Source: Arhodomonas aquaeolei DSM 8974 (GTDB taxonomy: Bacteria; Pseudomonadota; Gammaproteobacteria; Nitrococcales; Nitrococcaceae). From it: a stretch of DNA of 64,000 nucleotides. The translations under genes were made by a program, and so were the position numbers. Below the pieces are notes generated by a model. It had not been told where the DNA came from. It saw only the letters and a list, made by a program, of their open reading frames with translations, and did no database searches. The stretch is taken from assembly GCF_000374645.1 (NCBI RefSeq), contig NZ_KB894816.1:1-64000 (forward strand), written 5' to 3'. Within the stretch, counting starts at the first letter, position 1, and each line of letters opens with the position of its first letter. Positions 1 through 64,000 of this stretch are shown piece after piece.

Positions 1-276
1 CCCAGGCCCTACGAGTCAGGCACCAGCGTGCGTGCCCCGCGCCGGATCTCCAAATGCGGCGACGCCGCCCTGCGCAAGGCGCTGTACTTCCCCACCCTGT
101 GCGCGATGAAACACAACCCCGTGATCCGCGCCTATGTCGAGCGGCTCAAACAGCGTGGCGTAAGAGGCAAGTCCCTCGTGTGCGCCGCCGCCAGAAAGCT
201 CCTCCACCTCATCCACGGCGTGCTCAAGTCCGGCAAATCCTTCGATCCCAACATCCCCTTGCAAGCACAGGGGTAA
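1..276 (+). pseudogene. IS110-family transposase, C-terminal fragment
   Basis: The reading frame is open from the window edge and shows about 91 residues. It carries the C-terminal Transposase_20 signature of IS110-family enzymes: RISKCGDAALRKALY followed by a conserved RKLLHLIHGVL helix. The N-terminal DEDD catalytic domain would lie left of the window, so I cannot tell whether the element is whole or a remnant. No copy of its end or a target duplication is recognisable downstream. Confidence 0.75.
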
Positions 277-298
277 GACGGTATCTACGGGAACTCGC

Positions 299-381
299 GT
301 AGGTCGTGCGCCGCAGGCGTGCGACATTCCGGCGCGGTCATTGAAGATGTCGCACACGGCACGCGGCCGTGCACGACCTAC
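299..381. repeat. REP-like imperfect palindrome
   Basis: The outer arms GTAGGTCGTGC (299-309) and GCACGACCTAC (371-381) are exact complements. Inner arms GTGCGACAT and ATGTCGCAC also pair, with unpaired bulges between them. A related unit begins at 575: GTGCGCCTCAGGCGTGCGA there against GTGCGCCGCAGGCGTGCGA at 306. Two diverged copies within 300 bp suggest a dispersed extragenic palindrome. Confidence 0.55.
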
Positions 382-574
382 CGGTCTGTCTGGAGCGGCC
401 AACCCGCGCGGCCTGTCACCGCCCGGGATTCCTGCCGTAGATCGGTTGCTCGAAGGCAACCGACAATCACCGGAAGAGGGGCGAGCAGAGGGCGTGGCCC
501 CCCGGCGGATACGCCGTGGCGTGTCGGGCCCCGCCATGTGGGTATCGCTGAACCGCGGTGAACCCGGGTGGTCC

Positions 575-606
575 GTGCGCCTCAGGCGTGCGATGTTCCG
601 CGCGAA
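575..606. repeat. Second, diverged copy of the REP-like unit
   Basis: About 32 bp closely match the left half of the palindrome at 299-381, starting from its GTGCGCC core. The right half is not present, so this copy is partial. Confidence 0.4.
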
Positions 607-710
607 TGCCGGTGCAATCACTGCCATGAACAGGCCTATGGCCGTCGGGAGGCGGGACGGCGCCGGCTTGCCGGTCACCGTCGGCAACCCTTTCCCGGCA
701 AAATGCGATA

Positions 711-747
711 AACCAAAAAAAATGACCGGACCCGATTGGGTCCGGTC
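711..747 (-). terminator. Rho-independent terminator of the small gene at 793-1029
   Basis: A perfect 10-bp stem (724-733 with 738-747) and a GATT loop are followed on the minus strand by a run of eight T. It lies about 45 bp after the stop codon of the minus-strand gene. Confidence 0.85.
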
Positions 748-792
748 AAAGGGCCTCGCCGAAGGCGACGCCCGTCCCCGTGGTCGTTGCCG

Positions 793-1029
793 TTATGCGC
801 GCCGCCTCATGGCCTCTTCGAGGGGCGGCGCCGCCCGGAACAGAAATGCAATGCTCGTGCCATGGTGTCGGAGTTCGTCGTCCGCGTGCTCATCGATCAC
901 ACAGGAGTGCTCATCGAAGCCCAGCGGACGGCAGCGCCCCAGCGCCTCGTCACGGCTGTCCGCACGGACCTTGACCATCTGCGGGGCGTGCTCGTTGCGC
1001 GAGCTGCTGACGAGATACCAGTGGGCCAT
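793..1029 (-). CDS. Small conserved-looking protein of unknown function
   Basis: The product is 78 aa, beginning MAHWYLVSSSRN and rich in charged residues, with no signal peptide or membrane segment. I do not recognise a family. The gene looks real. An almost ideal Shine-Dalgarno (AAAGGAGG) lies about 9 nt before the ATG, and a strong terminator follows. Longer upstream starts in the frame have no such site. The pattern of alternating hydrophobic residues at the start, then a region with DEHS and DEHADDEL, suggests a compact alpha/beta fold, but this is a guess. It is monocistronic and well separated from its neighbours. Confidence 0.7.
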   Translation of the reverse strand: MAHWYLVSSSRNEHAPQMVKVRADSRDEALGRCRPLGFDEHSCVIDEHADDELRHHGTSIAFLFRAAPPLEEAMRRRA

Positions 1030-1400
1030 GATTCCGGCCTCCTTTCGTCCGTTTCGACACGGCCCTAACCATAACCCACTTTGTTGCGTCGCAGCATACA
1101 AGGTGCTGTGATTGCAAGTCACTGAATGTTCTAAACACGTGCAAGACCGCGGTGCAATCGCACCAAAAGACGACACGGCATGGGCCGCCCTGCCCCCGCT
1201 TTTTCGGCCAGGGAAGGAGGGAACACCGCAGCAGCGACACCGGCAGTCACGGGACGGGGCCAGCCTACGGCCGGTGTCCGTACCCGTGAATAACCTTCTC
1301 AGGGGGGATCGTGTTTCAGCGGCCGGAGAGATTCGGCGCAGGGCGTGTTCGTACTGGCTGGCCCACACCGAGGCAAGGCCCCGGGAACCAACGGGTATGG
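1030..1400. other. Intergenic region, promoter side of the small gene
   Basis: About 370 bp without a supported gene. It should contain the promoter of the minus-strand gene at 793-1029, but no clear -35/-10 pair with normal spacing is seen. A 5-bp hairpin (GGTGC/GCACC) occurs near 1154. No riboswitch family could be matched by eye. Confidence 0.4.
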
Positions 1401-2471
1401 CTACCCGCTGCCCGGGAAGACAGGATCGGGGCCCGGGCGGGCGAAGAGGAAGCCCTGTAGATAGTCCACACCGTGCTCTACGAGCCAGTCCCGCTCGCCG
1501 GGCGTCTCGATGCCCTCGGCGATCACCTCGATGCCAAGCCCGGCGGCGATGTCGATAAGACCGCGGAGGATGGCCTGACGGCTCGGGTCCCCGTCGACCC
1601 CCTGGACCAGCTCCATGTCGAGCTTCACGAAGTCCGGGTGCAGTCGCTGGAGGAGGTTGAGTGAGCTGTAGCCCGCGCCAAGGTCGTCCAGGGCGACCCG
1701 GAAGCCCGCGTCACGGTAGACCTCGAGGATACTCAGCAGTCGCTGCGAGTCCTCGACGTGGTCGCTCTCCACCACTTCGAAAACGAACGTCTCCGGCGCA
1801 CGCTCGATACGCCGGGTCGCCTCGATGGTGCTCCGCAGGCAGTAGGCCGGGTCATAGATGGCGGTCGGATTGAAGTTGATGAACAGCGGCGTATCCCGGG
1901 ACAGCCGGGCGGAGGCCTCGACCGCCGCCAGCCGGGCCGCCCGGTCCAGCTGGAACATCAGCTGGGCGGTACGCGCCGTGCCGAACATCCGTCCCGGGGA
2001 GATGGTCTCACCGTCGGCGCCCCGCCCGCGCGCGAGCGCCTCGAAGGCGAATACCGACAGTCCGGCACCGTGGTTGCGCATGATGGGCTGGAAATGGCTC
2101 GCCAGCCGGCCGTCGTCGATGAGATCGAGCAGCCAGCTTCCAGCGGCAAGCGCGCACAGGACCTGCAGTGAACGTGCCCGGGCGAGTCCGGCGGCATCAA
2201 GGGTCTCGCCCCGGCCCTGGAACACCGCAAGGCAATCCCGCTGCTCCGCCGCGGACAGCGCCTGCTGGAAGCCATCGAGTAGCCCGGCGAGGCCGTCCGC
2301 GGGTACCTGGAAGGCGACCACGTCGCGCTCGCGGCGGGCCCCCTCGACACCGTGCTCCCGCGCCGCACCCTCCAGCTTGCCCCGGGTATGGGGCATGGGC
2401 ACGGCGACGAAAAGCTCGCCGTCGCCCGCCGGCAGCGGCGCCGGGACGCCATCACAGAAACTGCAGCTCAT
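1401..2471 (-). CDS. EAL-domain protein, probable cyclic-di-GMP phosphodiesterase
   Basis: The product is 356 aa. The C-terminal two thirds is an EAL domain: EAL at residues 144-146, INFNP near 199, EVVES near 232-236, the metal pair in DDLGAGYSS (262-263), KLD at 283, AEGIET with Glu319, and QGF at 339. All the metal-binding and catalytic positions I can place are kept. The loop reads DDLGAG rather than the usual DDFGTG. The first 110 residues, starting MSCSFCDG, match no sensory domain I know and could be a ligand or partner site. No membrane segment is seen. It lies alone downstream of etfBA behind hairpins, so it is probably transcribed separately. Confidence 0.8.
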   Translation of the reverse strand: MSCSFCDGVPAPLPAGDGELFVAVPMPHTRGKLEGAAREHGVEGARRERDVVAFQVPADGLAGLLDGFQQALSAAEQRDCLAVFQGRGETLDAAGLARARSLQVLCALAAGSWLLDLIDDGRLASHFQPIMRNHGAGLSVFAFEALARGRGADGETISPGRMFGTARTAQLMFQLDRAARLAAVEASARLSRDTPLFINFNPTAIYDPAYCLRSTIEATRRIERAPETFVFEVVESDHVEDSQRLLSILEVYRDAGFRVALDDLGAGYSSLNLLQRLHPDFVKLDMELVQGVDGDPSRQAILRGLIDIAAGLGIEVIAEGIETPGERDWLVEHGVDYLQGFLFARPGPDPVFPGSG

Positions 2472-2520
2472 GATGATCGATCAAATCCGCATCGGGCCGG
2501 CCACCCGGCCGCACAACCCG

Positions 2521-2603
2521 AAAAGACGATAACGGGCACGGCCCGTTACTCCCGGTGCCTTTATGCCGGCCACCGGCGGGTACGTCAACCGCATACCCGC
2601 CGG
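2521..2603 (-). terminator. Two hairpins after etfA, likely terminator
   Basis: On the minus strand after the etfA stop come a 10-bp stem (2573-2582 with 2594-2603) and then a 7-bp stem AACGGGC/GCCCGTT (2531-2547). The second is followed by ATCGTCTTTT. This probably ends the etfBA transcript before the EAL gene. Confidence 0.5.
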
Positions 2604-2617
2604 CGGCCGCGGCGGGG

Positions 2618-3562
2618 TCAGCCGGTCTTGTCCAGCTCCGACTCCAGCTCCGGCAGCGCCTCGAAGAGGTCGGCGACGAGGCCATAGTCGGCGATCTCGA
2701 AGATCGGCGCCTCCTCGTCCTTGTTGATCGCCACCACCACCTTCGAGTCCTTCATGCCGGCGAGGTGCTGGATCGCCCCGCTGATGCCCACCGCGATATA
2801 GAGCTTGGGCGCGACAATCTTGCCGGTCTGACCGACCTGGTAGTCGTTGGGCACGAAACCGGCGTCCACCGCCGCCCGCGAGGCACCGACGGCGGCGCCG
2901 AGGCGGTCCGCGATGCGTTCGATGAGCTGGAAGTTCTCGCCGGAACCCAGCCCCCGTCCGCCGGAGACAACGATCTCGGCGGCGGTGAGCTCGGGGCGGT
3001 CGGAGCTGGTAAGCGACTCGTCGACGAATTCCGCGATGTCGGCGTGGGGCATCGCCTCGAGGGACTCCACCGCGGCACTGCCGCCTTCGGTGGCCGCCGG
3101 GTCGAAGCCGGTGGCTCGCACGCTCACCACCTTGATCGCGTCCTGGCTCTGTACGGTGGCAATGGCGTTACCGGCGTAGATGGGACGGCGGAAGGTATCC
3201 GCCGACTCGACGCCGACGATGTCCGAGACCATGGCCACGTCCAGCCCGGCGGCCACCCGCGGCAGGAAATTCTTGCCGAAGGTGCTTGCGGGGGCGAGCA
3301 CGTGGGAGTACCCCCGGGCCAGCTCGGTGACCAGCGCGGCCATGTCCTCCGCGGTGGGGTGCTCGTAGTGCGGCGCCTCGCTGTGCAGCACCCGCGCGAC
3401 GCCGGGCAGCGCGGCGGCCGCGTCGGCGACGCTGCGGCAGTCGTGGCCGGCGACGAGCACGTCCACGTCGCCACCGATCTCGGCGGCGGCGGTGACGGTG
3501 GAGAGGGTGCCCTGCCCGAGGGCGGCGTTGTCGTGTTCGGCGATGATCAGCACGTTGGCCAT
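2618..3562 (-). CDS. etfA: Electron transfer flavoprotein, alpha subunit
   Basis: The product is 314 aa, usual for bacterial ETF-alpha/FixB. It forms a heterodimer with EtfB and carries electrons from acyl-CoA dehydrogenases to ETF:ubiquinone oxidoreductase. The C-terminal FAD domain is clear: [19 protein letters not shown], then HLAGMKDSK, and [18 protein letters not shown]. The gene starts 2 bp after etfB ends. In this window its natural donors are the acyl-CoA dehydrogenase at 15685-16845 and related enzymes of branched-chain degradation. Confidence 0.96.
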
Positions 3563-3564
3563 GG

Positions 3565-4314
3565 TCAGATCACCTTCGCTTCATTGCGGAGTTTCTCCAC
3601 CAGCTCGGCGACGCTGGCGACCTTGACGCCGCCCTGGCGCTTGGGCGGCTCGGCGACGTTGAGCGTGGTCAGCCGCGGGGCGAGATCCACGCCCAGCTCG
3701 CCGGCATCGATGACGTCGAGCTGCTTCTTTTTGGCCTTCATGATGTTGGGCAGCTTCACGTACCGCGGCTCGTTCAGGCGCAGGTCCGTGCTCACCACCG
3801 CCGGGAGCTTCAGGCGCACGGTCTGCGTGCCGCCGTCCACCTCGCGGCTCACGGTCACGGCGTCGTCGCCGAGCTCCACGCCGCAGGCGAAGGTGCCCTG
3901 CCCCCAGCCGAGCAGCGCGGCGAGCATCTGCGCGGTCTGGTTGGCATCGTCGTCGATGGCCTGCTTGCCCGCGATCACCAGGCCGGGCTGCTCGCGCTCG
4001 ACCAGCGCCGCCAGCGCCTTGGCCACGGCCAGCGGCTGCAGCGCTTCATCGGTGGCGACCAGGATGGCGCGGTCGGCGCCCATCGCGAGCGCCGTGCGCA
4101 GGGTCTCCTGACTGCTCTGCTCGCCCAGAGAGACGGCGACGATCTCCTCGACCCTGCCGGCCTCCTTGAGCCGCACCGCCTCCTCGACGGCGATCTCGTC
4201 GAAGGGGTTCATGGAATGCTTGACATTGGCGGTCTCCACCCCGGAGCCGTCTGCCTTGACGCGGACCTTGACGTTGTAGTCCACCACCCGTTTGACCGGG
4301 ACCAGTACCTTCAT
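3565..4314 (-). CDS. etfB: Electron transfer flavoprotein, beta subunit
   Basis: The product is 249 aa, the normal size for EtfB. Family motifs include the start [39 protein letters not shown], and [25 protein letters not shown]. The usual recognition loop for dehydrogenases, containing the conserved [20 protein letters not shown]-type segment, is present near residues 178-198. GGGAG lies a few bases before the ATG. It is the first gene of etfBA; a 214-bp gap from the ligase gene upstream probably carries its promoter. Confidence 0.96.
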
Positions 4315-4528
4315 GATCGCTCCCGTCCCAATGGTTTTTCCGCTTGCTTCGCCGGCGTGGCATCCACCGGCCTCTCGTCCTCGGGGGTAAGAATAACCCC
4401 TTATGGCACCCGCCTACCGAGAGCGGATTCCTCTGGCTATAAGCAGTGCCGGTTCTACCCCCCTGCTTACACCCGCCGGGGGTGCGGACACCTGCCCGGG
4501 AACGACACCGCGTGTGGCGCGCACGCCA

Positions 4529-5770
4529 TCAGGCGTAATCGCGCTGGTCGTCGATGACCTTGCCATCATTCGCCAACTCGCCCGGTGCGACCAGTGCCAC
4601 CTCGCCACGCAGTTTACACAACTCGCGGATGCTCTCGCCCACGGCGCCGGCCAGCGCCGTGTCCTCGGGCTGAGCCGTCTCGCAGTAGAGGGTCATCACG
4701 TCGCGGTGGTCCTCGCGGGTGACGACCAGGCGGGTGCGCCCGAGCGCCGGGTGACGGCGGGCGACGGCATCCACCTGGGAGGGGTGCACGAACATCCCGC
4801 GCACCTTCGCGGTCTGGTCGGCGCGACCCATCCAGCCGCGGATCCGGCGGTTAGTACGTCCGGTGGGGCACGCCCCGGGCATCACCGCGGAGAGGTCGCC
4901 GGTGGCGAAGCGGATCAGCGGATAGTCGGGATTGAGGGTGGTCACCACCACCTCCCCGACCTCGCCCTCCTGCACCGGTTCGCCGGTGCCGGGACGCACG
5001 ATCTCGACGATCACGTCCTCATCGACCACCAGCCCCTCCCGCGCGGCGGTCTCGTAGGCGATGAGCCCGAGGTCCGCAGTGCCGTAGCACTGGTGCACCT
5101 CGATGCCCCGCTCGCGGAAGCGCTCCACCAGCGACGGCGGCAGCGGCTCGGCGGTCACCAGGCCGTGGCTGAGCGAATCCACCCGTTCGCCGAGCTCGTC
5201 CGCCTTCTCCAGCAGGATGTTCAGGAACGACGGCGTGCCGGTGTAGTAACGCGGACGCAGCTGGGCCATGGCCCGGACCTGCAGCTCTGTCTGCCCCGTG
5301 CCCGCCGGGAAGACGGGGCAGCCGAGCGCGGCGGCGGCGCTGTCGAACATCGAGCCCGCGGGCGTGAAGTGATAGGCAAAGGTGTTGTGTACCAGCCCGC
5401 CACCGCGGCGGAAGCCGGCGGCCGTCATCGCCCGGCCGAAGCGCCAGAAGTCCTCGCGCCGGGTCTGGGGCTCGTAGATCGGGCCCGGCGACTGGAAGAC
5501 CCGCAGTGTGGCCTCGTGGCCGACCGCCGTAAGGCCGCCGAACGGGGGCTCGGCCTGCTGGCGCTCGATGAGCTCGGACTTGCGCAGCACCGGCAGCCGG
5601 GCCAGCGCCGCCGCGTCGGTGATGTCGCCGGCGTCGATGCCGGCCAGGCTCTCGGTGTAGTGCGCGGCATTCGCCTGGGCATTGCGGATCTGGGCCGGCA
5701 GGGCCTCGGCGATGGCCGCCGCCCGCGCCCCGGCGGTACGCGTCTCGCGCTCGTCGTAGTGCTCGCTCAT
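4529..5770 (-). CDS. PaaK-like acyl/aryl-CoA ligase family protein with degenerate P-loop
   Basis: The product is 413 aa, close to phenylacetate-CoA ligases (about 430). Family landmarks are CYGTADLG, a RFATGDLS version of the RxRTGD motif, and a C-terminal MFVHPSQV region. The nucleotide-binding loop, normally SSGTTGKPT, reads QSPGPIYEP near residues 93-101, so ATP use is uncertain. It is the last gene of an operon with a Liv-type importer and another ligase, 13 bp after livF. The start at GGGAGGCGCG-ATG is preferred over longer in-frame starts inside livF. Substrate is unknown; a carboxylic acid taken up by the importer is the obvious hypothesis. Confidence 0.8.
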   Translation of the reverse strand: MSEHYDERETRTAGARAAAIAEALPAQIRNAQANAAHYTESLAGIDAGDITDAAALARLPVLRKSELIERQQAEPPFGGLTAVGHEATLRVFQSPGPIYEPQTRREDFWRFGRAMTAAGFRRGGGLVHNTFAYHFTPAGSMFDSAAAALGCPVFPAGTGQTELQVRAMAQLRPRYYTGTPSFLNILLEKADELGERVDSLSHGLVTAEPLPPSLVERFRERGIEVHQCYGTADLGLIAYETAAREGLVVDEDVIVEIVRPGTGEPVQEGEVGEVVVTTLNPDYPLIRFATGDLSAVMPGACPTGRTNRRIRGWMGRADQTAKVRGMFVHPSQVDAVARRHPALGRTRLVVTREDHRDVMTLYCETAQPEDTALAGAVGESIRELCKLRGEVALVAPGELANDGKVIDDQRDYA

Positions 5771-5783
5771 CGCGCCTCCCGGT

Positions 5784-6605
5784 TCACAGCCAGCGCTTGC
5801 GGCGCTTGTAGCTCTTGAGGTTCTTGAACGACCGCCGCTCCTCGCCGCCACCGAGGTAGGACTCCTTGACGTCCTCGTTGTTCATCAGCGCCTCGCGGCT
5901 ACCATCGAGCACGATCTTGCCGTTCTCCATGATGTAGCCGTAGTCGCACATGCGCAGCGCGAAGTTGGCGTTCTGCTCGACCAGCAGCATGGTCAGGCCC
6001 TGTTCGCGGTTGATACGCCCGATGATGGCGAACACCTCCTTGACCAGCAGCGGCGACAGCCCCATTGAGGGCTCGTCGAGCAGCAGCATCTTCGGCCTCG
6101 CCATGAGGGCACGGCCGATGGCGAGCATCTGCTGCTCACCGCCGGAGAGATAGCCGGCCAGTCCGCCGGAGCGCTCGCGCAGGCGCGGGAAGTACTCGAA
6201 GACCATCTCCATGTCGGCGCGGATGCCCTCCTTGTCCCGGCGCGTGAACGCGCCCAGACGGAGATTCTCGACCACGGTCATGTCCTCGACGATGCGCCGG
6301 CCTTCCATCACCTGGAAGATGCCCCGGCGCACGATCTCCTCGGGCGGACGGTTGCTGATGGTCTCGCCCTCGAACTCCACGCTGCCGCGGGTGACCTCGC
6401 CGTCCTCGGTCCGCAGCAGCCCGGAGATGGCCTTGAGGGTGGTGGACTTGCCCGCCCCGTTCGCCCCGAGCAGCGCCACGATCTGCCCCTTGGGGACCTC
6501 CAGCGAGACCCCGCGCAGGACCAGGATGACGTCGTCGTAGACGACCTCGACGTTGTTCACCGCCAGCACCGGTGCCGCAGTGGCCGCCCCCGCCGGTTGT
6601 GACAT
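5784..6605 (-). CDS. livF: Liv-type ABC transporter ATP-binding protein (LivF-like)
   Basis: The product is 273 aa with Walker A GANGAGKST, Q-loop, ABC signature YLSGGEQQM, Walker B MLLLDEPSMGLS, and the H-loop region. It resembles LivF but is about 35 residues longer. The extra length is partly a C-terminal basic tail (EERRSFKNLKSYKRRKRWL), which is common for this operon type rather than for amino acid transporters proper. The Shine-Dalgarno GAGGGGGAAG precedes the ATG. It supplies one of two ATPases with the livG product. Confidence 0.9.
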   Translation of the reverse strand: MSQPAGAATAAPVLAVNNVEVVYDDVILVLRGVSLEVPKGQIVALLGANGAGKSTTLKAISGLLRTEDGEVTRGSVEFEGETISNRPPEEIVRRGIFQVMEGRRIVEDMTVVENLRLGAFTRRDKEGIRADMEMVFEYFPRLRERSGGLAGYLSGGEQQMLAIGRALMARPKMLLLDEPSMGLSPLLVKEVFAIIGRINREQGLTMLLVEQNANFALRMCDYGYIMENGKIVLDGSREALMNNEDVKESYLGGGEERRSFKNLKSYKRRKRWL

Positions 6606-6632
6606 GACGCTTCCCCCTCGCTGTTGATGGGT

Positions 6633-6658
6633 GCCGCCGGGGCGAACGCCCCGGCGGC
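6633..6658 (-). promoter_or_regulatory. Intercistronic hairpin after the livK-like gene
   Basis: A perfect 11-bp GC stem (6633-6643 with 6648-6658) with a GAAC loop lies between the livK-like stop and livF. There is no T tract, so it is better read as an mRNA stabiliser or partial attenuator than a terminator. Confidence 0.55.
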
Positions 6659-6666
6659 GGTGCGGC

Positions 6667-7905
6667 TTACCAGCCGAGCCAGTCCTCGCGGCGCGGCAGA
6701 TCGACGGTGGTGAGCTTCTCCAGCGAGAAGTCGCCGTCACCCTTCCAGTGGTTCTGGTAGACCATGACCTGGGTGGTGCCGCGATGGTTCTCCGGGGTCC
6801 AGGTGTGGGGCAGGCACACGCCCTCCATCCCCTCGGGAACGTGGTCGCTCATGCTCTCCAGCGCCGCCTTCACGTTCGGCCCGGTGATCTCGCCGTCCTC
6901 GGCGGCCATCTCCATGGCGTCGCGCATGAAGTACACCGAGCACACGCCGCGCATGTAGTGCAGGGCGCGCTCGCCGCCGCCGGACATCTCCGAGATCGCC
7001 TCGATCGTCTTCATGCCCGGGACATCGGCACCCCACTGGGCGGCGCCCACCGGGAAGACGATGCCGTCACCAGCCTTGCCCGCGGCGGGCGCGGCCAGCT
7101 CGTCGAAGCCCCAGACGTTGGAGACGAACTGCACGTCGGTACCCACGGTGTCGCAGGCCTTGAGCAGCGAGATGTTGGAGCCGGAGGTGTTGGCCAGGTA
7201 GGCGTAATCCGCCCCGGACTCCTTCAGCGACAGGCACTGCGCCTTGAAGTCACCGGGCGAGAGCGAGTAGACGATCGGATTGAGCACCTCGAAGCCCTGG
7301 TTCTTGGCATACTCGGTGCAGGCCGCCTTGGGGGCGTTCGGGTACGGGTGATTGTCCCCCATATGCACCCACTTGGGCTTGCCCTCGCCCCCCTTGCTCT
7401 CCCAGTCGTCCTTCGCCCAGGACACCATGGCGCGGCAGCCGTCGGTGTAGGACGGGCCGTAGAAGAAGTTGTACGGCGCCGCCGACTTGGTGTGCTCCGA
7501 CTTGCCGGTGGGGTCGGTGAGGTGGCCGGAGTAGGAGGCGGACATGTACACGATCTTGTCCCGGGCGACGAAGCGCACCAGCGCCTCGGTGTCCGCGGTG
7601 CCCCAGCCCTGGATCACCGGCGGATCGTAGGAGCTGGTCCACTGCTTGTAGGCGGCGATAGCCCGTGGTGCCTCGTAGGAGTAGTCCACGGTGTGCCGCT
7701 CGAGGGTCCGCCCGTCGATACCCCCCTGCTCGTTGATGTAGGCCATGGCGTCCTCGATGCCCTGGCCGTAAACCTTGCCCACCGCCGAGGTCGGGCCGGT
7801 GTAGGCGGCGAGATGGCCGACGTGGATGGGCTCGGCGGCGGCGACGCCGCTCGCCAGCCCCACGGCCGCGGCCGCCGTGATCGCGAGGGTCATGCTGCGC
7901 ATCAT
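6667..7905 (-). CDS. ABC transporter substrate-binding protein, LivK-like (periplasmic)
   Basis: The product is 412 aa with a clear signal peptide (MMRSMTLAITAAAAVGLASGVAAA, cut after AAA) and a type I periplasmic-binding fold: HVGHLAAYTGPTSAVGKVYGQG and later DGRTLERHTVDYSYE. It is longer than classical LivK (about 370). The ligand is not predictable from sequence; the two CoA-ligase-like genes in the operon suggest a carboxylate such as an aromatic or branched acid as well as amino acids. A GAGGAGAG site lies before the two adjacent ATG codons. Strong hairpins flank the gene, which fits raised expression of the binding protein. Confidence 0.88.
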   Translation of the reverse strand: MMRSMTLAITAAAAVGLASGVAAAEPIHVGHLAAYTGPTSAVGKVYGQGIEDAMAYINEQGGIDGRTLERHTVDYSYEAPRAIAAYKQWTSSYDPPVIQGWGTADTEALVRFVARDKIVYMSASYSGHLTDPTGKSEHTKSAAPYNFFYGPSYTDGCRAMVSWAKDDWESKGGEGKPKWVHMGDNHPYPNAPKAACTEYAKNQGFEVLNPIVYSLSPGDFKAQCLSLKESGADYAYLANTSGSNISLLKACDTVGTDVQFVSNVWGFDELAAPAAGKAGDGIVFPVGAAQWGADVPGMKTIEAISEMSGGGERALHYMRGVCSVYFMRDAMEMAAEDGEITGPNVKAALESMSDHVPEGMEGVCLPHTWTPENHRGTTQVMVYQNHWKGDGDFSLEKLTTVDLPRREDWLGW

Positions 7906-7948
7906 GCTTCTCTCTCCTCCAGTGCCTTGTTGGCGCTTTTATGGCGGG

Positions 7949-7972
7949 GCCGGGGCCCCTTGTGGCCCCGGC
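7949..7972 (-). promoter_or_regulatory. Intercistronic hairpin before the livK-like gene
   Basis: A 9-bp GC stem (7949-7957 with 7964-7972) in the gap between livM and the livK-like gene, without a T tract. With the hairpins at 6633-6658 and 9077-9101 it forms a series in the three longer gaps of this operon. Confidence 0.5.
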
Positions 7973-7994
7973 GAGCCGCCGGGACCGCTTCCTG

Positions 7995-9059
7995 CTAGTA
8001 GGAAAACGGGTAGAGCTTCCAGTACGCCTTGATCAGCTTCCAGCGGTGCGCGAGCCCGTCCGGCTCGAAGATCAGGAACAGCACGATCGCCAGGCCCACA
8101 GCCATCTCCTTGAGATAGGCCAGCCCCTGGCTGAAGCCCGGGAAGAACTGGCTGACCACGCCGGCGGTGCCGTCCATGACCTCCGGCAGCAGCACCATGA
8201 AGGCGGTGCCCATCAGGGTGCCCATCACCGAGCCCAGCCCGCCGATGATGATCATCCCGAGGAACTGGATGGACAGCAGGATGGTGAAGCCCTCCGCGGA
8301 GACGAAGCCCAGATAGTGGGCGAACAGCGCCCCGCCGATGCCGGCGTAGAACGAGGACACGCCGAAGGCGAGGATCCGGTACTTGGTCAGGTTGATCCCC
8401 ATGATCTCGGCGGAGAGATAGTGATCGCGCACCGCCACGAAGGCGCGGCCGTCACGGCTGCGCAGCAGGTTCGCGCCCAGCAGGTACATCACCACCACGA
8501 ACGCCAGCACCAGGTAGAAATAGCTCTGATCCGTGCTGAAGGTATAGCCGAACAGCGACATCGGGTCGGCCAGCGCCCCCGACGAGCCGCCGGTGAACCA
8601 CGCCGCGCGGTTGAAAAAGTCCTCCAGGATGAACTGCGCGGCGAGCGTCGCGATGGCGAGGTACAGCCCCTTGATGCGCGCGGCGGGCACGCCGACGATC
8701 ATCCCCACCGCGGTGGTCATCACCCCCGCCAGCGGGATGCACAGGATCACCGGCAGTCCGGTGGTATTGTTCAGCCACGCCGAGGCGAAGGCACCGAAGC
8801 CGAAGAACGCGGCATGCCCCAGCGAGATCTGGCCGGAGAAGCCCACCAGGATGTTCAGCCCCAGCGCGGCGATGCCGTAGTAGCCGATCTGGATGAGCAG
8901 GTTGAGGTAATAGGCGTTCAGGAACAGCGGCGCCAGCACCAGGACCAGCACCCCGGCGATGGCGAAGTTCCGCGACATCGGGGTTGGGAAGATGGTGGTA
9001 TCCGCCCGGTAGCTGGTCCGGAACTCGCCGCAGCGCATGCTGTCCGCGCTCAAAGCCAT
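7995..9059 (-). CDS. livM: Liv-type ABC transporter permease (LivM-like)
   Basis: The product is 354 aa, a multispanning membrane protein of the BPD_transp_2 family. The characteristic segments NILVGFSGQISLGHAAFFG and, near the end, MIIIGGLGSVMGTLMGT are present. About 30 residues precede the first membrane helix. GAGGAGGAGAG lies just upstream of the ATG. It should pair with the livH product to form the channel. Confidence 0.93.
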   Translation of the reverse strand: MALSADSMRCGEFRTSYRADTTIFPTPMSRNFAIAGVLVLVLAPLFLNAYYLNLLIQIGYYGIAALGLNILVGFSGQISLGHAAFFGFGAFASAWLNNTTGLPVILCIPLAGVMTTAVGMIVGVPAARIKGLYLAIATLAAQFILEDFFNRAAWFTGGSSGALADPMSLFGYTFSTDQSYFYLVLAFVVVMYLLGANLLRSRDGRAFVAVRDHYLSAEIMGINLTKYRILAFGVSSFYAGIGGALFAHYLGFVSAEGFTILLSIQFLGMIIIGGLGSVMGTLMGTAFMVLLPEVMDGTAGVVSQFFPGFSQGLAYLKEMAVGLAIVLFLIFEPDGLAHRWKLIKAYWKLYPFSY

Positions 9060-9076
9060 GCCGACTCTCCTCCTCG

Positions 9077-9101
9077 GCCCCGGCGTCCATGGTGCCGGGG
9101 C
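9077..9101 (-). promoter_or_regulatory. Intercistronic hairpin between livH and livM
   Basis: An 8-bp stem GCCCCGGC/GCCGGGGC (9077-9084 with 9094-9101), without a T tract. Confidence 0.4.
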
Positions 9102-9120
9102 GTTTTACTGTGGCGCGCGC

Positions 9121-10014
9121 CTACACGCGCTCGATGTCGCGGGTACCGAACAGCCCGTAGGGCTTGATCATCAGGATCGCCACGAGCACGTAGAAGGGCA
9201 CGATCTCGTAGAGATTGCCCCACTCCAGCCACTGGCTGTCCACGAACTGCGCGACGTTCTCCAGGATGCCGATGATCAGCCCGCCGGCGATGCCGCCGAC
9301 GATAGAGTCCAGCCCGCCGACGATGGCGGCGGGGAAGACCTTGATGCCGTAGAACGACAGCGCCGAGGACACGCCGTTGACCATGCCGATGACCACGCCC
9401 GCGAGCGAGGAGACCATCGCCGAGATCGCCCAGGACAGGGCGAAGACGTGCTTCACCGAGATCCCGAGGCTCTGCGCGACCTGCTGGTCGAAGGCGGTGG
9501 CCCGCATCGCCAGGCCCATGCGCGAGTATTTGAAGAACCAGAAGAAGCCCACCATGATCGCCAGCGAGATCACCAGGCTCATGATGTAGGCGGGCTGGAC
9601 GTTGAGCCCGAGGATGGTCACCGAGTCGACGGAGAACACCTCCGGGAACGGCTTCACGAACTCGCCGAAGATCCACGACAGCAGTGCCTGGAAGAAGATC
9701 GACAGCCCGATGGTGAGCATGATCACCGAGATGATCGGCTCGCCGATCATCGGCCTGAGCACCACCACCTGGAGCAGCACGCCGAAGGCGAACATGAACG
9801 CCAGCGTCACCAGAAAGCCCAGCCAGAACGGCAGCCCGAACTTCACCAGCAGCGCCCAGCACACCCACGCGCCGATCAGCAGGAACTCGCCCTGGGCGAA
9901 GTTCACCACCTGCGTGGACTTGTAGATGAGCACGAAGCACATCGCGACCACGCCGTAGAGCGTGCCGACGATGACCCCGTTGACGAGCAGCTGACCGAGC
10001 AGTTCCCAGTTCAT
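9121..10014 (-). CDS. livH: Liv-type ABC transporter permease (LivH-like)
   Basis: The product is 297 aa with about eight membrane helices. Typical LivH segments are VIVGTLYGVVAMCFVLIYKS, VVNFAQGEFLLIGAW, and near the end FPAAIVGGLDSIVGGIAGG. It begins MNWELLGQLLVNG after a GGAGGAGAG site, 21 bp after the ligase gene. Confidence 0.94.
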   Translation of the reverse strand: MNWELLGQLLVNGVIVGTLYGVVAMCFVLIYKSTQVVNFAQGEFLLIGAWVCWALLVKFGLPFWLGFLVTLAFMFAFGVLLQVVVLRPMIGEPIISVIMLTIGLSIFFQALLSWIFGEFVKPFPEVFSVDSVTILGLNVQPAYIMSLVISLAIMVGFFWFFKYSRMGLAMRATAFDQQVAQSLGISVKHVFALSWAISAMVSSLAGVVIGMVNGVSSALSFYGIKVFPAAIVGGLDSIVGGIAGGLIIGILENVAQFVDSQWLEWGNLYEIVPFYVLVAILMIKPYGLFGTRDIERV

Positions 10015-10035
10015 CCCTCTCTCCTCCTGTCGGGG

Positions 10036-12000
10036 TCAGGCCGCGCCGGCGGCGCGATTCTCGCCGGCGGCGGACGGCACGCCATCGTCCGGTGCCAGGT
10101 CGACGAGGCGCAGGTCCGTGCGGATCCGCGAGGTGGTACCGTCCTGGAAGGTAATGACGGTATCCACGTGCACCTGATCGTCACCGCCGTAGACCGCCTC
10201 GATGATGTCGCTGTACTTCTCCTGGATCACACCCCGGCGGACCTTGCGGGTGCGCGTGAGCTCGCCGTCATCCGGGTCCAGCTCCTTGTAGAGCAGCAGG
10301 AACTTGCGGATGCGCTGCCACTCCGGGAGCGTCGCGTTGACCTGCTCCACCTCCGAGCGGATGAGGTCGTAGACCTCCGGCTGCGCCGACAGATTGGTGT
10401 AGTTGGTGAACGCGACCCCGCGCTGCTCGGCCCACTTGGCCATGATCCCGTAGCGGATGCAGATCATCGCGGCGAGATAGGGCCGCTCGTGACCGAGGAT
10501 CACCGCCTCGGCGATGAACGGCGAGAACTTGAGCTTGTTCTCGATGAACATCGGCGAGTAGCGATCGCCCCGGGAGGTGGTGGCCAGGTCCTTGACCCGG
10601 TCGATTACCACCAGGTGGCCGTTGCTCTTCTTGAAGTAGCCGGCGTCGCCGGTGTACATCCAGCCGTCCTCGATGTCCTCGGCGGTGGCCTTCTCGTTCT
10701 TGTAGTAGCCGAGGAACATGCCGCTGTTGCGGGCCACGATCTCCCCGACCCCGTTCTCGTCGGCGTTGTCGATACGCACGTCGGCGTTGTCGAAGGGCAC
10801 GCCCACCGTGTCGTAATCGATGTCGTCTCCGCGGTGGATGGTGTAGGCACCGGCGAGCTCGGTCTGGCCGTAGAGCTGGCGCAGCGGCACGCCCATGGCC
10901 AGGAAGAACTTGAACGTGTCCGGACCCAGCGCCGCACCGCCGGTGGCCGCCGAGCGCAGGTAGGTGAAGCCGAGACGGTCCTTGAGCGCACGGAAGAGGA
11001 TCCAGTGGGCGAGCCGCGAGTGCTCGCCGCGCTCCACCGCCTCCATGCCGAGTCGCATGCCGGCGTCGTACATCCGGCGTTTGAACGGCGAGGCCTCCAT
11101 CATCCGCGCCTTCACGTCGGCGGCGATGGTCTCCCAGACCCGGGGCGCGAGGAGCACGAAGTTCGGGCCGATCTCGCGCAGGTCGGCCATCATGGTCTCG
11201 GTGGCCTCGACGAAGTTCACCGTGATCCGGCTGAGCAGCGACTGCGCCACGGCGTAGACCTGCTCCATGATCCACGGCAACGGCAGCACCGAGACGTAGT
11301 TGTCGTCGGGAAATTTCGGGTCGGCGCGGAGATAGGCCAGGCAGTGATCCAGGAAGGGCCCCGCCTGCATCATCGAGAGCTTGGGCTTGGAGGTCGTGCC
11401 CGATGTGGTGATCAGCATGGCCACGTCCTCGCCCCGGCCGGCGGCGAGCATCTCCTTGTACAGGCCAGGCCGCTCACGCTCCAGCGCCTCGGCGCGTTCG
11501 AAGAGCTCGTCCTGGCTGATCAGCCGCGGGTCGTCGTACTTACGCATGCCGCGGGGATCGTGGTAGACGATATGGCGCACGCAGGGGCATTGCTCGGTGA
11601 TCTCCAGCGCCTTGTCCACCTGCTCCTCGTCCTCGCACATCACCAGCGGCGCCTCGGCGTAGTTGATGAGGTAGGCCACCTCGTCGTTGAGGCTGTCCTG
11701 GTACATGCCGAGACTCATCGCGCCGATGGCGTGGGCGCCGACCTCGCAGTGCACCCACTCCGGGCGATTGCCGCCGATGATGCACACGGTCTCGCCGCGC
11801 TCCACGCCCAGGGCGTGCATCCCAAGGGCAAAGCGACGCACGGCGGTGTCGTAATCCCGCCAGGTGTATTCGTTCCAGATGCCGAACTCCTTCTCGCGCA
11901 TCGCCACCTCGTCGCCCCAGTTCGCCGCGTTGTAGGCGACCAGCTTGGGGAAGGTGTCGTGATGCCGGATGTCCGGCAGCTCCATCGCGCGCTCAGCCAT
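10036..12000 (-). CDS. AMP-binding long-chain acyl-CoA ligase-like protein
   Basis: The product is 654 aa, in the size range of long-chain acyl-CoA synthetases. ANL-superfamily motifs: P-loop TSGTTSKPK near residues 199-207 (the usual second Gly is Ser), YGQTELAG, YTGDAGYF, DRVKDL and the C-terminal LTRTRKVRR containing the hinge/catalytic-lysine region. The expected reaction is ATP-dependent formation of an acyl-CoA. Its ATG shares one base with the livG stop (TGATG), so it is translationally coupled to the importer. Genes of this subfamily are often embedded in Liv-type operons, which suggests activation of the imported substrate, but I know of no proven substrate. Confidence 0.88.
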   Translation of the reverse strand: MAERAMELPDIRHHDTFPKLVAYNAANWGDEVAMREKEFGIWNEYTWRDYDTAVRRFALGMHALGVERGETVCIIGGNRPEWVHCEVGAHAIGAMSLGMYQDSLNDEVAYLINYAEAPLVMCEDEEQVDKALEITEQCPCVRHIVYHDPRGMRKYDDPRLISQDELFERAEALERERPGLYKEMLAAGRGEDVAMLITTSGTTSKPKLSMMQAGPFLDHCLAYLRADPKFPDDNYVSVLPLPWIMEQVYAVAQSLLSRITVNFVEATETMMADLREIGPNFVLLAPRVWETIAADVKARMMEASPFKRRMYDAGMRLGMEAVERGEHSRLAHWILFRALKDRLGFTYLRSAATGGAALGPDTFKFFLAMGVPLRQLYGQTELAGAYTIHRGDDIDYDTVGVPFDNADVRIDNADENGVGEIVARNSGMFLGYYKNEKATAEDIEDGWMYTGDAGYFKKSNGHLVVIDRVKDLATTSRGDRYSPMFIENKLKFSPFIAEAVILGHERPYLAAMICIRYGIMAKWAEQRGVAFTNYTNLSAQPEVYDLIRSEVEQVNATLPEWQRIRKFLLLYKELDPDDGELTRTRKVRRGVIQEKYSDIIEAVYGGDDQVHVDTVITFQDGTTSRIRTDLRLVDLAPDDGVPSAAGENRAAGAA

Positions 12001-12803
12001 CAGGCCACCTCCGCGTCGCTGTCCTCGCCCAGGTACGCCTCGCGCACCCGCGGGTTCGCCATGATCGTCTCCGGGGCGCCGTCGGCGATGACCTCGCCGA
12101 AGTCGAGCACCACCACGCGGTGGGAGAGGTCCATGACCACACCCATGTCGTGCTCGATCATGATCACCGTGATCCCCCACTCCTCGTTGAGGTCCACGAT
12201 GTAGCGGGCCATGTCCTCCTTCTCCTCGTGGTTCATGCCGGCCATGGGCTCGTCGAGGAGGATGAGGCGCGGGCGCAGCGCCACGGCCCGGGCGAGCTCG
12301 ACGCGCTTGCGCAGCCCGTAGGAGAGCGTGCCCGCCACCGACTTGCGGATGTGCGCGATCTCCAGGAAGTCGATGATGTCCTCGACCTGGGCACGGTGAT
12401 CCAGCTCCTCGCGGCGGGCGCCGGTGAGCCAGTACAGCGAGCCGGTGAAGAAGTTGTTCCGGAGGTGGTGATGGCGCCCGACCATGATGTTGTCGAGCAC
12501 GCTCATGTGATCGTAGAGCGCCAGGTTCTGGAAGGTGCGGCCGATGCCCATCTCGCAGCGCCGGTTCGGCCGCAGGCGCGTGACATCGGTGCCATCGAAG
12601 CGGATCCTGCCCTGCTGCGGGTGGTAGCGCCCCGAGATGCAGTTCAGCAGCGAGGTCTTGCCGGCGCCGTTCGGGCCGATGATGGAGAACATCTCGTTCT
12701 CGCGGACGTCGAGGCTGACGTTGCGCAGCGCCTTCACGCCGCCGAACGACAGCGTTATGTCGTCGACGTTCAGGATGACATCGCCGATCCCGGATTCAGC
12801 CAT
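12000..12803 (-). CDS. livG: Liv-type ABC transporter ATP-binding protein (LivG-like)
   Basis: The product is 267 aa. Walker A GPNGAGKTS, signature TLSYGLRKRVELA (SYG in place of the usual SGG, common in LivG), Walker B LILLDEPMAGM, and the LivG-type C-terminal EVIADGAPETIMANPRVREAYLG are present. It is the first gene of the importer operon. The start is chosen at the ATG preceded by GGGGAG; a longer frame upstream has no such site. A promoter overlapped by a palindromic operator lies about 240 bp upstream. Confidence 0.93.
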   Translation of the reverse strand: MAESGIGDVILNVDDITLSFGGVKALRNVSLDVRENEMFSIIGPNGAGKTSLLNCISGRYHPQQGRIRFDGTDVTRLRPNRRCEMGIGRTFQNLALYDHMSVLDNIMVGRHHHLRNNFFTGSLYWLTGARREELDHRAQVEDIIDFLEIAHIRKSVAGTLSYGLRKRVELARAVALRPRLILLDEPMAGMNHEEKEDMARYIVDLNEEWGITVIMIEHDMGVVMDLSHRVVVLDFGEVIADGAPETIMANPRVREAYLGEDSDAEVA

Positions 12804-13041
12804 GCCGAACTCCCCTGTCTGTGGCGGCCTCGGCCGCCTGTCATGTCTCCGGGAGAGGCATGCCGGCGAGCCCGTCCCGCGGGCCGGGGCCCGCACACGG
12901 GGACGGTGGACCCCACCGGCGGCATGCCGGTCACCGCAACGCGGGTCGGGATCCCCGGCCGCGTTGCGGCCGGACCTCTCCTCCTCCTGTCGGCGGGGCG
13001 GGTTATGGTCTCGAAAGGATCCACCCTCTGCCGATGATTGG
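12804..13041. other. Leader region of the livG operon
   Basis: With the promoter element this forms a 340-bp gap. On the minus strand it would be a 5' leader of about 230 nt. It is GC-rich with short inverted repeats but shows no recognised riboswitch or small open frame. Confidence 0.4.
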
Positions 13042-13070
13042 AGGTTACGTTTACGTAAACGTTAATTCAA
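13042..13070 (-). promoter_or_regulatory. livG operon promoter overlapped by a 16-bp palindromic operator
   Basis: The perfect palindrome ACGTTTACGTAAACGT occupies 13047-13062. On the minus strand a -35 TTGAAT (13070-13065) and a -10 TAACCT (13047-13042) flank it with a 17-bp spacer, so a bound protein would sit on the promoter. A near-identical site sits in the same place in the mmsA promoter. The motif resembles the sites I recall for LiuR/LiuQ regulators of branched-chain degradation, which is from memory and not checked. Confidence 0.7.
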
Positions 13071-13143
13071 CCCCGAAAAACCGACCCGGGGACCGAGCCA
13101 CACCACGGCCGGTCACGACCGCCCCCGGGGGGCCGTGGACGAC

Positions 13144-13914
13144 TCACCGCGGCGCCATCCGGATGGCACCGTCGAGCCGAATCACCTCGCCGTTGAGCAT
13201 CACGTTCTCGCAGATGTGGCGCACCAGGGACGCGTATTCCGCCGGCCGCCCGAGACGCGGCGGGAACGGCGTCTGCTCGCCGAGGCTGCCACGCACCTTT
13301 TCGGGCAGCCCCGCCATCATGGGCGTCTCGAATATCCCCGGCGCAATGGTCATCACCCGGATACCGCGATCGGCCAGGTCCCGCGCCAGGGGCAACGTCA
13401 GCCCCGCCACGCCGGACTTGGAGGCGGCATAGGCAGCCTGCCCCACCTGCCCGTCGAAGGCCGCCACCGAGGCGGTATTGATGACCACGCCGCGCTCGCC
13501 CTCGGCGTCGGGCTCGTTGCCCGCCATCGCCGCGGCGGCGACGCGCACGCAGTTGAAGCTGCCCACCAGGTTGATCTGCACGACACGGGCAAAGCTTTCC
13601 AGCCCGTGGGGATCGCCGTCGCGGTTCAGCACCCGCTCGCCGTGGACGACACCGGCGCAGTTGACCAACCCGTGGAGCGCACCGAAGGCCTCGCGGGCCT
13701 TCGACACCGCCGCGGTGACCGCCGCCTCGTCAGTGACGTCCGCCTCGCAGGCCACCGCCACATCGCCCAGCTCTTGCGCCAGGGCCGCCAGGGCCTCGCC
13801 GTTAAGGTCCGCGAGCACCACGCGGGCACCACAGCCCACCAGCTCCCGCGCGGTCGCGCCGCCCAGGCCGGAACCCGCCCCGGTCACCAGGAATACCTTT
13901 CCATCCAGCTGCAT
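13144..13914 (-). CDS. SDR dehydrogenase, HSD10-like 3-hydroxyacyl-CoA dehydrogenase
   Basis: The product is 256 aa, typical for type II 3-hydroxyacyl-CoA dehydrogenases (HSD17B10/FadB2-like). NAD-binding TGAGSGLG near the N-terminus, NCAG, catalytic Ser in [10 protein letters not shown] and YAASK are present. The segment after Asn-90 has the insertion ([12 protein letters not shown]) seen in HSD10 proteins. It probably oxidises 2-methyl-3-hydroxybutyryl-CoA in isoleucine breakdown or similar short-chain substrates. GGGAG precedes the chosen ATG. It is divergent from mmsA across a region holding the palindromic operator. Confidence 0.85.
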
Positions 13915-13990
13915 TTCTCGCTCCCTTCGCGCCCGCGGGCGCCTCGTTGCGACTTGCCTTTGATATGTCAATCCTCGGAGCCCGCCAGGA

Positions 13991-14001
13991 TTGACGTTTA
14001 C
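13991..14001. promoter_or_regulatory. Additional operator half-site
   Basis: TTGACGTTTAC repeats the left half of the operator centred 25 bp downstream, on the SDR side of the divergent region. It may be a secondary binding site for the same regulator. Confidence 0.4.
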
Positions 14002-14015
14002 CGAGGCCCACTAAA

Positions 14016-14043
14016 TTGACGTTAACGTAAACGTAACTAGAAT
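14016..14043 (+). promoter_or_regulatory. mmsA promoter with near-palindromic operator in the spacer
   Basis: The -35 TTGACG (14016-14021) and -10 TAGAAT (14038-14043) are 16 bp apart. The operator ACGTTAACGTAAACGT (14019-14034) covers the spacer and differs by one base from the palindrome at 13047. Transcription would start near 14050, leaving a leader of about 120 nt. The position of the site predicts repression. Confidence 0.75.
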
Positions 14044-14168
14044 GGTTCGGGCAGTCGAGAGTCCCGGCCGCGGGACCCGGGCCGGACGGATATGCCGCGG
14101 CTCACGCGACCGGAGGAGAGGCGGCACCGCCAACGCGCGGCGCCCGGCATAACCATACAGGTGTCCCC

Positions 14169-15671
14169 ATGACTCGAACCGTCCCCCTTTTCCTCGAAGG
14201 CCGCTTCGTCGACAGCGAGGCGAGCGAATGGATCGACGTCACCAACCCCGCGACGGACGAGGTGATCGCCCGCGCCCCGGTGACCACCGATGACGAGATG
14301 GCCCGGGCCATCGCCTCGGCGAAGGCGGCCCAGAAGGCTTGGGCCGACGTCTCCGTGTCCGAACGCGCCCGCTACGTGATGCGCTACCAGGCACTGCTCA
14401 AGGAGCACCACGACCAGCTCGCCGGCATCCTCGCGGAGGAGACCGGCAAGACCTTCGCCGACGCCAAGGGCGACGTCTGGCGTGGCATCGAGGTGGTCGA
14501 GCACGCCATGGGTGTGCCCACGCACCTGATGGGCGAGGCCATGGCCCAGGTCGCCGGCGGCGTGGACACCACCAGCTGGACCGAGCCGCTCGGCGTGTGC
14601 GCCGGGATCACGCCGTTCAACTTCCCCGCCATGATCCCGCTGTGGATGTATCCGCTAGCCGTCGCCTGCGGCAACAGCTTCGTGCTCAAGCCCTCGGAGC
14701 AGGATCCGCTGACGCCCATGCGCCTGGCCGAGCTGTGGCAGGAGGCGGGTTTCCCCGACGGGCTGCTGCAGATCGTCCACGGCCGCAAGGAGCAGGTGGA
14801 CACCCTGCTCACCCACCCGGACATCAAGGCGGTATCGTTCGTCGGCTCCGCCCACGTGGGCCAGCACATCTACCGCACGGCCAGCGACCACCTCAAGCGC
14901 GTGCAGTGCATGGTCGGGGCCAAGAACCATTCCGTCGTGATGCCGGACGCGAACCGCGAACAGACGGTCAACGCCCTCGTGGGCGCGGCCTGCGGCGCCG
15001 CCGGCCAACGCTGCATGGCGATCTCCGTGGTGGTGCTCGTCGGCGAGGAAACCCGCGACTGGGTCGACGACCTCAAGGCCGCCTTCGAGAAGACCCGCCC
15101 GGGCGTGACCGGCGACTCCGGGGCCGCCTACGGCCCGCTGATCAGCCGCGCCGCCAAGGAACGCGTGGAGCGCATCATCGGCACTGCGGAGTCGGAGGGC
15201 GCCTCGCTGCTGCTCGACGGCCGCGGCTACCAGGTCGACGGCTACCCGGACGGCTACTGGGTCGGGCCAACGCTGATCGACAACGTCACCGCCGCGATGA
15301 GCTGCTACCGCGAGGAGATCTTCGGACCGGTGCTCAACGTCGTCCACGTCGACACCCTCGACGAGGCGATCGAGTTCGTGAACGCCAACCCCTACGGCAA
15401 CGGCACCTCGATCTTCTCCGACTCGGGGGCCGCGGTGCGCAAGTACCGCCGGGAGTGCGAGGTCGGCCAGATCGGCGTGAACATCCCGATCCCGGTGCCG
15501 CTGCCGTTCTTCTCGTTCACCGGCGGCAAGGGCTCGTTCTACGGCGACCTCCACGCCTACGGCAAGGACGCGGTGCGCTTCTACACCGAGACCAAGACGG
15601 TCATCGAGCGGTGGTTCGAGTCGGACATCCCCGACGGCCACGGCCCGAACATGACCATCAACCTGGGCTGA
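14169..15671 (+). CDS. mmsA: Methylmalonate-semialdehyde dehydrogenase (CoA-acylating)
   Basis: The product is 500 aa, as usual for MmsA. It converts methylmalonate semialdehyde, NAD and CoA to propionyl-CoA in valine (and thymine) breakdown. The MmsA type of aldehyde dehydrogenase is shown by [12 protein letters not shown] and [14 protein letters not shown] with the catalytic Cys, plus the C-terminal [20 protein letters not shown]. It leads an operon with the acyl-CoA dehydrogenase and enoyl-CoA hydratase. Regulation by the operator at 14019-14034 is likely. Confidence 0.95.
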
Positions 15672-15684
15672 GGGAGGCACGCCC

Positions 15685-16845
15685 ATGGACTTCTCCCTGA
15701 ACGACGAGCAGACCGCCTTCCAGGAAGCAGCGCGCGAGTTCGCCGCCAACGAGCTCGCCCCCAACGCCGCGCGCTGGGACGCGGAGGGCCACTTCCCCAA
15801 GGACGTGCTCGCCCACGCCGGCGAGCTCGGCTTCTGCGGCATCTACGCCGACGAGACCGCCGGCGGTCTCGGTCTGCCACGGCTGGACGCGGCGATCATC
15901 TTCGAGGAGCTCGCCGGCGGCTGCACGTCGACGGCGGCGTTCCTGACCATCCACAACATGGTCACCTGGATGATCACCACCTGGGGCAGCGAGTCCGTCG
16001 TCGCCGAGTGGGGCGAGGCGCTCACCTCCGGGCAGCGCCTGGGCTCGTACTGCCTCACCGAGCCCGGCGCCGGCTCCGACGCCGCGAGCCTGCGCACCAG
16101 CGCCCGCCGCGACGGCGACCACTACGTGCTCAACGGCGGCAAGGTGTTCAGCTCCGGCGCCGGCGACACCGACGTGCTCGTGGTCTTCGCGCGCACCGGG
16201 GGCGAGGGTCCCGGCGGGATCTCTGCGTTCGCGGTGCCCGCGAACCTCGAGGGCATCTCCTACGGGCGCAAGGAGGAGAAGATGGGCTGGAACAGCCAGC
16301 CCACCCGCTCCATCACCTTCGACGATGTGCACGTGCCCGCGGACAACCTCCTCGCCGAGGAAGGCCACGGCTTCCGCCTCGCCATGAAGGCGCTGGACGG
16401 CGGCCGCATCAACATCGCCACCTGCTCGGTGGGCACCGCCCAGGCCGCGCTGGCGGCGGCAGGTCGGTACATGCACGAGCGCCGGCAGTTCGGCCGGCCG
16501 CTGGCCGACTTCCAGGCCCTGCAGTTCAAGCTCGCGGACATGGCCACGGAGCTGGTCGCCGCCCGGCAGATGGTCCGCCTGGCCGCGTGGCGGCTCGACC
16601 GCGGCGACCCGGAGCTGACCACCTACTGCGCGATGGCCAAGCGCTTCGCCACCGACGTGGGCTTCCGGGTGTGCAACGAGGCGCTGCAGATCCACGGCGG
16701 CTACGGCTACATCCGCGAGTACCCGCTGGAGCGGCACGTGCGCGATACCCGCGTGCACCAGATCCTGGAGGGCACCAACGAGATCATGCGGCTCATCATC
16801 GGCCGCCGCATGCTCGCCGACCACGCCGCGGAGGCAATCCGATGA
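15685..16845 (+). CDS. Acyl-CoA dehydrogenase, probably isobutyryl-CoA dehydrogenase
   Basis: The product is 386 aa. The flavin segment YCLTEPGAGSDAAS, the FDDVHVPADNLL strand and the C-terminal HGGYGYIREYPLERHVRD then QILEGTNEIMR are present; the Glu in LEGT is the catalytic base. The LEGTNE form, together with the neighbours mmsA, enoyl-CoA hydratase and hydroxyisobutyryl-CoA hydrolase, points to isobutyryl-CoA (valine pathway). It lies 13 bp after mmsA and its stop overlaps the next start (ATGA). Electrons should go to EtfAB. Confidence 0.9.
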   Translation: MDFSLNDEQTAFQEAAREFAANELAPNAARWDAEGHFPKDVLAHAGELGFCGIYADETAGGLGLPRLDAAIIFEELAGGCTSTAAFLTIHNMVTWMITTWGSESVVAEWGEALTSGQRLGSYCLTEPGAGSDAASLRTSARRDGDHYVLNGGKVFSSGAGDTDVLVVFARTGGEGPGGISAFAVPANLEGISYGRKEEKMGWNSQPTRSITFDDVHVPADNLLAEEGHGFRLAMKALDGGRINIATCSVGTAQAALAAAGRYMHERRQFGRPLADFQALQFKLADMATELVAARQMVRLAAWRLDRGDPELTTYCAMAKRFATDVGFRVCNEALQIHGGYGYIREYPLERHVRDTRVHQILEGTNEIMRLIIGRRMLADHAAEAIR

Positions 16846-17624
16846 GCGACTACACCAACCTCACCGTCGAGCGGCGCGGTCACACCGCGGTGGTGACGAT
16901 GTCCAACCCGCCGGCCAACACCTGGACCCGGGAGGGCCTGATCGACTTCGCCCGCCTGATCGCCGAGCTCAACGCGGACCGCGACGTCTACGCGCTGGTG
17001 CTCACCGGCGAGGGCGAGAAATTCTTCTCCGCCGGCGCCGATCTCAAGCTCTTCGCCGACGGCGATGCCGCCGTCGCCGCCGACATGGCCCGGCGCTTCG
17101 GCGAGGCCTTCGAGGCCCTGGCAGCCTTCCGCGGCGTCGCGATCGCCGCCGTCAACGGCTTCGCCATGGGCGGCGGCCTGGAGGTGGCACTGGCCTGCGA
17201 CATCCGCATCGCCGAGGAGCACGCGAAGCTCGCCCTGCCCGAGGCCAAGGTCGGCCTGCTGCCCTGCGCCGGCGGGACCCAGCGCCTGCCACGGCTGGTC
17301 GGCGAGGGCTGGGCCAAGCGCATCATCCTCTGCGGCGAGCAGCTCGACACCGCCACGGCGCTGCGGATCGGCCTGGTGGAGGAGTCCGTGGGCCGGGGCG
17401 AGGCCCTGGAGCGCGCGCTGGCGCTGGCCGAACAGGTCGGCAACCAGAGCCCGAGCGCGGTCGCCCACTGCAAGGCCCTGATCGACGGCGCCCAGCGGCG
17501 GCCCATGGCGGACAACCTCCCCGACGAGCGCGAGCGCTTCGTGCGCCTGTTCGACACCGCCGACCAGCGCGAGGGCGTCGCCGCGTTCCTGGAGAAGCGC
17601 CCACCACAGTGGCGTAACGGCTAA
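16842..17624 (+). CDS. Enoyl-CoA hydratase (crotonase family)
   Basis: The product is 260 aa. Both catalytic glutamates are recognisable: in GFAMGGGLEVALACD and in LPEAKVGLLPCAGGTQRL. The oxyanion loop FSAGADLKLF is intact. In context it should hydrate methacrylyl-CoA to 3-hydroxyisobutyryl-CoA. The ATG overlaps the dehydrogenase stop by 4 bp, so the start is firm. Confidence 0.92.
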   Translation: MSDYTNLTVERRGHTAVVTMSNPPANTWTREGLIDFARLIAELNADRDVYALVLTGEGEKFFSAGADLKLFADGDAAVAADMARRFGEAFEALAAFRGVAIAAVNGFAMGGGLEVALACDIRIAEEHAKLALPEAKVGLLPCAGGTQRLPRLVGEGWAKRIILCGEQLDTATALRIGLVEESVGRGEALERALALAEQVGNQSPSAVAHCKALIDGAQRRPMADNLPDERERFVRLFDTADQREGVAAFLEKRPPQWRNG

Positions 17625-17631
17625 ACCGGGA

Positions 17632-17661
17632 CCCGGCCGCCCCGGCGATGGGGCGGCCGGG
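17632..17661 (+). terminator. Strong hairpin after the enoyl-CoA hydratase gene
   Basis: A perfect 12-bp stem (17632-17643 with 17650-17661) and a GGCGAT loop lie just after the stop. There is no T tract, so it may only attenuate transcription into the hydrolase gene. Confidence 0.5.
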
Positions 17662-17814
17662 GGTGCGCCCTGGCGGGCCTTCCGGCACCCACCAGTCCCT
17701 TCGCGGCAGACGCCACGATACCGGGCGCATTGGCATCCGCCCGGCCGGCGGCCACAATGCCCGGCAACGGCGGCCGGGCACGGCCGCTCACCCGATTGCA
17801 CCAAGGAGCATCGA

Positions 17815-18942
17815 ATGTCCGAGCAGCCCGTCATCTTCGAGGAGGTCAGCGCCGTCAACGGCCGCCGCGTGGGATTCGCGCGCCTGAACGCCGAGAAGGC
17901 GCTCAACGCCCTCAACCCCGCCATGATCGCCGCCCTGCGCCCGCAGCTCGAGCGCTGGGCCGATGACCCGGGCATCGCCTGCGTGGTGCTCCACGGCGCC
18001 GGCGAAAAGGCCTTCTGCGCCGGTGGTGACGTTGTCGCCACCTACCGCGCCATCCAGGAGGCCGAGGGTGGGCGCAGCACCTTCTGCGAACAGTTCTTCG
18101 AGCAGGAGTACCGCCTCGACTACCGCATCCACACCTACCCCAAGCCCCTGCTGGTCTGGGGCCACGGCATCGTCATGGGCGGCGGCCTCGGCATGATGGT
18201 GGGCGGCAGCCACCGGGTGGTCACCGAGGCCTCGCGCATCGCCATGCCGGAGATCACCATCGGGCTGTACCCGGACGTCGCCGGCACCTGGTTCCTCAAC
18301 CGCATGCCCGGTCGTGTCGGCCTCTTCCTCGGCCTCACCGGGGCGCGGATGAACGCCGCGGACGCCCTCTACACCAGCCTCGCGGACTACTTCATCACCG
18401 CCGAGCACCGCGACGCCATCTTCGCCGCGCTCGCGGACGTGGCCTGGGACGACGACCCCGAGCTCAACCGCGGCCACCTCTCGCTGCTGCTGCGCCGCTT
18501 CGCCGACGGCTGCCGCGGCGAGCGCCCGCGCTCGAACGTGCTCGAGCACATCGACTTCATCGACCACGTCACCGACCGGCACAGCGTCGCCGGCATCCTC
18601 GAGGCCATGCGCGAGAGCAGCCCGGAGGACAAATGGCTGGCCACCGCCACCCGCAACCTGGAACTCGGCTCGCCGACCTCCGCGCGGGTGATCTTCGAGC
18701 AGTTCCGCGGCGGCCGCCACCTCTCGCTCAAGCAGGTGTTCCGGCGCGAGCTGGCCATGTCCGTGCAATGCACCCGGCGCCACGACTTTCCTGAGGGCGT
18801 CCGCGCCCTGCTGGTGGACAAGGACCAGAACCCGCGATGGAACCCGGCGACCCTCGCCGAGGTGGACGACGCCTTGGTGGATGCCCATTTCGAGGCCCCC
18901 GAGGGGCTCGATCCGTCACCGCTCGACGACCTCCCCGAGTAA
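17815..18942 (+). CDS. 3-hydroxyisobutyryl-CoA hydrolase
   Basis: The product is 375 aa, the length of HIBCH-type members of the crotonase family and well above simple hydratases. Diagnostic segments are FCAGGDVVATY, GHGIVMGGGLGMMVGG, and the catalytic MPEITIGLYPDVAGTWFL with Glu and Asp. It releases 3-hydroxyisobutyrate from its CoA ester in valine degradation. AAGGAG lies before the ATG. A 190-bp gap with a hairpin separates it from the hydratase gene, but the same strand and pathway suggest one transcription unit or a linked one. Confidence 0.93.
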   Translation: MSEQPVIFEEVSAVNGRRVGFARLNAEKALNALNPAMIAALRPQLERWADDPGIACVVLHGAGEKAFCAGGDVVATYRAIQEAEGGRSTFCEQFFEQEYRLDYRIHTYPKPLLVWGHGIVMGGGLGMMVGGSHRVVTEASRIAMPEITIGLYPDVAGTWFLNRMPGRVGLFLGLTGARMNAADALYTSLADYFITAEHRDAIFAALADVAWDDDPELNRGHLSLLLRRFADGCRGERPRSNVLEHIDFIDHVTDRHSVAGILEAMRESSPEDKWLATATRNLELGSPTSARVIFEQFRGGRHLSLKQVFRRELAMSVQCTRRHDFPEGVRALLVDKDQNPRWNPATLAEVDDALVDAHFEAPEGLDPSPLDDLPE

Positions 18943-18997
18943 CCGCCCGGGAGGTCCCCACGGTACCGGGCCCGGCGCGTCCGCGGCCTCCGTGCCC

Positions 18998-19024
18998 CGC
19001 CCGGCGGCGCCCTGCCGCCGGGCG
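18998..19024 (+). terminator. GC-rich hairpin after the hydrolase gene
   Basis: An 11-bp perfect stem (18998-19008 with 19014-19024) with a GCCCT loop, between the hydrolase and pgeF-like genes. No T tract. Confidence 0.45.
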
Positions 19025-19081
19025 GCGGCCCCCTGTCGGGCCACCACTTTCTCCCGCCACCCACGGTGTAGACTGCCCGAT

Positions 19082-19822
19082 ATGAACGCACCCTCGTGGA
19101 TCACGCCCGACTGGCCGGCGCCCCGCCGCGTGCACGCCGCCGCCACCACCCGCATCGGCGGCAGCAGCCGCGCGCCCTTCGACAGCCTGAACCTCGGCGC
19201 CCGAACCGGCGACGACGCGCTCAGCGTCACCGGCAACCGCTCCCGCCTCGCCCAGGCCCTGGGCCTGCCGGAGGAGCCGCGCTGGCTGGCGCAGGTCCAC
19301 GGCGTGCGGGTGGTCTCCGCCGGCACGGTGGACCGCGACGCCACCCGGGCGGACGCCAGCGTCACCGACCAGCCGGGTGTCGTCTGCGCGGTGCTCACCG
19401 CCGACTGCCTGCCGGTGCTGCTCTGCGACCGCGCCGGCACCCAGGTCGCCGCCGCCCATGCCGGCTGGCGGGGCCTCGTCGCGGGCGTCCTCGAAAACAC
19501 CGTCGCCGCCATGACCGGCCCGCCCGACGAGCTGATCGCCTGGCTCGGGCCGGCGATCGGCCCAGAGGCCTACGAGATCGGCGACGACGTCCGCGAGGCC
19601 TGCCTGCTGGCCGACCCCGGCGCCCGGGAATGCTTCCGCCCGGTGCGCGAGGGCCACTGGCTAGCCGACCTCTACGCCCTGGCCCGTCGCCGGCTCTCGG
19701 GCGCCGGCGTGGGCTCGATTCACGGCGGTGGCCTGTGCACGTATGCTGACCCCGAGCGTTTCTTCTCCTACCGCCGGGACGGGCGCACCGGCCGTATGGC
19801 CAGCCTGATCTGGCGGGGGTGA
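19082..19822 (+). CDS. pgeF: Laccase-domain purine nucleosidase/PgeF-like protein
   Basis: The product is 246 aa, like YfiH. The metal-site motifs of the family are visible: AQVHGVRV (His), TADCLPVLLCD (Cys) and AAHAGWRGLVAGV (His). The E. coli homologue was first called polyphenol oxidase and is now linked to peptidoglycan precursor editing; other members have purine nucleoside phosphorylase/deaminase activity. In many gammaproteobacteria it sits beside rluD; here rluD is 15 kb away. The ATG at 19082 is the only start that gives the conserved N-terminus. Confidence 0.9.
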   Translation: MNAPSWITPDWPAPRRVHAAATTRIGGSSRAPFDSLNLGARTGDDALSVTGNRSRLAQALGLPEEPRWLAQVHGVRVVSAGTVDRDATRADASVTDQPGVVCAVLTADCLPVLLCDRAGTQVAAAHAGWRGLVAGVLENTVAAMTGPPDELIAWLGPAIGPEAYEIGDDVREACLLADPGARECFRPVREGHWLADLYALARRRLSGAGVGSIHGGGLCTYADPERFFSYRRDGRTGRMASLIWRG

Positions 19823-19861
19823 GGTCCAGCCACCCAACCCGGCACAAGGAGACTGCGACCC

Positions 19862-20809
19862 ATGCAGATCATCGGCGCTGACGCCGTCGCCGAGGCCCTC
19901 GCCTGGCCGGCGCTCATCGACGGCATCGAGACCCTGTTCCGCGAGGGCTGCGAGGCCCCGCCACGCCACCATCACGCGATCCCGCGCCCGGGCGGCGAGG
20001 CCACCATGCTGCTGATGCCAGCCTGGGAGCACGACGGCTACATCGGCGTGAAGATGGCCCACGTCTTCCCCCAGAACGCGGAGCGGGGCCTGCCGGCGAT
20101 CTCCGGGGTCTACTTCCTCTGCAGCGGCGAGACCGGCCAGCCGCTGGCCTGCATCGAGGGCAGCGAGCTCACCCGCCGGCGCACCGCCGCCGCCTCCGCG
20201 CTCGCCGCGCGCTACCTCGCCCGGCCTGACGCGGGACGCCTGGTGGTCGCGGGCACCGGGGCGCTGGCGCCCATGCTGGTCGAGGCGCATGCCACGGTGC
20301 GGCCGATCCGTTCCGTGGGCATCTGGGGCCGCAACCCCGAGAAAGCGCAGGCCGTCGCGGCGGACTGCCGGGAGCGGGGCATCGACTGCGAGGCGGTTAC
20401 GGACCTCGAGGCCGCGGTGGGCGAGGCGGACATCGTGAGCTGCGCGACGCTCTCCACCGAGCCGCTGGTCCGCGGCGGGTGGCTGCGGCCGGGCACCCAC
20501 GTCGACCTGGTCGGGGCGTTCCGCGCGGACATGCGCGAGAGCGACGACGAGGCCGTGCGCCGCGCGTCCGTGTTCGTGGACACCGAGGCAGGGGCCCGCG
20601 GCGAGGCCGGGGACCTGCGCCAGGCCGCGGAGGCCGGTGCCTTCGACTACGACACCGGCATCCAGGCGGATCTCGCCGCACTCGCCCGCGGCACGCACCC
20701 CGGGCGGCGCGACGATGCCGAAATCACCCTGTTCAAGTCCGTCGGCGCCTCGCTGGAGGACCTGGCGGCGGCGATCACCGTCTGGCGCGCGGCCGGCGAG
20801 CCCGCCTGA
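19862..20809 (+). CDS. Ornithine cyclodeaminase/mu-crystallin family protein
   Basis: The product is 315 aa. The Rossmann-fold part shows VVAGTGALAPMLVEAHATVRP and GIWGRNPEKA; the N-terminal part holds GYIGVKMAHVFPQN with the substrate-binding Lys; ASALAARYLARPDA is also typical. Family members include ornithine cyclodeaminase and delta-1-piperideine/pyrroline-2-carboxylate reductase. For a solitary bacterial gene the reductase role is more likely, but sequence does not decide. It is 39 bp after the pgeF-like gene and convergent with the glycosyltransferase gene. Confidence 0.85.
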   Translation: MQIIGADAVAEALAWPALIDGIETLFREGCEAPPRHHHAIPRPGGEATMLLMPAWEHDGYIGVKMAHVFPQNAERGLPAISGVYFLCSGETGQPLACIEGSELTRRRTAAASALAARYLARPDAGRLVVAGTGALAPMLVEAHATVRPIRSVGIWGRNPEKAQAVAADCRERGIDCEAVTDLEAAVGEADIVSCATLSTEPLVRGGWLRPGTHVDLVGAFRADMRESDDEAVRRASVFVDTEAGARGEAGDLRQAAEAGAFDYDTGIQADLAALARGTHPGRRDDAEITLFKSVGASLEDLAAAITVWRAAGEPA

Positions 20810-20815
20810 GCCGGG

Positions 20816-22111
20816 TCAGCGGATCTCGCGCTGGTCCCGGCGGTTGCGGAACTCGTTGCCGAGCGACGTCCCCGCCGCCCGGGCCACCCCCTTGAGCAGA
20901 TCCCACTCGGCACGGATGCGGCGCAGACTCATGTGCCAGAGATCATGGTCCTCGTCCGCCGGCTCCTCGGTGCCATCCAGGTCCCGGTACAACGCCAGCG
21001 CCCGGTCCGCGCAGGCCTCGAGGGAATAGCATCGCGCGGTCTCCGCGACCGCCGCCAGCCAGTCGTCCCAGCCCCCCTCGCGGCGGACCATGGCGTCCTC
21101 GATCGCGGCAGCGAACGCCGCCTCGTCCGGGTCCCGCAGCAGCCGTCCGTTCTCGCCGTCGCGCACGACCTCGCGGGCACCGGGCGCGTCGATGGCCACC
21201 ACCGGCAGTCCGGCCGCCATGGCCTCGGCGAGTACCACGCCCTGGGTCTCGGTGAGCGAGGCGAAGGCGAACAGGTCCATGGCCGCGTAGGCGTCGGCGA
21301 GCTCCGGCTGCACCAGCTTGCCCGGCATGTGCAGCCGGGCGGCCACGCCGGCACGCCGGCACGCCTCGCGGATCTCGTCCTCGGCCGCCCCGGCACCGAC
21401 GATCACGCAGTGCGCCCGCGGTGCGTTCGCGAGCACCCGCGCCACCGCCCGGGCGAGGAAGCCGAGGTTCTTCTCGTGGGCCAGCCGGCCGACGTGGCCG
21501 ATCACGAATGCGTCGGGATCGATGCCGAGCCGCCGACGGAAGGCCGCCCCGTCACCGCCACGGAAGGCGGCGAGATCCACGCCCGTGGGCACGACGTCGA
21601 TGGGCGTGTGCACGCCCCGGGCGGCCAGGATACCGGCGATGCTCTCGCTGGGGGCGAATACCCGGTCGCAGAGGTTGGCGTAGCTGGTCGAGAGCTGCAC
21701 CACGAAACGCCGGAGCACCGCGGAGTCCCCCGGGACGTAGTGCGTGTAGCGTTCGTACATGGTGTGGTGGGTAAACACCAGCGGCAGGTCGAACAGCGAG
21801 GCCAGCCGCAGCGCGGTCGAACCGATGAGGAACGGGTGATGCGAGTGGACGATGTCCGGCTCGAAGCGCATCACCGCCCGCTCCAGGAAGCGCGGCACCG
21901 GCAGCACCACGGAGAAGTCGCTGCCGTTGAAGTTCTGCAGCGCCGGGATGCGCACCACGTCGGGCTCGTCCCGGGGCGCATCGTCGAATTCCGGGGCCAC
22001 GACCATCACCCGGTGACCGCGGGCGCGATACATCTGCGCGAACGAGTCCACCGAGCGCGCGACGCCGCCCACGTGGGGGAGGTAGGTATTGGTCATCATG
22101 AGGATGTTCAT
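20816..22111 (-). CDS. Glycosyltransferase family 4, possible glycolipid glucosyltransferase
   Basis: The product is 431 aa. GT-B fold landmarks: MTNTYLPHVGGVARSV, IVHSHHPFLIG, FTHHTMYERYTHYVP, GRLAHEKN, and the EX7E-type donor site TETQGVVLAEAMAAGLP. The THHTMYERYTHYVP segment resembles diacylglycerol glucosyltransferases and related lipid transferases. About 60 residues at the C-terminus extend beyond the transferase fold (IRAEWDLLKGV), perhaps for membrane contact. Its ATG overlaps the stop of the glycosidase gene (ATGA), so the two are coupled. Confidence 0.88.
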   Translation of the reverse strand: MNILMMTNTYLPHVGGVARSVDSFAQMYRARGHRVMVVAPEFDDAPRDEPDVVRIPALQNFNGSDFSVVLPVPRFLERAVMRFEPDIVHSHHPFLIGSTALRLASLFDLPLVFTHHTMYERYTHYVPGDSAVLRRFVVQLSTSYANLCDRVFAPSESIAGILAARGVHTPIDVVPTGVDLAAFRGGDGAAFRRRLGIDPDAFVIGHVGRLAHEKNLGFLARAVARVLANAPRAHCVIVGAGAAEDEIREACRRAGVAARLHMPGKLVQPELADAYAAMDLFAFASLTETQGVVLAEAMAAGLPVVAIDAPGAREVVRDGENGRLLRDPDEAAFAAAIEDAMVRREGGWDDWLAAVAETARCYSLEACADRALALYRDLDGTEEPADEDHDLWHMSLRRIRAEWDLLKGVARAAGTSLGNEFRNRRDQREIR

Positions 22112-24363
22112 GCCGGGGCCCTCCATTGCAGGGTCGCCGCGCCGTCCTCCGCCCGGGCGCGAACGGACGCAACCCCGGCCGGCGCGATATCCACCCCCTC
22201 GGGCCGGCGGCGCCACTCGGCCTGCCAGCACACCTCTACGGCCCCGTTATGACCCGTCGCGGGCCGGATGTCCACCGTTACCGGACCGAAGCGTGTGGGC
22301 GTCGGGCCGAAGGACATGGGCTCGCCGGCCGCGAACCACTGGGGCGGCACCCCCGAAGCGAGCACCAGGCGCTCGCCCTCCTCGCGCACGAACGCGTCGC
22401 GCAGGTAGACCAGCCACTCCGCCGCGGCCCAGACGTGCTGCCCGTCCCCCATGCAGCCACCCAAGGTGCGCGGGTGGATGGCCTCCGGCCACTGGCCGGT
22501 GGGCGTCGCCAGCCCGGCCACCACGCGCATGAGCTCGTGGCAGCGCGGGTCGCCGGCGCGCATGAGCACCTGCGCCAGGTGCAGGGTCAGGTAGGCGTTG
22601 ATCCCGGAGTGGATCATGTCCTGGAAGAAGCCGCCGTGGACCCGGGCGTTGTCCATGAGCCAGTCCGCGGTGCCCAGCAGCCGCGCATCGCACGCCGGCA
22701 ACAGCCGCAGGGGATAGCCCGCGACGAGCGCACCGACGGCGCCGGCGTCCATGCGCCGATAGGGCGATGCCGGGACCAGGGGGCGTCCCAGGCGCTCGGC
22801 ATCGCGCTCGTGGCAGCGCTCCAGCGTGTCACGCAGGTCGCCGGCCTCGTCCCGGAACGCCCGGGCACGCTCGCCGTCGCCATGGCCCTCGAGCACGCCG
22901 GCGGCCGCCTCGAGGCCGGCCACCGACCAGTAGTCGTCCCAGTAGTAGTAATCGTTGGGGCCGAAGTGCTCGGCACTGAAGCCGGCAGGCAGCAGCCCCG
23001 CGTGAGCCGTCCCGCCGCCCGGCTCCGTGCGCTTGCGCGCGATCCAGCGCCCTCCGCGCCGCAGGGCCTGCAACCACGACTCGGGCAGCGCCTCGCCGGT
23101 GACCTCGTGGTAGCGCGCGAGGATCCACATGGCCTCGCCGTTGGCGTCCCACTCGCCGTCCTGGGAGTGGAAGTAACCGGTGGTGCGGTGCTGACGTTCC
23201 GGGAAGAGGCCGAGCATGCGCCGGGCGCGGGCGGTCAGGCCGGCGTGCAGCAGGGCATGCACGATGAAGGCCGCATCCCGGAACCAGAAGCGTTTGTATG
23301 TGTAGGGCCCCGGGTAGCAGTCCTCCACGGTGTGGAGCATGACGGTACGCAGGGCGTTGTCGTAGAGGAAGCGCACCCGCGCATCCGGCACGGTGAGCCG
23401 TGCCGTCCCGGCCAGCGACTCGCGCCAGTCCCCTTCCGCCGCCGTGGCATCCGCCTCTTTCAGCGGTACACGTACGGCGAGCCGCCGCACCCCGCCCGGC
23501 TCGATGCGGAACAGCGCCGCCGCGGTGGCGAGCCCGGTATCGCAATCGGCCACCGACGCGGCGTCCGGGTCGTCGAGGTGGATGGCGACGTCGCCGTGAC
23601 GGTAGTCGGAGACGTAGTGCCGGTCCGCGGCGGTATCGAAGCGCACGTCCCACTCCCCGTCGACGCGCCAGCCGCGGGCGTCCTCGCCGAGCACCGCGTG
23701 GTGGACGAAACTGACCCCCTCGGGGTTGTACGGCCTCAGCGCGAGGGCGAGGTGGCCACCGGACTGGGCCCGCGCCTCGTAGTGGAGTTCCAGCACCGCC
23801 CGCCCGGACTCGCGGCGCACCACCGCCCGTGCCAGCAGGCGCAGACCGTTGCGCACCACCTCCGTGACCACGGCACCGTCGTCATCGAGGTCGACGTACT
23901 GCGAGGCGTGGGTCTCACGCGAGGGGTAGAGGCGCTCGCCGTCGTCACCGAGCACCCAGGCGTCCAGCGAGGGGCCGTCGTAGAAGGGTGTGACCAGCCC
24001 ACGCGGGTCCACGATGGGCAACCCCGCGTGGTCCGGCTGGCCCACGGCGGTCCAGTTGCGGTGGGTGAGGTTGACGTGGGTGACGGAGAAGGCCCGCGGC
24101 AGGAAGGCGTCGCTCGCCGGGTCGAACTGGCGCTCGATCCAGTAGGGCCACACCCAGTCCAGGTTGTGCTGGATCACCCGGGTATTGATCAGGCCGCGGG
24201 CGTGGAAGACCACGCCCGCGCGCAGCAGCTCGATGGGCTCGGAGACCTCCGAGGGTTGGGCGAAACGCTGCAGCCGCGCGATCAGCGCCAGGGGATCGAG
24301 GAAGCCGTGGGCCCGGGCGGCCCGCCGGATGAGGAATCTCCAGGGCAGCCAGCTCCAGCGCAA
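22108..24363 (-). CDS. Six-hairpin (alpha/alpha)6 glycosidase-like protein, unknown specificity
   Basis: The product is 751 aa. The first half (to about 330) is a beta-rich domain with no motif I know. The second half looks like an amylo-alpha-1,6-glucosidase/GH15-like barrel: KRFWFRDAAFIVHALL near 356, DGEWDANGEAMWILARY near 404, YYYWDDYWSVAGLEAA near 462, and GQWPEAIHPRTLGGCMGDG near 630. Acidic residues in the second and last of these could be catalytic. There is no signal peptide, so it should be cytoplasmic. It is coupled to the glycosyltransferase downstream and lies 13 bp after a nitroreductase gene. I do not know a characterised homologue. Confidence 0.75.
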   Translation of the reverse strand: MRWSWLPWRFLIRRAARAHGFLDPLALIARLQRFAQPSEVSEPIELLRAGVVFHARGLINTRVIQHNLDWVWPYWIERQFDPASDAFLPRAFSVTHVNLTHRNWTAVGQPDHAGLPIVDPRGLVTPFYDGPSLDAWVLGDDGERLYPSRETHASQYVDLDDDGAVVTEVVRNGLRLLARAVVRRESGRAVLELHYEARAQSGGHLALALRPYNPEGVSFVHHAVLGEDARGWRVDGEWDVRFDTAADRHYVSDYRHGDVAIHLDDPDAASVADCDTGLATAAALFRIEPGGVRRLAVRVPLKEADATAAEGDWRESLAGTARLTVPDARVRFLYDNALRTVMLHTVEDCYPGPYTYKRFWFRDAAFIVHALLHAGLTARARRMLGLFPERQHRTTGYFHSQDGEWDANGEAMWILARYHEVTGEALPESWLQALRRGGRWIARKRTEPGGGTAHAGLLPAGFSAEHFGPNDYYYWDDYWSVAGLEAAAGVLEGHGDGERARAFRDEAGDLRDTLERCHERDAERLGRPLVPASPYRRMDAGAVGALVAGYPLRLLPACDARLLGTADWLMDNARVHGGFFQDMIHSGINAYLTLHLAQVLMRAGDPRCHELMRVVAGLATPTGQWPEAIHPRTLGGCMGDGQHVWAAAEWLVYLRDAFVREEGERLVLASGVPPQWFAAGEPMSFGPTPTRFGPVTVDIRPATGHNGAVEVCWQAEWRRRPEGVDIAPAGVASVRARAEDGAATLQWRAPA

Positions 24364-24376
24364 CGCGACCTCCGTC

Positions 24377-24976
24377 TCAGGGCAGCTCGACGAGGCTGCA
24401 TTCCAGGGATTCCCGGTGGGTTACCGGGGACTCGTCCGGGTAGCCGTACCAGATCAGCGCGATCACCATCTCGATATCCGGGTCGATCCACAGCAGGTCG
24501 TAGAAGCGGGCATCGCGGATCACCGGCCCGGTTGACCACTTCATGCCGATGCCCTCGCTCCACAGCGACAGCGCGATATTGTGGATCGCGCAGGCACAGG
24601 CGGCGTAATCCTCCCACGCCTGGAGCTCGTCGCTGGAGTGATCGCAGCTCACCGCGAGCCAGCCGGGCTTGGCCTCCCAGTTGCGGCGCTTGCCCTCGGC
24701 GGCCTCCGCCCCCTTGGTGGCGGTGAGCATCTCGGTGTTCAAGTCGATGATGCCGCGCCGGGTCTCCTCGCCGATGAGATAGAAGTGCCAGGGTTCGGTT
24801 AGGTGGTGGTTGGGGGCCCAGCGCGCGAGGTCCAGTGCCCGGAGCACGGCCTCGCGCGGCGGTGGCTCCTGGCGGAAGCGGTTGATGGTGCGCCGCGTAC
24901 GGAGGAGCTCCGCCGCCTGCTCCGGTGTTGCCGCATCGGCGGCACGCACCGCGCCTGCCTGCGTCTGCGCTGCCAT
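24377..24976 (-). CDS. Nitroreductase-family FMN oxidoreductase
   Basis: The product is 199 aa. Nitroreductase signatures: LLRTRRTINRFRQEPPP with the FMN-phosphate arginines, ALDLARWAPNHHLTEPWHF, and the central AWEDYAACACAIHNIALSLWSEGIGMKW. It probably reduces quinones, nitro compounds or a biosynthetic intermediate. The gene is first in a probable three-gene operon with the glycosidase and glycosyltransferase. Confidence 0.88.
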   Translation of the reverse strand: MAAQTQAGAVRAADAATPEQAAELLRTRRTINRFRQEPPPREAVLRALDLARWAPNHHLTEPWHFYLIGEETRRGIIDLNTEMLTATKGAEAAEGKRRNWEAKPGWLAVSCDHSSDELQAWEDYAACACAIHNIALSLWSEGIGMKWSTGPVIRDARFYDLLWIDPDIEMVIALIWYGYPDESPVTHRESLECSLVELP

Positions 24977-25114
24977 GAACGCGTCCCCATGCCGATCAGT
25001 GATGGATCAGGATACCATGCCGTACGCGACCCAGGCCGGCGGTACGATGGTCGGACCAACGTTGAAAGCCATCCGCGGGCTGGGTACTTTTCCCGATTTG
25101 AGGATCTTCGCGGC

Positions 25115-25594
25115 ATGGCGATAGACAGTTACCACCACTGGGCCGAGGCGGTGATTCCGCCGGAGGGGGCCGACCCGGCCTGGCTCGCGGCGCGGCTGGC
25201 GGACGCTCGCGCCACGCTGCTCCACCGTCTAGAGTTCACCAGCGCGCGACTGCGGCTGCGCGGGCTGCGCCTGCGGGTGCTGCCCCCGGCGGCGCCGGCA
25301 CCCCCGGACCCGCCACCGCCGAGCCTCGGGATGACGCTGACCCTGGTCGGTGCCGCGCCGGAGCTGCGGGTGCGAGAGGGTGTCTACCGCGCCGAACGTG
25401 ACGGCTGGATCCGCTGCTGGTCCGGCTACAGCCTGATCGGTGTAACCCGGGACGATACGCCGGAGACCCTTCCCGAGGATCTGGTGCGGGAGGCCACGGC
25501 ATGGCTGCGCGTCTACCGCGGCCATATCGAGGACCTCGGCGCAGCGGACGCGGTGCCGCGTGGCCCGCGCGCCGGTCCCTCTTCCCTGCGCTGA
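25115..25594 (+). CDS. Hypothetical protein
   Basis: The product is 159 aa (MAIDSYHHWAEAVIPP...). I do not recognise a family. It has an N-terminal helix rich in Ala/Arg/Leu, a Pro-rich linker near residues 50-65 (PPAAPAPPDPPPP), and a mixed C-terminal part with WIRCWSGYSLIGVTRDD. No signal peptide or membrane segment is present. The start is chosen at an ATG 11 nt after GAGG; longer upstream starts would run into the divergent nitroreductase promoter. The gene precedes folE by 78 bp. Confidence 0.55.
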   Translation: MAIDSYHHWAEAVIPPEGADPAWLAARLADARATLLHRLEFTSARLRLRGLRLRVLPPAAPAPPDPPPPSLGMTLTLVGAAPELRVREGVYRAERDGWIRCWSGYSLIGVTRDDTPETLPEDLVREATAWLRVYRGHIEDLGAADAVPRGPRAGPSSLR

Positions 25595-25610
25595 ACCGCG
25601 CGCACCATGG

Positions 25611-25641
25611 TTGTACAGGCACACCCAAAACATGCTACAAA
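25611..25641 (+). promoter_or_regulatory. Possible folE promoter
   Basis: TTGTAC (25611-25616) and TACAAA (25636-25641) lie 19 bp apart in a locally AT-richer stretch about 30 bp before the folE start. The spacing is wide, so the call is weak. Confidence 0.3.
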
Positions 25642-25672
25642 CTCTTTACACACGCAGGACAGCACACGAACG

Positions 25673-26230
25673 ATGACCCACCCCCTTGCGAGCCACTTCG
25701 AGCAGATCATCACCGGCATCGGCGAGGACGTCGACCGGGAGGGCCTGGCGAAGACCCCGGAGCGCGCCGCTAAGGCGTTCGAGTACCTTACCGAGGGCTA
25801 CCAGCAGGACCTCGGCACGCTGGTCAACGGCGCACTGTTCGAGTCGGATCTCGACGAGATGATCATCGTGCGCAACATCGAGCTGTACTCGCTGTGTGAA
25901 CACCACCTGCTGCCGTTCTTCGGCCGCGCCCAGGTCGCCTACATCCCGGACGGCCGCGTACTCGGGCTCTCCAAGGTGGCGCGCATCGTGGACATGTATG
26001 CCCGCCGGCTGCAGATCCAGGAACAGCTCACCCGCGAGATCGCCGAGGCGGTGCAGAGCGTCACCGGTGCCCGGGGCGTCGGCGTGCAGATCGAGGCCCG
26101 ACACATGTGCATGATGATGCGCGGGGTATCCAAGCAGAACTCGGAGATGAGCACGTCGGTGATGCTCGGCACCTTCCGGCACTCGCAGTCGACGCGCAAC
26201 GAGTTCCTGCAGCTCATCAAGTCGGGGTGA
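25673..26230 (+). CDS. folE: GTP cyclohydrolase I (type IA)
   Basis: The product is 185 aa. It makes dihydroneopterin triphosphate from GTP. Zinc and active-site motifs are intact: [35 protein letters not shown], and [12 protein letters not shown] with the third metal Cys. The ATG at 25673 gives the usual N-terminus ([24 protein letters not shown]). folX follows after 6 bp, so this copy serves the tetrahydromonapterin branch at least in part. Confidence 0.96.
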
Positions 26231-26236
26231 CACGGG

Positions 26237-26614
26237 ATGCGCCACGAGCTCTCGCGCATTCGCATCAAGGACCTGCGCCTGCGCACGTTCATCGGCTTCA
26301 ACACCGAGGAGCAGGAAAAGCGCCAGGACGTGGTGGTCAACGTCACCATCGACTACGACGCCCTGCCGGCGGCGCGCAGCGATGACGTCGACCACGCCCT
26401 GGACTACAAGGGCATCACCAAGCGCATCATCGCCCACGTCGAGGACAACCGCTTCCTGCTGCTCGAGAAGCTGGTGAGCGACATCCTCGACATCGCCATG
26501 GCACCGCCGGAGGTCCGGCGCGCGGAGGTGGAGGTCGACAAGCCCCATGCCCTGCGCTTCTCCGACTCCGTATCGCTGGCCATGGCCGCCCATCGGGACG
26601 ACGACGCGCGCTAG
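26237..26614 (+). CDS. folX: Dihydroneopterin triphosphate 2'-epimerase
   Basis: The product is 125 aa. It matches FolX better than the aldolase FolB: IRIKDLRLRTFIGFNTEEQE at the start, DYKGITKRIIAHVEDNRFLLLEKL in the middle, and VEVDKPHALRFSDSVS near the end. It converts dihydroneopterin triphosphate to dihydromonapterin triphosphate. It forms an operon with folE, and its TAG stop lies in a CTAG shared with the convergent gene. Confidence 0.92.
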   Translation: MRHELSRIRIKDLRLRTFIGFNTEEQEKRQDVVVNVTIDYDALPAARSDDVDHALDYKGITKRIIAHVEDNRFLLLEKLVSDILDIAMAPPEVRRAEVEVDKPHALRFSDSVSLAMAAHRDDDAR

Positions 26615-27189
26615 CGGTCCATCGCGTGGTATTCCGGGTTGGGCATCATGTCCACCCCGGCGGCGAGGCGGTTGGTCATGTTGAAGAAGGCGGCCACCGC
26701 GGCGATGTCCCAGATCTCGCGGTCGCTGAACCCGGTATCGCGCAGCACGTCCCGGTCCGCCTCGCCCACGGACTCCGGATCCTCGGTGAGCGCCACGGCG
26801 AAATCCAGCATGGCCACGGAACGCGCCTCGAGCTCGGCGACGCGGTAGTTCATCACCAGCATCTCACCCAGCGTCGGGTCTCCGGAGAGCGCCCGTACCG
26901 CCTGCCCGTGGGCGACGAGGCAATAGTAGCAACGGTTCACCGAGGAGACGACCACCGCGATCATCTCCCGCTCCAGGCGGCTGAGACCGGAGTCGCCGAG
27001 CATGAGCTCGTTGTAGAAGGACACGAAGTTGCGCAGCTTGTTCTGATCGAAGCTGTAGGCACGCAGCACGTTGGGCACCATGCCCAGCTTCTCCTGGCAG
27101 ACGGCCAGGTAGCGGCGCATGTCCTCGTCCATGGACGCCGGGTCCATTAAGGGCAGGTCCAGGGCAGTGACGTGATCAGGCTGGGTCAT
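26611..27189 (-). CDS. Carboxymuconolactone decarboxylase/AhpD-like peroxidase-related protein
   Basis: The product is 192 aa. The AhpD-type redox centre is seen as VNRCYYCLVAHGQAVR, with the CxxC and following His, after the helix LSRLEREMIAVVVS. The length and the C-terminal WDIAAVAAFFNMTNRLA match peroxidase-related alkylhydroperoxidase-like proteins. It likely acts in peroxide or disulfide chemistry; the partner is unknown. GAGGAG precedes the ATG. It converges with folX, with the two stop codons on opposite strands of the same CTAG. Confidence 0.85.
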   Translation of the reverse strand: MTQPDHVTALDLPLMDPASMDEDMRRYLAVCQEKLGMVPNVLRAYSFDQNKLRNFVSFYNELMLGDSGLSRLEREMIAVVVSSVNRCYYCLVAHGQAVRALSGDPTLGEMLVMNYRVAELEARSVAMLDFAVALTEDPESVGEADRDVLRDTGFSDREIWDIAAVAAFFNMTNRLAAGVDMMPNPEYHAMDR

Positions 27190-27233
27190 GACGGCTCCTC
27201 CTCGCGGGGATTCACGCCCGGGGCGCGGGCGGC

Positions 27234-28136
27234 TCAACGCCGCCCGCCCACCCCGTAGCGGGTGACCAGGGCCACGCCGGCGAGCGCCAGTGCGCCGCCG
27301 GCGAATATCAGTCCCGTGGGTGTTTCGCCCAGCCACAGCCAGGCGATCAGCACCGATATCGGGGGCTGGAGATAGATGAAGCTCGTGGCGATGCTTGCAG
27401 GCAGCCGCGAGAGCCCGAAGGTATAGCATCCGTAGCCGAGCGCCATCGGAAAGACACCGAGGTACACGCCGGCGAGGGTCGGCTCCAGCGGCGCCGCCGC
27501 CACCCGCTCGGGCAGCCCCGGCAGTACCGGCAGGCTCGCCACCAGCGAGATCCACACCGCCCAGGCGAGGAACACGGTGGGCCGCTCCGCGCGCAGCACC
27601 GGCTTCTGGTAGACGAAATACACCGCGGTGACCCCGGCGGCGAGGATGATCAGCCCCACACCGCGCACGCTGCCGAGATCGAGCCCCTCGTTGAGGGTAA
27701 TGACCGTCACCCCGAGCGCCCCCAGGGCCAGCCCGGCCCAGGCCGGCGGACGCAACCGTTCGCCGGCAACCAGCGCCGCCAGCAGCGCCGTGCACACCGG
27801 CACCGCCGTGATCACCAGCCCCGCGGCACTCGCGGTTATCGTCGTCTGCCCCGCGGCCAGCAGGCTCTGGTAGCCGAACACCCCGATCAGCCCGAGCACG
27901 GCGATGCGCGGCAGGAGCCGCCAGTCCGCGGGCCGGGCACGCCCGCGGGGCACGAGCACCAGCGCGAAGCACAGCCCGGCCACGGACAGACGCAGGAACA
28001 CCGTCTCCATCGGCGTGTAGTAGGCCAGGGTCGCCTTGGCCGCCGGGAAGGCGGACGCCCAGAACACCGCCGTGGCACACAGCGCCAGCAGCGCCACCGC
28101 CCGCGACCGGCCCGTCTCGTCAGCCGCGGCGCTCAC
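27234..28136 (-). CDS. EamA/DMT-family transporter
   Basis: The product is 300 aa with about ten membrane helices and the two EamA repeats: FWASAFPAAKATLAYYTP in the first and LGYGCYTFGLSRLPASIATSF in the second. Such proteins export amino acids or metabolites. The start is taken as GTG at 28136, whose GTGA overlaps the lysE-like stop; the longer upstream frame lies inside that gene. The last gene of a three-gene overlapping set. Confidence 0.85.
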   Translation of the reverse strand: MSAAADETGRSRAVALLALCATAVFWASAFPAAKATLAYYTPMETVFLRLSVAGLCFALVLVPRGRARPADWRLLPRIAVLGLIGVFGYQSLLAAGQTTITASAAGLVITAVPVCTALLAALVAGERLRPPAWAGLALGALGVTVITLNEGLDLGSVRGVGLIILAAGVTAVYFVYQKPVLRAERPTVFLAWAVWISLVASLPVLPGLPERVAAAPLEPTLAGVYLGVFPMALGYGCYTFGLSRLPASIATSFIYLQPPISVLIAWLWLGETPTGLIFAGGALALAGVALVTRYGVGGRR

Positions 28137-28756
28137 GAGAGCACCCGTGTCAGCGTCACCGCCGCGAGCACCAGCAGCACCACTCCGGTCAACCGGTCCA
28201 CCCAGAGCGCATGCCCGCGCAGCCACGCAAGCACGCGGCCGCGGGTCAGCGCCGTCGCCACCAGCGCGTACCAGCCGCCGTCCACCACCGTGGCCGTGGC
28301 CCAGAACACCCCGACCTCGGCCACGCCCATGTCCGCATGGACGAACTGGCTGAACAGCGCGAGGAAGAACACGGCGATCTTGGGATTGAGGAAGGCCATG
28401 AGGAAGCCGTCACGGGCGGCGCCGGCCACGCCGACGGGCACCGTCGCTCCGGCGGCCCCTTCCAGCGCCGCGCCCCCGCTGCGCAACGCACCGATCCCCA
28501 GCCAGGCGAGATAGGCCGCACCGGCGAGGGCGAGACCGTGGTAGACCAGCGGGTCCGCGGTCACCACCGCCGCCAGGCCCAGGGTGGTCAGCAGCGCGTA
28601 TACGCCCACCCCCAGCGCGTGGGCCAGGGCCGCCGCGAGCCCGTGGGCCCGGGAGCGGCGCACGCTGTGACGCACCACCACCGCCAGGCTCGGCCCCGGA
28701 GAGACGGCACCGAGCACGCACACCCCGGCCAGCGCGAGCCACGCGGCCAGCGTCAT
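28133..28756 (-). CDS. LysE/RhtB-family exporter
   Basis: The product is 207 aa with about six membrane helices. The family start GAVSPGPSLAVVVRHSVRRSRAHGLAAALAHALG and the conserved GFLMAFLNPKIAVFFLALFSQF motif are split over the protein in the usual places. It probably exports amino acids or homoserine lactones. Start and stop overlap both neighbours by 4 bp. Confidence 0.9.
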   Translation of the reverse strand: MTLAAWLALAGVCVLGAVSPGPSLAVVVRHSVRRSRAHGLAAALAHALGVGVYALLTTLGLAAVVTADPLVYHGLALAGAAYLAWLGIGALRSGGAALEGAAGATVPVGVAGAARDGFLMAFLNPKIAVFFLALFSQFVHADMGVAEVGVFWATATVVDGGWYALVATALTRGRVLAWLRGHALWVDRLTGVVLLVLAAVTLTRVLS

Positions 28757-29247
28757 CGCACCAGCCCGGGCGGGGTCAGCCGGTCGCCGACCTCCAGGCC
28801 GAGGCGACGCGCCGTACCGGCGGCGAGCTCCAGGGCGTGACGCACGCCCGGGGGCGAACGGTAGCCATCCCGGCCGGGCTCCATACGGGCGATCTCGAGA
28901 ATGCGCCCGTCCGCATCCATCCAGACGATGTCCAGCGGCAGGGCCACGTTGTGCATGTGCCAGTGCGTTACCCGGCTGGCGGGATAGCTGAACCAGATGG
29001 GATTACGGCGGATCTCCGGGGCGGGCACGTACTGCATGCCCTGGGCCCGTTCGTCGCCCTCGTCGGCGACGCGCACCGTCAACGCGCCGGCATCGCCGGG
29101 CAGGATCACCCGGGCCTGCTCCATGCCCCGCCAGACCGCCAGACCGCGGGACTCCGGGTCGTCCCCCCCGGCCGGACCGGGCCGGCCGAAGACGAGCACG
29201 CCAACGGTGACGAAAGCGATCAGGAGTATACGGGGTGCGGCACGCAT
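28753..29247 (-). CDS. DUF192-family secreted protein
   Basis: The product is 164 aa with a hydrophobic N-terminal signal (ILLIAFVTVGVLVFG). The DUF192 fold is evident: RAQGMQYVPAPEIRRNPIWFSYP, HWHMHNVALPLDIVWMDADGRI, and VRHALELAAGTARRLGLEVGD. The usual family signature has M/F-x-M-K-N-T; here it reads HMHNVALPLD. Function is unknown, but it should act outside the cytoplasm. First of the three overlapping genes running down to the EamA transporter. Confidence 0.85.
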   Translation of the reverse strand: MRAAPRILLIAFVTVGVLVFGRPGPAGGDDPESRGLAVWRGMEQARVILPGDAGALTVRVADEGDERAQGMQYVPAPEIRRNPIWFSYPASRVTHWHMHNVALPLDIVWMDADGRILEIARMEPGRDGYRSPPGVRHALELAAGTARRLGLEVGDRLTPPGLVR

Positions 29248-29298
29248 GACCGCGAGTATGCCAGCCGCCGCCCGGCTTGGGCAGCCCGCGGAACCGTA

Positions 29299-30882
29299 TC
29301 AATCATCCCGCCGGGTCCCGAGCAGGTCGAACTGCCGGAGCAGCCCCTCGAGCTCGGTCACCAGCGACACCAGCCGTCGGCTGGTGTCGCGGGTATCCCC
29401 CGCGGCATTCTCCGTCTCCGCGAACCCGTCGTTCACCTGGATGACGCTGCGATTGATCTCCTCGGCCGTGGCGGACTGCTGCTCGACGGCGGCCGCGATG
29501 CGGTTGTTCGTGTCGCTGATCCCGCGCACCGCCTCCTCGATCTCGTGCATCGCCCCACGGGCACCTTCGGCACCCTCGGTCACCTCGCGGGCGGCCTCCC
29601 GGCTACGGCCCATACCCGCAACCGCCGTGCCCGCTCCCCCCTCGAGGCGCTCGATCATGCCGGTGATCTCACCGATGGACGCACTGACCCGGCCGGACAG
29701 GGCACGCACCTCCTCGGCGACCACGGCGAAACCGCGCCCGGCCTCGCCCGCCCTCGCCGCCTCGATGGCGGCGTTGAGCGCCAGCAGATTGGTCTGTTCG
29801 GAGATGCCCTGGATGACGTCGAGGACATGGCGGATTCCGTCGGTATCGCCCTTGAGCCGCTCCACCGCCTCGCCGGCCTCGTCGAGGTCCGTGGCAAGCC
29901 GCTCCATCGCCCGCGCGGCCACATCCACCCGGGTCCGCCCGTCACCGGTCTGGGTCAGCGCCTGCTCGGCGGTGGACGCCGCCTCGGCGGTACTGCGCGA
30001 GACCTCCTGGACGGTGGTGGACATCTCGTTCATGGCGGTGGCGACCTGCTCGATCTCACCGCGCTGGGTATTGATGGCCCCCCGACTGCGCTCCGCGGCC
30101 CCTTCCGTGGCCTTCCCGCTGTCCGCCAGGGCCTCACTCACGTTGTGGAGACGGGTATGCATCGCGACGTGCTGGGCACGGTACATGCCGAACGCCAGGT
30201 CGATGCGCGCGGCATCGTCGTGCCCGTCGCCGTAGACCCGCTCGCCAACGGGATTCGAAAACACCCCGCGCGCGCGGACGGCGACCGCGGCAAGGCGCCC
30301 GGTCAGCATGAGTACCGTCACCACACCAAGCAGCGTCAGTATGAGTGCCGCCCCCAGGGCCGGCCACAGTGGCAGCGACGCACCAGCGGCGACGCCGAGC
30401 CATGTCGATACGCCAACAGCTCCGGCAAGCAGCGGACGCGTGCCCACACGCGCGTGCCATGGCACGACCGCACGGCCTCGCCGCATCCGGGCATAGAGCG
30501 CCTCGGCACGTGCCTTCTCGGCCTCACTCGCCATGGTCCGCACGGACTGATAGCCAACCTTCCTGCCGTCCTCGTAGACCGGGGCGACGTAGGCGCTGAC
30601 CCAGTAGTGATCGCCGTTCCGGCAGCGGTTCTTGATCACACCCATCCAGGGGCGGTCGGCCTTGAGGCTGGCCCACAGGCTCTCGAACACCGCCTCCGGC
30701 ATGTCCGGATGGCGGATGACATTGTGCGGCTGACCGCGAAGCTCTTCTTCACTGAAACCGGCGATACGGCAGAAATCCTCGTTGGCGCTGAGGATCCGGC
30801 TGTCTTCGTCGGTGGTGCTGATCAGCCGTTCGTCCGGACGTACAGGCTGTTCGCGCTGGGTGACCGGCTGGTTGACCCGCAT
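29299..30882 (-). CDS. PAS-containing methyl-accepting chemotaxis protein (Aer-like)
   Basis: The product is 527 aa. A PAS domain (about 15-115) resembles Aer: [28 protein letters not shown], and [20 protein letters not shown]. Two membrane helices follow (about 150-170 and 173-195) with almost no periplasmic loop. The signalling domain is complete, with the hairpin [22 protein letters not shown]. It should sense redox or oxygen inside the cell through a flavin-type cofactor and control CheA. GGAGGAG lies before the ATG. No other chemotaxis gene is near. Confidence 0.93.
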
Positions 30883-30921
30883 GGTCGTGCATCTCCTCCA
30901 CACGCCCGGCGAAGTCCGCCG

Positions 30922-30944
30922 GGCCCCGTCCTGTTTACGGGGCC
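30922..30944 (-). terminator. Hairpin after aspS
   Basis: An 8-bp stem GGCCCCGT/ACGGGGCC (30922-30929 with 30937-30944) lies between the aspS stop and the chemoreceptor start. No long T tract. Confidence 0.4.
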
Positions 30945-30995
30945 GTTATCGGCAGGTACGGCGATGCTTAAACAGGGGCGACCGCGCCGGACCGA

Positions 30996-32780
<1,785 letters not shown>

Positions 32781-32813
32781 GAATCCGAACCGCCTGTCAG
32801 TCCTCGGAAAACG

Positions 32814-32835
32814 AAAAAGGCCCGCGGATGCGGGC
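32814..32835 (-). terminator. Terminator between fmdB and aspS
   Basis: On the minus strand a GC stem GCCCGC/GCGGGC with an ATCC loop is followed by CTTTTTCGTTTTCC. It lies 70 bp after the fmdB stop. Confidence 0.7.
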
Positions 32836-32903
32836 ATTATTACGAGGCGGGCAATGTTAAGAGCTTGCCGGGGGGCGCGCAACCGCGCCCGGCGGCGGCC
32901 GCG

Positions 32904-33197
32904 TCAGCTGGCCGCCGTCTTCTTGCCCTCGCCGGAGCCGCCCCCGGACCCACCACTGGAGCCGGAGTCACCCTTGCTGCCGCCCCCACCGTCGCCCGCG
33001 AGGTTGCGGCGGTTGTCCTTCTTGAAGTCGGTCTCGTACCAGCCGCCGCCCTTGAGCCGGAACGCGGCCGCGGAGATGCGCTTGCGCAGCTGCGGACGAT
33101 GGCACTCGGGACATTCGGTGAGGGGCTCGTCGTTGATGGACTGCAGCGCCTCGAGCTCGTGACCACAGGCGTCACAGAGGTATTCATAGATCGGCAT
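32904..33197 (-). CDS. FmdB-family zinc-ribbon protein
   Basis: The product is 97 aa. The N-terminal zinc ribbon shows MPIYEYLCDACGHELE and, 20 residues on, LTECPECHRPQLRKR, giving two CxxC pairs; the GGGWYETDFK motif follows. From about residue 68 the tail is low-complexity Gly/Ser with a KK end. The family is regulatory-like but of unknown role and commonly lies before aspS. Confidence 0.88.
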   Translation of the reverse strand: MPIYEYLCDACGHELEALQSINDEPLTECPECHRPQLRKRISAAAFRLKGGGWYETDFKKDNRRNLAGDGGGGSKGDSGSSGGSGGGSGEGKKTAAS

Positions 33198-33362
33198 GTC
33201 CTGTTCCTCATGCAGAGTGGGTACCGGCGGGATTTCCCCCTCGAAGATAGGGGCATTCTCGCAGGGAACCAAGCGCGCCGCCGGAATGGTGTCAATGATA
33301 CCGTAGAAAGGGTGGCCGTGTGGCCGGAATCCACCGGAGCCGGGCCGTTTACGGGAGGGCGC

Positions 33363-34019
33363 GTGAATCCGCTGACACTGCTGGTGGGGGCTTTCCTGCT
33401 CGCCTTCCTGTTCGCGCTGGTACAGGTGGGCGCGCTGACCATCGCGTTCGGCAAGCTCGGGCTCTCCGGGGGCTCGGCGATGCTGCTGCTGTTCACCTCG
33501 CTGATCGGCAGCGGGGTCAACCTGCCGCTGTTCACCCTGGACGCCGAGGGCGAGCGCGACCCGCGCTGGCGCAGGCCCCCGCCGTGGATGAAGGGCATGC
33601 TCCGAGAGATCCCGGAAGGCAAGGTGCTGGTGGCGATGAACGTCGGCGGCGGACTCGTGCCCCTCGCCTTCTCGGTCTACCTGCTCTCGCGCAGCGCCCT
33701 CGCGCCGCTGCCGGTGCTGGTCGCCGTGGCCATCCAGGCCCTGGTCTGTTACCTCTTCAGCCGCCCGGTGCGCGGCGTGGGCATCGGCATGCCGGTGTTC
33801 ATCGCGCCGATCACCGCCGCCATCACCGCGGTCGCCCTGCAGCCGGAGGCCAGCGCACCGCTGGCCTACATCTGCGGGACCCTGGGGGTGCTGATCGGCG
33901 CCGACATCCTGCGCCTGCGCGACGTGGGACGGCTCGGCGCACCGGTGGCCTCGATCGGCGGCGCCGGCACCTTCGACGGGGTGTTCATCACCGGCATCGT
34001 CGCGGTGCTGCTCGCCTGA
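33363..34019 (+). CDS. DUF1614 membrane protein
   Basis: The product is 218 aa with about six membrane helices. The family features are SLIGSGVNLPLF in the second helix region, VAMNVGGGLVPLAFSVYLL, and the C-terminal ASIGGAGTFDGVFITGIVAVLLA. A GTG start preceded by GGGAGG fits the first helix MNPLTLLVGAFLLAFL. Role unknown. It stands alone, converging with rluD. Confidence 0.85.
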   Translation: MNPLTLLVGAFLLAFLFALVQVGALTIAFGKLGLSGGSAMLLLFTSLIGSGVNLPLFTLDAEGERDPRWRRPPPWMKGMLREIPEGKVLVAMNVGGGLVPLAFSVYLLSRSALAPLPVLVAVAIQALVCYLFSRPVRGVGIGMPVFIAPITAAITAVALQPEASAPLAYICGTLGVLIGADILRLRDVGRLGAPVASIGGAGTFDGVFITGIVAVLLA

Positions 34020-34042
34020 TACCCCACCGATCGCGGGGCGGG

Positions 34043-35011
34043 TCAGCCGTCCGGCCCGCGATCGCGGTGCGCCCGCAGGGCCTCGCACAGGGCCAGGAAG
34101 TCTTCCGGCGGCGCCACCGTCCACTCCATGGCGTCGCCGGTCTCCGGGTGACTGAGCGTCAGCCGCTCGGCATGCAGCGCCTGGCGGCGGAATCCGCGCA
34201 GCGCCGCGGTCACCGCCTCGTCCGCCCCCGGCGGCAGACGCATGCGGCCCCCGTAGACCGGATCCCCCACGATGGGATGGCGGATGTGGGCCATGTGCAC
34301 ACGGATCTGGTGGGTCCGCCCGCTCTCGAGCCGGCAGCGCAGCAGCGTGTGCGCCGGGAAACGCTCGGCGATACGGTAGTGCGTGACCGCCGCGCGACCG
34401 CCCTCGCGCACGGCCATGCGCGTGCGTTCGCGGGGATGACGCCCGATGGGCGCATCCACGTGACCGCCGGCGGTGAACACGCCGGCCACCACGGCCAGGT
34501 ATTCCCGGCCCATCCGCCGCTCCTGGAGCTGTTCGACCAACGAGCGGTGGGCGGCGAGGCTGCGGGCAACGACCATCACCCCGGAGGTGTCGCGGTCGAG
34601 CCGGTGGACGATCCCGGAACGGGGCAGCGCGGCCAGCTCCGGGAAGTGGTGGAGCAGCGCGTTCTGCAGGGTACCGTCGTGGTTGCCGGCGCCGGGGTGG
34701 ACGACGAGGCCGGCGGGCTTGGCGATGACGATCAGCGAGTCGTCCTGGTAGCGCACGTCCAGCGGCAGGGCCTGTCCGGTGACCGCGTCCGCCGCCTCCA
34801 GGGCCGCGTCGACCACAACACGCTCGCCGCCGGCGACGCTGTCCCGGGGCCGTGGCACCCGGCCGTCGACGGTGATCGCCCCGGACTTGAGCCACTTCTG
34901 CAGCCGGCTGCGGGAATAGTCGGGGAAGAGCTCCGCGAGGGCGCGGTCCAGCCGCCACCCCGCCAGCCCGGCGGGTATCTCGGCCTGTTCGTGTACCGTC
35001 TGCGTGCTCAT
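34043..35011 (-). CDS. rluD: 23S rRNA pseudouridine synthase RluD-type
   Basis: The product is 322 aa. An S4 RNA-binding domain (about 17-75, LDRALAELFPDYSRSRLQKWL) precedes the RluA-type catalytic domain with HRLDRDTSGVMVVARS, whose Asp is catalytic. It modifies helix 69 of 23S rRNA (positions 1911/1915/1917 in E. coli). It is divergent from bamD, the same arrangement as rluD/yfiO in E. coli, which supports the RluD assignment. Confidence 0.95.
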   Translation of the reverse strand: MSTQTVHEQAEIPAGLAGWRLDRALAELFPDYSRSRLQKWLKSGAITVDGRVPRPRDSVAGGERVVVDAALEAADAVTGQALPLDVRYQDDSLIVIAKPAGLVVHPGAGNHDGTLQNALLHHFPELAALPRSGIVHRLDRDTSGVMVVARSLAAHRSLVEQLQERRMGREYLAVVAGVFTAGGHVDAPIGRHPRERTRMAVREGGRAAVTHYRIAERFPAHTLLRCRLESGRTHQIRVHMAHIRHPIVGDPVYGGRMRLPPGADEAVTAALRGFRRQALHAERLTLSHPETGDAMEWTVAPPEDFLALCEALRAHRDRGPDG

Positions 35012-35129
35012 CGTGATCGATTACCTGTCACCGTTGCGTGCCACCGCGTGCGGCCCACCGCGGCGCGGTGGATCATAGCGCGGCGGCACCCTAGAATAGC
35101 GTCTTTAGTCATTGCCTTGAGAGCACGCC

Positions 35130-35873
35130 ATGAAGCGAGCCCTGTCCCTGCTGCTCACCGCGCTGATCCTCACCGCCTGTGCGAGCGGACCGGAGAAGCA
35201 GCCCGATCAGGACCTGTCCGCCGCCACGCTCTACCAGAACGCGCGGGCCGCCTGGCAGCGCGGCGACTACGACCTCGCCGCCAACCGTCTGGAGACGCTG
35301 GAGGCGCGCTACCCGTTCGGCACCTATGCGGAGCAGGCACAGCTCGACATCATCTACGTCTACCACAAGAACGAGGAGCCGGCCTCGGCGGTGTCCGCCG
35401 CGGAGCGGTTCATCCGGCTCAACCCGCGCCACCCGCGCGTGGACTACGCCTGGTATATGAAGGGTGTGGCCCAGCAGGAGCAGGGCCAGGGCTTCCTGGA
35501 CGACCTGCTCAATATCGACCGCGCCGCGCGTGACCCGGAACCGCTGCGCAAGGCGTTCGACGCCTTCCGCACGCTCATCGAGCGCTATCCGGACAGCGAC
35601 TACGTCGCCAATGCCCGCGATCGCATGCGTGCGATCCGCGACCAGCTCGCCGAGCACGAGATGCAGATCGCCTCGTTCTACGCCGACCGCAAGGCCTGGG
35701 TGGCGGCGGCAAACCGCGCCACGCATATCATCCGCGAGTACGAGGGGGCCCCGGCGGTGGCACCGGCACTCAGTCTGCTGGAACGGGTCTACGGCCGGCT
35801 GGAGATGCCGTCGCTGCGGCGTGACGTACGCCGCGTGCTCGAGCGCAACGGAATGAGCGCGGCGGACGCCTGA
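35130..35873 (+). CDS. bamD: Outer membrane assembly lipoprotein BamD
   Basis: The product is 247 aa. A lipoprotein signal ends at LILTAC with the lipid-carrying Cys. TPR-like repeats follow: LYQNARAAWQRGDYDLAANRLETLEARYPFG is split in the usual way, and YAWYMKGVAQQEQGQGFLDDLLNIDRAARDPEPL is typical of ComL/YfiO. It is an essential part of the BAM complex that folds outer-membrane proteins. Confidence 0.96.
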   Translation: MKRALSLLLTALILTACASGPEKQPDQDLSAATLYQNARAAWQRGDYDLAANRLETLEARYPFGTYAEQAQLDIIYVYHKNEEPASAVSAAERFIRLNPRHPRVDYAWYMKGVAQQEQGQGFLDDLLNIDRAARDPEPLRKAFDAFRTLIERYPDSDYVANARDRMRAIRDQLAEHEMQIASFYADRKAWVAAANRATHIIREYEGAPAVAPALSLLERVYGRLEMPSLRRDVRRVLERNGMSAADA

Positions 35874-35895
35874 ACCGGGCCCGCCGCGGCGGCGG

Positions 35896-36273
<378 letters not shown>

Positions 36274-36405
36274 TTACCCCCTGGCGGGCGGCGACCGAAA
36301 GCGCCGCCGGCGCCGAACGGGCCGGCGGGCGTGGCGGGACGCGCGTCCGCGCCGCTTTTTCGGTAGCATTGCCGCACACACAACAGGCCTGCAGACAGCA
36401 CCGTT

Positions 36406-38049
36406 ATGAGCGACCGTATCCGCCTCGTCATGGCCCAGCTGAACCTCCTGGTGGGGGACGTGCCGGGCAACACCGAGATCGTGGTCCGCGCCGCCGCCCG
36501 TGCCCGGGACGAGCTGGCCGCCGACGCGGTGATCTTCCCGGAGCTCACGCTCACGGGCTACCCGCCGGACGACCTGCTGCTGCGCAATGACTTCATCCGC
36601 GCGGTAGAACGGGGCATCGGGCGGCTGTGCGCCGAGGTGAATGGTGTCACCCTCGTGGTCGGCGCCCCCCGCCAGGACGGCGACGCGCTGTACAACAGCG
36701 CCTACGTCATTCGCGACGGGCGCGTGACCGACGTCTATGACAAGTACCACCTGCCGACCTACGGCGTATTCGATGACCGGCGCTACTTCGACGCCGGCGG
36801 CGCACCCTGCGTCGTCGATATCGACGGCTGCCGCCTCGGCGTCACCATCTGCGAGGACGCCTGGCACCCGGGACCGGTAACCCTGTCCGCGGAGACCGGC
36901 GCCGACGTCGTCGCCAACCTCAACGCCTCGCCGTTCGACCACAAGAAGTGGGCGGCGCGGGAGTCAGTGCTGCGCGAGCGCATCGGCGAGGCCGGCGTGC
37001 CCATCGTCTACTGCAACATGGCCGGCGGCCAGGACGAGGTCGTCTACGACGGCGGCTCCTGCGCCTTCGACGCCGACGGCGGACTCGCCGTGCGCGCCCC
37101 GCGCTTCGAGACCGGACTCTACCCGGTGGATCTCGCCCGCGGCGGCAGCGGCTGGCGCCCGGTGGACGGCGATATCTGCGAGGATGTCTCTGAAGAGGCC
37201 TGCGTCTACGACGCCCTGGTCTGGGGCGTGCGGGACTACGTCGAGAAGAACGGCTTTCCCGGGGTGTTAATCGGCCTCTCCGGCGGGATGGACTCCGCCC
37301 TGGTGGCGGCCATCGCCGTGGACGCCCTCGGCCCGGAACGCGTCGAGTGCGTGATGATGCCGAGCCGCTACACCTCCGACACCAGCCACACCGATGCCGC
37401 CGAGCTCGCCCGAAACCTCGGCGTGCACTACCACAGCATCGCCATCGAAGGGATCTTCGGCGCCTTCCTGGAGGCCCTGGCGCCGGTATTCGGCGACGCC
37501 CCGCCCGACGTCACCGAGGAGAACCTACAGTCCCGCAGCCGCGGCACACTGCTGATGGCGCTGTCCAACAAGTTCGGCCGACTGGTGCTTGCCACCGGCA
37601 ACAAGAGCGAACTGGCGGTGGGCTACGCCACCCTCTACGGGGACATGGTCGGCGGCTTCGCACCGCTGAAGGATGTGTTCAAGACCGAGGCCTACCGGCT
37701 CGCCGCCTACCGCAACGAGCGCTCGGCGGTGATCCCGCAGAATATCTTCGCCAAGGCACCGACCGCCGAGCTGCGCGCGGGCCAGCGCGACTCCGACAGC
37801 CTGCCGGAGTACCCGGAGCTCGACAGCATCCTCGCCGCCTACGTCGAGGAGGACGCCGGCATCGACGAGATCGTTGCCGCGGGCCACGACGAGACCACGG
37901 TCCGTCGGGTCGTACGCATGCTCCATGGCAACGAGTACAAGCGCCGCCAGGCGCCGCCGGGGGTGAAGATCACCACCAAGGCCTTCGGCCGGGACCGCCG
38001 TTACCCGATCACGTCGGGATTCTCGCGGATCGACGCACCCCGGCGCTGA
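36406..38049 (+). CDS. nadE: Glutamine-dependent NAD+ synthetase
   Basis: The product is 547 aa. The N-terminal nitrilase-like glutaminase domain has its Glu (FPELTLTGYPPDDLL), Lys (YDKYHLPTYGVFDD) and Cys (VTICEDAWH). The C-terminal synthetase domain has the ATP loop LSGGMDSALVA. It amidates deaminonicotinate adenine dinucleotide using ammonia from glutamine. It lies beside glnB, divergent, which makes sense for a nitrogen-dependent step. Confidence 0.96.
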   Translation: MSDRIRLVMAQLNLLVGDVPGNTEIVVRAAARARDELAADAVIFPELTLTGYPPDDLLLRNDFIRAVERGIGRLCAEVNGVTLVVGAPRQDGDALYNSAYVIRDGRVTDVYDKYHLPTYGVFDDRRYFDAGGAPCVVDIDGCRLGVTICEDAWHPGPVTLSAETGADVVANLNASPFDHKKWAARESVLRERIGEAGVPIVYCNMAGGQDEVVYDGGSCAFDADGGLAVRAPRFETGLYPVDLARGGSGWRPVDGDICEDVSEEACVYDALVWGVRDYVEKNGFPGVLIGLSGGMDSALVAAIAVDALGPERVECVMMPSRYTSDTSHTDAAELARNLGVHYHSIAIEGIFGAFLEALAPVFGDAPPDVTEENLQSRSRGTLLMALSNKFGRLVLATGNKSELAVGYATLYGDMVGGFAPLKDVFKTEAYRLAAYRNERSAVIPQNIFAKAPTAELRAGQRDSDSLPEYPELDSILAAYVEEDAGIDEIVAAGHDETTVRRVVRMLHGNEYKRRQAPPGVKITTKAFGRDRRYPITSGFSRIDAPRR

Positions 38050-38061
38050 CCCGGGCGGCCG

Positions 38062-38088
38062 GTGTGGGCGCGCGGTGCGCGCTCACAC
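38062..38088. terminator. Hairpin between convergent nadE and ychF
   Basis: A 12-bp stem with one G-T pair (38062-38073 with 38077-38088) and a GGT loop. It overlaps the ychF stop codon and may serve both genes. No T tract. Confidence 0.45.
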
Positions 38089-39174
38089 GTTGAAGCGGAA
38101 GTGGCAGATGTCGCCTTCCTGGAGGACGTACTCCTTGCCCTCCAGGCGCAGGCGCCCCGCCTCCTTCGCCCCCTGCTCGCCGTTGCAGGCGATGAAATCG
38201 TCGTAGGCGATGACCTCGGCCCGGATGAAGCCGCGCTCGAAGTCGGTATGGATCCGCCCGGCCCCCTGGGGCGCGGTCGCACCGATCGCCACCGTCCAGG
38301 CACGCACCTCCTTGGGTCCGGCGGTGAAGAAGGTCTGCAGCCCGAGCAGCCCGTAGCCGGCCCGGATCACCCGGTTCAGGCCCGGCTCCTCGAGGCCGTA
38401 CTCGGCGAGGAAGTCCGCCTTGTCATCGTCGTCGAGCACCGCGAGCTCCGCCTCGATGGCCGCGCAGACGGTCACCACGCCGGCACCCTCGGCCTCGGCA
38501 TAGGCACGCAGCGCGTCCAGGTGCGGGTTGTCAGCGAAGCCGTCCTCGGCGACGTTGGCCACATAGAGCACCGGCTTGGCGGTGAGCAGGTGCAGCTCGC
38601 CGAGCAGCGGGCGGACATGCTCCGCGAAGCTCAGGGCGCGCACCGGCGTGCCCTCGTCCAGGGCGGCGTGGATGCGCTTGAGCTCGTCACGGTAGGCGAT
38701 GGCCGTCTTGTCGTTGGACTTGGCCTGGCGCTCGTAGCGCTGCAGCGCCTTCGCCACCGTCTCCAGGTCCGCGAGCGCGAGCTCGGTGTTGATGGTCTCC
38801 ACGTCCGACACCGGGTCCACCCGGCCCTCGACGTGGTGGACGTCGCCGCTGTCGAAGCAGCGCACCACGTGGGCGATGGCATCGGTCTCGCGGATGTTGG
38901 CCAGGAACTGGTTGCCCAGCCCCTCGCCCTTGGACGCCCCGGCGACGAGCCCGGCGATGTCGACGAACTCCATGGTCGTCGGGATCACCTTCTCCGGCTG
39001 CACGATCGCCGCGATGCGCTCCAGGCGCGGATCCGGCACGGGCACGATGCCCACGTTCGGATCGATGGTGCAGAAGGGGTAGTTCTCGGCGGGGATCTCG
39101 TTGCGCGTGAGCGCGTTGAACAGGGTCGACTTGCCGACGTTGGGCAGGCCGACGATGCCGCATTTGAAACCCAT
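38083..39174 (-). CDS. ychF: Redox-regulated ATPase YchF (Obg family)
   Basis: The product is 363 aa. The start [20 protein letters not shown] has the G1 motif; [22 protein letters not shown] contains G3; YVANVAED is the altered G4 that gives ATP preference. The C-terminal TGS domain ends [21 protein letters not shown]. It binds ribosomes and is linked to stress responses. It follows pth as in E. coli. Confidence 0.97.
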
Positions 39175-39220
39175 CTCGACTGTGCTCCCGGAATAGGCTG
39201 AATGGGACGGGCCGTCGCCC

Positions 39221-39811
39221 TCAGGCGGCGGTGTGCAGACGCTGGAAGGCGCGGTCCCAGTCGCCGGCGAGCAGCCACGGCAGCACCGAGGCCGCGTCGT
39301 CGATGGCCCCGTCGATGGCCGCCTGCTCGTCGCGCCCGGCGTTGGAGAGGACGTAGGGGATCACCTGGTCGGCGCTGCCCGGGTGACCGACACCCAGACG
39401 CAGGCGGGCGAAGTCGCGCGCCCCCAGGGCCTTGATGATGTCCCGCAGGCCGTTGTGGCCGCCGTGACCGCCATCGCGCTTGAGCCGGACAGTGCCCGGC
39501 GGCAGGTCGATCTCGTCGTGGGCGACGAGCATCGACGCGGCGTCGATGTCGTAGAACCGGGCCAGGGCCTGAACGGCACGGCCGCTGTGATTCATGTACG
39601 TGGTGGGCTTGAGCAGGTGCACGTCGACGCCATCGACGAACACGCGCGCGTGCTCGCCGTGGAACCGGCGCGCGGCACGGAGCTGCCCGCCGTGGCGGCG
39701 GGCCAGCTCGTCGACAAACCAGAAGCCGGCGTTATGGCGGGTACGCTCGTAGCGCGGGCCGGGATTGCCCAGCCCGACGATGCACCGGATTCGCGCGGCG
39801 CCACCCCCCAT
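39221..39811 (-). CDS. pth: Peptidyl-tRNA hydrolase
   Basis: The product is 196 aa. [20 protein letters not shown] contains the catalytic His; [32 protein letters not shown] and [12 protein letters not shown] complete the active site. It recycles tRNA from stalled peptides. Operon order is prs-rplY-pth-ychF. Confidence 0.97.
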
Positions 39812-39850
39812 GAACCGACCTCCGCTGCCGCGGAAGGGCGCGAGGAACGA

Positions 39851-40534
39851 TCAGTCCTCGCCGCCCTCCTCTTCGCCGCCCTCGGCCTCGGCGGACGGCT
39901 GCTCGCCGCCCTCCGCCTCCTCGGCGGCCTCCTCGTCCTCTTCCTTCGCCTTGCGCGGCGCATGGATGCTGACCACCGCCGGGTCGTGCTCGGCGTCCTC
40001 ACCCAGTGCCGGCAGGGTCACGCCCTTGGGCACGCTGACCTCGGAGAGGTGCATGGCGCTGTCGAGCTCGAGGTCCTGGACGTCCACCTCGATGAACTCC
40101 GGCAGGTCGCGCGGGTAGCACTCCACCTCGACCTCGATCAGGTCGTGATGGATGACACCGCCGCCCTGCTTCACGCCCTTCGCCGTCTCCTCGTTGAGGA
40201 AGTGCAGCGGCACGTGGGTGCGCAGCTTCTCGTTGGCCTTCACACGCATGAAGTCCAGGTGGCTGACCAGCGGCTTGAAGGGGTGGCGCTGCAGGTCCTT
40301 GAGGATGACCTGCTCGGACTTGCCGTCCACCGCCAGATCGATGATCTGGGAGAAGAAGGCCTCCTCGCGCATCAGGCGACCGACCTGCTGCTCGCTGACC
40401 GTGATGGCCTGCGCGCCCTTGCCGGCGCCGTAGACAATAGCCGGCAGCCGCTTCTCACGGCGCAGGCGGCGGCTCGCACCTCTGCCCTGCTCCGTGCGAA
40501 CGCTGGCATCCAGCTTCAGTTCGACACTGCTCAT
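39851..40534 (-). CDS. rplY: 50S ribosomal protein L25/CTC
   Basis: The product is 227 aa, the long CTC form with a 5S-rRNA-binding N-terminal domain (RRLRREKRLPAIVYGAGK) and a C-terminal TL5-like domain. The tail is extended and very acidic (runs of Glu from about 190 on), as often in halophiles. AGGAG precedes the ATG. Confidence 0.95.
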   Translation of the reverse strand: MSSVELKLDASVRTEQGRGASRRLRREKRLPAIVYGAGKGAQAITVSEQQVGRLMREEAFFSQIIDLAVDGKSEQVILKDLQRHPFKPLVSHLDFMRVKANEKLRTHVPLHFLNEETAKGVKQGGGVIHHDLIEVEVECYPRDLPEFIEVDVQDLELDSAMHLSEVSVPKGVTLPALGEDAEHDPAVVSIHAPRKAKEEDEEAAEEAEGGEQPSAEAEGGEEEGGED

Positions 40535-40609
40535 GGGTGTATTACTCCTGGGTTATGAATGAACCGCCCCTTCGGGCGGCCGCCTCCCCCGCGACCAGGT
40601 TCGGCGTGG

Positions 40610-41566
40610 TTACTCGACGAACAGCTCGCTCACCGACTCGTCGTTGTTCACCCGGCGCATCGTCTCGGCGAGCATCTCGGCGAGGGTCAGCGCACGGATC
40701 TTCCCGGAGGCCTCGCCGGCCTCGGACAGCGGGATGCTGTCGGTGACGACCAGCTCGTCGAGATGGGACTCGTTGATGCGGTCGATCGCGGGCCCGGAGA
40801 GCACCGCGTGGGTGATGTAGGCCACCACCTTGCCGGCGCCCTTGTCCTTGAGGGCCTTGGCGGCCTCGCACAGGGTGCCGGCGGTGTCGACGATGTCGTC
40901 GACGATAATGCAGGTCTTGTCGCTGACGTCGCCGATGATGTTCATCACCTTGGACTCGTTCGCCCGCGGCCGCCGCTTGTCGATGATCGCCAGCTCCGCG
41001 TCGTCCAGCCGCTTGGCGATGGCGCGGGCGCGGACCACGCCGCCGACGTCCGGCGAGACCACGATCTTGTTCGGGTGGACCTGGCGCCAGATGTCGCCGA
41101 GCAGAACCGGCGAGGCGTAGACGTTGTCCACCGGAACGTTGAAGAACCCCTGGATCTGATCGGCGTGGAGATCCACGGTGACCACGCGGTTGATGCCCGC
41201 CGCCGAGATCATGTCCGCGGCGAGCTTGGCGGTTATCGGCACGCGCTGGGAGCGCGGGCGCCGGTCCTGCCGCGCATAGCCGTAATAGGGGATCACCGCC
41301 GTGATCCGCGCCGCCGAGGAGCGCCGCAACGCGTCGGCGATGACCAGCAGCTCCATGAGGTTGTCATTGGTGGGGGCGCAGGTCGGCTGGACGATGAACA
41401 CGTCGCGGCCGCGCACGTGCTCGTTGATCTCCACCTGCACCTCGCCATCGCTGAAGCGCGAGACCAGGGCATTGCCGAGTCGGGTCTTGAGATGGGCGGC
41501 AACGGCGTTGGCGAGTTGCGGGTTGGCGTTGCCCGCAAACACCATCATGCGTCCGTTTTCAATCAC
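40610..41566 (-). CDS. prs: Ribose-phosphate pyrophosphokinase
   Basis: The product is 318 aa. It makes PRPP. Motifs: [58 protein letters not shown], and the PRPP loop [15 protein letters not shown]. The start is GTG at 41566 with a modest AGGTAG site; the ATG at 41548 (MMVFAGNA) is an alternative that matches some homologues better. tRNA-Gln lies just upstream on the same strand. Confidence 0.96.
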
Positions 41567-41605
41567 GACGGTCTACCTGTCGATTGCAGCGGCGAGGATG
41601 GAAAA

Positions 41606-41680
41606 TGGCTGGGGCGGCAGGATTCGAACCTGCGAATGCGGGGATCAAAACCCCGTGCCTTACCGCTTGGCCACGCCCCA
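41606..41680 (-). tRNA. tRNA-Gln (anticodon TTG)
   Basis: A 75-nt cloverleaf with encoded CCA: acceptor TGGGGCG/CGCCCCA, anticodon stem CGGGG/CCCCG with loop TTTTGAT, T arm GCAGG-TTCGAAT-CCTGC. Anticodon TTG reads Gln codons CAA/CAG. It lies between ispE and prs, as in pseudomonads. The first 21 nt overlap the 3' end of the ispE coding region. Confidence 0.97.
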
Positions 41681-42562
41681 GTAGTCCGCAGGGTCACCGG
41701 CACGCACCGCGTCCCACCGCGCGACGAGCGGCGAACGGTTCAAGCCCCGGGCGACATAGCCGCGCCAGTGCGGCGGCACCCGCGCGCACACGCTCCGCGC
41801 CTCGTCCTCGCGGGCGAAAGGCGCGAAAACGCACCCGCCTGTCCCGCTGAGGCGGGCGCCGGCGAACCGGCCGAGCCAGTCGAGTGCCTCGCCGACCGCC
41901 GGGTAACGTTCGCGAACGACCGCTTCGCAGTCATTGCCGAGTGACCCAGTGTCAAGGCGCGGTATTCTGATACGAGGCGTATGGCGTGTCAATTTCGGCG
42001 CACCGAATACCTCCGCGGTGGAGACACTTACGGCCGGGTCGATGATCACGAACCAGGGCTCGTCCGGCGCCATCGGGGTGAGGGTCTCGCCCACCCCCTC
42101 CGCCCAGGCCGCATGGCCGTGGACGAACACCGGCACGTCCGCCCCCAGTGTTAGCCCGATCGCGGCCAGTGCCACCGTGTCGAGCCCGGTCCCCCAGAGC
42201 TCGTTGAGCGCGACCAGCGTCGTCGCCGCGTCCGAACTGCCACCGCCGAGCCCGCCGCCGGCGGGCAGATGCTTGTCCACGCGGATATGGCAGCCAAGGG
42301 GGCAGCCGGTCGCCTGCTGCAGCGCCCTTGCCGCCCGCACCACCAGGTCCGCCTCCGCGGCGAGCCCCGGCGGGCCGCCTTCGCGGGTGACCCCGCCGGC
42401 CGCGTTCACGGTGAATGCGAGCTCGTCGGCGAGATCGAGAAACTGAAACAGCGTCTCCAGCTCGTGGTAGCCGTCCGCGCGCCGGCCGACGATGTGCAGG
42501 AAGCGGTTGATCTTGGCCGGGGCCGGCCAGCCAGCAGATACTTCCGCCGCAGCGGCGGTCAC
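41660..42562 (-). CDS. ispE: 4-diphosphocytidyl-2-C-methyl-D-erythritol kinase
   Basis: The product is 300 aa. It phosphorylates CDP-methylerythritol in the MEP isoprenoid pathway. GHMP-kinase motifs: PAPAKINRFLHIVGRRADGYHE, PAGGGLGGGSSDAATTL, and ARLSGTGGCVFAPF. The start is GTG at 42562, forming GTGA with the lolB stop. The last six codons and the TAA lie inside the tRNA-Gln gene. The final 20 residues (after GLNRSPL) extend beyond many homologues. Confidence 0.95.
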   Translation of the reverse strand: MTAAAAEVSAGWPAPAKINRFLHIVGRRADGYHELETLFQFLDLADELAFTVNAAGGVTREGGPPGLAAEADLVVRAARALQQATGCPLGCHIRVDKHLPAGGGLGGGSSDAATTLVALNELWGTGLDTVALAAIGLTLGADVPVFVHGHAAWAEGVGETLTPMAPDEPWFVIIDPAVSVSTAEVFGAPKLTRHTPRIRIPRLDTGSLGNDCEAVVRERYPAVGEALDWLGRFAGARLSGTGGCVFAPFAREDEARSVCARVPPHWRGYVARGLNRSPLVARWDAVRAGDPADYWGVAKR

Positions 42563-43176
42563 GACGACGGTCCCGCGCGCCACTCCCGCACCGCCAGGCG
42601 CACGCTGACGTCGCCCCGCTCCACCGACAGCCGGTGGGGCAGCCAGTAGCCGTCCACGCGCCGGAACTCGTCATAGGTCACGTGCCAGCCGTCCTGCACA
42701 AGGCTCACCGGGCGGTCGTCATCGTCGAGGCGCACCCGGCCGCCGAGCTCCGGGACGGCCCGCGCCCGCACCCACCAGCGCAGGTAAGAGACCGGCAGGT
42801 CGTAGCCCGTCTCCGCGCGGAGCAGGGCCCGCGCGGAGCCCGCACGGCGCACGCGGCCGTCGCTGGTACGCAGGGTGATGCCGCCGGCATCCCCCTCCAG
42901 GCGCACCGCACCGGAGCCGATGGGGCCGTTGAGCGTGAGCCGGTAGCGATCCCCGCCGCTCTCCCAGAACACCGAGACGGTGCCACCGTCGTCACCGGCA
43001 TGCAGAGCGGCCCGGCCGGTCAGCCGCCAGGCCTCCGGGGCGGGGGCGGGCTGCCAGTCCGCCACCGGCAGGGTCACTCGGCCGTCGCCCGGCGTCGGCG
43101 GGGCGACGCTGCAACCGGCGAGCACCGCCGTCAGCACCGCGGCGGCAAACGCACGCAGGAACCGCACCGCCGTCAT
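42559..43176 (-). CDS. lolB: Outer membrane lipoprotein receptor LolB
   Basis: The product is 205 aa. The lipoprotein signal ends at VLAGC. The LolB fold is supported by WRLTGRAALHAGDDGGTVSVFWES, YRLTLNGPIGSGAVRLEG, and LPVSYLRWWVRARAVPE. It accepts lipoproteins from LolA and inserts them in the outer membrane. Overlaps the upstream TPR gene (ATGA) and ispE (GTGA). Confidence 0.93.
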   Translation of the reverse strand: MTAVRFLRAFAAAVLTAVLAGCSVAPPTPGDGRVTLPVADWQPAPAPEAWRLTGRAALHAGDDGGTVSVFWESGGDRYRLTLNGPIGSGAVRLEGDAGGITLRTSDGRVRRAGSARALLRAETGYDLPVSYLRWWVRARAVPELGGRVRLDDDDRPVSLVQDGWHVTYDEFRRVDGYWLPHRLSVERGDVSVRLAVREWRAGPSS

Positions 43177-44870
43177 GGCTGGAAGCGCTCCACGGTGCTG
43201 CGCAGCACCTCGTGGTCCGGATAGGCCTCGAGCGCCTCCCGCCAGACGCGCCGCGCCTCGTCCTTGCGGCCGAGCTGCCAGAGCACCTCGCCCAGGTGGG
43301 CGGCGATCTCCGGATCGCCGCCGGAGAGCGACTCGGCCCGGCGCAGGTAATCCAGGGCCTGTTCGAGGCGCCCCTGGCGGTAGGCCACCCAGCCCATGCT
43401 GTCCACCACCGCCGGATCGTCCGGGGAGAGCTGGTAGGCGCGGGAGACCAGCGAGGCGGCACGGTCGAGGTCGCGGTTGCCGTCGGCCAGGGTATAGCCC
43501 AGCGCGTTCAGCGCCGCGGCATTCTGCGGATCCGCATCGATGACCGCTTCCAGGTCCGTGATGGCCTGTTCGAGGCTGCCGGCCTGAATCCGCGCCATGG
43601 CACGGGCATAACGCAGATCGGCGTCACCGGGGTGTGCCTGCAGGGCCTCGTCGAGCACCGACAGCGCCTCGGCCTGGCGCCCCGAGCGCCGCAGCAGCTC
43701 GGCCTCGGTGGCATACGCCTGCACCGCGGCATCGGAGTTGTCGTCCCGCAGCGTGCGCAGCCGCTGGCGCGCGGCGTCGATCCGGCCGTCCGCGGCCAGA
43801 GCCGTCGCCTCGGCCAGGGCGGCATCCACGGCGTACTCGCCGCCGGCCCGGCGCAGGTACTCCACCGCCTGACCGGCATCCCCCTCGTCCAGCGCGAGCC
43901 GGCCGAGATAGTAGTTGGCCGCGTCGGTGCGGGTCTCGATCGCAAGCAGGCGCTTGAGCCAGCGCCGCGCCTGATCGTGATGGCCGGACTGAAGCGCCAG
44001 CAGCGCACCGGATAGCAGGATACGGTCGTCGTCGGGCTGGCGCTCCAGCAGCGCGTGGAACTGGCCGAGGGCGTCACCGGAACGGCCGGCGGCGGCCAGC
44101 GCCCGGGCGTACTCCAGCCGCAGCTCGTAATCACCGGGGGAATCGGCCACCATGCCATCCAGCCGCTTCAGCGCCTCGCCCGCACGGCCGCTGCGCCGCA
44201 GCGCCTCCACCTCGACAAGGGCTGCGGCCCGCCAGCCGGGCCGCAGCTGCAGCGCCGCGCGCGCAGACTGCAGGGCCAACCGGGCACGACCCGTGGACAG
44301 CGCCACGCGGGCGGCCATCAACTGCGCGGCCGCGCTCTCGGGGAAATGCCCGGCCAGCCCCCGGGCGACCGCCATGGCCGCGTTCGCGTCGCCTTCCTGG
44401 GCAAGGGCCGCCCCCAGGCGCGAGAGCGCCTGGTCCCGCGTGTCCCCGTCACCGGGGAGGTACGCGAGGAAGGACTCCGTCGCGGCCTCCGGATCCCCTT
44501 CCCGCAGGGCGACGACAGCGAGGATGCGGTGGGGCTCCCGGGCGGCTGGCGCCAGCGCGAGCCAGCGCCGCGCGGCAGTCCGGGCGAGATCGAAACGCTC
44601 GGCGTACAGCGCCACCCGGGCCGCCCGCTGGGCGACCGCCGGGTCGTCGGTAAGCGCCATCGCGTCACCGTAGGCCTGCGCCGCCTGGTCGAACGCACCC
44701 CGGTTGCCCGCGAACTCGCCCACCAGCAGCTGGTAGATGAGTTCCTGGTGGGGATCGCTCGCCGCGGCGTCCTCCGCCACCGGCGACGGCCCCGGCTCCG
44801 CGGCCTCACGGTTCGTCGCACAACCGGCGATGACGGCCGCCAGCGCGACCAGGAAGATGAATCGTGGCAT
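43173..44870 (-). CDS. TPR-repeat lipoprotein
   Basis: The product is 565 aa. A lipoprotein signal ends at VIAGC. At least ten tetratricopeptide repeats fill the rest, such as [28 protein letters not shown] near 450 and its successor. Such proteins lie upstream of lolB in many gammaproteobacteria and are thought to be envelope assembly or scaffolding factors; the actual role is unknown. GAGGAG precedes the ATG. First gene of the TPR-lolB-ispE operon. Confidence 0.88.
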
Positions 44871-44973
44871 GCGCTCCTCGCTGTTTCCCTGACGCCACCC
44901 GCGCCCCAGTGTACTGCCTTCCCGCCCGCAGGCACGAGCACATCCTTGCCGGGGAGCATACCGCGGCGGTGGT

Positions 44974-45001
44974 TTGTATCAGCGCAGGAGTGCTCTACAA
45001 T
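44974..45001 (+). promoter_or_regulatory. hemA promoter
   Basis: A -35 TTGTAT (44974-44979) and -10 TACAAT (44996-45001), spaced 16 bp, lie about 30 bp before the hemA start in the divergent region with the TPR gene. The leader would be short, about 22 nt. Confidence 0.6.
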
Positions 45002-45030
45002 TCGGCTTTCCGCACTCCGCCCGGTTGCAC

Positions 45031-46301
45031 ATGCCTGTTGTCACCCTCGGACTGAGCCACAAGACCGCGCCGATCGAGGTCCGCGAGCGCGTCGTATTCG
45101 AGCCGGAACGCCTGGGCGGAGCACTGCGCGAGCTCACCGGGCAGCCCGGCATCGAGGAAGCGGTGCTGCTGTCGACGTGCAACCGCACGGAGCTCTACAC
45201 CGTCCTGGACGGCGACTGCGGGCCCGAGACGCTGCGCCGCTGGCTGGAACGCGCCCACGGCCTGGAGACGGACTGGCTCGCCGAGCACACCTACGTCCAC
45301 CGCGGCGAGGCGGCGGTCACCCATCTCATGAACGTCGCCGCCGGTCTCGATTCGCTGGTCATCGGCGAGCCCCAGATCCTCGGCCAGACCAAGGTTGCCT
45401 GGCAGTCCGCGGCGGACGCCGGGGTGGTCGGACCGACCCTCGACCGGCTGTTCACGCACGCCTTCTCCGTGGCCAAGCAGGTGCGCACGGAGACCGAAAT
45501 CGGGGCGCACCCGGTATCCGTGGCCTTCGCGGCGGTCAGCCTGGCGCGCCAGATCTTCGGCGACCTGGAACGTCAGACCGCGCTGCTCATCGGCGCCGGC
45601 GAGACCATCGAGCTCACCGCTCGCCACCTGCGCGAGCAGGGCATCGGCGGCCTCGTTATTGCCAATCGCAGCCCGGAACGCGCCGAGCAGCTCGCCGAGG
45701 AGCTCGGCGGCGAGGGCATCGGGCTCAGCGAGATCCCCCACCGGCTCCACAGCACCGATATCGTGGTGGCCTCCACCGCCGCGACCCTGCCCATCCTGGG
45801 CAAGGGCAGCGTGGAGAGCGCGCTCAAGCGCCGGCGCCACCGTCCGATCTTCATGGTCGACATCGCGGTGCCGCGGGACATCGAGGCCGAGGTGGGCGAG
45901 CTGCCGGACGTCTATCTCTACACCGTGGACGACCTGCGCGAGGTCATCGAGGACAACCTGCGCTCACGCCAGGCGGCGGCAGAGCAGGCGCAGACCATCG
46001 TCACCGTGCAGACCGAACGCTTCATGGAATGGCTGCGCGGACTCGACGCCGTTTCGGCGATACGGGCGCTGCGCCGGCGCGCCCACCAGGACCGGGAGGC
46101 GGTGCTCAACCGCGCCCGGCGGCGCCTGCAACGCGGCGACGATGCGGACGACGTGCTCGAATACCTCGCCCACACGCTGACCAACAAACTCCTCCACAGC
46201 CCGACCATCGGTCTGCGCCAGGCCGCCCGCCAGGGCGACGGCGCCACCCTGAGCGCGGCGCGGCGGGTGCTGGGACTGGACGACGACGAGGGCGACACGA
46301 A

Positions 46302-46305
<4 letters not shown>
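45031..46305 (+). CDS. hemA: Glutamyl-tRNA reductase
   Basis: The product is 424 aa. It makes glutamate-1-semialdehyde, the first step of tetrapyrrole synthesis. The catalytic Cys lies in [26 protein letters not shown] and the NADPH site [16 protein letters not shown] follow; a C-terminal dimerisation helix ends the protein. The ATG gives the standard start [14 protein letters not shown]. The stop overlaps the prfA start (GTGA). Confidence 0.97.
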
Positions 46306-47393
<1,088 letters not shown>

Positions 47394-47631
47394 CCCTTCC
47401 CACGTCCCGGCGCGCGACAGACCGTGGCCCCCTGAGCCACCCGGTCCGCACCCGTGGCCGCACCGTCTTCACGGCGGAGGGGCCGGGGAGCGGGAGCGCC
47501 CGGGCACGTGGATCGTGCGCCGAAAAGGCGTGCGACCTGCGCGGGGAACGTTTCGACCGTGGACCGGCTGCGCCAGACCACCGGCGATCGCCGGTCCGCA
47601 ACCGCCCCCTCCCGCCACTTTGCGAAGCACC

Positions 47632-47666
47632 AACGAAAAGGGCCGGCGCAGTGACTGCGCCGGCCC
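47632..47666 (-). terminator. dksA terminator
   Basis: A perfect 12-bp stem (47640-47651 with 47655-47666) with a TGA-type loop, followed on the minus strand by CTTTTCGTTGG. It lies 25 bp past the dksA stop. The 298-bp gap between prfA and dksA also has a small CCGGCGATCGCCGG palindrome near 47581; nothing else is seen. Confidence 0.8.
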
Positions 47667-47691
47667 CGGTGGCGACAAGCCGCGCGGGGGA

Positions 47692-48126
47692 TCAGGCCAC
47701 GCGCTGCTTCTCGCGGATCTCCTCGAGTGTCTTGCAGTCCACGCACAGCGTCGCGGTGGGGCGTGCCTCGAGACGGCGCAGGCCGATCTCCACACCACAC
47801 TGCTCGCAGAACCCGTAGTCGTCCTTGCGGATCCGCTCCAGGGTCTGGTCGATCTTGCGGATGAGCTTGCGCTCACGGTCGCGGGTGCGCAGCTCCAGCG
47901 CGAACTCCTCCTCCTGGGTGGCCCGGTCAGCGGGGTCCGCGTAGTTGTTGGCGTCGTCGCGCATATGACTCATGGTGCGCTCGACCTCCTCCTGGAGCTG
48001 GCGCTTCCATGCCGTGAGCAGCCGCTCGAAGTGCTCGAGCTGGGCATCGCTCATGTATTCCTCGCCCTCCGCCGGCTGATACGGCTCGATCCCGCGAACC
48101 GGCAGGGTGTTGGACTTGTCGGCCAT
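47692..48126 (-). CDS. dksA: RNA polymerase-binding transcription factor DksA
   Basis: The product is 144 aa. The coiled coil spans about 30-105 and has the tip region DPADRATQEEE with the Asp pair that acts in the RNA polymerase secondary channel. The zinc finger is CEQCGVEIG...CVDCK (four Cys). With ppGpp it reprogrammes rRNA and amino-acid promoters. Monocistronic with its own terminator. Confidence 0.96.
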   Translation of the reverse strand: MADKSNTLPVRGIEPYQPAEGEEYMSDAQLEHFERLLTAWKRQLQEEVERTMSHMRDDANNYADPADRATQEEEFALELRTRDRERKLIRKIDQTLERIRKDDYGFCEQCGVEIGLRRLEARPTATLCVDCKTLEEIREKQRVA

Positions 48127-48300
48127 GATGACTCCTCCCTATCCGGCAGCCGCCACCCGACGGCGGCGCCGGCGTTCAGCCTCCGGCGCACCTCCGGTGC
48201 ACCGTTCCGTGATCCGTCGCCGCGGGGGCGAACGAAAAGCCAACGCTCATTTACCCTCCCGACCCCCGGGGCGTCAACCCCGGAGACCGGGCACAGGGCA

Positions 48301-49371
48301 TCACGCGGCGCGCTTGCGCAGCGCTCCGCCGAGGCGGCGGTGGGCGTCGCGGAGCACCGTCTCCGTGGTCTCCCAGTCGATGCAGGGGTCGGTGATGGAG
48401 ACACCGTATTCCAGCGCCGAGGGATCGCCCTTGAGCTTCTGGTTGCCCCAGCCGATGTTGCTCTCGATCATCATGCCGGTGATCGAGCGGTTGCCCTCGA
48501 GGATCTGGTTGATCAGGTTCTCCACCACCAGCGGCTGCAGCCCCGGATCCTTGTTGGAGTTGGAGTGGCTGCAGTCGACGACCAGCTGCGTGCGCAGCCC
48601 CGCCTCACGCAGGTCCTTCTCGCACAGGGCGATGCTCACGGAGTCGTAGTTCGGTTGCTTGCCGCCGCGCAGTACCACATGGCCGTAGCTGTTGCCGCGG
48701 GTACGGATAACGGCGGACTGGCCCTCCTGGTTGATGCCCAGGAAGCTGTGCGGGCTCGCCGCCGAGCGCAGGGCGTTGATGGCTACGTCCAGGCTGCCGT
48801 CGGTACCGTTCTTGAAGCCAACCGGCGTGGACAGGCCGCTCGCCATCTCGCGGTGGGTCTGGGACTCGGTGGTCCGGGCGCCGATGGCGGTCCAGGTGAT
48901 GAGATCGCCGATGTACTGCGGCGTCAGCGGATCGAGGGCCTCCGTGGCCGCCGGCAGGCCGATCTCGGCGAGGTGCAGCAGCAGCTCGCGGGCCCGGAAC
49001 AGCCCCTCCTCGATGTGGAAGGAGTCATCCATGTAGGGGTCGTTGATCAGCCCCTTCCAGCCGACGGTGGTCCGCGGTTTCTCGAAGTACACGCGCATCA
49101 CCACGAACAGATTGTCCGCCACCTCGTCGTGGAGGCGCTTGAGCCGCGCGGCATAGTCCTTCGCGGCCTCGATGTCGTGCACCGAGCATGGCCCCACGAC
49201 CACCAGCAGGCGGTGATCCGTGCCGTCGATGATGTTCTCGACGGTGCGCCGGCCGTCCACGACGGTCTTGCGCGCGGCCTCGCTCAGCGGCAGCTTGCGC
49301 TTGGCCTCGAGCGGGGTCGGCAGGATCTCCTGCGCCAAGACGTTGATGTCGTCGATTTTCACTTCGCTCAT
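48301..49371 (-). CDS. 3-deoxy-7-phosphoheptulonate synthase, class I
   Basis: The product is 356 aa, of the AroF/AroG/AroH family. It condenses PEP with erythrose 4-phosphate at the start of the shikimate pathway. LLVVVGPCSVHD, RVYFEKPRTTVGWKGLINDP, GARTTESQTHREMASGLS, and VDCSHSNSNKDP (metal and PEP sites) are intact. Which end-product inhibits it cannot be read reliably. It stands between dksA and the clpX-like gene with gaps on both sides. Confidence 0.95.
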   Translation of the reverse strand: MSEVKIDDINVLAQEILPTPLEAKRKLPLSEAARKTVVDGRRTVENIIDGTDHRLLVVVGPCSVHDIEAAKDYAARLKRLHDEVADNLFVVMRVYFEKPRTTVGWKGLINDPYMDDSFHIEEGLFRARELLLHLAEIGLPAATEALDPLTPQYIGDLITWTAIGARTTESQTHREMASGLSTPVGFKNGTDGSLDVAINALRSAASPHSFLGINQEGQSAVIRTRGNSYGHVVLRGGKQPNYDSVSIALCEKDLREAGLRTQLVVDCSHSNSNKDPGLQPLVVENLINQILEGNRSITGMMIESNIGWGNQKLKGDPSALEYGVSITDPCIDWETTETVLRDAHRRLGGALRKRAA

Positions 49372-49499
49372 TGGGCGTTCCCCGACGGGTCATATCGCTT
49401 GCGGGGCCGGCATTCGCACGGCTCCGCGTGAAGACGACTCCCATGATACGGGGCACCCGATGAAGTTTCCATGCATGCCGGCGGTACGCACCGGGGCGT

Positions 49500-50732
49500 T
49501 CAGCCCGCCCGGCGGCAAGCCCCGAGGCGGCTGTCGGCGACATGCGCGGCGTCGACATGCAGCGTCCCCGGACCGGCGACGAACATGGGCTCGAGGAGCA
49601 CCCGTTCGAGCACACCGCGCAGGGCACGCGCGCCGGTACCCGAAGCCAGCGCCTCCTCGGCGATGGCCTCCAGGGCATCGTCGCCGAAGGTGAGCCGGCA
49701 GCCGTCCATGGCCATCAGGGACTGGTATTGCGCCACCAGGGCATTCCGCGGCTCGGTGAGGATGGCGCACAGCCCCGCGGCGTCCAGCGGGTCGAGCACC
49801 GCGGTGACCGGCAACCGCCCCACCAGCTCCGGGATCAGGCCGTAGGCCATGAGATCCTCCGGTGAAAGCGCCTCGGCCAACGGCGGCGTCTCCGCCATCT
49901 CCCCCGCCGGATCCGCGGCGAAGCCGACACCACCGGAGAGCTGACGACGACGAACGAGGGCGTCGATGCCGTCGAAGGCCCCGCCGCATATGAACAGGAC
50001 CTCGCGGGTGTCGAGCTCCGGGATGGGGGCACGGGGGCTCCGCCGGGCCTGGGGCAGCGGCACGCGGGTCCCCTCCAGGAAGCGCAGCAGCGACTGCTGC
50101 ACCCCTTCCGCGGAGACGTCACGGCCGTGCACCGGGCTGTCCGCACCGGCGGCGAGCTTGTCGATCTCGTCGATATAGACAATGCCGCAGCCGGCCAGGC
50201 CGATATCCCCGTCGGCGGCCTGGAGCAGCCGCTCGGCGATGACATCGACGTCCTCGCCCACGTAGCCCGCCTCGGTGAGGCCGGTGGCATCGATACTCAC
50301 GAAGGGTACCGCCAGCGAGCGCGCCAGGGTCTCGGCGAGCAGGGTCTTGCCGGAACCACTGGGGCCGAGCAGGAGCACGTTGCTCTTGCCGATCTTCGGC
50401 TCGCCGGGCGAACGGGTCCGGCGCAGGCGTTTGTAGTGGTTGTACACCGCCACGGCGAGGCTGCGCTTACCCCGAGTCTGGCCGATCACGTACTCGTCGA
50501 GAAAGGCATGGATCTGGGACGGCGTGGGCAGCGGGGCCGGCGCCAGGGCCCGCTCCGTCGCCCCCTCCTCGGCCAGGATGCGCGCGCACTCGGTGGCACA
50601 GCGCGCGCAGATCGAGACCGCCCCGGTCGCCACCAGGGTATTGGCGGCGCTCTCGACGCTGCCGCAGAAGGCACACGCCGTGGCCCCGCGATGCCCGTCA
50701 CCGATCGTCTTTCGCTCAGCGCTGCGGACCAT
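49500..50732 (-). CDS. ClpX paralogue (AAA+ unfoldase-like) with altered pore and ClpP loops
   Basis: The product is 410 aa. The N-terminal zinc domain (Cys 20, 23, 42, 45), Walker A GPSGSGKT (123-130), pore loop GYVG (156-159), Walker B IVYIDEID and sensor-2 GARALRGV are kept. Two ClpX hallmarks are changed: the RKH loop reads ARRSPRAP (about 229-236), and the ClpP-docking IGF reads VGF (269-271). It is not next to clpP, tig or lon, so it is probably a second copy beside a normal clpX elsewhere. GGGGAGG precedes the ATG. Role unknown: a specialised unfoldase, with or without ClpP. Confidence 0.88.
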   Translation of the reverse strand: MVRSAERKTIGDGHRGATACAFCGSVESAANTLVATGAVSICARCATECARILAEEGATERALAPAPLPTPSQIHAFLDEYVIGQTRGKRSLAVAVYNHYKRLRRTRSPGEPKIGKSNVLLLGPSGSGKTLLAETLARSLAVPFVSIDATGLTEAGYVGEDVDVIAERLLQAADGDIGLAGCGIVYIDEIDKLAAGADSPVHGRDVSAEGVQQSLLRFLEGTRVPLPQARRSPRAPIPELDTREVLFICGGAFDGIDALVRRRQLSGGVGFAADPAGEMAETPPLAEALSPEDLMAYGLIPELVGRLPVTAVLDPLDAAGLCAILTEPRNALVAQYQSLMAMDGCRLTFGDDALEAIAEEALASGTGARALRGVLERVLLEPMFVAGPGTLHVDAAHVADSRLGACRRAG

Positions 50733-50972
50733 GCCGGCCTCCCCCTATGCTTGCCTGCCGCCGGGGGGCGGTGTTCGTCTCCCCCATAGTGCATTTATAG
50801 AACGCCTGTCCACGCATGCCAGCGCCCCGGCCCCCCGCCACCGGGCCTTCGGCTTCTGAAACGGGACACCGGTCACGCGCACGTACGGCGCAACTGTCCC
50901 AACGCCTGGCACAGGCAGTACACTACGGGTTTGAGAACCAGATCGAACGCGGCTCACCGTCGGAGGCCCCGA

Positions 50973-51242
50973 ATGCCCCTGGACCGGAAACTCCTGGACA
51001 TCCTCTGCTGCCCCGTCACCAAGGTGCCGGTACGCCCGCTGCGCCGCGACGAGCTCAAGCGCGTCAACGAGCTGATCTCCGGCGGCACGCTCCACTACAT
51101 GGACGACAGCCCGGTGAACGAGCCCCTCGCGGAAGGCCTGGTCACGCGCAACGGAGAACGTGTCTACCGCGTCGATGACGGCATCCCCGTCATGCTCGAG
51201 GAGCGTGGCATGCTCGTCCGTCAGCTCGGCATCGGTGGCTGA
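50973..51242 (+). CDS. Trm112-like protein
   Basis: The product is 89 aa. The start MPLDRKLLDILCCPVTK and the end VYRVDDGIPVMLEERG match Trm112/UPF0434 proteins. The middle has an insertion of about 25 residues (LRRDELKRVNELISG...) relative to the E. coli YcaR type. Of the usual zinc Cys only the CCP pair is present, so zinc binding is doubtful. CGGAGG precedes the ATG. It overlaps prmC by 8 bp, which is notable because Trm112 partners a PrmC homologue in eukaryotes and archaea. Confidence 0.85.
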   Translation: MPLDRKLLDILCCPVTKVPVRPLRRDELKRVNELISGGTLHYMDDSPVNEPLAEGLVTRNGERVYRVDDGIPVMLEERGMLVRQLGIGG

Positions 51243-52098
51243 CCACCCCCCCATCGCGGAGGACGCCACCGTCACGGGGCTGCTGGCCGAGGGCCGCCGG
51301 CGGCTGGCCGGCGGCGACAGCCCGGGCCTCGATGCCGCACTGCTGCTGGCCCACGCCCTGGGCCGCAGCCGCACGTGGCTGCACACCTGGCCGGAGCATT
51401 ACCCGGGGGCCAGCGAGGTCGAGCATTTCCGGGCGCTGCTCGCGGCCCGTGCCCGGGGCGCACCTATCGCCCACCTCACCGGCGAGCGGGAATTCTGGAG
51501 CCTCGCGCTCACGGTCACCCCGGACACCCTGGTGCCACGCCCGGAGACGGAGACCCTGGTCGAGGCGGCGCTGGCGGTCTGCCCCGCCCCGCCGGAACGG
51601 CTTCTGGACCTCGGTACCGGCAGCGGCGCCGTGGCCCTGGCGCTGGCGAGCGAATGGCCGGGAACGGCGGTGGACGCCACCGAGCGCAGCCACGACGCCG
51701 CAACGCTCGCCCGGGAGAACGCCGCCCGCCTGGGCCTCGACGCCCGCGTCAGCGTCTTCGAGGGCGACTGGTTCGCCCCCCTGCCGGCACGGCGTTACCC
51801 GCTGGTGGTGAGCAACCCGCCCTACATCGGCGCCGAAGAGCCCGAACCCTGGCAGGGCGACGCCGCCCACGAGCCGCGTGGCGCGCTGATCGCCGCGGAC
51901 GCCGGCCTGGCCGCCCTGTGCACGATCGTCGATGACGCGCCGGATTGGCTGGCCCCCGGGGGCTGGCTGATACTGGAACACGGCTGGCGCCAGGGCGAGG
52001 CGGTCCGCGGGCTGCTCGCCGACGCCGGCTACACGGCCGTGCAGACCTGGCGGGACCTCGCCGGACACGAGCGGGTCACCGGCGGGCGCCGGCCCTGA
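51235..52098 (+). CDS. prmC: Release factor glutamine methyltransferase PrmC
   Basis: The product is 287 aa. The N-terminal helical domain is followed by a SAM-dependent domain with PHETET-type VPRPETETLVEAAL, LLDLGTGSGAVALALA, and the substrate motif VVSNPPYIG. It methylates the GGQ glutamine of RF1 and RF2. The start is taken as GTG at 51235 (VADHPPIAEDATV), inside the end of the Trm112-like gene. moeB follows 22 bp later. Confidence 0.94.
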   Translation: MADHPPIAEDATVTGLLAEGRRRLAGGDSPGLDAALLLAHALGRSRTWLHTWPEHYPGASEVEHFRALLAARARGAPIAHLTGEREFWSLALTVTPDTLVPRPETETLVEAALAVCPAPPERLLDLGTGSGAVALALASEWPGTAVDATERSHDAATLARENAARLGLDARVSVFEGDWFAPLPARRYPLVVSNPPYIGAEEPEPWQGDAAHEPRGALIAADAGLAALCTIVDDAPDWLAPGGWLILEHGWRQGEAVRGLLADAGYTAVQTWRDLAGHERVTGGRRP

Positions 52099-52120
52099 TC
52101 CACCGCGACCGGATACCCTG

Positions 52121-52873
52121 ATGGACGACGACCAGCTCCTGCGCTACAGCCGCCAGATCATGCTTCCCGGCCTCGACTATGAGGGCCAGCAGCGGCTGCT
52201 CGACGCCTCCGTGCTCATCGTCGGCCTCGGCGGGCTGGGCTCGCCGGCGGCGCTGTACCTCGCCGCCGCCGGCGTGGGGCGCCTGGTGCTGGCCGACTTC
52301 GACCGCGTGGCACTGACCAACCTCCAGCGCCAGATCCTCTACCGCAGTGAGGACGTGGGCGCGCTCAAGGCGGAGGTGGCCCGCGAGCGGCTGAACGCCC
52401 TCAACCCGGACGTGCGCGTGGAGACGGTCACCGACCCCCTGGACGACGCCAGCCTCCCCGACCTGGTCGCCGGGGTGGACGCGGTCGCCGACGGCTGCGA
52501 CAACTTCGCCACACGCTTCGCGGTCAACCGCGCCTGCGTCGCCGGCGGCCGGCCGCTGGTCTCCGCCGCGGTGATCCGGATGGAGGCCCAGATCGCGGTC
52601 TACCGCAGCGACCGCCCCGGCGCACCCTGCTACCGCTGCGTGTTCCCGGAAACCGGCGAGGCGGCGGAGACCTGCAGCGAGACCGGCGTGCTCGGCCCGC
52701 TCACCGGCGTGGTGGGCAGCCTGCAGGCGGTGGAGACGGTGAAGCTGCTCGCCGGGCTCGGCGAAGGGCTGGAGTCGCGGCTGCTCACCCTGGACGCCAT
52801 GCGGATGCGCTGGCGCACCCTCTCGCTCGTGCGGGATCCGGACTGCCCGGTCTGCGGCGGCGCGTCGGGCTGA
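52121..52873 (+). CDS. moeB: MoeB/ThiF-family adenylyltransferase
   Basis: The product is 250 aa, the size of MoeB. LIVGLGGLGSPAALYLAAAGVG (Rossmann), LTNLQRQILY, zinc Cys in APCYRC and CPVCGG, and the Cys of AETCSETGVLGP are present. It adenylates the C-terminal Gly-Gly of MoaD or ThiS. prmC-moeB linkage, common in gammaproteobacteria, favours MoeB; ThiF is the alternative. Confidence 0.9.
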   Translation: MDDDQLLRYSRQIMLPGLDYEGQQRLLDASVLIVGLGGLGSPAALYLAAAGVGRLVLADFDRVALTNLQRQILYRSEDVGALKAEVARERLNALNPDVRVETVTDPLDDASLPDLVAGVDAVADGCDNFATRFAVNRACVAGGRPLVSAAVIRMEAQIAVYRSDRPGAPCYRCVFPETGEAAETCSETGVLGPLTGVVGSLQAVETVKLLAGLGEGLESRLLTLDAMRMRWRTLSLVRDPDCPVCGGASG

Positions 52874-52890
52874 CCCGCGCGGCCGGCGCC

Positions 52891-53529
52891 CTACTCCGCC
52901 GCTGCCAGGCCAGCCTGGATGGCCGCCAGCAGGCGGTCCTCGGCCTCGGCCATGGGCAGCGTCACGCCCAGGCTGCGCAGGTCGATGACCTCCAGCCCGG
53001 CATAGCCGCAGGGATTGATCCGGGAGAAGGGCTCCAGGTCCATGTCCACGTTGAACGACAGGCCGTGGTAGCTGCAGCCCCGGCGCACCCGCAGGCCGAC
53101 CTGGGCGATCTTGGCACCCGCCACGTATACCCCCGGGGCGTCCCGCCGGGCGTGCCCGGTGATGCCGTCGTCGGCGAGCACGCGGATAACCGCGTCCTCC
53201 AGCAGCGAGACCAGCCGCCGCACGCCGAGACGGCGGCGGCGGACATCCAGCAGCGGATACGCCACGAGCTGCCCCGGGCCGTGGTAGGTGACCTGGCCAC
53301 CGCGGTCAACGGCGACGACCGGGATATCCCCCGGGGCGAGGAGGTGCTCGGGCCGGCCGGCCAGCCCCTGGGTGAATACCGGCGGGTGCTCCAGCAGCCA
53401 GAGCTCGTCGCCGGTCTCAGGACCGCGCTCGTCGGTGAACGCCTGCATCCGCCGCCAGGTGGGCTCGTAGGCCACGCGGCCGAGGCGGCGCACCCTGAGG
53501 GCGGGATCGTCGGCGACCACGGCGCTCAC
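52891..53529 (-). CDS. lipB: Octanoyl-(acyl carrier protein):protein N-octanoyltransferase
   Basis: The product is 212 aa. [21 protein letters not shown], the Lys motif [15 protein letters not shown] and the catalytic Cys in [12 protein letters not shown] are present. It moves octanoate from ACP to lipoate-dependent enzymes. The start is GTG within GTGA at the ybeD stop. lipA does not follow; convergent moeB does. Confidence 0.96.
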
Positions 53530-53795
53530 AGCGTCATCAGGACATCGTCGTGGGCGTGAAGGTCGCGGTAGATCGCGTCGAGCTGCTCTCGGCTGTGCGC
53601 ACGCACGGTCACGGTCACCGACAGGAACCGGCCGTTGCGGCTCTCCGCCACGCGCACGTCCGCCTCCGCAAGCTCGCCGCGGACGTGGGCCGCGACCAGC
53701 CGGCGCACGGTGGCCTCGATATCGGCACCAGCCCGGCCCATGGCCTTGATCGGGAAGTCGCAGGGAAAGGTGAGCGGTGTGTCCTCGCTGTTCAT
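53526..53795 (-). CDS. ybeD: DUF493/YbeD-family protein
   Basis: The product is 89 aa. [15 protein letters not shown] at the start and [25 protein letters not shown] at the end fit the ACT-like YbeD fold. It always seems to accompany lipB; a regulatory role is suspected but unproven. ATG overlaps the aminotransferase stop and its own stop overlaps lipB. Confidence 0.93.
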
Positions 53796-54667
53796 GCCGG
53801 TACCTCCGTCGCTGCCGCGACCCGGAACGCGGCCTTGTGCCGGTCGAACGCCTCGCGCAGCCGGCGCCACACCGGGCCGGGGCTGCCGTCGCCCACGCTG
53901 GCGCCGTCGATCTGCGTCACCGGCACGATCTCCCTGGTGGAGCTGGTCAGCCAGACCTCCTCGGCGGCGGCGATCCCGTCGACCTCGATGGGCTGCTCCG
54001 CCACCGGGAGACCGATCCCGCGGGCGAGCTCCAGGATGAACGCGCGGGTCACCCCCGGCAGCAGCGACGGCCCCAGCGGCGGGGTGACGACGGTACCGCC
54101 GATCACCGCGAAGAGGTTGCTCGCCGAGGCCTCGGTAATCCGGCCCCCGCGCTGGAGCAGCGTCTCGAACGCGCCGGCCTCCTCCGCCGCCTGACGCAGG
54201 AGCACGTTGCCGAGCAGCGAGACGGCCTTGATGTCGCAGCGCGCCCAGCGGATGTCCTCGCGCAGGATCACGGCAACCCCGTCGGTACCCTCGACCACCG
54301 GCGGCGGCATCGGTGCGCGGTAGGCGAACACCCCGGGCTCGGGCTGTGCGGGAAAACGGTGATCACGATGCGGGGCCACGCCCCGCGTGATCTGCAGGTA
54401 GACCGAACAATCCACTTCGGCCCCTTCCAGCAGTCCGGAAACCACGGCCTCCGGGGCCAGGGTGCCGGCATCCAGCCCGATCGCCGCGAGGCTGTCGCGC
54501 AGCCGTGCGATGTGGCGCTCGAGCAGGAACGCCCGGCCGCTATAGGCGGGGATCACCTCGTAGACGCCGTCCCCGAAGAGATACCCCCGGTCCATCGGCG
54601 AGACCCGTGCCTCGGAGAGCACAAGCCATTCGCCGTTGAGGTAGCAGGGGGCGTCACCGGCGGTCAC
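53792..54667 (-). CDS. dat: D-amino acid aminotransferase (class IV)
   Basis: The product is 291 aa. The PLP Lys lies in [40 protein letters not shown] and the cofactor-binding [12 protein letters not shown] are typical of class IV enzymes. The CDIK-N-LLGN form matches D-alanine aminotransferases better than IlvE. It can make D-Glu or D-Ala for peptidoglycan, which fits its place between dacC and ybeD. The start is GTG at 54667 (GTGA with dacC stop). Confidence 0.88.
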
Positions 54668-55824
54668 TGGAACCAAAGAAGGACCCCGTCCATGATCCGC
54701 CCGAAGAAGCCGCCCGCCTCGACACCGGAGAGCGCCACCAGCGGCACCTCCGCGACAGTGCGCTCCCCGAGGGTGACCTGCACCTTGCCGTAGGACTTGC
54801 CCTTCTCCACCGGGGCGATGATGCGCCCGTCCACGCTCATGCTCGCCTCGAGACGGTCGTACTGGCGCTTGGGGATGGTGACGTAAAGGTCATGGCGCAC
54901 GCCCAGCGGGGCGGTATCCGTGGCGCCCTTCCAGACCGGCGCGTCGGTCAGGGACTTGCCCGCCTGGTAGAGGCGGTGGGTCTCGAAGAAGCGGAAGCCG
55001 TAGTTCAGCAGCGCCTGGCTCTGGTCGAGCCGCGCGTTGGCGCTGGAGGTGCCCATCACCACCGAGATCAGGCGCATGCCGTCACGCTCGGCGGAGCTCG
55101 TGAGGCAGTAGCCCGCCGCCTCCGTGTGGCCGGTCTTCAGCCCGTCCACGGTCTTGTCCCGCCACAGCAGCTTGTTGCGGTTGCTCTGCTCGATACCGTT
55201 CCACTTGAACGACTTCATCGAGTAGAACTTGTAGTACTGCGGGAACTCGCTGATCAGCGCCCGCGCCAGGATGGCCGTGTCGTGGGCGGAGGAGTAATGC
55301 TCCTCCGTCGGCAGGCCGGTGGCGTTCACGTAGTGGGTGTTGTCCATGCCCAGGGCGTCGGCGTACTGATTCATCACCTGGGCGAAGGTGTCCTCGGTGC
55401 CGGCGACGTACTCGGCCAGCGCGATGCTCGCGTCGTTGCCCGACTGGATGATCATCCCGCGCAGCAGGTTGGCGACGCTGACCTGGTCGCCCGCTTCGAT
55501 AAACATCCGTGAGCCGGGGGCCCGCCACGCCCGCTCGGAGACGCGGACCATGTCGTCCATGGCGATGTTGCCCGCGTCCAGCTCCTTGAACACCACGTAG
55601 GCGGTCATGAGCTTGGTCAGGCTCGCCGGCTCCACCCGGGCGTCGGGATCCTTGGAAGCGATCATCCGGCCGCTGTGGTAGTCCATGAGCACGTAGTTCT
55701 GCGCGCCGAGGCTCGGGGGATCCGGCACCGGTATCGGCTGAGTCTGGGCGAGCACACGGCCGGCGCCCAGCAGGGTCGCGAGAACGAGAGCGAATACGCT
55801 GAATCGAAGAGCCAGTTTAGCCAT
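54664..55824 (-). CDS. dacC: D-alanyl-D-alanine carboxypeptidase (PBP5/6 type)
   Basis: The product is 386 aa. A signal peptide (to VLAQ) precedes the serine peptidase with SLTK, SGN and KTG (LKTGHTEAAG) motifs in order. A C-terminal PBP5 beta domain and an amphipathic end ([14 protein letters not shown]) anchor it to the inner membrane. It trims pentapeptide side chains. DacA is an equally possible name. Confidence 0.94.
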   Translation of the reverse strand: MAKLALRFSVFALVLATLLGAGRVLAQTQPIPVPDPPSLGAQNYVLMDYHSGRMIASKDPDARVEPASLTKLMTAYVVFKELDAGNIAMDDMVRVSERAWRAPGSRMFIEAGDQVSVANLLRGMIIQSGNDASIALAEYVAGTEDTFAQVMNQYADALGMDNTHYVNATGLPTEEHYSSAHDTAILARALISEFPQYYKFYSMKSFKWNGIEQSNRNKLLWRDKTVDGLKTGHTEAAGYCLTSSAERDGMRLISVVMGTSSANARLDQSQALLNYGFRFFETHRLYQAGKSLTDAPVWKGATDTAPLGVRHDLYVTIPKRQYDRLEASMSVDGRIIAPVEKGKSYGKVQVTLGERTVAEVPLVALSGVEAGGFFGRIMDGVLLWFQ

Positions 55825-55871
55825 GATCCCTATTTACTGTGCCTGCGGTAAATCCGGCCATCCGCCGCCCC

Positions 55872-56897
55872 TCAGGGCTCGGTCACCACGTGACCCGACG
55901 GATAACCCTTGGCGGTGAGGCGTCCTCCGATCTCCCGGACCGCCGCCTCACCATCGAGGGGACCCACCCGGACGCGATAAAGTTCACGCCCCTGCTGGGT
56001 CGTCGCCTCCATGCGCACCGGCACCTCGATGGCGGAATCGCGGAGCTGCGCCACCAGGCGCTCGGCATTCTGACGCACACCGAACGCCCCGAGCTGGATA
56101 TAGTAGTCCATTGCCGACGCCGAGGATGTGCGCCCTGCCCCGTCACCGGTGTCGCCCACGGCGCCCTCTGCGGGCGCTCTCGCCGCCCCTGCCCCACCGC
56201 CGGCATCCGCCGTGACGGCCCCGTCCAGGGACTGCGGATCATCACCGGCAGCCGAGGCGAGCTGCGCCGAGCCGTCGACGGCACCGTCGTCCGGGGTATC
56301 GTCATCGACCGCCACGGCGCGGGCGGTGTCCGGCTGGCGTTCCTGTCCGCCGTCAGGGGGGGCATCCTTCCCGCCAGCCTCGTAGCCCGGCCCCACCACC
56401 CGGATCGACACCGGTGCGGTGCCGGTCGACACCACACCGAGCTTGGTCGCCGCGGCATAGGAGAGATCGATGATCCGCCCCTTCGCGAAGGGACCACGGT
56501 CGTTGACCTTCACCACCGCCTTGCGCCCGTTGTCCAGGTTGGTCACCTCGACCCACGACGGCAGCGGCAGGGTCTTGTGGGCCGCGGTCATGGCATACAT
56601 GTCGTACGGCTCACCGCTGGAGGTACGCCGGCCGTGGAACTTCTTGCCGTACCAGGAGGCGATTCCGCGCTGCCGGAAACCGGAGGCATCGGACATCACA
56701 TGGTAGCGCCGCCCCAGCACCTCGTAGCTATCCGGGTTGCCGTAGCGGCTGCGGGGCACCTCCTTCGGCGTCGCATCCGGCAGGCTCGAGGCGCCGGAGA
56801 TCGGCTCCCCCGGACCGTCGCCAGGTGACGACGCACAGCCGGCCAGCGCCAGCACGGCCACCGCCGTCAGCGCGGGCAGCAGCGGCACCGCCCTCAT
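55872..56897 (-). CDS. rlpA: Septal ring lytic transglycosylase RlpA
   Basis: The product is 341 aa. Lipoprotein signal ending LALAGC; a double-psi beta-barrel (about 75-165) with RGIASWYGKKFHGRRTSSGEPYDMYAMTAAHKTLPLPSWVEV in separate conserved parts and VKVNDRGPF; a low-complexity linker; and a SPOR domain at the C-terminus (YYIQLGAFGVRQNAERL). It cuts naked glycan strands at the septum. ATG overlaps the mltB stop. Confidence 0.95.
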   Translation of the reverse strand: MRAVPLLPALTAVAVLALAGCASSPGDGPGEPISGASSLPDATPKEVPRSRYGNPDSYEVLGRRYHVMSDASGFRQRGIASWYGKKFHGRRTSSGEPYDMYAMTAAHKTLPLPSWVEVTNLDNGRKAVVKVNDRGPFAKGRIIDLSYAAATKLGVVSTGTAPVSIRVVGPGYEAGGKDAPPDGGQERQPDTARAVAVDDDTPDDGAVDGSAQLASAAGDDPQSLDGAVTADAGGGAGAARAPAEGAVGDTGDGAGRTSSASAMDYYIQLGAFGVRQNAERLVAQLRDSAIEVPVRMEATTQQGRELYRVRVGPLDGEAAVREIGGRLTAKGYPSGHVVTEP

Positions 56898-57919
56898 GCC
56901 CCGGGCCCCCGCGCCTCGCGGATCGCCTCACCGAGCTGATGCACCGCCATCGCATATAGCGGGCTGTGGTTGTAGCGGGTGATGACATAGAAGTTCGTCA
57001 GGGTCACCCAGTACTGGGGGCCATCCTCGCCCTCGAGCACGGTGAGGCGCGCCGGGGCATCCGCCGGCAGCGTTTCCTGGGGGTACACGCCGCGACGCGC
57101 GAGCTCGCCGACAGTGGTGTTCGGCTTGAGCCCGCCGGCATCGGCGAGCGGGCGCCAGTCGTCGCCGTCCACCTCCGCGGGTACCGCCACCGGTTCGCCG
57201 CTGCGCCAGCCGTGACGGGCGAAGTAGTTGGCGACACTGCCGAGCACGTCCGGCAGCTCGTCCCACAGGTCCCGCCGGCCGTTGTCGTTGAAATCCACGG
57301 CGTAGGCGCGGTAGCTGCTGGCGATGAACTGCGGCATGCCCATGGCACCGGCATAGGAGCCCTTGGGTCCGAGCGGATCGATGCCCTCCTCGCGGGTGAG
57401 CAGGAAGTAGTCTGCCAGCTCGCCGCGGAAGAACCCGCTGCGCGGCGGGTAATCGAAGGCCAGGGTGCGCAGGGCGTCGATGACCCGGTGACGGCCGGTA
57501 TATGTGCCGTAGCGCGTCTCCACGCCGACGATGGCGACCAGCACGGCCGGCGACACCCCATACGCCTCGCTCACGCGCCGGATCAGCGCCTCGTGCTCGT
57601 CCCAGAAGTCGGCACCGGCCTGGATGCGCGCCTGCTTGAGGAATATGCCGCGGTAGCGGTGCCACGGCAGCGCCTCCGCCGGGCGCTCCATGGCATCGAT
57701 GATGTCCTGCTGGCGCTCGCTCGCCGCGAGCACCTCGCGCACCCGGTCGGCATCGAGGCCGTGCTCCCGGGCCATCTGCTCGGCGAAACGGTCGAAGGCG
57801 GCCTCGTCGTCCGCGGGCTCGGGGGCGCCGGCAACCGCGCAGCCGGCGAGCAGGGCGGCCGTCACGGCCAGGGCCCCCATGGCGGAACGGACGCGGGCGG
57901 GTGCGGGGCGGTGTCTCAT
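56894..57919 (-). CDS. mltB: Membrane-bound lytic transglycosylase B
   Basis: The product is 341 aa. A lipoprotein signal ends at LLAGC. The catalytic Glu lies in AIVGVETRYGTYTGRHRVID; GSYAGAMGMPQFIASSYRAYAVDF is split in the normal way, and NYFARHGWRSGEPV follows. It cleaves the glycan with anhydromuramic product. GGAGGAGGG precedes the ATG. Confidence 0.95.
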   Translation of the reverse strand: MRHRPAPARVRSAMGALAVTAALLAGCAVAGAPEPADDEAAFDRFAEQMAREHGLDADRVREVLAASERQQDIIDAMERPAEALPWHRYRGIFLKQARIQAGADFWDEHEALIRRVSEAYGVSPAVLVAIVGVETRYGTYTGRHRVIDALRTLAFDYPPRSGFFRGELADYFLLTREEGIDPLGPKGSYAGAMGMPQFIASSYRAYAVDFNDNGRRDLWDELPDVLGSVANYFARHGWRSGEPVAVPAEVDGDDWRPLADAGGLKPNTTVGELARRGVYPQETLPADAPARLTVLEGEDGPQYWVTLTNFYVITRYNHSPLYAMAVHQLGEAIREARGPGA

Positions 57920-57948
57920 CGGCCCTCCTCCGGTCGATGCCCTGGCGG

Positions 57949-59070
57949 TCAGGATGACCACAGACGGCGATGGGTCTGAATGGACATGAGAATACCGAAG
58001 CCGGCCATGAGGGTCACCATTGACGTTCCCCCGAAGCTCACCAGCGGCAGTGGCAGCCCCACCACCGGCAGCAACCCGGAGACCATACCGATATTGGTGA
58101 AGAAGTAGACGAAGAACGTCAGCGAGATGCTGCCCGCCAGCAGCCGGCTGTAGCGATCCTGGGCGTGGCCGGCAATCCACAGGCCGCGTCCCACGACCGC
58201 CATGTAGAGCACCAGTAGCACGCACACCCCGAAGAAACCGAATTCCTCGGAGAGCACGGCGAAGATGAAATCCGTGTGCCGCTCCGGGAGGAACTCCAGG
58301 TGCGACTGCGTGCCGGCCATCCAGCCCTTGCCGTAGACACCGCCGGAGCCGATGGCGATCTTGGACTGGATGATGTGGTAGCCCGCCCCGAGCGGGTCGC
58401 GCTCCGGATCGAGGAAGGTCAGCACGCGCTGACGCTGGTAATCGCGCATGCCGAAGAACCACAGCAGCGGCGCGGCGGCACCGGCGAGCACCGCGCCGCC
58501 GGCGATATAGCGCCAGCTCAGCCCGCCCAGGAACAGAGCGAACACACCCGCCGCCGCCACCAGGAGCGCGGTGCCGAGGTCCGGCTGCACGGCGATCAGG
58601 CCCACGGGCACCCCGATCACCGCGACTACCACCAGGATCACCGGCACCCGGGGCGGGACGTCTTCGCGGGCGAGCACCCAGGCCACCATCATCGGCAACG
58701 CCAGCTTCATGAACTCCGAGGGCTGGACCATCATCACACCGAGGTCGATCCAGCGACGCGCCCCGCCGGCACTGGTGCCGAACAGCATCACGGCGAGCAG
58801 GCTCGCCACGCCGGCGAGGTAAAGCAGCGGCGTCCAGCGCCGCAGCAGCGACGGCGGCACCTGGGCAAGCACCAGCATCACGAAGAAGGCCACACCCAGG
58901 CGCCAGCACTGCCGCTCCCAGGCCTCGAAATCGCCGTTGAAGGCGCTGTAGAGCACCACCAGGCCGCCCGCTGCCACCAGCGCCAGGAGCACCAGCAGCG
59001 GCATGTCCAGGTGAAGATAGCGCTGCACGAAGCTCCGGTCCCGGGCCGGCCCCACCACATCATCATTCAT
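57949..59070 (-). CDS. rodA: Rod-shape SEDS glycosyltransferase RodA
   Basis: The product is 373 aa with ten membrane helices. SEDS motifs: MMVQPSEFMKLALP, AVQPDLGTALL, ALVAAGG at the first helix, and GLPLPLVSFGGTSMV near the end. It polymerises glycan with PBP2. ATG lies inside the end of mrdA (8-bp overlap), so the two partners are coupled. Confidence 0.97.
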   Translation of the reverse strand: MNDDVVGPARDRSFVQRYLHLDMPLLVLLALVAAGGLVVLYSAFNGDFEAWERQCWRLGVAFFVMLVLAQVPPSLLRRWTPLLYLAGVASLLAVMLFGTSAGGARRWIDLGVMMVQPSEFMKLALPMMVAWVLAREDVPPRVPVILVVVAVIGVPVGLIAVQPDLGTALLVAAAGVFALFLGGLSWRYIAGGAVLAGAAAPLLWFFGMRDYQRQRVLTFLDPERDPLGAGYHIIQSKIAIGSGGVYGKGWMAGTQSHLEFLPERHTDFIFAVLSEEFGFFGVCVLLVLYMAVVGRGLWIAGHAQDRYSRLLAGSISLTFFVYFFTNIGMVSGLLPVVGLPLPLVSFGGTSMVTLMAGFGILMSIQTHRRLWSS

Positions 59071-60934
59071 CGCCGTACCCCTGTGCGGTCTGCCGCAGCC
59101 TGAGCAGCCAGGCATCCATCACCGTGCGTGCCATCGGCGCCGCCGTGGAGCTGCCGCCGCCACCGTTCTCGACCACCACCGCCACGGCGATCTTGGGATC
59201 CTTCAGGGGCGCGAAGGAAATGAACAGCGCGTGGTCGCGCAGCCGCTTGGCGAGCTCCTCGGCGTCGTACTCCTCGCCCTTGGCGATCCCGAACACCTGC
59301 GCGGTACCGGTCTTGCCGGCGAACTGGTATGGGGCGTCGCGCCCGACACGACGGGCCGTGCCACGGGGCCCCTGCACCACGTCGTGCATGGCATCGATGA
59401 TGGTCTCCCAGCGCTGCGGCTTGTCCAGCTGGATGGGCGGGCGCTGATGGGGATCGGGTACCGGCACCGCCTTGCCGTCCGGTCCGGTCGCCGAGCGCAG
59501 CAGGTGGGGACGCAGGCGCTTGCCCCGGTTCGCCATCGTCGCCGTGGCATAGGCGAGCTGTAGCGGCGTGGCCAGCATGTAGCCCTGGCCAATGCCCGCG
59601 ATTATGGTCTCGCCGTGATACCACGGCTTGCCCTTGACCCGGCGCTTCCACTCCTTCGAGGGCATCAGCCCGGAGAGCTCGCCGGAGAGGTCCACGCCGG
59701 TGGACCGGCCGATGCCGAAGGGCAGCAGGAAGTCGTGCATGGCGTTGATGCCCATCTTGTAGGCAAGATCGTAGAAGTACGTATCGCAGGACTCCTCGAT
59801 GGCATCGTGCATGTTCACGGTGCCGTGCCCGCCGCGCTTCCAGCAGCGCCAGCGGTGATCAACGCCGGGGATGCTGTAGTAACCGGGATCGTAGACCGTC
59901 TCTTCCGGCGTGGTAGTACCGGTTTCCAGTCCCGCCAGCCCCATGAAGGGTTTGATCGTGGAGCCCGGCGGATACTGCCCGCGGAGCACGCGGTTGAACA
60001 GCGGCTTGTCCTTGCCCTGCTGCAGCGAGCGGTAGTCCTCCAGCGAGATGCCGTTGACGAAGAGATTGGGGTCGAAGGTCGGTGTGCTCGCCATCGCCAG
60101 CAGCTCGCCGGTCTGCGGGTCGATGGCCACGATAGCGCCGCTCTCCTCGCCCAGAGCGCCCTCGGCGACCTTCTGCAGCCGCACGTCCAGGCTCAGCTGC
60201 AGGTCCTCGCCGGGCACCGGCGGATCACGGTCGAGCACGCGCAGGGTCCGCCCCATGGCGTTGGTCTCCACCCGCTTGACGCCCACGTGCCCGTGCAGGC
60301 GCTTCTCGTAGTACCGCTCGATCCCGGTCTTGCCGATGTGGCTGGTGGCGGAATACTCGGCGGCGGACAGGCCGGAGAGCTCCTGCTGATTGATCCGCCC
60401 GACGTAACCAACGGCGTGGACCGCGGTGCTGCCCAGGGGATAGTTCCGGGTGAGTTGCGCCTTCACCTCCACGCCGGGGAAACGGTGACGGTTCACGGCC
60501 AGCCGGGCGACCTCCTTCTCGGTGAGGTCGAACTTCAGCGGGATCTCCTGGAATCCCGGACGCTGGCGCCGCAGCTCATGGAAGCGCTCCAGGTCCGTGG
60601 GACGGAGCGAGACGACCTTGCGGATACGCGTGAGCAGGTTGTCCATGTTGCTCACCTGCTCCGGCGTGACCACCAGGCGGTAGGTGGGCACATTCTCCGC
60701 AAGGAGCACGCCGTTACGGTCATATATCAGCCCGCGGGTCGGCGGCACGCCCACCACCCGCACGCGGTTCTCCTGGGAGAGGGTGGCGTAATGCTGGTAG
60801 CCGGCAACCTGCAGCCACCACATCCGCCCCGCCAGCACGCCGACCGCGGCCAGCACGGCCAGCGCGGCCACGACCAGCCGCGAGCGCACGAGCCGGCGCT
60901 CGCGCACGGGATCCTGGAGCTGCTGCACAGTCAT
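59063..60934 (-). CDS. mrdA: Penicillin-binding protein 2 (transpeptidase)
   Basis: The product is 623 aa. One N-terminal membrane helix (about 20-40), a pedestal domain (GLIYDRNGVLLAENVPTY), and a transpeptidase with PGSTIKP (SxxK), ESCDTYFY (SxN-like SCD) and AGKTGTAQ (KTG). It crosslinks the lateral wall with RodA in the Rod complex. Confidence 0.97.
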   Translation of the reverse strand: MTVQQLQDPVRERRLVRSRLVVAALAVLAAVGVLAGRMWWLQVAGYQHYATLSQENRVRVVGVPPTRGLIYDRNGVLLAENVPTYRLVVTPEQVSNMDNLLTRIRKVVSLRPTDLERFHELRRQRPGFQEIPLKFDLTEKEVARLAVNRHRFPGVEVKAQLTRNYPLGSTAVHAVGYVGRINQQELSGLSAAEYSATSHIGKTGIERYYEKRLHGHVGVKRVETNAMGRTLRVLDRDPPVPGEDLQLSLDVRLQKVAEGALGEESGAIVAIDPQTGELLAMASTPTFDPNLFVNGISLEDYRSLQQGKDKPLFNRVLRGQYPPGSTIKPFMGLAGLETGTTTPEETVYDPGYYSIPGVDHRWRCWKRGGHGTVNMHDAIEESCDTYFYDLAYKMGINAMHDFLLPFGIGRSTGVDLSGELSGLMPSKEWKRRVKGKPWYHGETIIAGIGQGYMLATPLQLAYATATMANRGKRLRPHLLRSATGPDGKAVPVPDPHQRPPIQLDKPQRWETIIDAMHDVVQGPRGTARRVGRDAPYQFAGKTGTAQVFGIAKGEEYDAEELAKRLRDHALFISFAPLKDPKIAVAVVVENGGGGSSTAAPMARTVMDAWLLRLRQTAQGYGDE

Positions 60935-60991
60935 TGGACGATCACTTGAGACAAACGGCCCCCCGGTCGACAGCGCCGGCCGGCGCGGGGT

Positions 60992-61480
60992 TCAGCGCAC
61001 GTTGAATCGCCGCCGCGCCTCGCGCAGCGTGAAGAAGACCACCGGCCACACCACAGTGGCCGAGAACGCCGGCATCCAGTGCCACCAACCAGGGTTCGCC
61101 CGGCCGGTTATGCCGTCGACCCAGAAAAGCAGCACCCGTACCAGCAGGCTCAGCACCAGCACGGTCATCGCCTGCTGCCACATCGGGAAGATCCGCAGGC
61201 GCCGGTGCAGTTTGAGCGTGAGCCACGCCACCAGCGCGAACCCCAGCGCGTGCGCGCCGAGGGGCATGCTCTGGAGGATGTCGACGAACAGCCCCCCGCC
61301 CCATGCGACCCCGACACCGACCCGCTCGGGCAACGCCAGTACCCAGTAGATGATGACCACGAGGGTCCAGGGCGGGCGCACCAGCTCCAGCGAGGTCGGC
61401 ATCGGCACCACCGAAAGGATAAGCGCGAGGAACACGCTCACCAGGATCACCCAGCCGCCGTGGCGCGTCGACGTCGCCAT
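60992..61480 (-). CDS. mreD: Rod shape-determining protein MreD
   Basis: The product is 162 aa with about five membrane helices (ILVSVFLALILSVVPMP, WTLVVIIYWVLALPER, WGGGLFVDILQSMPLGAHALGF). It belongs to the Rod complex. Lies 21 bp after mreC. Confidence 0.93.
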   Translation of the reverse strand: MATSTRHGGWVILVSVFLALILSVVPMPTSLELVRPPWTLVVIIYWVLALPERVGVGVAWGGGLFVDILQSMPLGAHALGFALVAWLTLKLHRRLRIFPMWQQAMTVLVLSLLVRVLLFWVDGITGRANPGWWHWMPAFSATVVWPVVFFTLREARRRFNVR

Positions 61481-61501
61481 ATGCTAGCGCCCCACGCGCA
61501 T

Positions 61502-62380
61502 TCAGGACCCCGGCGCCTGTTCTTCCGGCACCGCCGATCCGCCCGCGAACTGGGGCACATCGCCCTCGCGGCGCACCAGCAGCACCTCCTGGAGCCGGTC
61601 CAGGGAGGCGGCGGTCTTCACCGTGACCTCCGCGAACGGCCGCCCCGGCTTCTTGTCCACGGCGGAGACCCGGCCTACCGGATAGCCGGACGGGAAACGC
61701 CCGCCGAGCCCGGAGGTCAGCAGCAGGTCGCCCTTGCGGATATCGGTGTTGTTCGGCAGGTTGGTCAACTTCAGCGCGCTCAGATCCCCAGTGCCCACGG
61801 CCACGGCGCGCACGCCGTTGCGGTTGACCTGCACCGGGATGGCGTGACTGGGATCGGAGATCAGCCGGACCGTGGCGGTGAACGGCCCGACGGTATCCAC
61901 CTGGCCGACCACGCCGTTGGCGTCGAGCACGGGCTGCCCCGCGAACAGGCCGTCACGCGCGCCCTTGTCGATGCGCACCAGATGGGTGTGCGGATCGAAA
62001 TCCACGCGCATCAGCTCGGCGATCAGCACGGACTCGCCCACCTCGTAGGAGGAGTCGAGGAGCTTTCGCAGCCGGATGTTCTCGACCTCGAGGGCGTCAA
62101 GCTTCTGCAGCCGGGCCTGGCTGAGGAGGAGCTTGTCCTGCAGCCGCTCGATCTCGGAGACCAGTGCGCGGCGGCTGCGGAACTCGCGGGAGAAGAAGCG
62201 CCCGATCTCCGCCGGGAGCTCCGCGGCGACGTGCACCGGATAGACCGCCGTGGTCAGTGCGTAGCGCACCGGCTGCAAGTACCCCTCCCGGTGGTCCAGG
62301 GTCATCAGCGCCACCGACGCCAGTGCCAGAAGCACCAGACGTGCCGTTATCGACGGTCCTCGTGCAAACAGCGGTTTGAT
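61502..62380 (-). CDS. mreC: Rod shape-determining protein MreC, apparently with ATC start
   Basis: About 293 codons. The body is standard MreC: a first membrane helix (LVLLALASVALM), a coiled coil, and beta domains with DGLFAGQPVLDANGVVGQV and LLTSGLGGRFPSGYPVG. The conserved N-terminus KPLFARGPS is in frame upstream of the first GTG (62335). It is preceded by ATC at 62380 and GGGGG five bases earlier, but by no in-frame ATG, GTG or TTG for more than 70 bases. Either ATC (or a CTG at 62398) initiates, or the gene starts at 62335 without the conserved cytoplasmic segment. Confidence 0.88.
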   Translation of the reverse strand: MKPLFARGPSITARLVLLALASVALMTLDHREGYLQPVRYALTTAVYPVHVAAELPAEIGRFFSREFRSRRALVSEIERLQDKLLLSQARLQKLDALEVENIRLRKLLDSSYEVGESVLIAELMRVDFDPHTHLVRIDKGARDGLFAGQPVLDANGVVGQVDTVGPFTATVRLISDPSHAIPVQVNRNGVRAVAVGTGDLSALKLTNLPNNTDIRKGDLLLTSGLGGRFPSGYPVGRVSAVDKKPGRPFAEVTVKTAASLDRLQEVLLVRREGDVPQFAGGSAVPEEQAPGS

Positions 62381-62497
62381 GGCTTCCCCCGAACTCAGAT
62401 CGCTGCCCGACAGGATAACGCCAAACCGGGGGCGATGGGTGAACCATTGATCCCCGGCGGGGTGTTCCCTCCCCGCCGGTGCCGGTCCGCCCCGTCG

Positions 62498-64000
<1,503 letters not shown>

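Follow-up and report, generated by a model that had tools for sequence, protein, structure and literature searches.

The small gene that overlaps prmC in Arhodomonas aquaeolei DSM 8974 encodes a real Trm112-family protein of a bacterial subfamily that lacks the zinc ligands. We favour, with moderate confidence, the reading that this protein is a methyltransferase partner of the Trm112 type, tied to prmC by an old inherited operon, and that its client is another methyltransferase.

The overlapping genes and their surroundings

The window analysed here is the whole stretch of 64,000 nucleotides at the start of contig NZ_KB894816.1; the order and class referred to below are those of its organism (Nitrococcales, Gammaproteobacteria). 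The following genes and elements lie in it.

46302-47393, plus strand: prfA (RF1), with GGQ at residue 235; assigned by reading the translation only
49500-50732, minus strand: divergent second ClpX; TIGR00382 419 bits, ClpX zinc finger above the Pfam cut-off
50962-50966, plus strand: Shine-Dalgarno-like GGAGG, 6 bases 5′ of the Trm112-like ATG; sequence reading
50973-51242, plus strand: Trm112-like gene, ATG at 50973, stop at 51240-51242, 89 aa; zinc-less subfamily, helix insert
51235-51242, plus strand: Trm112-like stop and prmC GTG start, overlapping by 8 bp; sequence reading
51235-52098, plus strand: prmC, release factor N5-glutamine methyltransferase, GTG start, 287 aa; TIGR03534, PF17827
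52121-52873, plus strand: moeB/thiF-type adenylyltransferase, following gene in the putative operon; NF004281 317.8 bits, cut-off 266

The original prediction, that a Trm112-like gene overlaps prmC by 8 bp, was borne out. The 89-aa product matches PF03966 (Trm112p) with E = 2.1e-8 and 34.4 bits against a gathering cut-off of 22, and the downstream product matches TIGR03534 (RF_mod_PrmC) with 272 bits against a cut-off of 199. If, as the starts in relatives suggest, prmC begins at the GTG inside the shared segment, the overlap measures 8 bp; 9 of the 21 linked named loci have a GTG start that shares 4 bp with the Trm112 stop. There is no further in-frame ATG, GTG or TTG between the GTG at 51235 and the conserved N-terminal domain, and use of the in-frame starts that exist upstream, from 51160, would only lengthen the overlap. 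No promoter or terminator was found in scans of 50600-53000. Judged from their spacing only, the Trm112-like gene and prmC would lie on one transcript, and the overlap may couple the translation of both.

By its sequence, the product of prmC is an ordinary PrmC. Besides the TIGR03534 match it has its own N-terminal domain (PF17827 PrmC_N, 63 bits), a motif I of GTGSG and NPPY at residue 194, and its residues 18-285 align with E. coli PrmC (PDB 1T43, 2B3T; E 2.7e-75). Its substrate is presumed to be RF1, the product of prfA, which lies about 3.6 kb upstream. The hemA-prfA genes are parted from prmC by dksA, aroG and an opposite-strand clpX paralog (window 46302-49371). The paralog adjoins the Trm112-like gene in divergent orientation and is found near trm112 in 11 named loci; a stronger clpX (672 bits) is carried on another contig of the same genome.

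A Trm112 subfamily without zinc ligands

A PF03966 profile search of the 3.96-Mb genome returned the Trm112-like gene as the sole match, with no second Trm112. The protein scored well under the cut-offs of both named NCBIfam subgroups (28.6 bits against 77 for the archaeal Trm112 equivalog NF038101, and 17.9 bits against 126 for the YcaR equivalog NF008806), and therefore belongs to neither. Only Cys13 remains of the four ligand positions of the zinc knuckle, together with an extra Cys12. That most of the zinc cysteines are lost had been noticed correctly, three of the four ligands being gone, whereas the claim that this makes the protein unusual did not hold: the loss is general in the subfamily and parallels human TRMT112, in which three of four zinc cysteines are described as replaced and no metal as bound (PMC6796863); a four-ligand knuckle is accordingly no strict mark of the family. 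Cysteine at positions 15-17 or 57-63 was present in none of 56 profile-found proteins (30 in the order and 26 outside it), while Cys12 and Cys13 were found in 17 and 21, respectively, of the 26 outside. The first relatives had been fetched with patterns including KLLDILCC, so that conservation of those letters was partly built in, and residue conservation was recounted on profile-found loci to avoid this bias.

In human Trm112, the residues reported to dock the methyltransferase are Leu8, Leu9, Ile113, Pro114, Met116 and Leu117 (PMC6796863). Their counterparts in the window protein, with equivalence assigned by motif spacing, are L7, L8, I71, P72, M74 and L75; on this alignment the docking residues (Leu-Leu, Ile-Pro-x-Met-Leu) are kept. 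Within the order, 30 of 30 proteins have aliphatic residues at 7 and 8, I71, P72, methionine or leucine at 74, and L75; outside it, the same list of sites is kept in 26, 24, 25, 26 and 23 of 26. Among 49 loci holding both genes, which include some genomes present twice under two labels, the Trm112-like protein has a median identity to the window protein of 61.5%, compared with 49.3% for PrmC. Conservation at this level indicates that the small gene is not chance coding.

An AF2 model of the protein (mean pLDDT 81.5) contains a helix insert at residues about 25-36, and members of the subfamily are longer than the YcaR type, of ~60 residues, by about 25 residues. In the model, the insert stands where eukaryotic Trm112 has its central domain; bacterial Trm112 orthologs have been described as being without that domain (PMC5372719). 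The best match in both Foldseek and VIA was PDB 2K5R (Z 12.1, rmsd 1.9, 76 aligned residues, 34% identity), which was also matched by sequence with E 1.6e-27 over 84 residues. This is the NMR structure of XF2673 from Xylella fastidiosa, an uncharacterised protein of the same long zinc-less subfamily, whose relatives in Arenimonas and Pseudoxanthomonas are encoded at loci with no PrmC match beside the gene. VIA fold scores for UPF0434 chains (Z 3.7-5.9) and archaeal Trm112 (6zxw and 6f5z, Z 4.5-4.6) were below the level that is safe on Z alone. Both programs also gave hits to PUA, SpeG and ribosomal chains, which lie outside the Trm112 family and were taken as chance. The YcaR/UPF0434 proteins (PDB 2PK7, 2JR6, 2JS4, 2HF1, 2JNY, 2KPI) have the PF03966 fold in common with the window protein, and resemble it in their N-terminal KLLDIL-CP and C-terminal DGIPVML-like motifs, but are about 60 aa long and described as a zinc-knuckle domain only (PMC5372719). 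Human TRMT112 is similar in its loss of zinc ligands and in its docking residues (PMC6796863); it differs in having a four-helix domain, and is a weak fold match to the window protein (Z 2.1-2.8).

Linkage to prmC within and beyond the order

PF03966 was present in 50 of 54 genomes of the order. A PrmC row was taken for 50 genomes (51 of 99 PrmC-search rows), the weaker second rows being taken as PrmB-like without a PrmB search, and all 50 have the Trm112-like gene. The two genes are adjacent on one strand in 48 of these 50. One exception (G290) seems to reflect a contig break: trm112 lies near the end of one contig, and a piece of prmC at the end of a second. In the other (G296), the Trm112-like gene is at a contig end, and the protein taken as PrmC matches the genome's own PrmB-like protein at 58.7% over 201 residues and the window PrmC at 46.5% over 213; prmC proper is probably absent from this assembly. 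The same Halorhodospira-like genome has a PrmB-like frame followed directly by moeB (L231:3637-4743) where relatives have prmC-moeB, an arrangement due either to chimeric assembly or to real replacement. Three further genomes (G275, G286, G299) lacked Trm112 and gave only the weaker PrmB-like row; in G308 both were missing.

Among 76 named loci encoding relatives, PrmC follows directly in 21, a contig end truncates one (L042), and no PrmC match lies in the DNA around the other 54 (8 kb at most on each side, and less where contigs are short). Names among the linked loci include Nitrococcus, Spiribacter, Halorhodospira, Alkalilimnicola, Aquisalimonas and Ectothiorhodospiraceae. A metagenome-assembled genome titled Lysobacteraceae (L048) equals a genome of the order (G274, L112) in gene order and identities, and is probably misnamed. 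In 20 named loci trm112 is preceded by dksA and aroG.

Downstream, moeB comes directly after prmC at 42 of the 49 linked loci. The seven exceptions comprise one locus that ends 75 bases past prmC (L118), two with about 0.6 kb of room (L111, L123), one in which moeB is inverted (L116), and three, two of them Nitrococcus, with no moeB within 3.8-7.1 kb downstream (L032, L033, L094). No functional connection between moeB and prmC is known to us, and conserved gene order alone therefore proves little. The link to prmC, found in 48 of 50 genomes and kept at the last three loci even without moeB, could mean function.

Outside the order, linkage was rare. Both genes were present in 113 of 134 class genomes (the two of the order included), and were linked in three, G000 and G072 of the order and G104. 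Short-type (YcaR-like) genes were never beside prmC in this survey; E. coli prmC is not known to adjoin ycaR either. A profile of the subfamily (A1), built from 35 rows, gave matches in 24 of 369 class genomes. Five of these were linked to prmC (G000, G323, G072, G104 and G220), and the other 19 had no PrmC within 0.3-1.5 kb on each side. The original proposal to count how often the subfamily adjoins prmC thus yielded 48 of 50 genomes of the order together with G104 and G220 outside it, and the linkage is not confined to one strain; with 21 of 76 named loci also linked, a single-strain accident was rejected.

The two linked genomes outside the order both belong to one family. G220 has clpX-like/trm112/prmC in common with G072 of the order, and G104 has trm112/prmC/aroG in common with it, so that a single origin of the linkage suffices. 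No independent recurrence in distant lineages was seen among the 113 class genomes with both genes. Across 398 Pseudomonadota genomes, 11 carried the subfamily, each of them from the window's class; phyla beyond Pseudomonadota were sampled only via named relatives. Five loci from other lineages (L043, L051, L053, L057, L102) have an aroG-like gene within about 2 kb and no PrmC match; the aroG neighbourhood may therefore predate the link to prmC. Neighbours elsewhere resemble peroxiredoxin, znuBC/HIT, purEK/nadC, holA and thrS, as judged only by eye from translations.

Candidate clients of the Trm112-like protein

Three gammaproteobacterial genomes encode class I methyltransferases that carry a Trm112-like domain at the N terminus (L227:586-1635, L228:544-1659, L229:440-1732). 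The first is over the Trm112 cut-off; the other two, at 21.1 bits, are just under it (over it in another scoring). Since the Trm112s of known function in the literature examined are partners of methyltransferases, and since such fusions exist in the class, we give most weight to a methyltransferase-partner role. Human TRMT112 has seven methyltransferase partners (PMC8708615), and N6amt1/HEMK2 is reported to methylate eRF1 efficiently only with TRMT112 (PMC6796863). By analogy, the window protein would, as a small subunit, dock on and stabilise one or several class I methyltransferases, binding via its N-terminal Leu-Leu and C-terminal Gly-Ile-Pro-Val-Met-Leu strand, both of which are kept.

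We looked for a corresponding surface on PrmC. Ten contact sites of human N6amt1 were placed according to how far they lie from Glu51, Asp77 and Asp103, which bind SAM (numbering of PMC6796863), an equivalence by sequence anchors and motif position rather than by superposition. We compared 39 PrmCs encoded beside the Trm112-like gene with 30 encoded without it, all sequences being less than 90% identical to each other and the 30 being the best by score of 126 gammaproteobacterial rows rather than a random draw. The mean number of hydrophobic docking sites was 4.77 beside the gene and 4.53 in the others (p=0.35); the same count on the human residues named in PMC6796863 gave 9 of 10. At the PrmC positions matching HEMK2 I48, L72, M74, L87 and L112, the residues R, T, Q, D or S predominate, and in both groups charged or polar residues prevail at four of these (I48, L72, L87, L112). 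The sites for M74 (p=0.025) and L112 (p=0.03) are less hydrophobic in the PrmCs of the order, in uncorrected comparisons. The site equivalent to Ile101 is hydrophobic in 18 of 39 PrmCs beside Trm112 and in 4 of 30 others (p=0.004, uncorrected). As the mapped sites have no overall excess of hydrophobic residues, PrmC-specific activation via a HEMK2-like interface was rejected.

Co-variation was assessed from mirror-tree distance correlations over 25 loci, a weak test with so short a protein. The Trm112-like protein correlated with PrmC at r=0.76, and with AroG and MoeB at 0.83 each. The partial r with PrmC was 0.07 given AroG and 0.27 given MoeB, and that with MoeB given AroG was 0.35. There appears to be little co-variation of the Trm112-like protein and PrmC beyond shared ancestry.

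The original prediction was of a PrmC-activator pair, and these data do not support it: the docking sites are no more hydrophobic, co-variation is slight, and no PrmC match lies around 54 of the 76 related loci. A two-subunit release-factor methyltransferase of the order, in which the Trm112-like protein binds, activates or stabilises PrmC as in Mtq2-Trm112, is now unlikely in our view. Same-strand adjacency in 48 of 50 genomes of the order, the overlapping start in the window and in 9 of 21 named loci, and the retained docking residues of the small protein all agree with it. PrmC and Mtq2/HEMK2 are described as acting on the same GGQ motif (PMC5372719), and HEMK2 activity is reported to need the zinc-less human TRMT112 (PMC6796863). 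In those systems a Trm112-family protein is joined to a GGQ-glutamine methyltransferase, while here it is gene linkage alone that is known, and the window PrmC has its own N-terminal domain without the hydrophobic docking patch. Mostly polar or charged residues at half of the mapped HEMK2-patch sites, the partial r of 0.07 given AroG, and the 19 of 24 gammaproteobacterial subfamily matches with no prmC within 0.3-1.5 kb count against the complex, as does the report that PrmC is active alone (PMC5372719). The hydrophobicity at the Ile101-equivalent site and the partial r of 0.27 given MoeB count against a reading in which PrmC is independent of the small protein. The beta-zipper of such complexes is said to be built on main-chain bonds, with side-chain conservation hardly needed (PMC5372719); docking of a zinc-free Trm112 to PrmC by its edge strand or another surface, as the first bacterial release-factor methyltransferase holoenzyme, seems distinctly unlikely. 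Our tests thus lower the odds of a PrmC complex and leave PrmC as a possible, if improbable, client.

A role unrelated to methyltransferases, for example as an adaptor or regulator that lies beside prmC by descent only, is rather unlikely. The varied neighbours elsewhere would fit it, and an LpxK with a YcaR-type Trm112 domain occupies one open frame in two gammaproteobacterial genomes (L171:866-2200, L172:314-1507), so that the association of Trm112-like proteins is not confined to methyltransferases; E. coli ycaR lies beside lpxK and kdsB. The gene has been listed among those found essential in E. coli by TraDIS only (PMC5821084). This role is at odds with the retained methyltransferase-docking residues, the methyltransferase fusions and the functions known for Trm112s in the literature examined. 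Neutral synteny around a functionless, decaying zinc-knuckle remnant would account for the loss of three of four ligands in a region conserved as a whole (prmC-moeB in 42 of 49 loci), and is highly improbable given that the protein's median identity exceeds that of PrmC (61.5% against 49.3%), that the gene is in all 50 genomes of the order with a PrmC row, and that the zinc ligands are absent subfamily-wide.

The inherited-operon reading agrees with the other neighbours outside the order, the PrmC interface sites that are not different overall, and the small co-variation. Against it, besides the points given above and the LpxK fusions, no client was found, and a profile search of the genome gave no HemK2-like enzyme over the TIGR00537 cut-off. 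On this inherited-operon reading, the gene would have been placed before prmC(-moeB) in an ancestor of the order and one family outside it. PrmC, with its own N-terminal domain and without a HEMK2-like hydrophobic patch, most likely does not need the Trm112-like protein, which probably serves a different methyltransferase of the cell.

The function of bacterial Trm112 was called unknown in a 2017 review (PMC5372719), and among the literature matches listed, subscription papers aside, no title or abstract start concerned a bacterial Trm112-prmC link. The subfamily described here, which lacks zinc ligands and has an additional helix, resembles animal TRMT112 in its zinc loss. With a single-copy Trm112 gene overlapping or abutting prmC throughout, the order lends itself to the question of whether bacterial Trm112s serve methyltransferases. 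If a zinc-free Trm112 does dock PrmC, the Mtq2-Trm112 partnership would exist in bacteria too.
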